From a virus: 35,640 nt of DNA. Of this stretch, positions 1 to 35,640 are shown piece by piece (the first letter of the stretch is position 1; each line of letters starts with the position of its first letter). The stretch covers positions 1 to 35,640 of IMG/VR virus record IMGVR_UViG_3300008110_000183; one strand, written 5' to 3'. A program made the position numbers and the translations under genes. Below the pieces are notes generated by a model. That model was not told where the DNA came from and made no database searches. It was given only the letters and a program-made list of their open reading frames with translations.

Positions 1-99
1 ACGGTCATTTCGGCTAGGGCGAACTTCTTGAAGAATGACGCCACGCTAGAAGAAATGCGTGCGATTCTTTGCTACATGGAAAGTCACCAGCCAAGGTGA
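1..99 (+). CDS. C-terminal end of an upstream protein (partial)
   Basis: The first frame is open from base 1 and ends with TGA at 97-99, giving 32 residues that finish in a mixed helical segment (DATLEEMRAILCYMESHQPR). The start lies outside the window. It sits directly before a run of small structural-type genes on the same strand, so it is probably the end of a tail or adsorption protein. That role is only inferred from position, and no domain can be recognised in so short a tail. Confidence 0.5.
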   Translation, partial: TVISARANFLKNDATLEEMRAILCYMESHQPR

Positions 100-184
100 C
101 GAGTCCCCTTCACTACTAGGCGGGCAACCGGCCTACTCAACTGGTTGCAACCCTACTAACCTGCTACTGAACACGGTTTTTACC

Positions 185-496
185 ATGGCCACCAACTTTG
201 TTTGGGGTATCAACACCCTTGAGCGCGAAACCGACGACGGCTTCGTTTTTACCGCTCACTACACCGTGAACGCTGATGATGGCACCTACACCAGTGGTGC
301 ATACGGCAGCATCGGTTTTGAACGCCCCGACAACCTCATCCCGTACAACCAGCTCCAAGAGGACACCGTGATCGGCTGGGTCAAGGAAGCCCTCGGTGGT
401 GACGAAAAGGTTGCCGAGATCGAAGCCGCTCTCCAAAGCCAGTTGAATGAGCAACATGCGCCCACCAAGGCCGCTGGTGTACCGTGGGCTTCCTGA
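185..496 (+). CDS. conserved cyanophage-type small protein (DUF7936-like)
   Basis: A 103-residue protein beginning MATNFVWGINTLERET and carrying the segment GFVFTAHYTVNADDG followed by a Gly/Tyr-rich turn region. The frame is open further upstream to 59, but the residues before 185 look like translated intergenic DNA, and 185 gives the start I remember for this family in cyanophage tail regions. The C-terminal third is helical and acidic. The function is unknown; a virion-associated role is inferred from its place between a probable tail gene and other small tail-type genes. The family name is from memory and less certain than the reading frame. Confidence 0.75.
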   Translation: MATNFVWGINTLERETDDGFVFTAHYTVNADDGTYTSGAYGSIGFERPDNLIPYNQLQEDTVIGWVKEALGGDEKVAEIEAALQSQLNEQHAPTKAAGVPWAS

Positions 497-591
497 TTGC
501 AGGACTGGCACTGCTGCTAGCCATCGCCATCCTCGGAATGATGGCTTGGCAGTGGTGCCACACTTCTGATTGGCAAGATCGCTACTGGTGA
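484..591 (+). CDS. very small single-pass membrane protein
   Basis: A 35-codon frame starting with GTG overlaps the end of the previous gene. After two residues it has one continuous hydrophobic segment of about 18 residues (FLIAGLALLLAIAILGMMAW), then a short polar tail ending in RYW. Such an uninterrupted membrane helix is unlikely as a chance reading of a short frame, and an AAGG lies about 13 bases upstream of the GTG. It could be a small holin-like or accessory membrane peptide near the lysis genes, but nothing in it proves that. Confidence 0.45.
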   Translation: MGFLIAGLALLLAIAILGMMAWQWCHTSDWQDRYW

Positions 592-611
592 CCTACGGCT
601 AGACTCGTGGT

Positions 612-950
612 ATGGCAGTAGCACCCGGCACCTACAACATCAGCTTGCAGCGTCGCGCGGATTACTACGTGACGCTGCAGTTTCAACATGCCACTGGCAC
701 AGCAATAAACCTTACGGGCTGGAGCGTTGCGGCACAAGCGTGGGATAAAACTCGACAAACAAAGTACGCCGACTTTACTGTTACCTATACCGATCGCGTA
801 AACGGTACAGTCACCGTTTCATTGACGGACGAGCAGACAACCTCATTCCCCAACGAGGTTTACTACGATGTTTTACTCACAAATACAGCCGGACTAAAAG
901 AGTACTACTTAGAAGGAACTATTTTTGTTTCCGAGGGGTACACATCATGA
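612..950 (+). CDS. small tail/baseplate-type structural protein
   Basis: This 112-residue protein (MAVAPGTYNISLQRRADYY...) is rich in beta-strand patterns, with the sequence INLTGWSVAAQAWD and a strand-turn repeat to the end. It resembles the N-terminal domain of BppU-like baseplate proteins and short virion proteins that I remember from cyanophages. The gene starts only 6 bases after a TAnnnT box (TAGACT, 600-605), so the transcript may be nearly leaderless. Its last codon overlaps the next start (ATGA). A role in the tail tip or fibre is inferred from similarity of type and position. Confidence 0.7.
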   Translation: MAVAPGTYNISLQRRADYYVTLQFQHATGTAINLTGWSVAAQAWDKTRQTKYADFTVTYTDRVNGTVTVSLTDEQTTSFPNEVYYDVLLTNTAGLKEYYLEGTIFVSEGYTS

Positions 951-1108
951 CAGCTGTGTACGTAACAACAATTTCAAATACAGTAACAATCTCTGATGAC
1001 GGTACAGTCGTTACCGTACGTAACGGTGAAGTACCCTTATCAGACTTTGACGCACTAGAAGCTAGAGTGACGGACATTGAAGCATCCTTCGACGCCGGAC
1101 AGTACTAG
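947..1108 (+). CDS. small hypothetical protein with C-terminal coiled coil
   Basis: A 53-residue protein whose ATG overlaps the TGA of the preceding gene (ATGA), which indicates translational coupling. The first half is made of short Val/Thr-rich beta strands (MTAVYVTTISNTVTISDDG). The end (LEARVTDIEASFD) has a heptad-like spacing that suggests a short coiled coil for oligomerisation. It probably works with the gene at 612, perhaps as part of a fibre or baseplate assembly. The family is not recognised. Confidence 0.65.
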   Translation: MTAVYVTTISNTVTISDDGTVVTVRNGEVPLSDFDALEARVTDIEASFDAGQY

Positions 1109-1110
1109 AC

Positions 1111-1245
1111 ATGGCAGTTAAATCAAAGACCGCACTGGGACGTGTCGAGCACCAGCCCGGCAAACCCAAAAAGACCCGCCAGGGTCAAGGTCAAAACAGC
1201 CTGCCCAATCACGGCCGTAAAAAGCTAAGGGGACAAGGTCGTTAA
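1111..1245 (+). CDS. small basic cyanophage-conserved protein
   Basis: A 44-residue, very basic protein (MAVKSKTALGRVEHQPGKPK, ending KKLRGQGR) that starts 2 bases after the previous stop. I recognise this type, with MAVK-S-K-ALGR and GKPKKTRQG, as a short protein found widely in cyanophages. Its function is unknown. The charge and the lack of hydrophobic segments suggest nucleic-acid or virion binding, which is inference. It is too short for most ORF callers but has a convincing composition. Confidence 0.7.
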   Translation: MAVKSKTALGRVEHQPGKPKKTRQGQGQNSLPNHGRKKLRGQGR

Positions 1246-1276
1246 ACTGTAGAAAAGGTCGGCAGTATGCCTCGCA

Positions 1277-1528
1277 ATGGACAACCACGAAGAGGCCCAA
1301 ATTACTGTCAAGCCACCCGACAACCCGTTTAACCAAGCCGTTCCAGCCCTACTGACCGCTTCGGTCATAGGCTTGGGCGGCCTTTTTATGCAAGTCGCCA
1401 AGCTAGACCAATCGGTTGGAACAGTAGCTGCCGACATCCAAGAACTCAAAAACGACTCAAAAGAAAGGCTTAGTGATCTCGAAACCCGAGTCCGCCATAT
1501 TGAAATGACTGTCGGCAACAAAAAATGA
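1277..1528 (+). CDS. holin-like or spanin-like membrane protein
   Basis: An 83-residue protein with one membrane segment at about residues 22-40 (ALLTASVIGLGGLFMQVA), followed by a charged helical tail with coiled-coil spacing (LKNDSKERLSDLETRVRHIEM). A short cytoplasmic N-terminus, one transmembrane helix and a coiled coil match small phage holins or haemolysin-type accessory proteins. An endolysin gene lies about 740 bases downstream on the same strand, which supports a lysis role. The exact class cannot be assigned from sequence alone. Confidence 0.6.
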   Translation: MDNHEEAQITVKPPDNPFNQAVPALLTASVIGLGGLFMQVAKLDQSVGTVAADIQELKNDSKERLSDLETRVRHIEMTVGNKK

Positions 1529-1707
1529 GCGTCGTCAACACCACCGATTTCGGCAACGGCTACACGTTGGATCAGCTGGAAAACGAACGCGGCGAACTAT
1601 ACTACCGCGCCTGCCTCAACAGCGTCTGCCGTTACGCCGAAGACCACTACATCGCAATGATGTATCTCGAAGGCATGGGCTGGGACCCTAAAGCAGCCCC
1701 CCAGTAA
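1525..1707 (+). CDS. small hypothetical protein
   Basis: A 60-residue soluble protein (MSVVNTTDFGNGYTLDQLEN...) whose ATG overlaps the stop of the holin-like gene (ATGA), so the two are translationally coupled. It contains two Cys residues in CLNSVCRYAEDHY and a helical centre, but no motif that I can name. Its last 20 bases overlap the 3' end of the antisense HNH gene. The coupling suggests a lysis or virion role, not proven. Confidence 0.65.
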   Translation: MSVVNTTDFGNGYTLDQLENERGELYYRACLNSVCRYAEDHYIAMMYLEGMGWDPKAAPQ

Positions 1708-2023
1708 TCCACTGCACAATCGCATCCTCCCGGTGCGGCTCCCAAAACGGCTGGCCCCTGTACCACTCAATCCAGTCCTCCGCCGACTTTGAGATATTGC
1801 ACCCAAAACAGCAGGCCACAAGGTTTTGCTGGTGCGTATGCCCACCCCGAATTTTGGGATGCACGTGATCTAGCGTCGCTGAACGCCCCAGATCCGCAGC
1901 ACAGTACGCGCACTTGTTGTGCCAGTGCTTAAGGATGGATTGTCTAAACCGGGCCTTTGCTTCTTTTTTGTTTAAGTATTCGCCATCTTCAATCCGATGG
2001 TCCATACCCAGCAGTGGCTCCAC
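1688..2023 (-). CDS. HNH endonuclease (free-standing, antisense)
   Basis: This 111-residue protein has an HNH nuclease core: CAYCAADLG, then LDHVHPKIRGG, then NLVACCFGCN. Two Cys pairs can bind a structural zinc ion, and the His in DHVHP with the Asn and His of GGHTHQQN form the metal-dependent active site. The N-terminal helix is basic (NKKEAKARFRQ). It is transcribed against the surrounding lysis genes and overlaps the 3' end of the gene at 1525 by 20 bases, as expected for an inserted homing-type endonuclease. A packaging-associated HNH is less likely because it is far from the terminase. An internal Met at about 2005 is an alternative start. Confidence 0.85.
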   Translation of the reverse strand: MEPLLGMDHRIEDGEYLNKKEAKARFRQSILKHWHNKCAYCAADLGRSATLDHVHPKIRGGHTHQQNLVACCFGCNISKSAEDWIEWYRGQPFWEPHREDAIVQWITGGLL

Positions 2024-2103
2024 AGAATGTAGCGGTAGAAACTATTACGTGCCCGGTTTCTCTTCTCTAGTACAGCTAAACTCAAGAAAAGCTCCGCTTT
2101 TTT

Positions 2104-2247
2104 ATGACTGACCAACAAGTCGCTGTTGCCGCGATCGTCGTTGCCGCCGGTTCCGAAATTATCGGCATGAGCAGCCTACGTTCCAACAGCTGGATCCAGC
2201 TGGGACTGCAAGCCCTAAAGCTTGTTTTCCCTAAGCGTCGCCGCTAA
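2104..2247 (+). CDS. small cyanophage protein preceding the endolysin
   Basis: A 47-residue protein with an Ala/Val-rich N-terminal half (QVAVAAIVVAAGSEIIGM), the segment SLRSNSWIQLGLQALK and a basic end (FPKRRR). I remember similar short proteins next to lysis genes in cyanophages. The two moderately hydrophobic stretches and basic C-terminus would suit a small membrane protein such as a second holin or antiholin, but this is inference. It ends about 20 bases before the endolysin start. Confidence 0.65.
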   Translation: MTDQQVAVAAIVVAAGSEIIGMSSLRSNSWIQLGLQALKLVFPKRRR

Positions 2248-2266
2248 ACCTCGCAAGGGCCTTGTG

Positions 2267-3394
2267 ATGACAACCAATAAGCTCCGTCTCAACGACTTAT
2301 TCCGGTTTTACAAAGGACTGCCCCATCAGATGGCAGCCATCACAGAACTGGAGGCAGCCATCAACAAGGCCAACCCCCACATTTTGGGCCGCGACCAAGG
2401 CTGGTTCAAAACTTGGAGCGTCGCCGGCAAACAATCCAACTTCCCCAACAGCTGGGAAGGAATCCTTGAAGCCGCCCGAGTCGCTGGAGCAAAATTCCCC
2501 GAACTCGTAGCCGCACAATGGGCACTGGAATCCAACTACGGCAAGCTAGTTTCAGGCAGAAACAACTTTTTCGGCCTTAAAGGCGAAGGCAGCGACAAGA
2601 AAACCCAAGAATTTATTAACGGCCAGTGGATAACAATTACCGACAGTTTTATTGACTTTCCAGATCTACTGTCCTGTGTGATGTACCTCGTCGACCACTG
2701 GTACAAAGACTACAAAACCTATAAAGGTTGCAACAATGCTCCAACTCGTGAAGAGGCAGCGAAGTGGTTATACACGGAAAAATATGCCACCGACCCCAAC
2801 TACCCAGGCAAACTGATCGCCCTCATGAATCAGCACACTGACACAAAACCGCTGGTCGCGCCAAAAGAAAAAATCCTCAAGGTCGCCTACGAATACCAAC
2901 TGGGACCTGACGACGGTTCAACAGGCTATCGCCAGTGCTTTAGCTCCAGCTGCGCAATGGTTGCCCGCTACTACGGCAAGATTTCAGGCGACTACGAGTA
3001 CAACAAAATCCGCGCCCGCTTTGGCGACACCACCGACCCCAAAGCACAAATCGCCGCCCTCAAATCCCTGGGGCTAAACGCAACATTTGAAATGGATGGC
3101 ACAGTCGAAGACCTAGAAAACGAAATTACTCACGGCCACCCCGTTCCAGTCGGCTGGTTACACAAAGGCCCCGTATCCAGCCCTTCTGGTACTGGCCATT
3201 GGAGTGTCGTCATCGGATTTACCCCAACCCACTTCATCCATAACGATCCATTCGGCGAGGCCAACCTCACTGCTGGCGGCTACGCCAGTAACAAGGGAGG
3301 CGCGGGCATCGCCTATTCGCGCAAAAACTGGCTGCCTCGCTGGCTCATTGAAGGCACCGACACTGGCTGGTTTCTCAAAATCCGCCCGAGGTAA
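2267..3394 (+). CDS. two-domain endolysin: glucosaminidase-type plus C39-like peptidase
   Basis: A 375-residue peptidoglycan-degrading enzyme. Residues about 55-200 resemble the FlgJ/glucosaminidase fold: AAQWALESNYGK near 82 contains the likely catalytic Glu, followed by NNFFGLKG. Residues about 210-370 resemble a C39-type papain-like peptidase, with CFSSSC near 224 (catalytic Cys), HWSVVIGF near 311 (catalytic His) and HNDPFG near 325 (Asp/Asn). No signal peptide is seen, so export needs a holin, and candidates lie just upstream. I chose the ATG at 2267 because earlier codons overlap the preceding small gene. Both domains together would cut glycan and peptide parts of the wall. Confidence 0.85.
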   Translation: MTTNKLRLNDLFRFYKGLPHQMAAITELEAAINKANPHILGRDQGWFKTWSVAGKQSNFPNSWEGILEAARVAGAKFPELVAAQWALESNYGKLVSGRNNFFGLKGEGSDKKTQEFINGQWITITDSFIDFPDLLSCVMYLVDHWYKDYKTYKGCNNAPTREEAAKWLYTEKYATDPNYPGKLIALMNQHTDTKPLVAPKEKILKVAYEYQLGPDDGSTGYRQCFSSSCAMVARYYGKISGDYEYNKIRARFGDTTDPKAQIAALKSLGLNATFEMDGTVEDLENEITHGHPVPVGWLHKGPVSSPSGTGHWSVVIGFTPTHFIHNDPFGEANLTAGGYASNKGGAGIAYSRKNWLPRWLIEGTDTGWFLKIRPR

Positions 3395-3396
3395 CC

Positions 3397-3618
3397 ATGC
3401 ACCCAATCGAGCACAGCCCCGAGTCCAGCTTCCACAAAGCTGTAACTGACAAATGGCTAGTCGACCTCTTCAACCGCCAGGACTATCGCGGCCTCCTGGA
3501 AGCCGCCTTAGTGTTAAACACGCTCCATCAGCTGGAACGCACAAAATCGGCCTGGGCTATCCGCGAAGCCGCCGATAACCTGGCCGATCAATTCGGAATG
3601 GACCGAGATTCCGCCTAA
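3397..3618 (+). CDS. small hypothetical protein after the endolysin
   Basis: A 73-residue, mostly helical protein (KWLVDLFNRQDYRGLLEAAL, then NTLHQLERTKSAWAIREAAD) that starts 2 bases after the endolysin stop, so it is part of the same transcript. I believe similar proteins occur in other cyanophages, but no function is known to me. I considered NblA, which some freshwater cyanophages carry, and rejected it. It is the last plus-strand gene before the strand switch, and no terminator hairpin is visible in the 12 bases before the convergent gene. Confidence 0.7.
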   Translation: MHPIEHSPESSFHKAVTDKWLVDLFNRQDYRGLLEAALVLNTLHQLERTKSAWAIREAADNLADQFGMDRDSA

Positions 3619-3630
3619 GGCTGAAGCTTC

Positions 3631-3828
3631 TTACACAGACACAGCATCAGCTACCCACTGCTGGTACAGGCCCGTGTACAAGCTATACATCGGGTGATCT
3701 GTTTTATCGCGGCCGTACTGGACATACAACGAATCAAGAAAATCCTGTCGCTGCTGGTCTGCACAAATCCGCGCCCAGTTCTGCTGGAACAGCGCAGTCT
3801 TTGGGTTGGTCACGTCTAGCCTCCGCAA
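3631..3828 (-). CDS. small hypothetical protein, last gene of the minus cluster
   Basis: A 65-residue protein (FQQNWARICADQQRQDFLDS, then a central Gly-Arg-Asp stretch and YSLYTGLYQQW) with a natural-looking composition and amphipathic helices. It is the 3'-most gene of the long leftward cluster. Its first 95 bases overlap, in another frame, the end of the gene at 3734. Both readings look protein-like, so either the overlap is real or one start or end is different. No motif gives a function. Confidence 0.6.
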   Translation of the reverse strand: MRRLDVTNPKTALFQQNWARICADQQRQDFLDSLYVQYGRDKTDHPMYSLYTGLYQQWVADAVSV

Positions 3829-4117
3829 GTTTTAGATTCCGCCGAGCCGTCTCTTTCGGCCCTCGGGTTGAGCGCACCAGCCTAGGCTTTTTCGCCGCCG
3901 TCTCCGGCACCTCAACTTTGCAGTTGGGATAACGATTTGCGGCAAACGCAATCGCCTGCTGGAGCGACTCCGCCCTTACCAAATCCCGCATCGCGCCCTG
4001 CCCAGGCAACCAGATTTTCAGCTCGAACAGCTTTGTCTTTTCTGCACTGGTACGTGAAAGACCTTCACCGAGCCGCAGCTCCGGGTCGAGTTGTTCCTGG
4101 AACGGTACTACTTCCAT
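3734..4117 (-). CDS. hypothetical protein with basic C-terminal half
   Basis: A 127-residue protein. Residues about 27-75 form an alpha/beta unit (FELKIWLPGQGAMRDLVRAE, then AIAFAANRYPNCKVEV), followed by a strongly basic linker (KKPRLVRSTRGPKETARR). The core resembles small phage proteins that handle tail or nucleic-acid contacts, but I cannot name a family. It overlaps its upstream neighbour by 10 bases and its downstream one by 95 bases. The last 30 residues, inside the overlap, look less protein-like than the rest. Confidence 0.6.
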   Translation of the reverse strand: MEVVPFQEQLDPELRLGEGLSRTSAEKTKLFELKIWLPGQGAMRDLVRAESLQQAIAFAANRYPNCKVEVPETAAKKPRLVRSTRGPKETARRNLKLAEARRDQPKDCAVPAELGADLCRPAATGFS

Positions 4118-4323
4118 GACCGGGGATAGGTGGGTTCATCAACGCTATGCACAGCAACGTTACTGTTAACGCACTGAGCAACAACTCGCGCCGCAGCGAC
4201 AGCTCGCTCATATGTGACCCACGAGGATGCATCCTCCTTGGATGCGGTGAGACCAATTCCTTGACCAGGGCCGTAAACCGCCGTAACCCAGCGATCCTCG
4301 ACCATGACGACATAGCGCGTCAT
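4108..4323 (-). CDS. small hypothetical protein
   Basis: A 71-residue protein starting MTRYVVMVEDRWVTAVYG, with a beta-hairpin-like N-terminus and a helical Ala/Val-rich middle (YERAVAAARVVAQCVNS). Its stop overlaps the next start by 10 bases, so it is translated with the genes at 3734 and 3631. No domain is recognised. The preceding 78 bases hold no gene and may carry a minor promoter, though I see no convincing -35/-10 pair. Confidence 0.65.
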   Translation of the reverse strand: MTRYVVMVEDRWVTAVYGPGQGIGLTASKEDASSWVTYERAVAAARVVAQCVNSNVAVHSVDEPTYPRSWK

Positions 4324-4401
4324 CTGCCTTTGTGTGACTACTGTGTAAATCTAGTGCCTCCGCCTAGTCTGCGGCTGTATGTATCGAAACACAACTGAGT
4401 C

Positions 4402-4677
4402 TCATGCGTCAGTTTCTGACACATCTCCTTCTTGCTTGGAGCGCATCCTTCCCTGCACCCGCCGTTGCACCGACTCCGCCCAAGCCGCCTTATCAGCAGC
4501 CTCCGCAGCCTTGTAATCCGACACTGGAACAGCCTTCTCCAAAGCGGCGTAAACCATATCCCGCAACATTCCGGTTACCCGTTTGCCCTCACTGGCTGCA
4601 AGCTGCTCAGCCAACTTGTAGCGATGACTGTCGAGCAGCAACTGGCAATAAATTTTTGATCCGTGCTTCAGCGGCAT
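4402..4677 (-). CDS. ribbon-helix-helix-like DNA-binding protein
   Basis: A 91-residue protein. Residues about 8-50 fit a ribbon-helix-helix pattern: a beta strand (KIYCQLLLD), then two helices around RYKLAEQLAASEGKRVTGML and LRDMVYAALEKAV. The C-terminus is charged and helical. Proteins of this class bind inverted repeats as dimers and usually regulate their own promoter. A 15-bp inverted repeat lies 17 bases upstream of the start (4694-4708), which fits autoregulation. The class assignment rests on pattern, not on a database match. Confidence 0.65.
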   Translation of the reverse strand: MPLKHGSKIYCQLLLDSHRYKLAEQLAASEGKRVTGMLRDMVYAALEKAVPVSDYKAAEAADKAAWAESVQRRVQGRMRSKQEGDVSETDA

Positions 4678-4693
4678 TGCTGACTCTCTAGTC

Positions 4694-4708
4694 TGCTACA
4701 CAGTAGCA
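4694..4708. promoter_or_regulatory. operator-like inverted repeat upstream of the RHH gene
   Basis: TGCTAC-ACA-GTAGCA is a perfect 6-bp inverted repeat with a 3-base spacer, located just upstream of the leftward RHH-type gene. Small dimeric RHH regulators typically bind sites of this size. It lies in the short non-coding gap 4678-4720, so it is not constrained by coding. Whether it overlaps a promoter cannot be judged. Confidence 0.4.
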
Positions 4709-4720
4709 TACTGCGACACA

Positions 4721-4936
4721 TTAGACGCGCCAGCGCACATCCTCATCCACATCCTTCCTCCACGAATTCGACTGCGCCAACCGCGCCCCATTCCTCTGCT
4801 GCCTGGAGCCCTTTCGCACCCGCCGCGCAAACTCCAAAAAAGCCGCCATGCGGTGCAAATCGCTTGTCTTTGCCAAACGAATCTCTCGCATCAACCACTC
4901 CATTACCAGTTCACGGCCCGTACGCGGGAGACTCAT
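4721..4936 (-). CDS. small basic hypothetical protein
   Basis: A 71-residue protein (MSLPRTGRELVMEWLMREIR...) with a helical N-terminal half and an Arg-rich second half (RRVRKGSRQQRNGAR). Its ATG overlaps the stop of the preceding gene (ATGA). The composition suggests nucleic-acid binding or interaction with the polymerase encoded two genes upstream, but no family is recognised. Confidence 0.6.
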   Translation of the reverse strand: MSLPRTGRELVMEWLMREIRLAKTSDLHRMAAFLEFARRVRKGSRQQRNGARLAQSNSWRKDVDEDVRWRV

Positions 4937-5115
4937 GCGTCCAACTCTGAGACTCGCAGGATCGACTGAACCTGCTGATCAGGACAAAGCCCCAGAGCTT
5001 TCATCCTCGCGGTGAAAGCATCTGGAGCAAGAACGAACAGGTCGTGTGTACCACCGTGTCGCGGGTGCATCCTGACCCGGTACTCGTAATCTTCCACAAC
5101 CTGCTCGACGGTCAC
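4933..5115 (-). CDS. small protein translationally coupled to DNA polymerase
   Basis: A 60-residue protein with a GTG start that overlaps the TGA of the polymerase gene (GTGA), so ribosomes finishing the polymerase probably reinitiate here. The sequence (VEQVVEDYEYRVRMHPRHGG, then LFVLAPDAFTARMKALGLCP) looks like a small alpha/beta protein. No known motif. The coupling suggests a helper of replication, which is inference. Confidence 0.6.
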   Translation of the reverse strand: MTVEQVVEDYEYRVRMHPRHGGTHDLFVLAPDAFTARMKALGLCPDQQVQSILRVSELDA

Positions 5116-6938
5116 TTCGCTTGGTTCCAGCTACCCCCGACCTTAGCTTCGGCAAGCGGTGGAATCTCACCTAACCACTTCGCTTCAGCTTCCTCCATCA
5201 CAGACTGCAACTGGATAGCCCAAGCGTTTGCGTGCTCTTCTGCGACGAGCAGGATGATCTCGTCATGCACCACGCCGGCCAAACGCACCACGTCCTCCCG
5301 GTCTGCGTGAAGCAGCGGCCACAACTTGCCGAGCGTAAGTTTAAGGACTGCTGCGCCAGCTCCCTGGATTGGTGTATTACAGCGCGTGGTGAGCTTATTG
5401 TTCTCGCCCGGTAAAAACCGCCGCAAGCCCGAGATGCGTATGCGGATAGATGGATTGTCCTTAGCCGCATCAGCATCGCGAGCATTTTTGCGCTGCCATG
5501 CGGAGATGCCTTTATATGCAGCGTGGAACTTTTCCCGCACCTCCGCAGCCTCATCAAGATCCATCTGGATTCCGGTCGACGCTGCATAGTTCCTAAGCCC
5601 TTTTGCACCCGACCCATATAGCAATCCGAAGTTCGCGCTTTTGCTGATCTGGCGCTGTTCCTTTGTAACTTCATCCTCAGCGACCCCATAAATCTGCGTC
5701 GCCGTAATCGTATGCAGGTCCTTTCCCTGCTGGAACACCTGAGTCATAAGAGAATCCTTAGCTTCCGCCGCCGCCAACCTCAACTCCATCTGCCCGTAAT
5801 CTGCTACAACAAACTTCCAGCCAGCCGGCGCCTGTACACACGCTCTAAACCGCTGGTCACGCGGAATCTGCTGAAGATTAGGGCTCATACATGACATCCT
5901 TCCGGTATCAGCCCCCATTTGCATATAGCTGGCACGAATAAAACCATCCTTCGCCAAATTCTTCAACAAAGTCTCGGCCATTTGCCGCTTCTTTTCTACT
6001 TTCTTCCACCGCAAGTAATCAGCAACAACCTTGTGATCACCCACATACTCCTGCAGCGCCATCCGACTGGCGCTGGGTTTGCCGTTCTTCGCATCAATCG
6101 GCGCTTCGCCCAACAACGCTGTAAATTTCCTTAGCAACTGAGCCGGACTGTTGAGATTAAACGTATCTGGATCCGCCTTCTTACCTTTTGCTGCGGGCTT
6201 TGTCTGGTACAACAGCTTCCCGTCAAGTCCCCGGCACAGTTTGTGACCTGCGGGCAACGCAGCATCAAAGTCCTCAATAAACTTTTCTCCGACTTCGTGG
6301 TGTTCAATATCTAAATCCTCAATGAGTTTAATAAGATCCTGCTTATTAAAGGGAAGGCCCGTTCGCCATAATTGCGCCATAGCCGGCAACGCACTGCATT
6401 CCAAGTACCAAGCCGGATGCAGCGCCGCCGTCGCCATCCGCTGCTGGATCTGATCAAACAAGTCCAAAAGCACCAGCACATCTTTCGCCGCATACTGCAG
6501 CTGGCTCTCGGTCAAATCGCCCGACCAATCACTTTTCTGCTCCTCCTTAGAAATACCCTCGTGCAAGTAACGCTTCACCAAGTGCTGGAGCCCGTGCTTC
6601 ACGTTGGGCATCCCATTGGTGAGGATCCGACTCGCCAGCATGGTGCACAAAACCTTACCCGCCGGATAAATTTCATGCTCCTGAAGCCAGCCAAGGTCAA
6701 AAACAGCATTGTGCGCCACCCATGTGCGCTCCACGCTGAAAAACTCCTCGACCTCAATCCAGTCGTTGTCATCCAACGAAAAGCAGTCGAGCACCACAGG
6801 CAACTTGCCTGGAGTACCCAACTGCAATAACCGCATCCCACCCATCTTTGGCTGGAGCTGCGTCGTTTCCGAGTCAAACGCAATCAGTGTCGCATCGTCG
6901 AGCGTGTGGAGGTGCTCGATCCCTTGAAGGAAGTCCAA
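5112..6938 (-). CDS. family A DNA polymerase with 3'-5' exonuclease domain
   Basis: A 608-residue replicative polymerase. Residues about 15-190 form a DnaQ-like proofreading domain (FDSETT at about 20, AHNAVFDL, YAAKDVLVLLDL). The polymerase domain follows: GRMSCMSPNLQQIPRD, motif A with VADYGQMELR at about 379, motif B with KSANFGLLYG at about 429, motif C with VVHDEI at about 555. There is no 5'-3' flap nuclease domain, as is usual for phage enzymes of this length. The position equivalent to E. coli Phe762 is Phe (the F in KSANFG). It copies the phage genome in the host cytoplasm, together with the PrimPol-helicase at 11868 and the ssDNA-binding protein at 14445. Confidence 0.97.
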   Translation of the reverse strand: MDFLQGIEHLHTLDDATLIAFDSETTQLQPKMGGMRLLQLGTPGKLPVVLDCFSLDDNDWIEVEEFFSVERTWVAHNAVFDLGWLQEHEIYPAGKVLCTMLASRILTNGMPNVKHGLQHLVKRYLHEGISKEEQKSDWSGDLTESQLQYAAKDVLVLLDLFDQIQQRMATAALHPAWYLECSALPAMAQLWRTGLPFNKQDLIKLIEDLDIEHHEVGEKFIEDFDAALPAGHKLCRGLDGKLLYQTKPAAKGKKADPDTFNLNSPAQLLRKFTALLGEAPIDAKNGKPSASRMALQEYVGDHKVVADYLRWKKVEKKRQMAETLLKNLAKDGFIRASYMQMGADTGRMSCMSPNLQQIPRDQRFRACVQAPAGWKFVVADYGQMELRLAAAEAKDSLMTQVFQQGKDLHTITATQIYGVAEDEVTKEQRQISKSANFGLLYGSGAKGLRNYAASTGIQMDLDEAAEVREKFHAAYKGISAWQRKNARDADAAKDNPSIRIRISGLRRFLPGENNKLTTRCNTPIQGAGAAVLKLTLGKLWPLLHADREDVVRLAGVVHDEIILLVAEEHANAWAIQLQSVMEEAEAKWLGEIPPLAEAKVGGSWNQAK

Positions 6939-6963
6939 GCCTGGTAGGGCAACTTGTACCCTA

Positions 6964-7239
6964 CTACTCTAGCAGGCTGTCAAGCTCCCGTGCAGAGCAC
7001 AAGTCGGCTGCCGCGAGTGTCCCACCCTCGGGAAGTCCCAGCAAACACCGCTTGTCCCAATGCACACAGCACCGACACGGCCCCCCATCCTCCTGGGGCT
7101 TGTAACTCTGCCGAATCCTCTCCATGCGAATCTCCAGTAACCCTGCAGCACTGGAGCGATAGCACTTCATACACATCACTGAGTTGGTTGTTTGTTTGCC
7201 GCACTGCTGGCACGGCCTGCTGTTGATCGAAATAGCCAT
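6964..7239 (-). CDS. Cys-rich zinc-binding protein
   Basis: A 91-residue protein with two Cys clusters: CQQCGK...CMKC at about residues 10-25, and CRCCVHWDKRCLLG with a further Cys toward the end. Each could hold one zinc ion. The ATG at 7239 overlaps the upstream TGA, and a GTG one codon earlier (7242) is also possible. It lies directly before the polymerase gene, and paired zinc clusters suggest binding of nucleic acid or a replication partner. The family is not named. Confidence 0.7.
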   Translation of the reverse strand: MAISINSRPCQQCGKQTTNSVMCMKCYRSSAAGLLEIRMERIRQSYKPQEDGGPCRCCVHWDKRCLLGLPEGGTLAAADLCSARELDSLLE

Positions 7240-7448
7240 CACGAAAAATGAACACGTAAAAATCCAGGTAAACGCCGAAGAAGATGCCTATGAGAGTGCA
7301 TTGCAGCTCCCTGCGGCAGCTCTACCTCAACAGTAAAAACAGAGTACCCGCAATTAGAACACTTCCTTTTGCGGAGTATTGATTCAGCGGTGTCGTGGCA
7401 AGTGCGCTCCACATCAATCCGCTCGTGATCACAGTTAGCGCACCGCAT
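7239..7448 (-). CDS. NrdR-like zinc ribbon protein, zinc ribbon only
   Basis: A 69-residue protein that begins MRCANCDHERIDVERTC and continues to RKRKCSNCGYSVFTVE. This is the pattern of the N-terminal zinc ribbon of the transcription factor NrdR (CxxC, Arg-rich stretch, CxxC, then F-T-x-E). The ATP-cone domain of NrdR is absent, so it cannot sense nucleotides as NrdR does. It could bind DNA or host RNA polymerase. Its start and stop overlap the neighbouring genes by one or a few bases, showing tight coupling. Confidence 0.7.
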   Translation of the reverse strand: MRCANCDHERIDVERTCHDTAESILRKRKCSNCGYSVFTVEVELPQGAAMHSHRHLLRRLPGFLRVHFS

Positions 7449-7639
7449 CAGTCAACCCAGCTCCAAGCGATCTTTTTACAAATACGCCAAGCGTGCTTTG
7501 GATCAACATCAAACTCATCCGCGAGTTTTCGGTAAGACCACCCTTCTGCTTGTAATCTGCGCATTTTCTGTACAAGTTCTGGCGTAAGAATCGCGGCGAA
7601 ATTTTCCTCCCCGCGTTTGAAAGGCTTAGTAGTAACCAT
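7448..7639 (-). CDS. small helix-turn-helix protein
   Basis: A 63-residue protein. Residues about 18-55 have a clear helix-turn-helix of the resolvase/transposase type: LTPELVQKMRRLQAEGWSYR and then KLADEFDVDPKHAWRICKK. The N-terminus is basic. It resembles the C-terminal HTH of the protein at 8611, so the phage may carry two related small DNA binders. A role in early transcription or replication is inferred from its place in the replication cluster. Confidence 0.75.
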   Translation of the reverse strand: MVTTKPFKRGEENFAAILTPELVQKMRRLQAEGWSYRKLADEFDVDPKHAWRICKKIAWSWVD

Positions 7640-7652
7640 GAATCAGTAGCAG

Positions 7653-7826
7653 TCAGTTGTTCCAATGCCGGATAACTCCCGCGCAAATGAAAATGTTTGT
7701 AGTCATATAGGCCGCCAAGATAAAAAAGCGCACCAGTGCAACCTGATCAGCAATCCGGTCGTGCTGGTGCGCCTTCTCTCCCAAGGCCTTGGCGACAACT
7801 CGCCACCAGTGCCTCATTTGAGGCAT
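7653..7826 (-). CDS. small membrane protein, cyanophage-type
   Basis: A 57-residue protein with an amphipathic basic N-terminus (MRHWWRVVAKALGEKAH), a soluble Asp-rich turn and a hydrophobic segment of about 20 residues (FFILAAYMTTNIFICAGVI) ending RHWNN. I remember proteins of this build, with HWW near the start and one membrane helix, from other cyanophages. It fits between its neighbours without overlap. An internal ATG at 7817 would give 54 residues. The upstream DNA carries an inverted repeat that may control it. Function unknown. Confidence 0.65.
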   Translation of the reverse strand: MPQMRHWWRVVAKALGEKAHQHDRIADQVALVRFFILAAYMTTNIFICAGVIRHWNN

Positions 7827-7845
7827 TTGCACGTTTGGTGCCTCA
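7810..7845. promoter_or_regulatory. inverted and direct repeats around a small-gene start
   Basis: TGCCTCA-TT-TGAGGCA (7810-7825) is a perfect 7-bp inverted repeat with a 2-base centre. A third copy of TGCCTCA lies at 7839-7845, and GCATTTGCAC occurs at 7823 and again at 7852. The cluster covers the start codon of the leftward gene at 7653-7826 and most of the 36-base gap before it. It may be an operator or an RNA hairpin that hides the ribosome site. Confidence 0.35.
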
Positions 7846-7862
7846 AATCGTGCATTTGCACA

Positions 7863-8105
7863 TCAGCCCTCCCGGTAAGCCTCAGTCGCCAGTCGATTGA
7901 TCAACCGCGTGAGATACCAGTGGCACTTCCGCGCATCCTCCAAGGAATCTTTTTTCAGCCACATGCGGCTGAGGTATTTGAGGCACTGCCACTGGAGCGC
8001 ACCAGCAACCGGATCAGGCGCATGTTGCGACCAGTCCTCCAGCACATCAATCGCCTCAAACTTCCCGGCGGTGTAATGCCGGGGGTGGTGCACTGGGTCG
8101 CTCAT
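7863..8105 (-). CDS. DUF3310 protein
   Basis: An 80-residue protein with the DUF3310 pattern: HHPRHYTAGKFEAIDVLEDW at the start, then LQWQCLKYLSRMWLKKDSLE and a final helix. DUF3310 proteins are frequent near phage nucleotide-metabolism genes, but their biochemical role is not established. Its ATG overlaps the stop of the dCTP deaminase gene (ATGA), which supports a link to nucleotide supply. Confidence 0.85.
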   Translation of the reverse strand: MSDPVHHPRHYTAGKFEAIDVLEDWSQHAPDPVAGALQWQCLKYLSRMWLKKDSLEDARKCHWYLTRLINRLATEAYREG

Positions 8106-8614
8106 CCCTTGGAACCCTGCACAGACGTGTCACCTTGGTACCTCCCAGTGTGGGAGTAGTCCTTGGACGGCAGCATCGTCATCCGATGGAACACGATCTG
8201 CGCAATCCGCATCCCAGGCCACAGCGCAACCGGGTGCATCATCCGCGCGTTCTGCAGTTCCAGCGTTAGCCTCCCACAGTATCCCGGGTCGATGTACCCA
8301 GCAAGGAGATGCTCAACCCCCTCCCTGGCACGACTGGACTTCAACGCCAGCTGCCCAGCAATACAGTCCGGCAACCGGAACTCCTCAACCGTCTCCGCAA
8401 GGATGAACTCATGCGGCTGGAGCATGAACGGCTCTTCCTCCGTATGCCCAGCAATGGAAAAGGGCATCAGCTTAGGTGTTGACGACAACTCCACCAACAG
8501 GTTCTCGCCGAGTCTCACATCAAGACTCGCGGGATTCACCAAGCCTGGATCAAAGGGAGTGACAAGCTCCCTCCGCGCCAGCGTGTGAATGTCAATATCA
8601 CACAAGATGCTCAC
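8102..8614 (-). CDS. dcd: dCTP deaminase
   Basis: A 170-residue enzyme of the dCTP deaminase/dUTPase superfamily. The visible motifs are KSSRAREG (about 93-100), GYIDPGYCGRLTLELQN with the catalytic Glu, PVALWPGMRIAQIVF, and a C-terminal GRYQGD loop that closes over the substrate. It converts dCTP to dUTP, the first step toward extra dTTP, or does both deamination and dUTP hydrolysis in bifunctional members, which sequence alone cannot separate. It overlaps both neighbours by 4 bases, as part of one translationally coupled operon. Confidence 0.9.
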   Translation of the reverse strand: MSILCDIDIHTLARRELVTPFDPGLVNPASLDVRLGENLLVELSSTPKLMPFSIAGHTEEEPFMLQPHEFILAETVEEFRLPDCIAGQLALKSSRAREGVEHLLAGYIDPGYCGRLTLELQNARMMHPVALWPGMRIAQIVFHRMTMLPSKDYSHTGRYQGDTSVQGSKG

Positions 8615-9018
8615 GCCGCAGCCTCAGCAATCTCCTGCTGGAGCTGTACATGCTTCCAAGTCTTATTCCACTTGATGCAGTTGATCGTGGTGGGGTGGAC
8701 TCCGAATTCCTTGGCGATCTTGCCCACCGACTTCCCACCAGCGGCCAGCTGGCGCTTAATCTCCAGCACCTTCACGTCAGTCAACACCGACACCCCGCGC
8801 TTACCCTTGCGGCTGGACTTACGAGTCTTACTCTGAGACTCCGGCTTCTGTACGGATTTTGTCCGTACAATGCACTCTCCAGCGGGCAGGGGAATGGTCT
8901 GCTTGGAGTTGGTCAGGTCCAGTTCAACGTGCTGGCACGTATCAAGAGCAAAGCGAGCAGCATCAAGAGCCTTGATGACCTGATCAAACTGAGCTTCAGA
9001 AAGGATGTACATGTTCAT
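8611..9018 (-). CDS. HTH DNA-binding protein
   Basis: A 135-residue protein. The first 40 residues are helical (MNMYILSEAQFDQVIKALDA), a basic linker rich in Lys/Ser follows, and residues about 80-125 hold a resolvase-type helix-turn-helix (LEIKRQLAAGGKSVGKIAKE, then FGVHPTTINCIKW). The frame is open up to 9105, but the added residues are not protein-like, so I prefer the ATG at 9018; 9012 is also possible. It overlaps dcd by 4 bases. Probably an early regulator or an origin/branch binder. Confidence 0.75.
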   Translation of the reverse strand: MNMYILSEAQFDQVIKALDAARFALDTCQHVELDLTNSKQTIPLPAGECIVRTKSVQKPESQSKTRKSSRKGKRGVSVLTDVKVLEIKRQLAAGGKSVGKIAKEFGVHPTTINCIKWNKTWKHVQLQQEIAEAAA

Positions 9019-9061
9019 AGGATGGAACGTGTGCAGTGTAGTAGGCAAGAGCGGGTCTGTG

Positions 9062-9391
9062 TCAATAGCTAATCCGCACAGTCGCTGTTCCATCGAGTGG
9101 AACACCTAAACGATGTGCTGCACCAGCAGAAAGATCAATGCTGCCGCAGTCACACCGATCAGTAATTGGTACCAGCAGTGCTCGCCCCTGGTGCGAGACG
9201 CGCACTTTGGTGCCGCACGGCAACCACGGGTGCGCAGCACTTACACCCCAGTGCCGATACACACTGCCGCAATACGCCACCTCCCCGTGATATTCCGGGT
9301 GGTAAACGGTTGCTGTGACCTCCCTGCCTGTGTGATGTGCCAGTGCCGGCCCGTTAAACACAAGTGCTGCTGCAAGTAAAAAGCGCTTCAT
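9062..9391 (-). CDS. secreted RlpA-like double-psi beta-barrel protein
   Basis: A 109-residue protein with a classic signal peptide (MKRFLLAAALVFNGPALA, cleavage after residue about 18) and a mature domain of the RlpA/DPBB type: ATVYHPEYHGEVAYCG, AAHPWLPCGTKVRV, ITDRCDCGSIDLSAGAAHRL. The Asp in ITDR and in SIDLS match positions conserved in RlpA-like proteins. In bacteria such domains cut peptidoglycan strands lacking stem peptides or bind glycans. Here it could act in the periplasm during lysis or alter the envelope early in infection, because it sits in the replication cluster and not beside the endolysin. Confidence 0.8.
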   Translation of the reverse strand: MKRFLLAAALVFNGPALAHHTGREVTATVYHPEYHGEVAYCGSVYRHWGVSAAHPWLPCGTKVRVSHQGRALLVPITDRCDCGSIDLSAGAAHRLGVPLDGTATVRISY

Positions 9392-9393
9392 TG

Positions 9394-9654
9394 TCAGTCA
9401 GTTTCGAGTTCGAGTTTGATAGCGGCTTGGAAATAGCTAGCCACTTTTAGTCTGCGATACGCCGGGCCAGCCTGTTCAGACTGCTTGTTTTCAATCCCTT
9501 CGTACTCGTGCCGCGCCTCCTGCAGCGCGGCTTTTGTATCGACGTTCAGCAAGTGCAACTCAGAGTCCGACAACTCTGAGAGCTTGTCCAAGTAGACGGT
9601 GCGTCCGTTCAAAAGGTATGAACGATAAAACGGCACCATTGCGTTTTCAGTCAT
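9394..9654 (-). CDS. small hypothetical protein
   Basis: An 86-residue, mostly helical protein (YLDKLSELSDSELHLLN, then AALQEARHEYEGIENKQSEQ) that may form a coiled coil. The frame is open to 9723, but I chose the ATG at 9654 because it overlaps the upstream stop by 8 bases, as is usual in this cluster, and because the extra residues look random. It ends 2 bases before the RlpA-like gene. No function can be assigned. Confidence 0.6.
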   Translation of the reverse strand: MTENAMVPFYRSYLLNGRTVYLDKLSELSDSELHLLNVDTKAALQEARHEYEGIENKQSEQAGPAYRRLKVASYFQAAIKLELETD

Positions 9655-10072
9655 CAGTGTGTTGAACGACGTAAGAATTGCGAAGTTGGGAACGGATCGT
9701 AATGGTGGCGTCATACCCGACATTGCCGAGGTACTCCGCCGCCCGCAGAGCCACCATATGCGCCATAAGCACTGGGTCGTGCTTGTACTTACCGATGGTG
9801 TCCATCAGCTCGTACACGTAGGAGTCACATGCCTGGAACTCCTCGGGAAACGGTAGCCCCAAAGTGTCGTACCAATCCGACTCCAGCACTGTTTCACCAG
9901 GCTGAAGCGGATTCGGCCCCCACTCCCCACCGTCATCTCCTTCCCACCCATAGTCTCGACGGACTGCCCACTCATCTGCTGCTTGGCGCATCGCACGCTC
10001 CACATCAGAAAGGTGCTCGTACCAGTTCGGGCGAGTCTCCAGTTGCTGGAGATTGAAAGCTGCGTCAGTCAT
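9647..10072 (-). CDS. hypothetical acidic protein
   Basis: A 141-residue acidic protein starting MTDAAFNLQQLETRPNWYEH. It has a Trp/Gly-rich loop (DYGWEGDDGGEWGPNPLQPG) and a helical end (DPVLMAHMVALRAAEYLGN). The frame continues upstream to 10294, but 10072 gives a protein-like N-terminus and a position close after the upstream gene. The high negative charge would suit a DNA-mimic or host-protein inhibitor, but that is speculation. Confidence 0.6.
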   Translation of the reverse strand: MTDAAFNLQQLETRPNWYEHLSDVERAMRQAADEWAVRRDYGWEGDDGGEWGPNPLQPGETVLESDWYDTLGLPFPEEFQACDSYVYELMDTIGKYKHDPVLMAHMVALRAAEYLGNVGYDATITIRSQLRNSYVVQHTDD

Positions 10073-10080
10073 TGAAATTC

Positions 10081-10407
10081 TTAAGCAAAAAAGTTTGGAT
10101 CTTGCTGCCTCAACCGGGTGAGATCCGTGAGTCTCAACTTGAGAATCTCGTGGATGGCCAGCTTCGACAGTGTAGTAGACGAGATGGTCTCGCTGGTAGC
10201 AAAGACGTAAATGAGGTGGCGGTAAAGCTGGGTCAAAGTGCGAACCCTGACCCAGTGCGTATCCCCCGGAATAGGCTCTAGCCCTACGCACCAATCGTCG
10301 TAGTCGTCTTGGTTACGTAGGTCACGAGCTTCAGACGTCCCAATCAGACGTGTCGAGTGGAGTCCAGTCGTCAACGCGCTCGGTGAGCATGGCCCGGAGT
10401 CCTGCAT
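10081..10407 (-). CDS. small hypothetical protein, start uncertain
   Basis: The frame encodes up to 108 residues. The part after about residue 30 looks real: helices rich in Thr/Leu (TLTQLYRHLIYVFATSE, then LAIHEILKLRLTDLTRL). The only ATG in frame is at 10407, which would overlap the upstream gene by 77 bases. A TTG within that overlap is an alternative start. It is followed after 8 bases by the gene at 9647. No motif is recognised. Confidence 0.45.
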   Translation of the reverse strand: MQDSGPCSPSALTTGLHSTRLIGTSEARDLRNQDDYDDWCVGLEPIPGDTHWVRVRTLTQLYRHLIYVFATSETISSTTLSKLAIHEILKLRLTDLTRLRQQDPNFFA

Positions 10408-10585
10408 CGGTGGCTGGAATCAAGTCTTCATCTGAAAAGTAGAGGGTGCCTCTGCACAGGGCAGGCCCCCACTCGGGTGGGTCGAGCTGCGTCTGCGGAT
10501 AGACCAGAACAGCGTCATCAACAAGGGCATCGACAACAAGGTGGTCGCCTTCAAATCGCAGTTCCTCAATGTCCAGTACCTTCAC
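10331..10585 (-). CDS. small acidic hypothetical protein with strong RBS
   Basis: An 84-residue acidic protein (VLDIEELRFEGDHLVVDALV...) with alternating beta strands and a C-terminal helix. The start is a GTG that overlaps the previous TGA (GTGA), preceded by AGGAGG at the right spacing, one of the clearest ribosome sites in the cluster. This fixes the start much further in than the longest open frame (10777). The repeated Asp residues and beta structure do not match a family I know. Confidence 0.65.
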   Translation of the reverse strand: MKVLDIEELRFEGDHLVVDALVDDAVLVYPQTQLDPPEWGPALCRGTLYFSDEDLIPATDAGLRAMLTERVDDWTPLDTSDWDV

Positions 10586-10821
10586 TTGACCTCCTGAGCA
10601 GGGTTGCTGGTCTCCATCCGATCCAACCACTGGTCCCAGCTCATCTTCAAGAACTGCTCCAGATCCTGCAGCTTCTCCAGCTGGTTGATGTCGTAGATGG
10701 GGTCGAGGCCCACAGCCTCCATATCCGCAATCTTCTGCTGGAGCGTAAGGATGCCCCAGTTGACCGCGAAGAACCACGGACTGAGCTTTGTGTTTTCGAC
10801 TTTGGTGTGCAACGTGTCCAT
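10582..10821 (-). CDS. small helical hypothetical protein
   Basis: A 79-residue protein (MDTLHTKVENTKLSPWFFAV...), helical with leucine spacing (INQLEKLQDLEQFLKMSWDQ) and several Trp residues. The open frame reaches 10911, but the extra 30 codons come from the hairpin-rich non-coding region, so I prefer the ATG at 10821. It is the first gene after that region, so a promoter or processing site probably lies upstream. Confidence 0.6.
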   Translation of the reverse strand: MDTLHTKVENTKLSPWFFAVNWGILTLQQKIADMEAVGLDPIYDINQLEKLQDLEQFLKMSWDQWLDRMETSNPAQEVK

Positions 10822-11215
10822 TTGTAATTCAGTAATAGAAGCGCCCGTCTCTCCGGGCGTGCCCTTAGTGTTGCACACGAACAGCCCAACCGCAAGGCCG
10901 GGCTGTCGCATTCCGTTACAACCGCGTGGGTTGGCTGGTGCTGGCTACGCTGGCGGCTTAGACACCTTTTTGAGGCGTCTAGGCGATCCCGTAGAGGCCG
11001 GCTGCGGGAACCAAGGTGGACACCGCGTGAGGACCCACTACCGGCCACCCCTTTGAGCACCCAGGCAGGACTCGAACCTGCATCGCACCGCAGCGGCGGT
11101 GCCGTCCTATCCATTGGCTCGGACTGGGTGGGATGGCCCAAGCGTGACCGGCCTCAGGGACCGGACAGAGGCTTGGGCTCTTGCAGCCCGATGCCAAAGC
11201 AGAGCGGGAACCAGC
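10822..11215 (-). other. structured non-coding region inside the minus cluster
   Basis: About 390 bases without a convincing gene. It holds at least three stem-loops: CGCCCG/CGGGCG (10842-10859), ACAGCCC/GGGCTGT (10881-10906) and AGACACCT/AGGCGTCT (10960-10980, loop TTTTG). It also contains the tRNA-like element at 11058-11130. Such a density of hairpins in an otherwise tightly packed operon suggests a leader RNA, a processing region or a small RNA. I see no clear terminator with a T-run on the minus strand. Confidence 0.5.
11058..11130 (-). tRNA. tRNA-like element (Arg-like), probably degenerate
   Basis: On the minus strand a 7-bp acceptor stem (CACCCAG with CTGGGTG) encloses a perfect T arm (GCAGG-TTCGAGT-CCTGC) and the D-loop-like stretch CAATGGATA. 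The total is 73 bases plus discriminator, and no CCA is encoded. The anticodon arm is abnormal: GCACCGC-CGCT-GCGGTGC closes to 7 bp with a 4-base loop, and there is no T33. The D stem is shifted (GTCC/GGAC with a long loop). The T arm and variable loop resemble bacterial tRNA-Arg. It may be a decayed phage tRNA or a tRNA mimic; no anticodon can be assigned. Confidence 0.4.
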
Positions 11216-11299
11216 TCAGGTTATTTGGGTCAGGTAGACGGTGACTACCAGGATTCCCAGCAGCCACGTCAGTCCGAACACCACCACGGGCGGAATCAC
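11216..11299 (-). CDS. 27-residue membrane peptide
   Basis: A GTG start that overlaps the upstream TGA (GTGA) opens a 27-codon frame made almost entirely of one membrane helix (VVVFGLTWLLGILVVTVYL). GAGGAG lies upstream within the end of the preceding gene. The coupling and the hydrophobic run support expression, but the small size leaves doubt. A role as a membrane accessory peptide is the only inference possible. Confidence 0.4.
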   Translation of the reverse strand: MIPPVVVFGLTWLLGILVVTVYLTQIT

Positions 11300-11634
11300 A
11301 CCGGCACCCCAAGCTCCTCGGGCTGGTACTGAGTTAGCACGCAGACGTCGGCGCCTTGCTTGAGAGCCGTGCCCACTACGTAGTGGAACTGCGCCTGGGC
11401 GTCCTCGGACTCCTCGATCTTGTACTCCTCGACCTCGTAGGCGAGCCCCTTGCGGTACCAAGAGACCCGCACCACGGCTAGCAGCTCGAACGGGATGTCC
11501 CCCACGGTGTAACCCAGCGTCGGCTTCCTGGGACGCTTCGGCTGGGGCGGTTCAGGCTTAGCCACGGGATCTCTCCAAAAAGCCCACGCGACAACCCGCA
11601 TGAGCCCTAGCAAAAAGTTAGGCGGGGTGAACAT
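11296..11634 (-). CDS. hypothetical protein with hydrophobic N-terminus
   Basis: A 112-residue protein beginning MFTPPNFLLGLMRVVAWAFW, then a Pro/Lys-rich linker (EPPQPKRPRKPTLG) and a beta-rich soluble domain (FELLAVVRVSWYRKGLAYEV, then AQFHYVVGTALKQGADVCVL). I chose the ATG at 11634, which overlaps the upstream stop by 17 bases; the frame remains open to 11691. The N-terminal segment could anchor it to the membrane. No family is recognised. Confidence 0.55.
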   Translation of the reverse strand: MFTPPNFLLGLMRVVAWAFWRDPVAKPEPPQPKRPRKPTLGYTVGDIPFELLAVVRVSWYRKGLAYEVEEYKIEESEDAQAQFHYVVGTALKQGADVCVLTQYQPEELGVPV

Positions 11635-11833
11635 CAAGGCATAAAACCCGGTAATCGGATAACTGCGCGTAGACCTCGTTACGTTCCTCAAGAGTCATCG
11701 CCTCCAACTGGCGCTCGATTTCTTGACTTAACAGGAAAGCAAGCAGGTTAGAGGGCTTACGCATGGTGCGTTTGGATAGCCACTCCAAGCCGTTTGCGGT
11801 CACATCCGAGAAAGAAACAGTGATGCGATTCAT
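11618..11833 (-). CDS. small CopG/RHH-like hypothetical protein
   Basis: A 71-residue protein starting MNRITVSFSDVTANGLEWLS. A beta strand followed by two helices (NGLEWLSKRTMRKPSNLLAF, then LLSQEIERQLEAM) fits a ribbon-helix-helix fold, as in antitoxins and small repressors. An ATG four codons earlier (11845) is possible. It is the second gene after the PrimPol-helicase and could regulate the early operon. No operator for it stands out. Confidence 0.55.
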   Translation of the reverse strand: MNRITVSFSDVTANGLEWLSKRTMRKPSNLLAFLLSQEIERQLEAMTLEERNEVYAQLSDYRVLCLDVHPA

Positions 11834-11867
11834 ACAAGTGTGCACAACCGCATCACTTTAGCACTTT

Positions 11868-14303
11868 TTACCAGATCTCGGCCTCCTTTGTCAGGCGCTC
11901 CATTTCTTCGGGAGTGCGCCAGTTCTCGCGCGTGAAGATAGCGCTGTCCTCGTGTCCCAAACTCTCAGAACCCCTGCGCTGCAACGGATCTGCTGCTTTT
12001 AGTTGTCCCGTTTTGTCCCGTTTTGTCCCAACCTGTCCTTTTTGCGTCCCAGAAGCCGTTTCAGGGACAGCTTTAGGACAACTTGGGACAGAACGGGACA
12101 AACTGGGACAACCGATTTCCTGAGATCCAGCTCCAGCACTGGATTCTTCTTCTTTGGGACAACTTGTACCTCCTCCCCCCCTGCGCGCGAGAACTGCTGA
12201 GTAGCGCTTGCTGGAACGATCTCCCTCAACCACCACCAATCCCCGGTCAACCAAGCGCTGGAGCGATTTCGAGATGGCGTTGACGCTGCCGCCCAGCAGA
12301 GGGTCAGCGTTCAACTCCGCCTTGGTCATTGGCACGCCCTTGGTACGCAGGCGCTGGAGCACCCGGTCGATGATCGAAGCTGGCGCCGCCGAATCCACGC
12401 CCTCCGCAGCTGGCAGATCCTGAAGCGAGAACGTGAGGTCTTCCTTCTGGCGCAGGACCAGCTGCTTGCCTTCGTTGCCCTCACGGCTCTTACCGATGGT
12501 GATAAGCCGCGCAGAGGCCCCCACACGCTCCAAATCAGCCTTCTCTGGGCGGTTGATGCCCCAAGACTCATCCACGGCGTCCTGGAGCGCTGAGGTGCCT
12601 CTGAAGTCGCCGCTCTTGGCGGCGTGGTGGATAAAGACGATGGTGGTTGCCGGGAAGCTCTCACCGTTCTCGGCGCTGTACCAATAGATGGGCTCGGCGT
12701 ACTCAGCCTTGTTCTGGTCGTACGCACAACCGCGCATACAGGCGGTCACCGAGTCCCACACCACGAGTTTGGGGCGATGCTCCTCGATTTGCTGGATAAA
12801 CCAGGGATACCAAAGCATTGACACTTTGTTCTGTACTACAACCGGATCGTCAGCAGTGAACTCCAAATCCTGGAACTGCTTGCGCATCCGCCGGCTGTTC
12901 TGATCGCCGTTAAGCCACAGCACCTTGCCCTGCTCGACTGGCACTTCAGCACCCCGCACAGAGAACGGAATCCCTCGGGCAATGTGCTTGGCCAAGGTCA
13001 GCACCGCCATCGTTTTGCCACAGCCACCACGCCCGTGGATCAATACGGTGCCGGGCTTCGGCAGCAGATCCGGGATCAGGTATTCGATTGGCGCGTCCTC
13101 CATGGCAAAAATTTCTTGCAGGCTGCCCCCCTGCGATCCACGGCGGTATTCCTGGTCCGCGATGAGCAGCCGCACAACCGCCGCCGCTTCCCGGTAACCA
13201 GCCTCCAGCGCAATCTCGTGGAGCTTGTGCTGCACCTCTGAGGGATTGGGCAGCGCCATAGCTGCCGTGGCGCGTTTGACGATCTCTTCGTGCGAAAGAC
13301 CAGTGGTGCGGAACCGCTGCACCCGATCTTGTTCAGCACCATCAACAACCTTCCGCAGATCCTCCGAAAGCCACAGGCGCCCCGGCATCTGCTGGTCCGC
13401 CATCCAAAACAGCGTCCCCAGACTCACCGGCCCCTTCCGAAAGCTCTTCCAGACCTCCTCACAGGGATTGCCTTCTGCCCAATCCTGTGAAAATTCGGGG
13501 TCTTCTGCAGACCACGCCGACCAAAGCGTCAAACCAAGGTCAGTCGGCAACTCCGAGTGGATCGCCATCCCAACCTTGACCCAGTGATCCCGGCTGCCAT
13601 TGCCTTGACCAGGAATCACCCGCAGCGCCGACTGGATGATCTCAGCAATCTCAGCTGGATCCCGATCCGAGAAATCCAGCGCCTTGCGGTTCTTGATGAA
13701 GCCGCCGTCCTGCACATCCTTGCCATTGGCATCCCGCATCTCCGCCAACAACCACTCCGGCGCCTCAGGAATTGCCTCCAGGTCGCCTTCAAAGCCGTAC
13801 TCACCAGCTGGAGCCTTCCCATCACTGGAGCCCGGATACGCCCCGTAGAGGACGCCCTGACGGCCCCAGAGCACCTCGTACCCAGCGCCGGTATCCGACA
13901 ACCCAAAACCCTTTACAACGCCCCACAGAGCCTCTGGGACGCGAAACAGGTACTTCGCCGCATTGGCCTTGGTCGACGTGATGACTGGAGCAGCCTCCAG
14001 CGACTCCCCCCACTTCTTTTTGAGACGACTGAGATTCCGATCCACATCAAGAATCACGAGTCCCGCACTGCGAGCGCCCGTAAACGCCCCCACCGCTTGG
14101 AACACATCAGGCTTGCGCTCGATCTGCAGCGCCACATCCGACGGCGCCATCACCGTGTGGTGACTGCGCTCTAACGGTGTCTTGCCCTTCGAGATTTTCC
14201 CGGACTGGATCGCCTGCCCTTTGGCGTAAATCGGTGCGTAGGCGATGCCCACGGGCAGCTGGCGCACAAAAGCCAGCAGCTCCTGCGTCTTACCTTGAGA
14301 CAT
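11868..14303 (-). CDS. PrimPol-helicase fusion (replicative primase/helicase)
   Basis: An 811-residue protein. Residues about 10-200 resemble the prim-pol domain (VILDVDRN with the DxD metal motif, then ITSTKANAAKYLFRVP, where the expected sxH His is not seen). Residues about 215-320 fit a PriCT-2 domain (RDHWVKVGMAIHSE, LFWMAD). Residues about 400-640 are a RecA-like helicase: Walker A HGRGGCGKT at about 421, Walker B LVVWDS at about 511, FIHHAAKSGD after it. A winged-helix segment follows, then a low-complexity tail whose DNA holds the candidate origin array. It primes and unwinds DNA for the polymerase at 5112. It is the first gene of the leftward cluster. Confidence 0.9.
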   Translation of the reverse strand: MSQGKTQELLAFVRQLPVGIAYAPIYAKGQAIQSGKISKGKTPLERSHHTVMAPSDVALQIERKPDVFQAVGAFTGARSAGLVILDVDRNLSRLKKKWGESLEAAPVITSTKANAAKYLFRVPEALWGVVKGFGLSDTGAGYEVLWGRQGVLYGAYPGSSDGKAPAGEYGFEGDLEAIPEAPEWLLAEMRDANGKDVQDGGFIKNRKALDFSDRDPAEIAEIIQSALRVIPGQGNGSRDHWVKVGMAIHSELPTDLGLTLWSAWSAEDPEFSQDWAEGNPCEEVWKSFRKGPVSLGTLFWMADQQMPGRLWLSEDLRKVVDGAEQDRVQRFRTTGLSHEEIVKRATAAMALPNPSEVQHKLHEIALEAGYREAAAVVRLLIADQEYRRGSQGGSLQEIFAMEDAPIEYLIPDLLPKPGTVLIHGRGGCGKTMAVLTLAKHIARGIPFSVRGAEVPVEQGKVLWLNGDQNSRRMRKQFQDLEFTADDPVVVQNKVSMLWYPWFIQQIEEHRPKLVVWDSVTACMRGCAYDQNKAEYAEPIYWYSAENGESFPATTIVFIHHAAKSGDFRGTSALQDAVDESWGINRPEKADLERVGASARLITIGKSREGNEGKQLVLRQKEDLTFSLQDLPAAEGVDSAAPASIIDRVLQRLRTKGVPMTKAELNADPLLGGSVNAISKSLQRLVDRGLVVVEGDRSSKRYSAVLARRGGGGTSCPKEEESSAGAGSQEIGCPSLSRSVPSCPKAVPETASGTQKGQVGTKRDKTGQLKAADPLQRRGSESLGHEDSAIFTRENWRTPEEMERLTKEAEIW
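11945..12161. repeat. dyad-symmetric iteron array, candidate replication origin
   Basis: TGTCCC occurs at 11953, 12004, 12014 and 12024, with variants TGTCCT at 12034 and CGTCCC at 12045. The inverse GGGACA occurs at 12064, 12085, 12095, 12105 and 12156, with AGGACA at 12075. Every left site mirrors a right site about a single centre at 12057, including the variant pair TGTCCT/AGGACA and the far pair 11953/12156. The inner sites are phased at 10 bases, one helical turn, so proteins could line up on one face. The array lies within codons about 714-783 of the PrimPol gene, in a low-complexity linker. Confidence 0.7.
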
Positions 14304-14444
14304 GTTAGACTCTCACACGAGAATGTTCGCTACGCCCCGCAGCCTTCTGGCCGTGGGGCGTTTTCTCATGGTAGCCAGCCGGTCAAGACCGTGTTACTGT
14401 GTTACTCGTTGCCCCCGGGCGACCATTCAAAAGCACCAACCCCA
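14304..14444. promoter_or_regulatory. divergent control region with GC hairpin
   Basis: The 141 bases between the leftward PrimPol-helicase and the rightward ssDNA-binding gene must hold promoters for both. A strong hairpin, CGCCCC (14333-14338) with GGGGCG (14355-14360) and inner GCC/GGC, is followed on the plus strand by TTTT. It is therefore an intrinsic terminator or attenuator for a rightward transcript that begins in this gap. TTAGACTC at 14306 is promoter-like. No perfect -35/-10 pair is visible. Confidence 0.45.
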
Positions 14445-15026
14445 ATGGGATTCCTCTCAAAAAGCGCATCCGCAGCAGTCACTTCTAATGGCACAGGCGG
14501 CGGTTACCTCAGCCTCAGCAAGCTGCCCGACGGCGGCTCTGTCCGCTTCGCCCTACTCACCGACGAACCTCTGGAGTTCTACGAGTCCTGGGGCCAAGCC
14601 AACGGCGCCTCCAAACCCTTCCGCTTCGATTTCGAGCCCACCTACGAAGACGTGGTTGCCGAGATGGGCGACTTCGAACCCCGCGAAGGACGCGGCGGCC
14701 CTGGCACCGCAGACGTGAAGTTTGCCATCGCCTGCCCGGTCTACAACTACGAATCTGGCAAAGTCCAAGTCCTGCAGATCACCCAAAAGTCCATCCTCAA
14801 GGAAATCGACCAGATCTCCCAGATGGAGGACTACGAAAACCTGCTGGAGTGGGACTTCACCATCGGCAAAAAAGGCAGCGGTCTGCTGACTGAGTACACC
14901 GTGCGCCCAGTCCCCCGCAAAAAGGGCAGCCAAGAGCACATCGACGCCGCCTGGCTAGAAGCCAAGGCCGAAGGCTTCGACCTGGGACGCCTACTCACCG
15001 GCGGCAACCCCTTCAAGGCCGCCTGA
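14445..15026 (+). CDS. probable single-stranded DNA-binding protein
   Basis: A 193-residue protein starting MGFLSKSASAAVTSNGTGGG. It has a beta-rich OB-like body (SVRFALLTDEPLEFYESWGQ, then VQVLQITQKSILKEIDQ and NLLEWDFTIGKKG) with several aromatic residues, and ends with a helical part. The build matches phage ssDNA-binding proteins of the gp32/gp2.5 type, which coat single strands and recruit polymerase and recombination factors. No strongly acidic C-terminal tail is present, unlike T7 gp2.5, so assignment is by pattern and context. The ATG at 14445 is preferred over the open frame from 14295, whose extra part covers the hairpin. Confidence 0.7.
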   Translation: MGFLSKSASAAVTSNGTGGGYLSLSKLPDGGSVRFALLTDEPLEFYESWGQANGASKPFRFDFEPTYEDVVAEMGDFEPREGRGGPGTADVKFAIACPVYNYESGKVQVLQITQKSILKEIDQISQMEDYENLLEWDFTIGKKGSGLLTEYTVRPVPRKKGSQEHIDAAWLEAKAEGFDLGRLLTGGNPFKAA

Positions 15027-15027
15027 G

Positions 15028-15615
15028 ATGAAGGTACTCGTTGCCTGTGAATACAGCGGACGAGTGCGTGATGCATTCGCAGCTCGGGGACACTACGCCC
15101 TGAGCTGCGATTTATTACCTACAGAAGCCCCTGGTAATCACTATCAAGGCGATGTAAGCGCCTTGTTGCACAAGGACCATAACTGGGACTTGTTAATCGC
15201 CTTTCCGCCGTGCACATACCTAGCATCCTCCGGGATGCACTGGACCGCAAGGGGTTTGCGCGATCCGCAGCTAACAGAAGACGCCCTAAGTTTTGTACAG
15301 CTTCTGCTAAGTGCGCCAGTAGAACGCATAGCACTGGAGAACCCAGTCGGATGCATTTCAACGCGAATCAGAAGGCCCAATCAGTACATTCACCCGTGGC
15401 AGTTTGGCCACCAAGAGTCAAAAAAGACCTGCCTGTGGTTAAAAAACCTGCCCCTGCTGGAGCCCACCGACGTGGTGCAGAAGCCGGAGTCTGGTGTGTG
15501 GCTTAACCAAACACCTTCCGGCCAGAACAAGCTGGGACCATCAGATGAACGCGCCAAGCAACGCAGCCTGACTTACCAAGGCATTGCCAATGCAATGGCC
15601 GAGCAGTGGGGCTGA
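15028..15615 (+). CDS. C5-cytosine methyltransferase-like protein
   Basis: A 195-residue protein with a SAM-binding Rossmann start (MKVLVACEYSGRVRDAFAAR), the catalytic Pro-Cys loop in FPPCTYL (about residue 61), and ALENP, equivalent to the ENV motif of C5-methyltransferases. It ends with QESKKTCLWLKNLPLL. It is much shorter than typical bacterial enzymes (over 300 residues), with a very small target-recognition part. No restriction partner is near, so it would act alone, protecting phage DNA or altering its expression. The start lies one base after the stop of the ssDNA-binding gene. Confidence 0.75.
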   Translation: MKVLVACEYSGRVRDAFAARGHYALSCDLLPTEAPGNHYQGDVSALLHKDHNWDLLIAFPPCTYLASSGMHWTARGLRDPQLTEDALSFVQLLLSAPVERIALENPVGCISTRIRRPNQYIHPWQFGHQESKKTCLWLKNLPLLEPTDVVQKPESGVWLNQTPSGQNKLGPSDERAKQRSLTYQGIANAMAEQWG

Positions 15616-15625
15616 AATTTTCAAG

Positions 15626-15650
15626 GCCCCGCGCTATGGCGGGGCTTTTT
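15626..15650 (+). terminator. intrinsic terminator
   Basis: GCCCCGC-GCTATG-GCGGGGC followed by TTTTT directly after the methyltransferase gene. The 7-bp GC stem and T-run are typical. An extended -10-like TGGTATTAT lies just after it (15653-15661), so the nuclease gene may have its own promoter. Confidence 0.8.
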
Positions 15651-15683
15651 AGTGGTATTATCAGATTGGGAAAGAATATCCAA

Positions 15684-16541
15684 ATGGCCTCCAACACACA
15701 AGACACCCTGGCAGGACTACGTAAATGGAGGCTGGAACAAGACAATTCAGGCCCGTTCCGGGTCTACCGCGACATCAACGGTAATATCTACCATAGTGTT
15801 ACACACATCCTAAAGGAGACTAGCGACAAGACCGGACTGGAACGCTGGGAAGCCCGCCTCGGCCCCACCGAAGCCACCCAACAGCGCAACGTTGCCGCCA
15901 CCCGAGGCAACATGGCCCATTCACAGGCCGAGTACCTCCTCAAAACCTCCATGCAGCTGGCACGATCCACTGCAAACAAGCGCAACTCCATTCGCTGGGA
16001 CGAACAGGGACTGGCACGCATCCCTTCGCCAATCACGCAATGGGCACTCAAGAGGGTCCGCCCAAATGTCCCCAGGGTTGGCTGGAGCGCTTCCGGCTAC
16101 GCCCGCAGCTTGTCCGACTGGATCGCCGAGAACGTCACCGAAATTTTCGCCTCCGAATTTTCCATTCACCACCCAGCCGGCTTCGCCGGCACTTGTGACG
16201 CCTTAATCGGCATGAAAAATAACGAGCTGGTACTAGCTGACTGGAAGACCAGCGTGGGCCGCAAGACTAAAAAGGACGAAGCCGGACTGGAACACCTCCC
16301 GCCCGGCCATTCATACATTGATCAGTGCGGTGCCTACTCCCTAGGACTGAAGCACCTCACCGGCCTCCAACCAACTGGAGCAGCCATCGTGTTGGCACGC
16401 CGCTGCGGCGCCCCCAACATTCACTACATGTCGGCTCGTGAACTCGCCGACGCAGAAAACTCATTCATGGCTCGGCTGGAGCTGTATTTCGATCAGCTGC
16501 AGTCCTCGCTTCGCTCGGACGAGGACCAAGCTTCAGCGTGA
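15684..16541 (+). CDS. PD-(D/E)XK nuclease (RecB/Cas4-like exonuclease)
   Basis: A 285-residue nuclease. An N-terminal SVTHILKETS segment and a helical region are followed by the active-site core at about residues 165-240: FAGTCDALIG (Asp), LVLADWKTS (D-x-K) and YIDQCGAYSLG (motif with Gln/Tyr as in RecB-family nucleases). Such enzymes trim DNA ends during recombination or degrade host DNA. The ATG at 15684 follows GGGAAAG; the upstream frame runs through the terminator. It works most plausibly with the ssDNA-binding protein and polymerase in phage recombination. Confidence 0.85.
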   Translation: MASNTQDTLAGLRKWRLEQDNSGPFRVYRDINGNIYHSVTHILKETSDKTGLERWEARLGPTEATQQRNVAATRGNMAHSQAEYLLKTSMQLARSTANKRNSIRWDEQGLARIPSPITQWALKRVRPNVPRVGWSASGYARSLSDWIAENVTEIFASEFSIHHPAGFAGTCDALIGMKNNELVLADWKTSVGRKTKKDEAGLEHLPPGHSYIDQCGAYSLGLKHLTGLQPTGAAIVLARRCGAPNIHYMSARELADAENSFMARLELYFDQLQSSLRSDEDQASA

Positions 16542-16584
16542 AGCCTAATTATCCGCCATTCATAATTTCAATAAATCCCGTTTA

Positions 16585-16728
16585 TTGATCATTCAAGTAT
16601 TGCTTGGAACGGCCATTCACCCAATACCCCATTCAGGCTGGCCATGCACTACAGACTCTGACTTTTGCGGTGACTGGAACCAGCGGTATGAACTGGCACC
16701 CGATGGGACATGGCGTCCGGTAGTGTGA
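16585..16728 (+). CDS. possible small protein with non-ATG start
   Basis: A plus-strand frame open from 16549 to TGA at 16726-16728 has no ATG. TTG codons at 16585 or 16600 are possible starts. The second half (HSGWPCTTDSDFCGDWNQRY, then ELAPDGTWRPVV) has a strikingly protein-like composition, with two Cys and several Trp, and it reminds me of short Cys/Trp proteins in cyanophages. Lacking a good start and ribosome site, it could be a gene remnant. Confidence 0.3.
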   Translation: MIIQVLLGTAIHPIPHSGWPCTTDSDFCGDWNQRYELAPDGTWRPVV

Positions 16729-16752
16729 GTCTCACGAGTCTCACGGTGAGAC
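16725..16752. promoter_or_regulatory. operator-like repeat cluster
   Basis: Two direct copies of GAGTCTCAC (16727 and 16736, offset 9) are followed by the inverted GTGAGAC (16746-16752). They create two palindromes: GTGAG-T-CTCAC (16725-16735) and GTCTCAC-G-GTGAGAC (16738-16752). The pattern suits cooperative binding of a dimeric regulator. It lies in an intergenic region with no coding constraint apart from its first bases. Confidence 0.45.
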
Positions 16753-16825
16753 GCTGCTAGGGCAGGGATGGAGCAGACTCAAGGGCAGAGTCGGCCGGTA
16801 GGTAAAAGTACCTAGTTCCGGATAC

Positions 16826-16855
16826 AGAAAAGCCCTAACCGCGAGGGTTAGGGCT
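16826..16855 (-). terminator. intrinsic terminator of the lone leftward gene
   Basis: On the minus strand AGCCCTAACC-CTCGC-GGTTAGGGCT forms a perfect 10-bp stem followed by TTTCT. It ends the transcript of the leftward gene at 16905-17327. Confidence 0.75.
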
Positions 16856-16904
16856 GGAGCTTATCGGCTGATTAGCTGGAGCAAGCTGGTCAGCTGCTGC
16901 GGCG

Positions 16905-17327
16905 TTAAGCGGTTGGGGCTTTGCGTGAGGGTTGGGCCTTGCCGGCATCGGAGCGCCGCTTGCGCGCTCGGCTAACGCCTCGCGCAGCTTTCTGCCTATT
17001 AGCTGGAGCAGCTGGAGCCGGTTCGGGTGTGCGCGGAAAAAGTCCCGTAGCTTGTGGAAAAAGCTCAGCCGGGATGTCGGCTCCGCCGTTTAAGCGCTGA
17101 CAATCTCGCCAGTACGGCACCAGCTCCCGCCATAGCTGGATCGGACCCTCTTTGCCGTGAGCAGCCTGGAGTGCCAGCAAATCCGTCCAGTCGCTCGCTT
17201 CGATGGTGGAGCGTTCAATCGCCCACCGGAGGTCTCTTAGGTGGCGCTTCTCAAGGCGCAGCTGTTCCCGCTCAGCCTCTCGGGCTTCGCGCTGGCGTCC
17301 TTTTGTCGTCCATTCTCCGCCGCTCAT
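16905..17327 (-). CDS. hypothetical basic, helical protein
   Basis: A 140-residue protein starting MSGGEWTTKGRQREAREAER. The first 60 residues are a long charged helix (EQLRLEKRHLRDLRWAIERS), then come ASDWTDLLALQAAHGKEG and WRELVPYWRDCQRLNGG, and a Pro/Ala/Lys-rich tail. The frame is open to 17387, but 17327 follows better. It is a single gene against the strand of its neighbours, with its own terminator, which suggests separate (perhaps early) expression. I do not recognise the family. Confidence 0.6.
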   Translation of the reverse strand: MSGGEWTTKGRQREAREAEREQLRLEKRHLRDLRWAIERSTIEASDWTDLLALQAAHGKEGPIQLWRELVPYWRDCQRLNGGADIPAELFPQATGLFPRTPEPAPAAPANRQKAARGVSRARKRRSDAGKAQPSRKAPTA

Positions 17328-17481
17328 GGTTCGATCCTGCCGGGGTTCGGCTGAAGGGATACCCTGCGACATTAGCAGCATCGCCAACCCTGGCGAGCCA
17401 CATTACTAAGTGTGACAATAAGAGAGGGAAGCGGCTGGCGCGTTGATACGCTTCCGGGTGACCACATAGGCATACCACGCC

Positions 17482-17871
17482 ATGACGATCTTCAGAACCA
17501 CGGAACCGCGCGGCACTTTTCGCGTTACTTACGAGACTGTGACGGCAGCATCAGCCGAGCAAGGAGACTGCGCTGATCGCGGCTGGCTTAGCTGGAACGG
17601 CAGCCCTGCGGACGAGTATTCCGATTCTGTTTGGGACCTGCGCGATCTGACAGAAAAGCTGGCAGGTTGCTACGCGGAAGGAACCGGCGAACGTGTACCG
17701 AGCTGGATCAGCCTCGATCCCGGTTCGGATTTTTGGCTCTCGCCGTTCTGGCGTGATCTTGCTGGTGAGGATGCCTTGGGCGTTACCGCTTATGTGCACC
17801 GGCCGGATTGGATCACTGACGCCAGCTGGCTGCGGGTCTGTCGTTTGCTCGGCTGGCGCTGGCGTTATTGA
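17482..17871 (+). CDS. hypothetical protein
   Basis: A 129-residue protein starting MTIFRTTEPRGTFRVTYETV, rich in Trp and Asp (DRGWLSWNGSPADEYSDSVW, then SWLRVCRLLGWRWRY). It resembles small globular accessory proteins and has no membrane segment. It is the first of three small plus-strand genes that end at the terminator at 18456. The gap before it (17328-17481) contains the divergent promoters of this gene and the leftward gene, with a GAAGCG/CGCTTC hairpin. Function unknown. Confidence 0.65.
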   Translation: MTIFRTTEPRGTFRVTYETVTAASAEQGDCADRGWLSWNGSPADEYSDSVWDLRDLTEKLAGCYAEGTGERVPSWISLDPGSDFWLSPFWRDLAGEDALGVTAYVHRPDWITDASWLRVCRLLGWRWRY

Positions 17872-17930
17872 CGGATCGCCCGTTCGGGCTTACTGTATTT
17901 CACGAGACCCCCAACCCTAAGGCTCACACC

Positions 17931-18197
17931 ATGACAACCACATTTCACTGGACTGGATCACACGTCAGTGGTTCTCGCGCTTGCGCTGTTGTGCGTTACG
18001 CAGGAGCCACTGACACACGTGGCAGCCGCTGGCTCGCAACCATTAAGCGCGACAGCGACAATACCTGGCGCGCTTCGGCCACGTATCAGGAAGGTCCCAT
18101 AACCGCAGCACTGCGGGCAGCCAGTAAAGCCGGCGTGGAGTGGCAGGCCGTTACCTGCCACAGCATTGATTCCGATACCTACTGCGTAGGGTTCTGA
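17931..18197 (+). CDS. small hypothetical protein
   Basis: An 88-residue protein starting MTTTFHWTGSHVSGSRACAV, with alternating beta strands and a short helix (ITAALRAASKAGVEWQAVTC). The ATG at 17931 is favoured over the longer frame from 17868, which overlaps the preceding gene and has a non-protein-like start. It forms a small operon with the genes at 17482 and 18200. No known motif. Confidence 0.6.
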   Translation: MTTTFHWTGSHVSGSRACAVVRYAGATDTRGSRWLATIKRDSDNTWRASATYQEGPITAALRAASKAGVEWQAVTCHSIDSDTYCVGF

Positions 18198-18199
18198 TC

Positions 18200-18433
18200 A
18201 TGCTTTGGACCTTAGAACTAACTGATACGTTCGGCGGTGAGGCTAACTACAGCTGGGTTGAACGTGAGCAGCTTGAGCTTCCAGCGGACGCCACGGATCG
18301 CCAAGTTGTGACGGCTGCTAAGGCAGCACTCGGGCTTACTGGCACGCGGTGCCGGCGTTTTGATCACGGCGAGGGATTCGAGCTTCGCCCGTGCGGATCG
18401 TGCACTGTGGCTTTTGTCTTGCCGTCTTACTAG
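18200..18433 (+). CDS. small hypothetical protein
   Basis: A 77-residue protein starting 2 bases after the previous stop. A beta-rich N-terminus (MLWTLELTDTFGGEANYSWV), a helix (DRQVVTAAKAALGL) and a final beta part with two Cys (RPCGSCTVAFVLPSY) give it a ferredoxin-like alternation. Unknown function. It is the last gene before the terminator at 18456. Confidence 0.65.
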   Translation: MLWTLELTDTFGGEANYSWVEREQLELPADATDRQVVTAAKAALGLTGTRCRRFDHGEGFELRPCGSCTVAFVLPSY

Positions 18434-18455
18434 CTGGCACGCTCACCGATCAACT

Positions 18456-18480
18456 GCCCGGCCACAGTGCCGGGCTTTTT
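18456..18480 (+). terminator. intrinsic terminator
   Basis: GCCCGGC-CACAGT-GCCGGGC followed by TTTTT. It closes the small operon 17482-18433 and separates it from the packaging genes. Confidence 0.85.
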
Positions 18481-18548
18481 GCTGCGCGGCCTGCGGCCGC
18501 TTGCAACTTACAACCTAAGATTGAACCAAAGCCTAGGAGTTTAAGACT

Positions 18549-19007
18549 GTGAGCGAACAACCGGAAGCTATCAACGAAGCGCCGGAAGTTGCGCTGGAAG
18601 CTGGAGAGAATCAGCCGCGTCCGTACGGCAAGCGGAACCCATATGCCTATATTGAACAGCGGCAGCAGCGACTCTATAGGAGGCAGCTTGACGGCTTGAG
18701 TGCTCGGCAGCTGGTTCTAGAACACGCGGAACGTGAGGGCTGCTCTGTAGCGACCGCCTGGCGCGATTGGGAAGTTGTGAACCAGTGGAACGCTGAAGAC
18801 TGGGATCGTGATCGGGCAAACATGCTCGCAAGACTGCAAACAATGCGGACAAAGCTATTTAACGCTGCAATCCGCAAGGGGCAGTTACAAACCGCCGCGC
18901 AGGTTCTTGATAGTTTGGGCAAAGTAGTTAACGAAGCTGGTATAGAACAGCAGGCCGCATCTGTGCCAAATCTCCAGATCACCGTTGAGGACCGGCGCCA
19001 GGCTTGA
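18549..19007 (+). CDS. probable small terminase subunit
   Basis: A 152-residue protein with a GTG start and AGGAG about 10 bases upstream. After a flexible acidic N-terminus, residues about 35-85 form a helix-turn-helix (RRQLDGLSARQLVLEHAERE, then CSVATAWRDWEVV), followed by helices for oligomerisation (ARLQTMRTKLFNAAIRKGQL) and a tail. This is the usual build of TerS proteins, which recognise the packaging site and load the large subunit. The large terminase lies about 800 bases downstream. The assignment rests on structure and context. Confidence 0.65.
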   Translation: MSEQPEAINEAPEVALEAGENQPRPYGKRNPYAYIEQRQQRLYRRQLDGLSARQLVLEHAEREGCSVATAWRDWEVVNQWNAEDWDRDRANMLARLQTMRTKLFNAAIRKGQLQTAAQVLDSLGKVVNEAGIEQQAASVPNLQITVEDRRQA

Positions 19008-19058
19008 TTCTGGGCCGATAGTGTGCGACAATGGGAGCTAGTCACACCACGACTCCCC

Positions 19059-19202
19059 GTGCAACGTCTCCACCTTTTTGCCGTTCTGCTGATCGGCTGC
19101 GCTGTGCTCGCAATGGGCGCTGACAACAGTCAGCAGCTGGCACGCTGCGAGGCTACCGGCCGCCAGGCTGCTGAGTGTCGCTTACTCGTGCTTGGTCGCT
19201 GA
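19059..19202 (+). CDS. small secreted or lipoprotein-like peptide
   Basis: A 47-codon frame with GTG start. The first 20 residues form a signal sequence (QRLHLFAVLLIGCAVLAMGA) with a Cys at the end of the hydrophobic run. The rest has two Cys spaced as RCEATGRQAAECRLLVLGR. This pattern, a signal peptide and a short C-x(9)-C domain, reminds me of tiny secreted proteins in other cyanophages. It lies between the two terminase genes. Role unknown. Confidence 0.5.
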   Translation: MQRLHLFAVLLIGCAVLAMGADNSQQLARCEATGRQAAECRLLVLGR

Positions 19203-19210
19203 ATGTGCTA

Positions 19211-19501
19211 ATGTCAAACAGTACCAAGGCACACCCAGCCATGACCCTTCCCACTTCCGACCACGTTTGCCAGGGCTCTGCTCACGGTTCCACCTATGTC
19301 GGTTGGGGCGGCTCTGCCCGCTACCACGCGGACGCTACCCCTCTCGCTTGCCGCCTGAGCGATCGCGAGCGCTCTTTCCCTCCTATGTCGCAGGGTATTG
19401 AGCGGCGCCGCTGGGTTGATCAGCGCCGCATCCCGGCCGGTGAACATACCCAGCGCCGCTGGGCTGGTGGTATTGACGACGCCGGCCACCGGTTCGCCTG
19501 A
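19211..19501 (+). CDS. hypothetical Arg/His-rich protein
   Basis: A 96-residue frame (MSNSTKAHPAMTLPTSDHVC...) with a Gly/Ser-rich part (GSAHGSTYVGWGGSARYH) and a basic end with two similar units (GIERRRWVDQRRIPAGEH and HTQRRWAGG). An ATG at 19241 would give 86 residues. It ends 10 bases before an intrinsic terminator, which supports it as the last gene of a transcript. It contains one HIP1 octamer (GCGATCGC at 19359). No family is recognised. Confidence 0.5.
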   Translation: MSNSTKAHPAMTLPTSDHVCQGSAHGSTYVGWGGSARYHADATPLACRLSDRERSFPPMSQGIERRRWVDQRRIPAGEHTQRRWAGGIDDAGHRFA

Positions 19502-19511
19502 TCCGCACCAC

Positions 19512-19538
19512 AAGCCGGCATTGTGTTGCCGGCTTTTT
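19512..19538 (+). terminator. intrinsic terminator (first copy)
   Basis: AAGCCGGCA-TTGTGT-TGCCGGCTT with a run of T. It ends the transcript of the genes at 18549-19501 and is immediately followed by promoter P1 in the first repeat unit. Confidence 0.8.
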
Positions 19539-19541
19539 ATG

Positions 19542-19570
19542 TTGATACAATATAACGATACTGTGATACA
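19542..19570 (+). promoter_or_regulatory. promoter P1 of the repeat
   Basis: A -35 box TTGATA (19542-19547), a 17-base spacer and an extended -10 TGT-GATACA (19562-19570). It reads toward the terminase. Confidence 0.5.
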
Positions 19571-19608
19571 ACACAAAACCGTCTTTGTAATTTTGCGATG
19601 CGGTTGCA

Positions 19609-19632
19609 CCGGCAACATACTGCCGGCCTTTT
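19609..19632 (+). terminator. intrinsic terminator (second copy)
   Basis: CCGGCA-ACATAC-TGCCGG followed by CCTTTT. It would stop much of the P1 transcript, and promoter P2 follows at once. Confidence 0.6.
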
Positions 19633-19635
19633 ATG

Positions 19636-19664
19636 TTGACACAATATAACGATACTGTGATACA
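19636..19664 (+). promoter_or_regulatory. promoter P2 of the repeat, likely late promoter
   Basis: A consensus -35 TTGACA (19636-19641), a 17-base spacer and the extended -10 TGT-GATACA (to 19664). The -35 matches the sigma70 consensus exactly, better than P1. Transcription would start near 19671 and run into the large terminase and head genes. Confidence 0.6.
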
Positions 19665-19808
19665 ACACGGGGGTATGTTCGTGATTCTGTGATGCGGTGG
19701 CGGGACCCAGGGAACCTACTGACATATCCTCAATTCCTTCCTCTGTTACACACCGGGGGCAGGGGTTCGATTCCTGTAATACCCTAGAAGGTACCCTCCT
19801 ACATAAAA

Positions 19809-21059
19809 ATGCCCGATTCTGCTGGAGCACTCACCCTCCGCTACGCCCAGGGTCAGGTCTTCAACAGCCGCAAACGCTTCAGAGTGCTGGTAGCAGGCCG
19901 TCGATTCGGCAAAAGTTACCTGTCATGCATCGAATTATTGCGTGGGGCGATCGAAAGGCCGGGCGAAACCTTCTTCTACGCGGCCCCTACATACCGGATG
20001 GCGAAGGACATCGCTTGGAAAGTCCTGAAAAAACTAGTCCCAAAAGCCTGGATCAAGAGCAAGAACGAAACCGACCTCAAAATCGAACTGGTGAACGGCT
20101 CAACAATCGAGTTGAAGGGCACTGAAAACGCCATGGCTCTACGCGGCCGCAGTTTGGCTGGCGTGGTACTCGACGAAGCCGCCTTCATGGACAGCGAAGT
20201 CTGGTTCGAGGTAATCCGCCCCGCTCTGGCCGACAAACAAGGCTGGGCACTCTTCATTTCCACCCCCGACGGCACCGCCAGCTGGTTCTACGACCTCTGG
20301 TGTTACTGCGAGGAAGGCGACAACGACTGGAGCCGCTGGCAATTCACAACGATTGACGGCGATAACGTCCCAGCAGAAGAAATCGAAGCCGCCCGCGCCC
20401 AACTCGACCCCCGCACCTTCCGCCAAGAGTTTGAGGCAAGCTTCGAAAACCTCTCCGGCCTCGTCGCCGTCTCCTTCGGAGACGAAAACATAGACAAACA
20501 GGTCCAAGATTTGCCAATTCTGCCCTTGCTACTCGGCCTCGACTTCAACGTCGAATTTATGGCCGGCGTTTTTGCAGTCAAAAAAGGCGAAGACCTATGG
20601 GTATTTGACGAACTGGTACTAACCGGCGGCGCCACAACATGGGATTTCTGCGAAGCCGTCCAGCACAAGTTCGGTATCGAACGCCGCATCATCGTCTGCC
20701 CCGATCCAACTGGCGGCGCCCGCAAAACCGCCGGTGTCGGTCAAACCGACCACTCAATCCTTCGAAAGTCAGGTTTTACGGTGTCGAGCCCCCGCGCACC
20801 ATGGAAAATCCGCGACAAAATCAATGCCGTAAACATGGGTCTGATGGATGCCAACGGCAAGCGCCGCATTTTCATCCACCCGCGCTGCAAGGAACTGATC
20901 AAGTCCTTACGCACACTTACCTACGCTCCAGGCACTGGCTTGCCCAATAAAAATCTCGGCGTGGATCACGCTTTCGACGCTCTGGGTTACCTATGCCTAC
21001 AAAGTTTCAACCTTGCTAAACCCGAAACCCTCGGACCCACTAACTATCGAGTTTGGTAA
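19809..21059 (+). CDS. terL: large terminase subunit
   Basis: A 416-residue DNA packaging motor. The ATPase domain has Walker A AGRRFGKS at residues 29-36, Walker B GVVLDEAAF near 118 and the coupling motif STP near 150. The nuclease domain has acidic residues in LGLDFN, CPDPTGG and HAFDALGY, as in RNase H-like terminase nucleases. It cuts and translocates phage DNA into proheads through the portal (23301). The leader upstream is about 140 bases long and starts at promoter P2. Its last 20 bases overlap the antisense HNH gene. Confidence 0.95.
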   Translation: MPDSAGALTLRYAQGQVFNSRKRFRVLVAGRRFGKSYLSCIELLRGAIERPGETFFYAAPTYRMAKDIAWKVLKKLVPKAWIKSKNETDLKIELVNGSTIELKGTENAMALRGRSLAGVVLDEAAFMDSEVWFEVIRPALADKQGWALFISTPDGTASWFYDLWCYCEEGDNDWSRWQFTTIDGDNVPAEEIEAARAQLDPRTFRQEFEASFENLSGLVAVSFGDENIDKQVQDLPILPLLLGLDFNVEFMAGVFAVKKGEDLWVFDELVLTGGATTWDFCEAVQHKFGIERRIIVCPDPTGGARKTAGVGQTDHSILRKSGFTVSSPRAPWKIRDKINAVNMGLMDANGKRRIFIHPRCKELIKSLRTLTYAPGTGLPNKNLGVDHAFDALGYLCLQSFNLAKPETLGPTNYRVW

Positions 21060-21549
21060 TAAGCGCCTGTACCGCTTGGTGAGCCTCTTCGGCTGTGGTA
21101 AACGACGGTGTTGAGTACAGCTTTTTATCCCTACGCACCTGCCCTATCCAGCGCCATTTGCGTCTGTACACGTGTTTGTACGGTGAACGCCTACGCTTAT
21201 GCCCTTTCTGGTTACTGGTGTTTGCTCCTCGCTTCACCAAGCGCAAGTTTTCCCACCGGTTGTCTAAACCGTTTCCGTTGATGTGGTCCACCATTAAGTC
21301 CCCAGGATCTTCTCCCGTCATGTACATCCAAATAAGCCTATGGGCTAAGTATGTAACAGTATGAAATTTGCCGGCGTAGTACGTCTTTGTGCTGTTAGAA
21401 CCGTTGCCCATAGCGGTCTTACTACCGAACCGCGCACCGGGCCTTACCCGCGACTGGGGATCCGGCAACTGCCAAATCAACTCCCCTGTCTTCGGGGTAT
21501 AGAACAAGCACTCCTGCAAAACGTACTGCTCAGGGAGGGGCTTAGGCAC
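21040..21549 (-). CDS. HNH homing endonuclease with AP2-like domain
   Basis: A 169-residue protein: an N-terminal segment with WQLPDPQSRVRPGARFG, an HNH_3 core (YLAHRLIWMYMTGEDPG, then MVDHINGNGLDNRWENLRLV) and a C-terminal AP2-like DNA-binding unit (YKHVYRRKWRWIGQVRRDKK and TTAEEAHQAVQAL). It lies between the terminase and the next structural genes on the opposite strand, overlapping the terminase end by 20 bases, like the HNH at 1688. Such genes spread by cutting allelic sites that lack them. Confidence 0.9.
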   Translation of the reverse strand: MPKPLPEQYVLQECLFYTPKTGELIWQLPDPQSRVRPGARFGSKTAMGNGSNSTKTYYAGKFHTVTYLAHRLIWMYMTGEDPGDLMVDHINGNGLDNRWENLRLVKRGANTSNQKGHKRRRSPYKHVYRRKWRWIGQVRRDKKLYSTPSFTTAEEAHQAVQALITKLDS

Positions 21550-21609
21550 GACTGGTACAGACTCTATGTAGATCCTAGCACGCTAGACTTACGTATATGC
21601 TCACGAGCA

Positions 21610-21792
21610 ATGGCTAAAAAGAAAACCGTTGCCCAGAAAAAGGTCTCCAAGGTTATGCGCGAATACGGCAAAGGCGAACTCCACTCAGGTAGCAAAAAAG
21701 GCCCCGTAGTGAAATCCCGCAAACAAGCCATCGCCATTGCAATGTCCGAGGCCGGCATGACCAAAAAACCCACCAAAAAAGGTAAAAAATAA
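21610..21792 (+). CDS. DUF6496-type small basic protein
   Basis: A 60-residue basic protein: MAKKKTVAQKKVSKVMREYG, GELHSGSKKGPVV and KSRKQAIAIAMSEAG, ending in KKPTKKGKK. This is the DUF6496 pattern, seen in phages and bacteria without a known function. The basic charge suggests DNA binding, perhaps in the capsid. The frame is open upstream to 21361, but that part is antisense to the HNH gene. A TAGACT box lies 20 bases upstream. Confidence 0.8.
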   Translation: MAKKKTVAQKKVSKVMREYGKGELHSGSKKGPVVKSRKQAIAIAMSEAGMTKKPTKKGKK

Positions 21793-21800
21793 CCTCCCCC

Positions 21801-23066
21801 ATGTCTTACCTACTACATAACTCCTCTATTACCACCTCCTACGGACTCAGCACCGCCGGCGGAGGCGCCGCCGCTTCTGTTGGAGCAACCGACGCCTTCG
21901 GCCGCATCCGCACGTCCGCACCGCTAACACTTTTCGATTCCAGCCACCGATATAGCGACAACGGCCTGTGGGCAACCTCCACAACAAGCGGGGGTAGCTC
22001 AACATTTGACGCCAACGCCGGCCTGGTCAACCTCGCCGTAACCACCACCTCCGGTTCCGAGGTCATCCGCGAAACCACCAAGTGCTTCTCGTACCAGCCG
22101 GGCAAATCCCTGCTGGTGATGTCGACATTTACGATGGCCGCCGCCAAAACCGGCCTCCGCCAGCGCGTCGGCTACTACGGCGCCAGCAACGGCATGTACC
22201 TAGAACTTGCCAACAACGACCTCAACTTTGTCGAACGCAGCTCCTCCACCGGCTCGCTAGTCGAAACCCGCGTCCCCAAATCCAACTGGAACATCGACCC
22301 TCTGGATGGCACTGGCCCATCCAACCTCACACTTGACATAACAAAATCACAAATTCTATGGATGGACATCGAGTGGCTCGGCCTTGGCACCGTCCGCCTA
22401 GGTTTCGTCATTAACGGCAAATTCATCCACTGCCACTCCTTCCACCACGCCAACATCATCACTGGAACATACATAACAACCGCATCACTCCCTCTCCGCT
22501 ACGAAATAACAAACACCGCCACCACCGCAAGCACCAGCACCCTCAAACAAGTCTGCTCAACGGTTCTTTCCGAGGGCGGTTACGAACTTCGTGGTCTCCA
22601 GCAATCCATCGGCACCGCTATCACAGCTCCCTCCGCCCTCACACTCGCGGGCACTTACTACCCGATCATTTCTTTACGCCTTAAATCAGCACGATTAGAC
22701 GCAATCGTCATCCTTACTGCTATATCAATCATGGCGGCCTCCGCCAACGCCAACTACACCTGGCGCGTAGTCGCCTCCGCCACAACCACGGGCGGCACTT
22801 GGACTAGCGCAGGAACCAACTCCAGCGTCGAATACAACCTAACCGGCACCGCAACAACCGGCGGCCGCGTCCTAGCCGAAGGCTATTTCAGCTCCACCAA
22901 CCAAAGCACCACATCAGTCGACATCCTCAAAGAGGCCCTCTTCAAGTTTCAACTGGAACGCGACGGCCTTACATCAACACCTTACGAATTAAGCCTGCTG
23001 GTGGCAGCAAGCGTCGCAACTTCTAATGTGCACGCATCTATGGACTGGGAGGAAATCAGTCGCTAA
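21801..23066 (+). CDS. virion structural protein (cyanophage type)
   Basis: A 421-residue protein rich in Ser, Thr, Gly and beta strands. The segment AFGRIRTSAPLTLFDSSHRY and SDNGLWATS is typical, to my memory, of structural proteins in cyanophages. A Cys/His-containing middle (INGKFIHCHSFHHANIITG) and a C-terminal beta region follow. It may decorate the capsid or form part of the neck or a fibre. It starts 8 bases after the DUF6496 gene and overlaps the next start by one base. Confidence 0.75.
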   Translation: MSYLLHNSSITTSYGLSTAGGGAAASVGATDAFGRIRTSAPLTLFDSSHRYSDNGLWATSTTSGGSSTFDANAGLVNLAVTTTSGSEVIRETTKCFSYQPGKSLLVMSTFTMAAAKTGLRQRVGYYGASNGMYLELANNDLNFVERSSSTGSLVETRVPKSNWNIDPLDGTGPSNLTLDITKSQILWMDIEWLGLGTVRLGFVINGKFIHCHSFHHANIITGTYITTASLPLRYEITNTATTASTSTLKQVCSTVLSEGGYELRGLQQSIGTAITAPSALTLAGTYYPIISLRLKSARLDAIVILTAISIMAASANANYTWRVVASATTTGGTWTSAGTNSSVEYNLTGTATTGGRVLAEGYFSSTNQSTTSVDILKEALFKFQLERDGLTSTPYELSLLVAASVATSNVHASMDWEEISR

Positions 23067-23263
23067 TGGCTATCCAAACAGTTAACGGCGGCTGCGTCCA
23101 CATCGAAATCGACGCTGAGGACGGCCTCACCCACGCCACCTTCGTATTCAAGTCACCCCAAAACCCCGAAATCCTCGGCGGTTTTGTCACCATGCTGGCC
23201 CAGGGCGTCGAAGTGCTGGTACCCATCACCGATCCCGACGACGAAGAGGAAGACGATGATTGA
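23066..23263 (+). CDS. small acidic hypothetical protein
   Basis: A 65-residue protein whose ATG overlaps the preceding stop (TAATG). A beta-rich part (GGCVHIEIDAEDGLTHATFV, then ILGGFVTMLAQGVEVLVPIT) ends in a run of Asp/Glu (DPDDEEEDDD). A head accessory role is inferred from its position before the portal gene. No match known to me. Confidence 0.7.
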   Translation: MAIQTVNGGCVHIEIDAEDGLTHATFVFKSPQNPEILGGFVTMLAQGVEVLVPITDPDDEEEDDD

Positions 23264-23300
23264 GTCTCTGCCAAAATAAGTACAAAGTAGGAGTCAAGCC

Positions 23301-24746
23301 GTGGTTTACAGCGCCAACATCCCACCAACTGGTGCTGTAGTCAGCGAATCCCCCTTCGTCCGCAGCCTAGACGTGATCGGCATGATGCCCGACTGGAGCG
23401 TCATGGCCGCCGTCACTCACGGCACCAACTACATCCGGGATATGTCAGAGACATACCTCCCACAAGAACCCCGCGAAGACGACGACGCCTACCAAACCCG
23501 CGTCGACCGCAGCGTCCTCAGCCCCTACACCAGCCGCCTAATCGAAACCGCCGCTGGTGCCATCCTCCGCAAACCCATCCACGTCGAAGGCGACCCCTAC
23601 TGGCTGGAACTGATCCAAAACATCGACGGCATCGGCTCGAACATCAACGAATACGCCCGCCGCGCTCTCGTCAGCAGCCTGACCTATGGCCACAGCGCCA
23701 TCCTGGTGGACTATCCCGCAGCAATGGGAGCGCGAAATCTTGCTGAGGAACGCGCCCAAGGCCGCCGCCCCTACTTCGTCCACATCGACGCCCCCCAAAT
23801 CTGGGGCTGGCGCAAGGAACCCGTCACCAACCGCCTCCTCCAAGTCCGCATCCATGACTACGACGTCCGCCCCCTCAACGAATTCGGCGAAGAACAAGTC
23901 GAGGAAATGCGCGTCATCTACCCCGGCCGCTACGACCTCTACACACTGGGCCGCAGCACCGAAACCGTCAGCCTCGACGAAACCGGCGGCTACAGCCTCG
24001 ACGAAATCCCCCTCGTCCCGATCTACAGCAACCGGCGTGGCGCGTTGATCTCCCAACCCCCACTCCTAGACATCGCCAACCTCAACATCACCCACTACCA
24101 ACGCCAAGCCGACCTAATCCACGCGCTCCACATCGCCGCAATGCCCACCCTTGTCCTAGAGGGCTGGGACGACACCACCGGCAGCGCAACGATGGGCGTC
24201 AACTACGCCATCGCCATGCAACCCGGCAACAAGGCGTACTACGTCCAAGCGGACGCCACCAGCTTCGACGCCCAAATGGCCGAACTCCAGTCACTGGAGC
24301 AACAAATGTCCACGCTTGGCGTTACCAAACTCTTCGGCCAAAAGTTTGTCGCCGAGTCTGCCGAGGCCAAGCGCATTGACCAAGCCCAATCCAACAGCGT
24401 CCTCTCAATCATCAGCCAAGAACTGGAAAGCGCCCTCAACCAAGCCTTCGCCTTTGCCGCCCAGTACGTCGGCATCGAACCACCCGAAATCACCATCGAC
24501 CGCGACTTCGACTACTACCGCCTGATCGGCCAAGACGTCTCCGTGCTGGCCCAACTCAACCAGATGGGCAAGATCAGCGACGCGATGCTGCTGGAAGTCC
24601 TCCGCCGTGGCGAAGTCCTCCCCGACAACATCAACATCGAAGACGAACTGGAAGCCTCCACCGAAAACGCCCTCGCCTTACCTGAGGCCGCCGAGAACAC
24701 CGGCGACGAAGACATGGACGAGCGCGAAGAGGAACTTAACTCTTAA
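23301..24746 (+). CDS. portal protein (DUF4055-like)
   Basis: A 481-residue protein with GTG start and AGGAG at 23289. The N-terminus carries VTHGTNYIRDMSETYLPQEP and DRSVLSPYTSRLIETAAGAI, as in DUF4055 portal proteins. A stem/wing part with Tyr-rich strands follows, then a helical region (SLEQQMSTLGVTKLFGQKF, NSVLSIISQELESALNQAF). It forms the dodecameric channel at one capsid vertex through which the terminase pumps DNA. It lies in the normal order between terminase and scaffold. Confidence 0.9.
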   Translation: MVYSANIPPTGAVVSESPFVRSLDVIGMMPDWSVMAAVTHGTNYIRDMSETYLPQEPREDDDAYQTRVDRSVLSPYTSRLIETAAGAILRKPIHVEGDPYWLELIQNIDGIGSNINEYARRALVSSLTYGHSAILVDYPAAMGARNLAEERAQGRRPYFVHIDAPQIWGWRKEPVTNRLLQVRIHDYDVRPLNEFGEEQVEEMRVIYPGRYDLYTLGRSTETVSLDETGGYSLDEIPLVPIYSNRRGALISQPPLLDIANLNITHYQRQADLIHALHIAAMPTLVLEGWDDTTGSATMGVNYAIAMQPGNKAYYVQADATSFDAQMAELQSLEQQMSTLGVTKLFGQKFVAESAEAKRIDQAQSNSVLSIISQELESALNQAFAFAAQYVGIEPPEITIDRDFDYYRLIGQDVSVLAQLNQMGKISDAMLLEVLRRGEVLPDNINIEDELEASTENALALPEAAENTGDEDMDEREEELNS

Positions 24747-24781
24747 CTGCTAAAGTACACGTGTCCAAGTAATACACAACT

Positions 24782-25489
24782 GTGCCCGAAGAACAGCAAG
24801 CCCCAGTAACTCCTGTGGAGACTGGAGCACCTCAGCCTGTGGCTGACAGCTTGGATCTGGCCGCTCAACTCGAAGCGCTTCGTGCGAAAAACCAAGAACT
24901 AATCGCCGAGCGCCGCAAGGACCGCGAAAACCGCGAAACCCTCCAGAAACAACTGGAGGACGTCCGTCTCGCACAGGAACAAGCGAAAACCGCAAAACTT
25001 GCCGAGTCCGGCGAGTACAAAACGCTCTGGGAAGAAGCACAAACTACTGTCGCTGAACTCAAGCAACAACTCGCCGCAAAAGAATCCGAAGTCGAAAACA
25101 TTCGCCAAGGATTTACTCAAGAGCAAGTCAAATCCGCCGCTATTGCTCAACTCTCACAGGCTGGTGCACTGGCACCCGATCAGCTGTATCGTTTATTGCA
25201 GGAGAACTTACGTGCCAAAGAAGGACAGCCTGTGGCTGTTGTCGGCGGCGTCGAAGTTCCAGTTGGTGAATACATCGCCAACTTGAAAAACCCCGGCAGC
25301 GGTTACGAGCATCATTTTGCCGCCACGAACCGCGCTGGAATGGGTGTTACGGGTAGTGCCCGTACAACCGCCCTTCCCGGTCAAGCCAACCCCTGGTCTA
25401 AGGACAGCTGGAACGTCACTCAGCAAATGATGATGCTTGCCAGCGATCCCGACAAAGCCCGGTTGTTGAAAGCAGAAGCCGGTCTCTAG
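24782..25489 (+). CDS. scaffolding protein
   Basis: A 235-residue protein with GTG start. Residues about 28-120 form a long charged coiled coil (LAAQLEALRAKNQELIAERR, KDRENRETLQKQLEDVRLA, VAELKQQLAAKESEVENI). The C-terminal part, with VTGSARTTALPGQANPW and a helical end, could bind the coat protein. Position directly before the capsid gene and the composition are typical of scaffold proteins, which guide shell assembly and then leave. No protease domain is visible. Confidence 0.8.
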   Translation: MPEEQQAPVTPVETGAPQPVADSLDLAAQLEALRAKNQELIAERRKDRENRETLQKQLEDVRLAQEQAKTAKLAESGEYKTLWEEAQTTVAELKQQLAAKESEVENIRQGFTQEQVKSAAIAQLSQAGALAPDQLYRLLQENLRAKEGQPVAVVGGVEVPVGEYIANLKNPGSGYEHHFAATNRAGMGVTGSARTTALPGQANPWSKDSWNVTQQMMMLASDPDKARLLKAEAGL

Positions 25490-25535
25490 CCCCTGTGGGG
25501 CACCTCCCCAACCTTGATTCCACTGGAGCTAACCA

Positions 25536-26642
25536 ATGTCTGCTTCTAACAGCAACTTCGGGGGAACTTTTCTCTCGAACCTCGTAACTCGCCCCGAGTT
25601 TCTTCAGTACACCGCTGAGGGCATTTTCGAGCAATCGAAGTGGGTGCAAAGCGGCATCATCCAGCGCAACGCTGCCCTTGACGCCCGCGCCGGCGGCACC
25701 CGCGTGCGCGTGCCTTTCTTCGACCCCATCGCCCCCACCGAAACCCAGATCCTCTCCACCTCCAGCTGGAACGGTGGCCTGGGTTATCTGACCGCGCAGA
25801 ACGTGACTGCCGACGAGCAGATCATGACCCTGCTCCACCGTGGCTTCGCCTACGCCGCTGACGACCTCAGCAAGCTGGGCTCTGGCGCCGACCCCCTGGC
25901 TCACGTCCGCAACCAGCTGACCGCCGCCATCAACAAGCTGAAGACCGCCACCCTGAACGCCCAACTGCTGGGTCTGTTCGGCGGCATCAGCGGCGCCGGC
26001 GTGCTGGGCGCCAACCAGACGAACAAGTCGTTCGCTGGTGTCCCCGGTTCGATGACCGAGGCCAACTTCATCAACGTGGCAAACGTTGTGGCCGCCAAGG
26101 CCAAGCTGGGTGAGCGCGGCGACGAACTCGACGCCATCGCCATGCACTCCAACGTGGCGTACTACCTCCAGCAAGTGGGGATGCTGACCTTCAGCACCTC
26201 TGCACTGTCCACCGGCGGTGCCGTGGTCTGGGGCGGCGGCGGTGTGGGTGTCACCCAAACCGAAGTGGCGACCTTCGCTGGTCTCCGCGTGGTGATCGAC
26301 GACCAACTGACCTACCTGACCGGCGGCACTGCCACCCACGCGGTGAAGTACCCCGTCTACCTGTTTGCCTCGGGCGTCGTTTCCGAAGGAATTCAGCAGG
26401 ATCTCCGCCTCGGCGCAGACCGCAACATCCTGTCCATGCAGGACATCCTGGCCGTGGACTACCACTACGGTTACCACGTGACTGGTACCAAGTGGAACGT
26501 GGCCGGCGACAACCCGACCAACGCTGCCACCACCGGCAACCTGGCCGACACTGCTTCTTGGGCTCTGGTCTACAGCGCCGCCAAGAAAGTGCCCCTCTGC
26601 CGCTTGCTCGTAAATACGCCATTCGACCTAACGGCGTACTGA
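25536..26642 (+). CDS. major capsid protein
   Basis: A 368-residue protein of HK97-like fold: an N-terminal helical part (FLSNLVTRPEFLQYTAEGIF), the segment RVRVPFFDPIAPTETQ, a helical spine with AAINKLKTATLNAQLLG, the loop AIAMHSNVAYYLQQVG and VVIDDQLTYL, and PVYLFASGVVSEGIQQD near the end. Codon use is very GC3-rich, as for a highly expressed gene. The ribosome site GGAG is part of an ACTGGAGC motif at 25522. The strong terminator 28 bases after the stop limits read-through into the HNH gene. Confidence 0.9.
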   Translation: MSASNSNFGGTFLSNLVTRPEFLQYTAEGIFEQSKWVQSGIIQRNAALDARAGGTRVRVPFFDPIAPTETQILSTSSWNGGLGYLTAQNVTADEQIMTLLHRGFAYAADDLSKLGSGADPLAHVRNQLTAAINKLKTATLNAQLLGLFGGISGAGVLGANQTNKSFAGVPGSMTEANFINVANVVAAKAKLGERGDELDAIAMHSNVAYYLQQVGMLTFSTSALSTGGAVVWGGGGVGVTQTEVATFAGLRVVIDDQLTYLTGGTATHAVKYPVYLFASGVVSEGIQQDLRLGADRNILSMQDILAVDYHYGYHVTGTKWNVAGDNPTNAATTGNLADTASWALVYSAAKKVPLCRLLVNTPFDLTAY

Positions 26643-26669
26643 TAAACCGCTTTACTTGCGGTATGATAT

Positions 26670-26692
26670 GGGCCTCTTCCGAGGCCCTTTTT
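26670..26692 (+). terminator. intrinsic terminator after the capsid gene
   Basis: GGGCCTC-TTCC-GAGGCCC followed by TTTTT. It separates the abundant capsid transcript from the downstream HNH and connector genes. Confidence 0.9.
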
Positions 26693-26693
26693 C

Positions 26694-27203
26694 ATGGAAA
26701 CCCGTCCCATCCCTTCTGTAATCGGGTACAGCGCGTCAAAAGACGGCAAAATCATCAGCCACCACCGCCTAGAGCCATTCGCTTTAAGACAGACAAACCA
26801 CACGCAGGGCTACAAACAGGTAAACCTCAAAACGTCTAAGGGTTTTCGCACAAGGCTTGTTCATGTACTTGTATTAGAAGCCTGGATCGGACCTAGGCCG
26901 GAAAAACACGTCACCAATCATAAAAATGGCGACAAAACCGACAACCGCCTTGAAAACCTTGAGTATGTAACCCAAACCGAAAATATGCGCCATTCGTACG
27001 CAACAGGTTTAAGCCCTAAACCACCTACTCGGTACGGCGAGGACTTAAAGCACTTAGCCAAAATGACGACACAAAAAGTCCTGGCTCTACGGGCTGAGAC
27101 AGACCGAGAGCCAGGTTACCTAGAGCGTTTTGGTGTCAAATACGGGATTAGTGCCGCAACAGTGTCTAAGATCCTGCTACGTCAAACATGGAGGCACATT
27201 TAA
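26694..27203 (+). CDS. HNH homing endonuclease (NUMOD4-like)
   Basis: A 169-residue protein. Residues about 5-50 resemble NUMOD4 (IPSVIGYSASKDGKIISHHR, YKQVNLKTS), then comes an HNH_3 core (FRTRLVHVLVLEAWIGPRPE, HVTNHKNGDKTDNRLENLEY) and a C-terminal helix-turn-helix for DNA contact (YLERFGVKYGISAATVSKIL). It is the third HNH gene of the window, here co-directional and placed just after the capsid terminator, where it would be weakly expressed. Codon use is less GC-rich than in the capsid gene. Confidence 0.9.
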   Translation: METRPIPSVIGYSASKDGKIISHHRLEPFALRQTNHTQGYKQVNLKTSKGFRTRLVHVLVLEAWIGPRPEKHVTNHKNGDKTDNRLENLEYVTQTENMRHSYATGLSPKPPTRYGEDLKHLAKMTTQKVLALRAETDREPGYLERFGVKYGISAATVSKILLRQTWRHI

Positions 27204-27475
27204 GATTCAATTTCTCCGATGCGCATACGCTCCTGATACTCAAATACCTCAGGAGCACGACCCACCATCTTGTACGAGTGGGTCAACAGCTCACGAAACA
27301 CATGAGGACTCACAGCGAGTTCCTGCTGGATCGCCTCAGCATCTTCACCAGCAGCAACCTTGGCGCGAATCGTCTCAGCAACTACCTCAAGCGAACGCAC
27401 CTCAGCGCCCGGAACAGCCGAAAGCGCCTTTGTTTCTACAGTGGCATCAACACTGGAACTTCTGCGAGCAGGCAT
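27200..27475 (-). CDS. small antisense gene within the head operon
   Basis: A 91-residue protein on the opposite strand (VDATVETKALSAVPGAEV, then TIRAKVAAGEDAEAIQQELA and VFRELLTHSYKMVGRAPEVF) with a natural composition and helical C-terminal half. It overlaps the HNH end by 4 bases, and its ATG shares CATG with the next rightward gene. A leftward gene inside a strict late operon is unusual. It could be a relic moved with the HNH insertion. Family unknown. Confidence 0.55.
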   Translation of the reverse strand: MPARRSSSVDATVETKALSAVPGAEVRSLEVVAETIRAKVAAGEDAEAIQQELAVSPHVFRELLTHSYKMVGRAPEVFEYQERMRIGEIES

Positions 27476-27668
27476 GGAACTAGTCCGTCTTTTCGTACTA
27501 CATGATAAAACCCGTTCGCACGTCGACGTTCCTTACGGCAAACATCTAGAAGCCCAAGCCGACATCGAAATGCAAGGCGGCGAGGTTTACCACGCTGCAC
27601 TCCTCAGCAATACACCCAAAGCGAGGAAATCTAGGACTGGCGCTAGACTCAAACAAAGGATGTACTAA
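27474..27668 (+). CDS. small hypothetical protein
   Basis: A 64-residue protein (MELVRLFVLHDKTRSHVDVP, EAQADIEMQGGEVYHAALLS, then a basic tail). The ATG at 27474 overlaps the divergent start of the gene at 27200. The frame continues upstream to 27360, but that part is antisense to the other gene. It precedes the connector gene by 3 bases and is probably a small head protein. Confidence 0.6.
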   Translation: MELVRLFVLHDKTRSHVDVPYGKHLEAQADIEMQGGEVYHAALLSNTPKARKSRTGARLKQRMY

Positions 27669-27671
27669 GCC

Positions 27672-28202
27672 GTGCCAGCTGTCATCGACGCCACTCTGAG
27701 TGGAGCTTCGGCGAACAGCTACGTCACGCTGGCCGCCGCAAACACATATTTTGAGACGGTCCCCGACAGCAGCACCTGGACCAGCAAAACCGACGACCAA
27801 AAGAACCGCGCGCTGATTTCCGCCACCCGTTGGATCGACGGCCTGAGCTTCTACGGCGACCGCTGCACCACAACCCAAGCCCTCAAGTGGCCCCGCGAGG
27901 ACTACACGGTTGACGGCATCGACCTTGCCTGCACCCTGATCCCCGAGCCCATCAAAACCGCCACTTACGAGCTGGCACGAGCCCTCGCCAACGACACCGA
28001 CGCCATCACCGGCACCACCGGCACCACGGGCATCTACGACCAAGTAGAACTCGGCGAACTCAAGGTCAAATACAACAAAACCAGCCAAACCAGCGGCGTG
28101 ATTAACAACGTCTTCGACGTTTACCCCTGGCTCCAGTCCTACCTAGGCCCTTACTGCATGGGCGGCGCCGCAAACTACGCCGTCCGTCTCTTCCGAGGTT
28201 GA
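27672..28202 (+). CDS. head-tail connector (adaptor) protein
   Basis: A 176-residue protein with GTG start. It begins PAVIDATLSGASANSYVTLA, with the motif AAANTYFETVPDSSTW, then ALISATRWIDGLSFYGDR, ALKWPRED and IKTATYELARALANDT. This matches connector proteins of the DnaT-like/gp6 type that form a ring below the portal. It is the first of four connector genes in the usual order before the tail tube. Confidence 0.75.
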   Translation: MPAVIDATLSGASANSYVTLAAANTYFETVPDSSTWTSKTDDQKNRALISATRWIDGLSFYGDRCTTTQALKWPREDYTVDGIDLACTLIPEPIKTATYELARALANDTDAITGTTGTTGIYDQVELGELKVKYNKTSQTSGVINNVFDVYPWLQSYLGPYCMGGAANYAVRLFRG

Positions 28203-28203
28203 C

Positions 28204-28581
28204 ATGAGCCTCATTGACGACACCTTTGCCCCAATCCCTGCCACCATCCTGAACGACTGGGGCCAAACCATCACGTACATCAAAACCGCCACGCCACGTA
28301 CCTACGACCCCACAACTGGCGCAGTCAACGGAGCGGACACCAACGTCACCCTCAAAGCCGTTATTACTCGCCTCAACCCGCGTGAATCCGAAGGTCTGTA
28401 CCAAACCACCGACCTCAAGGTCATCATTGGCACCAGTGAGCTTGGAACGTACTACCCGACAGAAGCCGACCGCATCCAGTACACCCAAGACGGCGCCACC
28501 CGCGAAGCCAAAATAATCGCCCTTACTAGCTATCGCGGCGACAACCCTGTTATGCACGTACTAATTGCGAGGCCACAATAA
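28204..28581 (+). CDS. head-tail stopper/closure protein
   Basis: A 125-residue beta-rich protein (ILNDWGQTITYIKTATPRTY, VTLKAVITRLNPRESEGLY, KVIIGTSELGTYYPTEADRI) in the position of head closure proteins, which seal the capsid after DNA filling. No decisive motif exists for this small family, so the assignment depends on gene order. It ends with TAATG, overlapping the next start by one base. Confidence 0.65.
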   Translation: MSLIDDTFAPIPATILNDWGQTITYIKTATPRTYDPTTGAVNGADTNVTLKAVITRLNPRESEGLYQTTDLKVIIGTSELGTYYPTEADRIQYTQDGATREAKIIALTSYRGDNPVMHVLIARPQ

Positions 28582-29144
28582 TGACTAGAGACTTTAAAAA
28601 TTTAATAAACGACATGAAAGAACTCGTAAATAAATCAGCTCGCAACGCTGCTGTGGAAATAGTGAATGGACTTGTAGAAGCCGGTCCAGCGTACTCAGGT
28701 CAATTTTCTTCTGCTTGGTACGCCGTAGAACCTGGGCAATCCCCTGGAGGCCCACGTTCTGCAGGAGGACACACGTATAAGTACAACTTGCGAAACGTCC
28801 CACAAGCCCGCTTTAGGTCGGGCACCTACTACGAGATTGTGAACGGTGCAAGCTACGCAGCCCAAGCTCTTGACCTAGACAGTGGTGTTTTTAAAACCCA
28901 GTACGACAACGACGGAAATATATTAGATCCCGTTAAAGATCCAGTGGCTGTCGGGACACGCACCGGATCAAAGCGTGGCCAAGTCTCTAGTGGCACAGGC
29001 TTTGCTGTAAGTACAGCACCTCTTGACTGGTACGTTACCTACACAAGCGGGGGAGCAATGCAGCGAGATTTAGGTAACGGCGTGCGTCTGGGTTTCCGTC
29101 AAGGCCCCAAAGGCGGTAATGTCCCCGGTACAGGTTTCGGCTAA
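28581..29144 (+). CDS. tail completion/neck protein (HK97 gp10-like)
   Basis: A 187-residue protein: MTRDFKNLINDMKELVNKSA, then GLVEAGPAYSGQFSSAWYAV and a central YEIVNGASYAAQALDLDSG. The pattern of an N-terminal helix, a strand with a Trp-Tyr and an ending GFRQGPKGGNVPGTGFG suits HK97 gp10-like neck proteins. Codon use is clearly more A/T-rich at third positions than in its neighbours, as in the tape measure, pointing to a different origin. Confidence 0.65.
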   Translation: MTRDFKNLINDMKELVNKSARNAAVEIVNGLVEAGPAYSGQFSSAWYAVEPGQSPGGPRSAGGHTYKYNLRNVPQARFRSGTYYEIVNGASYAAQALDLDSGVFKTQYDNDGNILDPVKDPVAVGTRTGSKRGQVSSGTGFAVSTAPLDWYVTYTSGGAMQRDLGNGVRLGFRQGPKGGNVPGTGFG

Positions 29145-29575
29145 TGAACTACCAAGCCATCCGCGCCGCCGTCGAAAATCCACTGCTTACAGCATTTGGC
29201 GCACTAACCCCAGCAGTACCTGTTTACTTCGACAACATCACGGCCGTCCCGCCCAATACAACCACTGAATACGTTCGCGTCAATGTTACTTTCGGCATTA
29301 CCAACGAGCCCACCCTTACCTCCAGCGTTGACAACGCTCGTGGCGCGGTCGTCATCCGCATTTTCACGGAAAAAGGCAAAGGCCCAGCCCGCAACCAAAC
29401 TTTGCTGACCACTGCCGTAAACGTGCTGGAAACCATCAACAACAGCACAAAAAGCACTAGCGGTGTTTACTTTAAGGTCGGTGAAATTAACGGTCCGGCG
29501 TTTTCCGCTACGGAAGAGTCTCCCCATTTCATGGGACGTATCGACACTTCCTACGTAGCGACTGTGTTGTCATAG
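29144..29575 (+). CDS. tail terminator protein
   Basis: A 143-residue protein: MNYQAIRAAVENPLLTAFGA, VPVYFDNITAVPPNTTTEYV and LTSSVDNARGAVVIRIFTEK, a mix that fits the lambda gpU/DUF4128-type tail terminators. These cap the tail tube and dock it to the head. It starts with TAATG overlap and is the last connector before the tail tube gene. Confidence 0.7.
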   Translation: MNYQAIRAAVENPLLTAFGALTPAVPVYFDNITAVPPNTTTEYVRVNVTFGITNEPTLTSSVDNARGAVVIRIFTEKGKGPARNQTLLTTAVNVLETINNSTKSTSGVYFKVGEINGPAFSATEESPHFMGRIDTSYVATVLS

Positions 29576-29650
29576 GAAATGTTTGTGTTGGGCGCTAACC
29601 TGTATTAAGCCGGGCAGTGCCCGCCCACAACGTCATCTTTGGTACGCCCA

Positions 29651-30421
29651 ATGGCAACCACCGTTCTGTCCGGCACGTCCGGCGCCCTCTACTACAAACC
29701 CGCCGGCACCACCGGCACCTTCGGCGAATCCAATGTCAACATCAGTACTGATGTGATCACTGTTTCGCCCTTCCTGAACTTCAAGGTTGGCGACCCCGTA
29801 AAGTTCCGCGTAGTAAACAGTCAAACCGGCGAAGCAGGCAGTGGCACGCTGCCTGCGCCTATTTCAGCCGCCACCACCTACTACGTGCTGAGCTACACCG
29901 CTAACACCGGTGCACTCACCGTCTCCACCTCCGCTGGTGGCACCATCCTTGCCATCACCGACGACGGCACGGCTGCTGCCCCCAACGAATTTGAGGTGTA
30001 CTACGCCGACTTCGCCGTTGTCGGTCAAGTCCGCGACTGGAGCTTCGAGATCAGCCGCGCTGAAATCGACGTCACCACCATCGGCCAAACCCCCGGTCAG
30101 TACGTCCCCTTCCGCAGCTACATCTCCGGCTTCGGCGATGGCACTGGTACCGCAACGGTCTACATGACCGACGAGGACGCCGCCCTCTCCAACCGCATGG
30201 TCGAGGACGTGCTGCAGCGCCAACAAAACGGCGCCGCCTTCAAGCTGTACACCGACCGCGTTTTCAGCGGCGGCACCCTGAGCGAAACCCTCAGCCGCTC
30301 GATCAGCTTCGACGCTGTGTTGACCTCCGCCAGCCTCAACATCAACCCCGACGACGCCCAATCGGTGACCGTCAACTTCCGCCCGGCTGGCACCCCCACC
30401 TTCGACTTCTCCAAGTCCTGA
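29651..30421 (+). CDS. major tail tube protein
   Basis: A 256-residue, beta-rich, Thr/Gly/Ser-rich protein (MATTVLSGTSGALYYKPAGT). The C-terminal half has DWSFEISRAEIDVTTIGQT and SGFGDGTGTATVYMTDED, typical of tail tube subunits that stack in rings around the tape measure. A TTG four codons earlier is possible, but the ATG is better. It has very GC3-rich codons, like the capsid gene, and its own terminator. It is the second abundant virion protein by this sign. Confidence 0.85.
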   Translation: MATTVLSGTSGALYYKPAGTTGTFGESNVNISTDVITVSPFLNFKVGDPVKFRVVNSQTGEAGSGTLPAPISAATTYYVLSYTANTGALTVSTSAGGTILAITDDGTAAAPNEFEVYYADFAVVGQVRDWSFEISRAEIDVTTIGQTPGQYVPFRSYISGFGDGTGTATVYMTDEDAALSNRMVEDVLQRQQNGAAFKLYTDRVFSGGTLSETLSRSISFDAVLTSASLNINPDDAQSVTVNFRPAGTPTFDFSKS

Positions 30422-30449
30422 TAACCTGCTGGAGCAGTTGGTTCAGCAA

Positions 30450-30474
30450 CCCCGGCCTAACCGCCGGGGTTTTT
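30450..30474 (+). terminator. intrinsic terminator after the tail tube gene
   Basis: CCCCGGC-CTAACC-GCCGGGG followed by TTTTT. It has the same six-base loop (CTAACC) as the terminator at 31040. Confidence 0.9.
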
Positions 30475-30517
30475 CATGTCTAGTCCGCTACAGTAGTCCG
30501 AGAAAGCCCAAGGTTTT

Positions 30518-30865
30518 ATGCCTGCCTCCATTCCGGTTCGCGCCATTGATCGCCTGCGCAAATCGACTGATCTGCAGCCCACTAAAAAGGAAGTTGTCCT
30601 ATCTGACGGCAGCGTATTTGAAATGTGGTCTACACCGCTTGTGATGGCTGAGCGCGAACGCGCTCAGAAACAAGCCAAGTCCGACGATGCCAACGCCTTT
30701 GCGCTTCAACTGCTAATTGTCAAAGCGTTGGACGAAAACGGCGCCAAGCTGTTTAGCGCCGGCGAACTGGACGTCCTCAAAAACGAAGTCAAGGACAAGG
30801 ATCTCCAAGCTCTGATGCTGGCAATCCTGACCGACGACGCCGAGCCCATCGACCCCAAGAACTAG
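30518..30865 (+). CDS. tail assembly chaperone, short form
   Basis: A 115-residue protein: MPASIPVRAIDRLRKSTDLQ, KKEVVLSDGSVFEMWSTPLV and helices to LMLAILTDDAEPIDPKN, then TAG. It has the size and place of gpG-type chaperones between the tail tube and the tape measure. These coat the tape measure during tail assembly. Near its end lies the slippery CCCCAAG, from which a -1 shift leads into the longer product. A TACAGT box lies 23 bases upstream of its start, after the terminator. Confidence 0.85.
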   Translation: MPASIPVRAIDRLRKSTDLQPTKKEVVLSDGSVFEMWSTPLVMAERERAQKQAKSDDANAFALQLLIVKALDENGAKLFSAGELDVLKNEVKDKDLQALMLAILTDDAEPIDPKN

Positions 30866-31050
30866 CCAAGGAGCTTCGCCAGGACAACTGGCTTATGCTC
30901 CAGTTCGGCGTCGCCAAGGAACTGGGACTCAGCCTCGGCCAAGTCCGCAGCATGATGACCGCCGAAGAACTCCTTGGCTGGAGCGCCTACTTCCAAATCC
31001 TGAACGAAGACCAGCAAAAGGAAATCGAAAAGGCCAAACGCCGCCGCTAA
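30859..31050 (+). CDS. tail assembly chaperone, frameshift extension (gpGT type)
   Basis: The -1 frame entered near C-CCC-AAG (30853-30859) reads ELAKELRQDNWLMLQFGVAK, then SLGQVRSMMTAEELLGWSAY, to TAA at 31048. Joined to the short form it gives a fusion of about 177 residues (DPK-ELAKELR). Only a -1 shift keeps the frame open, and the C-terminal part has the typical WSAYFQ and charged end of gpT-like domains. The slippery site is imperfect, because AAG slips to CAA. Independent translation from an ATG at 30895 is possible but less likely. Confidence 0.75.
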   Translation, partial: ELAKELRQDNWLMLQFGVAKELGLSLGQVRSMMTAEELLGWSAYFQILNEDQQKEIEKAKRRR

Positions 31051-31065
31051 CCCGGCGGCTTTTTT
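31040..31065 (+). terminator. intrinsic terminator after the chaperone
   Basis: GCCGCCG-CTAACC-CGGCGGC followed by TTTTTT. The stem begins inside the last codons of the frameshift product. It is followed by TAGACT (31072) before the tape measure gene. Confidence 0.85.
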
Positions 31066-31102
31066 ACGCCGTAGACTGTTTTTACGCTAGTACGACAGGT
31101 CG

Positions 31103-34100
31103 GTGGCCGATTACAACGCCAATATCAAGGTAAACGCCGACACGCGCCAGGCAGAATCTCAGCTAAAAAAGCTGCAAAACTCTCTTGACAAATTAAGTGA
31201 CATATCGACAAAAGTAAATTTACAAAGTGCACAACAACAATTTAATAAACTAGGCACTACTTTACGGGGTATTGGAGAACGGGGTGCCTTAGGAGCCATC
31301 ACTTTAGGTGCAGGTAAAGCTGCAGCATCTATCGGCGGCCTCGGGGCGAAGTTTGGAATCCTTGGTGCTGCTGCTGCATCCACTGGAGCAACAATAAACG
31401 GAGCACTTGGTGGTGTCCCAGGTGTAATTACAGACATTCTTGCGCAGGCAGGACACCTACCCAATGCTTTTGGTCTTGCGGCGGTTGCCGCAATGGCTTT
31501 TGCACCGCAAATACTCAAAGCCAGCAGCGCAACGGTAGGTCTAGGCGCTGCAATAGACAAAGCGGTAGGTAAGCAGACAACAGAAAAAATTGCTGGTGTT
31601 GTCGACAGTATTGGGCGCTTAAACATTGAGCTAGAAGCTACCAAAGCAACTTTTGAATCCTTAATTGCTGGCAACACACTAAACCAACTTAACAGTCAAC
31701 TAAAAGATGCTGTTAAAGAAAGCGGAGAATTTCACTCTTCAACAGAAGAAGCTGTAGTAGCTGCCCAACAACTTGTAGCAGTTCAGCGCGAACAACGTCG
31801 TGAACAAAAGGCGATTACGGATCTTATCCGCCAAGCACAAGGTCTTCAGCCACAAGATGTTCGAGATACCGAAGTATCCCGTCGAGTTGCGCTACTTAAA
31901 TCACGAGAAATCCAGCAACGAAAAGACCTACAACTACAAAATCAAATCAATGCCGAACTTGCTGAGTACGAACGGTTAGCCGCTGAAGTAGCCAACCAGA
32001 CCAAACAATGGGCAAATAATTTAGACCGCATTGCCCGCTCCAGTCGTGCAGGCGTACTAGGAAGTCAATCGCAAATTCAAGCTCGCCTTCAAGAATTCCG
32101 CGAGGGTCGCCGCAGTGCCGAAATTGCACGTCAACGAAGCACAGAACTCGTTGCGCGCGAGCGGCAGCTTGCTGGCGGTCAATACTCTCTGGCTCAAGTC
32201 CCTGCCCGTGGTGAGTTATTCCCAGGCGGCCGCACAGAAACAGCAGCAAACCAGTACCGCGCAATGCTTAACGAGCAAGCGCGTATTCAACAAGCTGCTG
32301 CCACAGCCCTACAACGCTCAGAAAAAACGCTTATCGGCCTTCAAGCCCAAACTTTACGTACAGAACGCGACATAACTGCCGCAAAACGGCAACAACAAAC
32401 TATCGACGAACGCAGTATTCAACTAATCCGCGAACAAAACAAACTTTTAATGCAGCAGTACCGCGCCGAACAGCGCGTATCCGCTGGTGTCTTGGACCCT
32501 GCATCACTTCGCGCCGATCGAATGAGGCGCGTGGAACAAGGACGTACTCAACAGCAACGTCGGCGCGAAATGACTGAGAACGCCATCATCGGTGGCGCTT
32601 TTCCAATGCTGTTCGGCGGCGGACCCGGAGCAGTCATTGGCGGTGCAGCAGGTGGCTTTATTCCCGGCAACCCGATGCTTTCGGTTGCCACTAGCGCTCT
32701 TGGTGCCCTTCTGGATCAATTTGCTACGTCTGTCACGGAAATGGGCTCCAATCTCCGTGACCCCATCGCCAACTTCCAGAAACTTGCAGACGCTGGGTTA
32801 ATCGCCAGCCGCAGCCAACAAGTATACATCCAGCGTTTAATTGAAGCAGGACGAGTAACCGAGGCAGCAACACTTATCCAAGAGGAAATTATCCAAAAAA
32901 TAGGTGTTAAGGGCATAACAGATTTACAAAATGCTGGAGCAGCCTCCTCCAAGCTCACTAAAGCTTTAGCCGAACTATCTCTGCAAGCCCAAGCTGCTGT
33001 TGCCGGTCCTTTGGCTGCACTGCTTAGCTGGCTCTCCAGTGTAGTGGCTATTGGTAATCGCGTGACATCGCAAGCGGCGCAGCAAACAGATATTCTGGCT
33101 GGATTGTCCACGTCTGACCAAACGTCTTTACAGCGCGAAGAGCAACGCATACTCCAAGGAGCGAATCTATTTAACGAAGCTGAAAAACGTAGACAAGTAG
33201 AAGCTCTTTATCAAAGTTACGCATCGAGAGCAAATATACAAGCTCCCGGCATGTCTATTGACAAAACAGCCGAATCCCAGGCTAAAGCTGTTACGCAAGA
33301 GCTTGCTGCACAAGTCCAACTTGAATCACAAAAACTTACACTATCTGGAATGTCCTTGGAAAAGGACGGCATGGGCTTTGTAGCTGTAGCCAAACGCGTA
33401 GCACAACAAGAATACGAAAACAAACTTTTAGAAATTAAAAATTACTGGATTGGAAAAGCGTATGACGCAGAAAAGAATCAGTTAATGATTCGCCAAGCAA
33501 ACCTACAGTTCTCTGCAAAAGTAAAAGAAATTGACATGCAAGCAGCACGCGCTGCTGAGCAAGCCGCCGAAGAACGCATCCGCGCTTACCAACAGACATT
33601 GCAACTTCAAAATCAGTTGGCGCAAACAGTTCTAGACGAGTACAGAATTTTGGAGCAAGGCGTAGACCTGTATAAAGGTCCAGTAGCAGGTTACGAAAAA
33701 AGTCTCATTCTACTGGAACGCCGTACAGCAATCCAAGAAGGTATTATTCAAAATGAATACAAATCCGCACGGGCAGCGAAAGACTATGCAGCTAATCAAG
33801 CAACAATAGACGCAACATTTCGGAACAGACTTAACAACTTAAAGTTAGAAAAAGACTACTTAGAAGCACAATTAACTATACAACGTGAACGTGCGCTTTT
33901 GGAAGAAAGCCTTGCTGCAAGGCAGTTGATCTCGCAAAATGCGCAACGTCGTGTAGCCGGGCAAACGGAAATTGATCGCCTTCAAACACAACTTGATTTT
34001 CCTTTTGGCGGCGAGCAGCTCGAACGCGATATGCAGATGCTGGACCAGTACACACGTCGTATGGACGAACTAGTTCCTTTACAAGAAAAAATTACCGAAC

Positions 34101-34897
34101 TACAAAAAACTATTAGCGCGGCCACCCAAACACCCGGAATACTTACAGAGAGACAGCTTACACAAAAACAAGCAGAACTTACTGTCCAGCAAGATCAACT
34201 ACGTCAATTAGAAACTGAGATACACCTTCGAGATCAACTGGAACAACAGTTACTTAGCCAGCAGCAAATCTACGCAAAGTACGGTTTTATCGTAGACGAA
34301 GTTTCTAACGCACTTAGCGATTCCATCACAGGGTTAATTACTGGCACAACAACTGTGACAGAAGCTTTTAGTCGCATGTTTGAGAGTATCGGTAAAGCCT
34401 TTATTGACATGGCTACCCAGATGCTGGCGCAAAAGCTGTTTATGACAGTGCTAAGCGCTCTGGTTCCTGGTGGTAGCTCGATCGTCCAAGGCGTAGATGT
34501 ACCGGTAAGCCAGATGCCTACAGGTATGGCTTTTGCCGAAGGTGGTTTTGTTACCGGACCTACCAACGCCTTGATTGGTGAAGGCGGCGAACCGGAATAC
34601 ATTATTCCGGCAAGCAAGATGCGTGCTGCCATGGGACGCTATGCCGGTGGTGCTCGTGGTGCATCCGTTATTCCCGGCAACGGCGAAAGCGGCGGTGGCA
34701 GTATGGGAGCAGCGCCTTCCGGCACCATCGACGTGCGCTACAGCATCGAACGCATCAACAACGTGGACTACGTCACCGCCGATCAGTTCCAGCGCGGAAT
34801 GGCGCAAGCCGCCCAACAAGGCGCAATCCAAGGTGAACGCCGCGCCATGCGCAGCCTTAAAAACAGTAGTGCGACGCGCCGAGGAGTTGGCATCTAA
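31103..34897 (+). CDS. tail tape measure protein
   Basis: A 1264-residue protein with GTG start, the longest gene in the window. Residues about 1-50 are a charged coiled coil. Residues about 75-165 are hydrophobic and Gly/Ala-rich (LGAGKAAASIGGLGAKFGIL, AFGLAAVAAMAFAPQIL), which may be membrane-penetrating. A long Gln/Arg-rich helical region follows, and the end has AFAEGGFVTGPTNALIGEG and EPEYIIPASKM, a known tape measure hallmark. By the usual scale the tail would be near 190 nm. Codons are A/T-ending up to about 34640 and GC-ending afterward. Confidence 0.95.
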   Translation: MADYNANIKVNADTRQAESQLKKLQNSLDKLSDISTKVNLQSAQQQFNKLGTTLRGIGERGALGAITLGAGKAAASIGGLGAKFGILGAAAASTGATINGALGGVPGVITDILAQAGHLPNAFGLAAVAAMAFAPQILKASSATVGLGAAIDKAVGKQTTEKIAGVVDSIGRLNIELEATKATFESLIAGNTLNQLNSQLKDAVKESGEFHSSTEEAVVAAQQLVAVQREQRREQKAITDLIRQAQGLQPQDVRDTEVSRRVALLKSREIQQRKDLQLQNQINAELAEYERLAAEVANQTKQWANNLDRIARSSRAGVLGSQSQIQARLQEFREGRRSAEIARQRSTELVARERQLAGGQYSLAQVPARGELFPGGRTETAANQYRAMLNEQARIQQAAATALQRSEKTLIGLQAQTLRTERDITAAKRQQQTIDERSIQLIREQNKLLMQQYRAEQRVSAGVLDPASLRADRMRRVEQGRTQQQRRREMTENAIIGGAFPMLFGGGPGAVIGGAAGGFIPGNPMLSVATSALGALLDQFATSVTEMGSNLRDPIANFQKLADAGLIASRSQQVYIQRLIEAGRVTEAATLIQEEIIQKIGVKGITDLQNAGAASSKLTKALAELSLQAQAAVAGPLAALLSWLSSVVAIGNRVTSQAAQQTDILAGLSTSDQTSLQREEQRILQGANLFNEAEKRRQVEALYQSYASRANIQAPGMSIDKTAESQAKAVTQELAAQVQLESQKLTLSGMSLEKDGMGFVAVAKRVAQQEYENKLLEIKNYWIGKAYDAEKNQLMIRQANLQFSAKVKEIDMQAARAAEQAAEERIRAYQQTLQLQNQLAQTVLDEYRILEQGVDLYKGPVAGYEKSLILLERRTAIQEGIIQNEYKSARAAKDYAANQATIDATFRNRLNNLKLEKDYLEAQLTIQRERALLEESLAARQLISQNAQRRVAGQTEIDRLQTQLDFPFGGEQLERDMQMLDQYTRRMDELVPLQEKITELQKTISAATQTPGILTERQLTQKQAELTVQQDQLRQLETEIHLRDQLEQQLLSQQQIYAKYGFIVDEVSNALSDSITGLITGTTTVTEAFSRMFESIGKAFIDMATQMLAQKLFMTVLSALVPGGSSIVQGVDVPVSQMPTGMAFAEGGFVTGPTNALIGEGGEPEYIIPASKMRAAMGRYAGGARGASVIPGNGESGGGSMGAAPSGTIDVRYSIERINNVDYVTADQFQRGMAQAAQQGAIQGERRAMRSLKNSSATRRGVGI

Positions 34898-35349
34898 TGG
34901 AATACGCCTACGGCCACCTACTCGACATCGGCCCCAGCGGCCAAGCCGCCCAGTACCGCTTCCAGAACTACGCCATCAACCAAAACGTTGACGGCTACTT
35001 GTTTTTGCCGTTCAGCTTCGGTGGCGCGGTAGCCACCCTCCAAGGCGACAACTTGGATGCCACGCTCCAGTTCGCCAACATCGAAATGACCCGCGCGTGG
35101 ATTGTTGACGCCCTCGATAACCTATGGGTTGCCAAGGTCACCACGGTGCTCTGGGAACCCTCCACTGGAGCAGTCCAGCGCACCCTTTACACCTACTGGG
35201 GCACCTGCTCTAGCGGCGGCTGGGATGAGGTCAACATCCAAGTCAGCCTGAACTCTGTGCTCGACGCTGTGCAATCCAACATCCCCGGCCGCAGGCTGCA
35301 CCGCTGGCAAGTCGGCAGCATTCCGTTCACCGCGCAAATCAGTGTGTGA
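34897..35349 (+). CDS. minor tail protein (distal tail/tip)
   Basis: A 150-residue beta-rich protein (MEYAYGHLLDIGPSGQAAQY, FQNYAINQNVDGYLFLPFSF, LQGDNLDATLQFANIEM) with C-terminal NIPGRRLHRWQVGSIPF. It starts with TAATG after the tape measure gene and precedes an NlpC/P60 protein, the usual place of gpM/gpL-type tail tip proteins. Function is inferred from order and beta structure. Confidence 0.75.
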   Translation: MEYAYGHLLDIGPSGQAAQYRFQNYAINQNVDGYLFLPFSFGGAVATLQGDNLDATLQFANIEMTRAWIVDALDNLWVAKVTTVLWEPSTGAVQRTLYTYWGTCSSGGWDEVNIQVSLNSVLDAVQSNIPGRRLHRWQVGSIPFTAQISV

Positions 35350-35640
35350 GCATCTGATCGGGCGACGCTACGAGTACGGAGGCGACGACTGCATCCACCT
35401 CGTCATCGACGCGCTCAAAGCCCTTGGCAAAAACCCGCCAGACGTTGCCGACGACTGGTACAAACTCAGCCCACGCGGCATCTTGCGCGAGCTGGCGCTG
35501 TACTGCGACACCCTAGACGTGCCCGCCTACGATGGTGACATCATTCTGTTTGGCGCCAAGCCACCTGAATTCGGAGTCCAATGGCAGAGTGGCATCCTAT
35601 TCATAAACCACTTGATTTCCGCAGTGGACTGGAAACCGGT
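35342..35640 (+). CDS. NlpC/P60-type tail protein (partial)
   Basis: A frame open to the window end, with a GTG at 35342 overlapping the previous stop. It begins CEHLIGRRYEYGGDDCIHLV, in which the Cys of DDC is the expected NlpC/P60 nucleophile. It continues with LALYCDTLDVPAYDGDIILF and FINHLISAVDW with the likely catalytic His. Such tail-tip peptidases cut the wall at entry. At least 99 residues are present and the remainder lies outside. Gene order after the distal tail gene agrees. Confidence 0.8.
   Translation, partial: MCEHLIGRRYEYGGDDCIHLVIDALKALGKNPPDVADDWYKLSPRGILRELALYCDTLDVPAYDGDIILFGAKPPEFGVQWQSGILFINHLISAVDWKP

Follow-up and report, generated by a model that had tools for sequence, protein, structure and literature searches.

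A dyad-symmetric array of TGTCC-type sites at the 3' end of a phage primase-helicase gene: a likely initiation site, very probably read by the encoded protein

For uncultivated lytic phages, the replication origin is seldom known. The window analyzed in this study is a virus record of 35,640 bp; its structural genes (terminase, portal, major head, scaffold, and tape measure) are of siphovirus type. At the 3' end of its PrimPol/PriCT_2/AAA_25 gene lies an array of short mirrored sites, which raises the question of what this array does and which protein reads it. Repeats in or beside initiator genes have been described before: in PICI/SaPI origins, iterons occur in two sets adjacent to the initiator gene (PMC6092414), and ori-lambda lies inside gene O (PMC7466680). 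Our explanation, which we consider likely, is that the array is a cis-acting initiation site, most probably the origin, of its own primase-helicase. An origin-like iteron array had been proposed in a sequence-only reading, and it remains the best-supported interpretation; a start of replication at the array has not been shown. The gene and the array comprise the following features (window coordinates).

11868..14303, minus strand: PrimPol-PriCT_2-AAA_25 primase-helicase gene, 811 aa, bearing the array
11953..12161, no strand: dyad-symmetric array of 12 TGTCCC-type sites, centre 12057
11953..12050, plus strand: half-array 1, TGTCC orientation (11953, 12004, 12014, 12024, 12034, 12045)
12064..12161, minus strand: half-array 2, GGACA orientation (12064, 12075, 12085, 12095, 12105, 12156)
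11945..11950, plus strand: extra TGTCCT site, unpaired
11920..11932, no strand: outer inverted-repeat arm CAGTTCTCGCGCG, dyad centre shared within 1 bp
12184..12196, no strand: outer inverted-repeat arm CGCGCGAGAACTG

In total, nine exact and three near TGTCCC/GGGACA sites are mirrored about 12057. Exact TGTCCC was found on the plus strand at 11953, 12004, 12014, and 12024, and exact GGGACA at 12064, 12085, 12095, 12105, and 12156, while TGTCCT (12034), AGGACA (12075), and CGTCCC (12045) are one base off. Within the arms the sites follow each other in 10-bp steps with a single step of 11, and the outer step is 51. The sequence-only reading had listed twelve sites, eight to nine of them exact, in six pairs about this centre, with the variant TGTCCT matched by AGGACA and an inner spacing of 10 bases. 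The count, all six pairs, and the variant match (12034 / 12075) held, as did the spacing apart from the one step of 11.

Taken by itself, the TGTCCC/GGGACA hexamer shows no enrichment across the window (20 occurrences, 16.6 expected). The cores TGTCC/GGACA are clustered, with 12 in one 250-bp stretch and no more than four in any such stretch elsewhere in the window, and five core pairs mirrored within 1 bp were obtained in 0/2000 random layouts. The density of sites is thus not a matter of chance. The extra TGTCCT at 11945 has no mirror partner. A 13-bp inverted repeat (11920-11932 / 12184-12196) has the same centre as the array within 1 bp. This outer repeat, given also as CTCGCGCG/CGCGCGAG, was mirrored in 15 freshwater and 19 marine loci; in the marine loci read, its right arm is non-coding. 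A further palindrome, CCAGTGCTGG, is located at 12120-12150 between the outer and inner sites, with CCAGTCAGGGACTGG at the same place in the other clade, and is possibly another binding site.

Regular, helically phased short sites, as expected of an iteron origin, are present: the steps are 10 bp, and offsets of 45/46, 51, and 61 bp are fixed across phages. An AT-rich melting region beside the iterons, also expected, is missing. None was found at the centre of the window array, which has 42–48% AT over its length, or in the central 31 bp of the arrays of relatives (26–61% AT). A GC-skew minimum, which the sequence-only reading had named as a check, gave no support; there was no minimum at the array (12 kb), and the skew was uninformative. 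The lack of an AT-rich centre and of a skew minimum, together with the incomplete mirroring of class C arrays described below, counts against the origin reading.

The 811-aa protein matched the Pfam domains PriCT_2 (2.5e-15) and AAA_25 (4.9e-22), and Prim-Pol below threshold. The nearest solved relative of its helicase part is RSF1010 RepA. Beyond the helicase, the following elements were predicted.

12195..12374, minus strand: winged-helix domain, residues 644-703 (AlphaFold2 and covariation peak)
12246-12284: recognition helix, residues 674-686 (AlphaFold2)
12207-12224: wing, residues 694-699 (AlphaFold2)
11919..12188, minus strand: disordered linker, residues 706-795, coded by the array region (pLDDT about 25-30)
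11874..11912, minus strand: C-terminal helix, residues 798-810, past the linker (AlphaFold2)

Confidence in the winged-helix model is moderate (pLDDT of the domain about 75–80), and its comparison with the PDB gave no match with E below 0.001. The earlier claim that the array lies inside the PrimPol-helicase gene held, and the parallel it drew with known phage origins in flexible linker regions is supported, the linker here being predicted as disordered. HTH proteins at 7448 and 8611 had been suggested as binders, and this did not hold. The proteins encoded at 7448-7639 and 8611-9105 match HNH endonuclease / HTH families and were rejected as candidates; the PrimPol-helicase itself, through its winged helix, is the likelier binder.

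Viral-contig scans yielded 147 loci with the gene (among them L149, from a genome collection), of which 139 were full length and 96 distinct. A TGTCC array, defined as at least four TGTCC/GGACA sites at the same place, was present in 96/96 distinct full-length freshwater relatives and was nearly always dyad-symmetric. Relatives that keep the protein and lose the repeats had been named in advance as the refuting case; the outcome was the opposite, and the repeats were kept. The arm of the window clade reads >0 >51 >61 >71 >81 and that of the other large freshwater clade >0 <45 >61 (>71), giving the mirrored geometries >51>10>10>10>..<10<10<10<51< and >45<16>..<16>45<. In both clades the arms are mirrored about the centre and the central gap is variable. 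Only the small class C clade (L033, L035, L045, L047) clearly departs from full mirror symmetry; its sites and outer triplets are kept.

A marine family with about 54% protein identity was reached via L149, a contig binned in a proteobacterium MAG. Its array (>46<13<14>..<14>13>46<) straddles the stop codon, the right arm lying beyond it. Because this arm is past the stop, and because the sites fall in all three reading frames, the array is an element selected as DNA and not a protein repeat. Conservation, dyad symmetry, fixed arms, and independence of coding are all shown by computation. In addition, 2.9 million viral contigs were scanned for bare 4-site arms, and 141 stretches were available for checking. 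This primase-helicase was encoded within 600 bp in 126 of them. Among the other 15, some hold arrays at the end of a contig or in a stretch severed from the gene, and in about ten the TGTCC runs are irregular or one-sided and belong to unrelated phages.

The window DNA had no match in INPHARED, and the protein search returned only distant relatives in phages and plasmids, including S-CBS4 and CyRepA1. Judged by terminase, the closest isolate is cyanophage S-2L (44%). No TGTCC array was found at the S-2L PrimPol, nor beside the RecA-like ATPase of S-CBS4.

The TGTCC core is constant, and the next 3–5 bases vary between phages (CACTG, CACCT, CCCC, AGCTG, CATTG, TTTT, or G..) and change together in all copies of a genome. 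The agreement of flanks within a genome holds for mirror partners and non-partners alike. Such concerted change among all copies indicates one trans-acting reader. Flank distance was compared with local protein distance, controlled for distance over residues 1–600. The correlation peaked at residues 673–708 (r 0.56 for all pairs, 0.76–0.78 for close pairs); the best of 2000 within-clade motif permutations reached 0.24, compared with 0.758 observed. Covariation was near zero in the primase (PriCT), weak in parts of the helicase (AAA, up to about 0.28), and low in the C-tail (r 0.05–0.19) and in the DNA just downstream (0.08–0.12). The C-tail was also above its (negative) permutation range, yet with an r of only 0.11.

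The top covarying columns were 678, 675, 676, and 681 in the recognition helix and 695–700 in the wing. The pairing of CC with K678 held in 95/96 genomes, that of TTTT with G678 in 96/96, and that of G with E/D675 in 95/96, and the motif class changed 24 times on the tree of residues 1–600. In the marine family, K was accompanied by CC in every genome having a clear consensus, R by CA in all but one, and H/Q by AG; Lys678 is paired with TGTCC-CC in the freshwater and marine families. Concerted change and covariation with the winged helix are shown by computation, as are the existence of one reader and the role of this domain as the covarying part; physical binding is inferred. Cognate-initiator specificity, another feature of iteron origins, is supported by covariation only, in the absence of binding data.

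Covariation of this kind might reflect linkage. Reader and array move together between close phages on the tree, for example in L053/L054 and L128/L135/L139. Since the two are adjacent and swapped together, linkage explains part of the covariation, and there were not enough phylogenetically independent pairs to reach p<0.05. That linkage accounts for all of it was rejected. The C-tail and the downstream DNA are equally near the array and do not covary, and the K/CC and R/CA pairings recur in the marine family. That the boundary is one-sided, that all copies change in concert, and that the pairings recur in the marine family argue against linkage alone.

In the proposed mechanism, several copies of the protein would attach to TGTCC-type sites, each by its C-terminal winged helix, and the 3–5 bases after TGTCC would be read by the recognition helix and wing. 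With the sites on one helix face and in two opposed half-arrays, two head-to-head assemblies, probably two helicase rings, would arise about the centre. These would open the duplex and lay down primers on both strands, so that two forks move outward. Because the array sits where the unstructured linker after the winged helix is encoded and protein sequence is unconstrained, reader and sites are passed on as a single cassette, which is exchanged among close phages. We regard it as very likely that the initiator-primase-helicase binds the array through this domain, although no binding experiment is available. That the array is a replication origin is likely, again without a replication experiment. 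The two opposed helicase assemblies, melting, priming, and bidirectional forks are inferred.

The symmetry of the locus also permits other explanations. The likeliest of these is a DNA cruciform or stem-loop origin as proposed for pRN1 and phage BIP-1, in which an extruded palindrome or hairpin is recognized by its structure. The array does sit in a degenerate large inverted repeat. On paper, the 226 nt as a whole can be folded into a single imperfect hairpin (-120.8 kcal/mol, z -11.9 as RNA; z -10.3 as DNA), and most relatives fold with z -4 to -12 and pairs on the dyad. Inter-site DNA is complementary at 0.40 in register compared with 0.25 off register, mirror sites have common flanks out to +12, and pRN1 has such a stem-loop 3' of its PrimPol-helicase-winged-helix gene (PMC4234260). 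A hairpin, however, requires neither the concerted change of non-partner copies nor the covariation with the winged helix. The strong fold is also not general, being weak or off-dyad in some arrays; in L033, L045, L081, L149, and L208 the sites are kept and folding on the dyad is slight or absent. Moreover, complementarity extends to only 40% of inter-site positions, and the inner gaps vary while the arms are fixed. Both a cruciform and an old inverted duplication held by two opposed protein assemblies are compatible with the data. The latter is preferred because the sites, and not the DNA between them, carry the conservation and because some arrays lack an on-dyad fold. Recognition by structure is therefore considered unlikely, but it is not excluded.

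The remaining rivals are all very unlikely. A terminator, attenuator, or translational signal in the mRNA would agree with the very stable predicted RNA fold, and an RNA hairpin had been mentioned as possible in the sequence-only reading. Mirrored mismatches, however, comprised 311 G.T and 362 A.C; the absence of a G.T excess means that G.U is not tolerated on the coding strand and makes it improbable that mRNA structure is under selection, so that this possibility is disfavoured. The two strands fold with similar stability, neither concerted change nor winged-helix covariation is explained, and Rfam gave no family at gathering score, with only sub-threshold hairpin matches to mir-9261. An operator, at which the protein or a repressor controls downstream genes, could be inferred from the position of the array just upstream of the next same-strand genes and, in the marine family, from its half-intergenic location. 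Initiators often autoregulate. Yet the array lies 2.1–2.35 kb into its own gene, far from its own promoter, and a 200-bp mirrored array of 6–12 sites exceeds the needs of an operator. Control of the next gene was rejected since its distance is not conserved: between the stop codon and the start of the closest conserved gene downstream lie anywhere from 3 to about 1080 bp, and the array is constant. Finally, the same winged helix might bind a partition (parS-like), packaging, or recombination site, and winged-helix centromere binders such as AspA are among its weak fold matches. Against this, the reader forms one protein with primase and helicase, two families keep the array with that gene, and the terminase large-subunit gene is 7.6 kb away.

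The literature searched for an array of this kind in PrimPol phages yielded analogues only. The PICI/SaPI rep-ori likewise has an initiator helicase with a C-terminal DNA-binding domain (PMC6092414, PMC7581432), there sometimes fused to a primase, and two sets of iterons immediately 3' of the initiator gene, for which binding as two hexamers was proposed. Here, in contrast, PrimPol/PriCT_2 is fused to an AAA_25 (RepA-like) ATPase in tailed phages, and the array is inside the coding sequence, exactly mirrored, and without an AT-rich centre. Two iteron sets at the 3' end of an initiator-helicase gene are thus common to both; phage satellite status is not, since terminase, portal, major head, and tape-measure genes are all present in the record itself. 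The earlier statement that opposed arrays are not a common described form therefore held only in part, given the two iteron sets of PICI/SaPI origins (PMC6092414), and the distinctive part of the layout is the exact mirror. Lambda O/ori shares the location of iterons inside the initiator's own gene (PMC7466680). Lambda has iterons together with an AT-rich tract and loads the host helicase, whereas the window has opposed arms, no AT tract, and an initiator with its own primase and helicase part.

In P4 alpha, primase, helicase, and an origin-repeat-binding winged helix are joined in one polypeptide (PMC4234260). Its primase is described there as Toprim-type, unlike the PrimPol of the window. 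The P4 helicase family and repeat sequence also differ from those of the window. Shared with pRN1 ORF904 and phage BIP-1 are PrimPol, helicase, and C-terminal winged helix, a putative origin that lies at the 3' end of the protein's own gene and consists of a large inverted repeat, and, in the BIP-1 protein, PriCT_2 as in the window protein (PMC4234260). They have an SF3 helicase, no iterons, and no specific binding was found, whereas the stem in the window is built of iterons and the helicase matches AAA_25 and RepA. At the RSF1010 origin, an iteron binder, a RepA-type helicase, and a primase act together (RepB'/RepA/RepC, PMC4234260), as three separate proteins compared with one in the window. 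In repABC plasmids oriV lies inside repC, within the initiator gene, and the C-terminal end of the initiator affects incompatibility; iterons are absent (PMC3155836). Because satellite status and the SF3 helicase fail and an AT-rich region is missing, the locus was not placed in a known family. It resembles self-encoded iteron-type origins outside the PICI/SaPI, pRN1/BIP-1, and lambda families, a statement made without comparison with lambda O or SaPI Rep.

Reader domain, sites, and a natural library of matched changes occur together in hundreds of genomes. Origin recognition, specificity code, and evolution are thus testable with one small domain and short DNA, and the mirror layout offers a clean model for placing opposed primase-helicases on DNA. 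Frequent specificity change also raises the question why phages rewrite their origins. In a bolder reading, an abundant phage group, cyanophage-like by its nearest relatives, would carry a self-contained reader-origin cassette. Specificity would switch frequently via a transferable code (K678:CC, R678:CA, G678:T, E675:G) and serve as a replication barcode against the origins of co-infecting relatives, the mirror layout loading two opposed primase-helicase rings. Taken jointly, these propositions are tentative, and we lean slightly against them.

Several minor observations were made on the way. One-sided TGTCC/GGACA runs in 10-bp steps were seen in non-coding DNA of phages without this primase, at L237 2162-2300 (same run in L289), L232 10555 (L246, L284), and L234 6831 (L280); the L237 run is directly upstream of the terminase small-subunit gene. 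In the marine loci L149, L159, L172, and L211, several CGCTCCA copies occur near the array, around the gene end. In the window, a dCTP deaminase-like gene (8102-8614) is found beside a PolA-type DNA polymerase (5112-6938), and the terminase is nearest to that of the 2-aminoadenine phage S-2L. A small protein encoded at 7239-7448 has a sub-threshold match to an NrdR-like zinc-ribbon domain. The virion structural protein encoded at 21801-23066 shows 67–71% identity to proteins of cyanomyoviruses and phage HMO-2011, whereas other genes of the window resemble those of siphoviruses.
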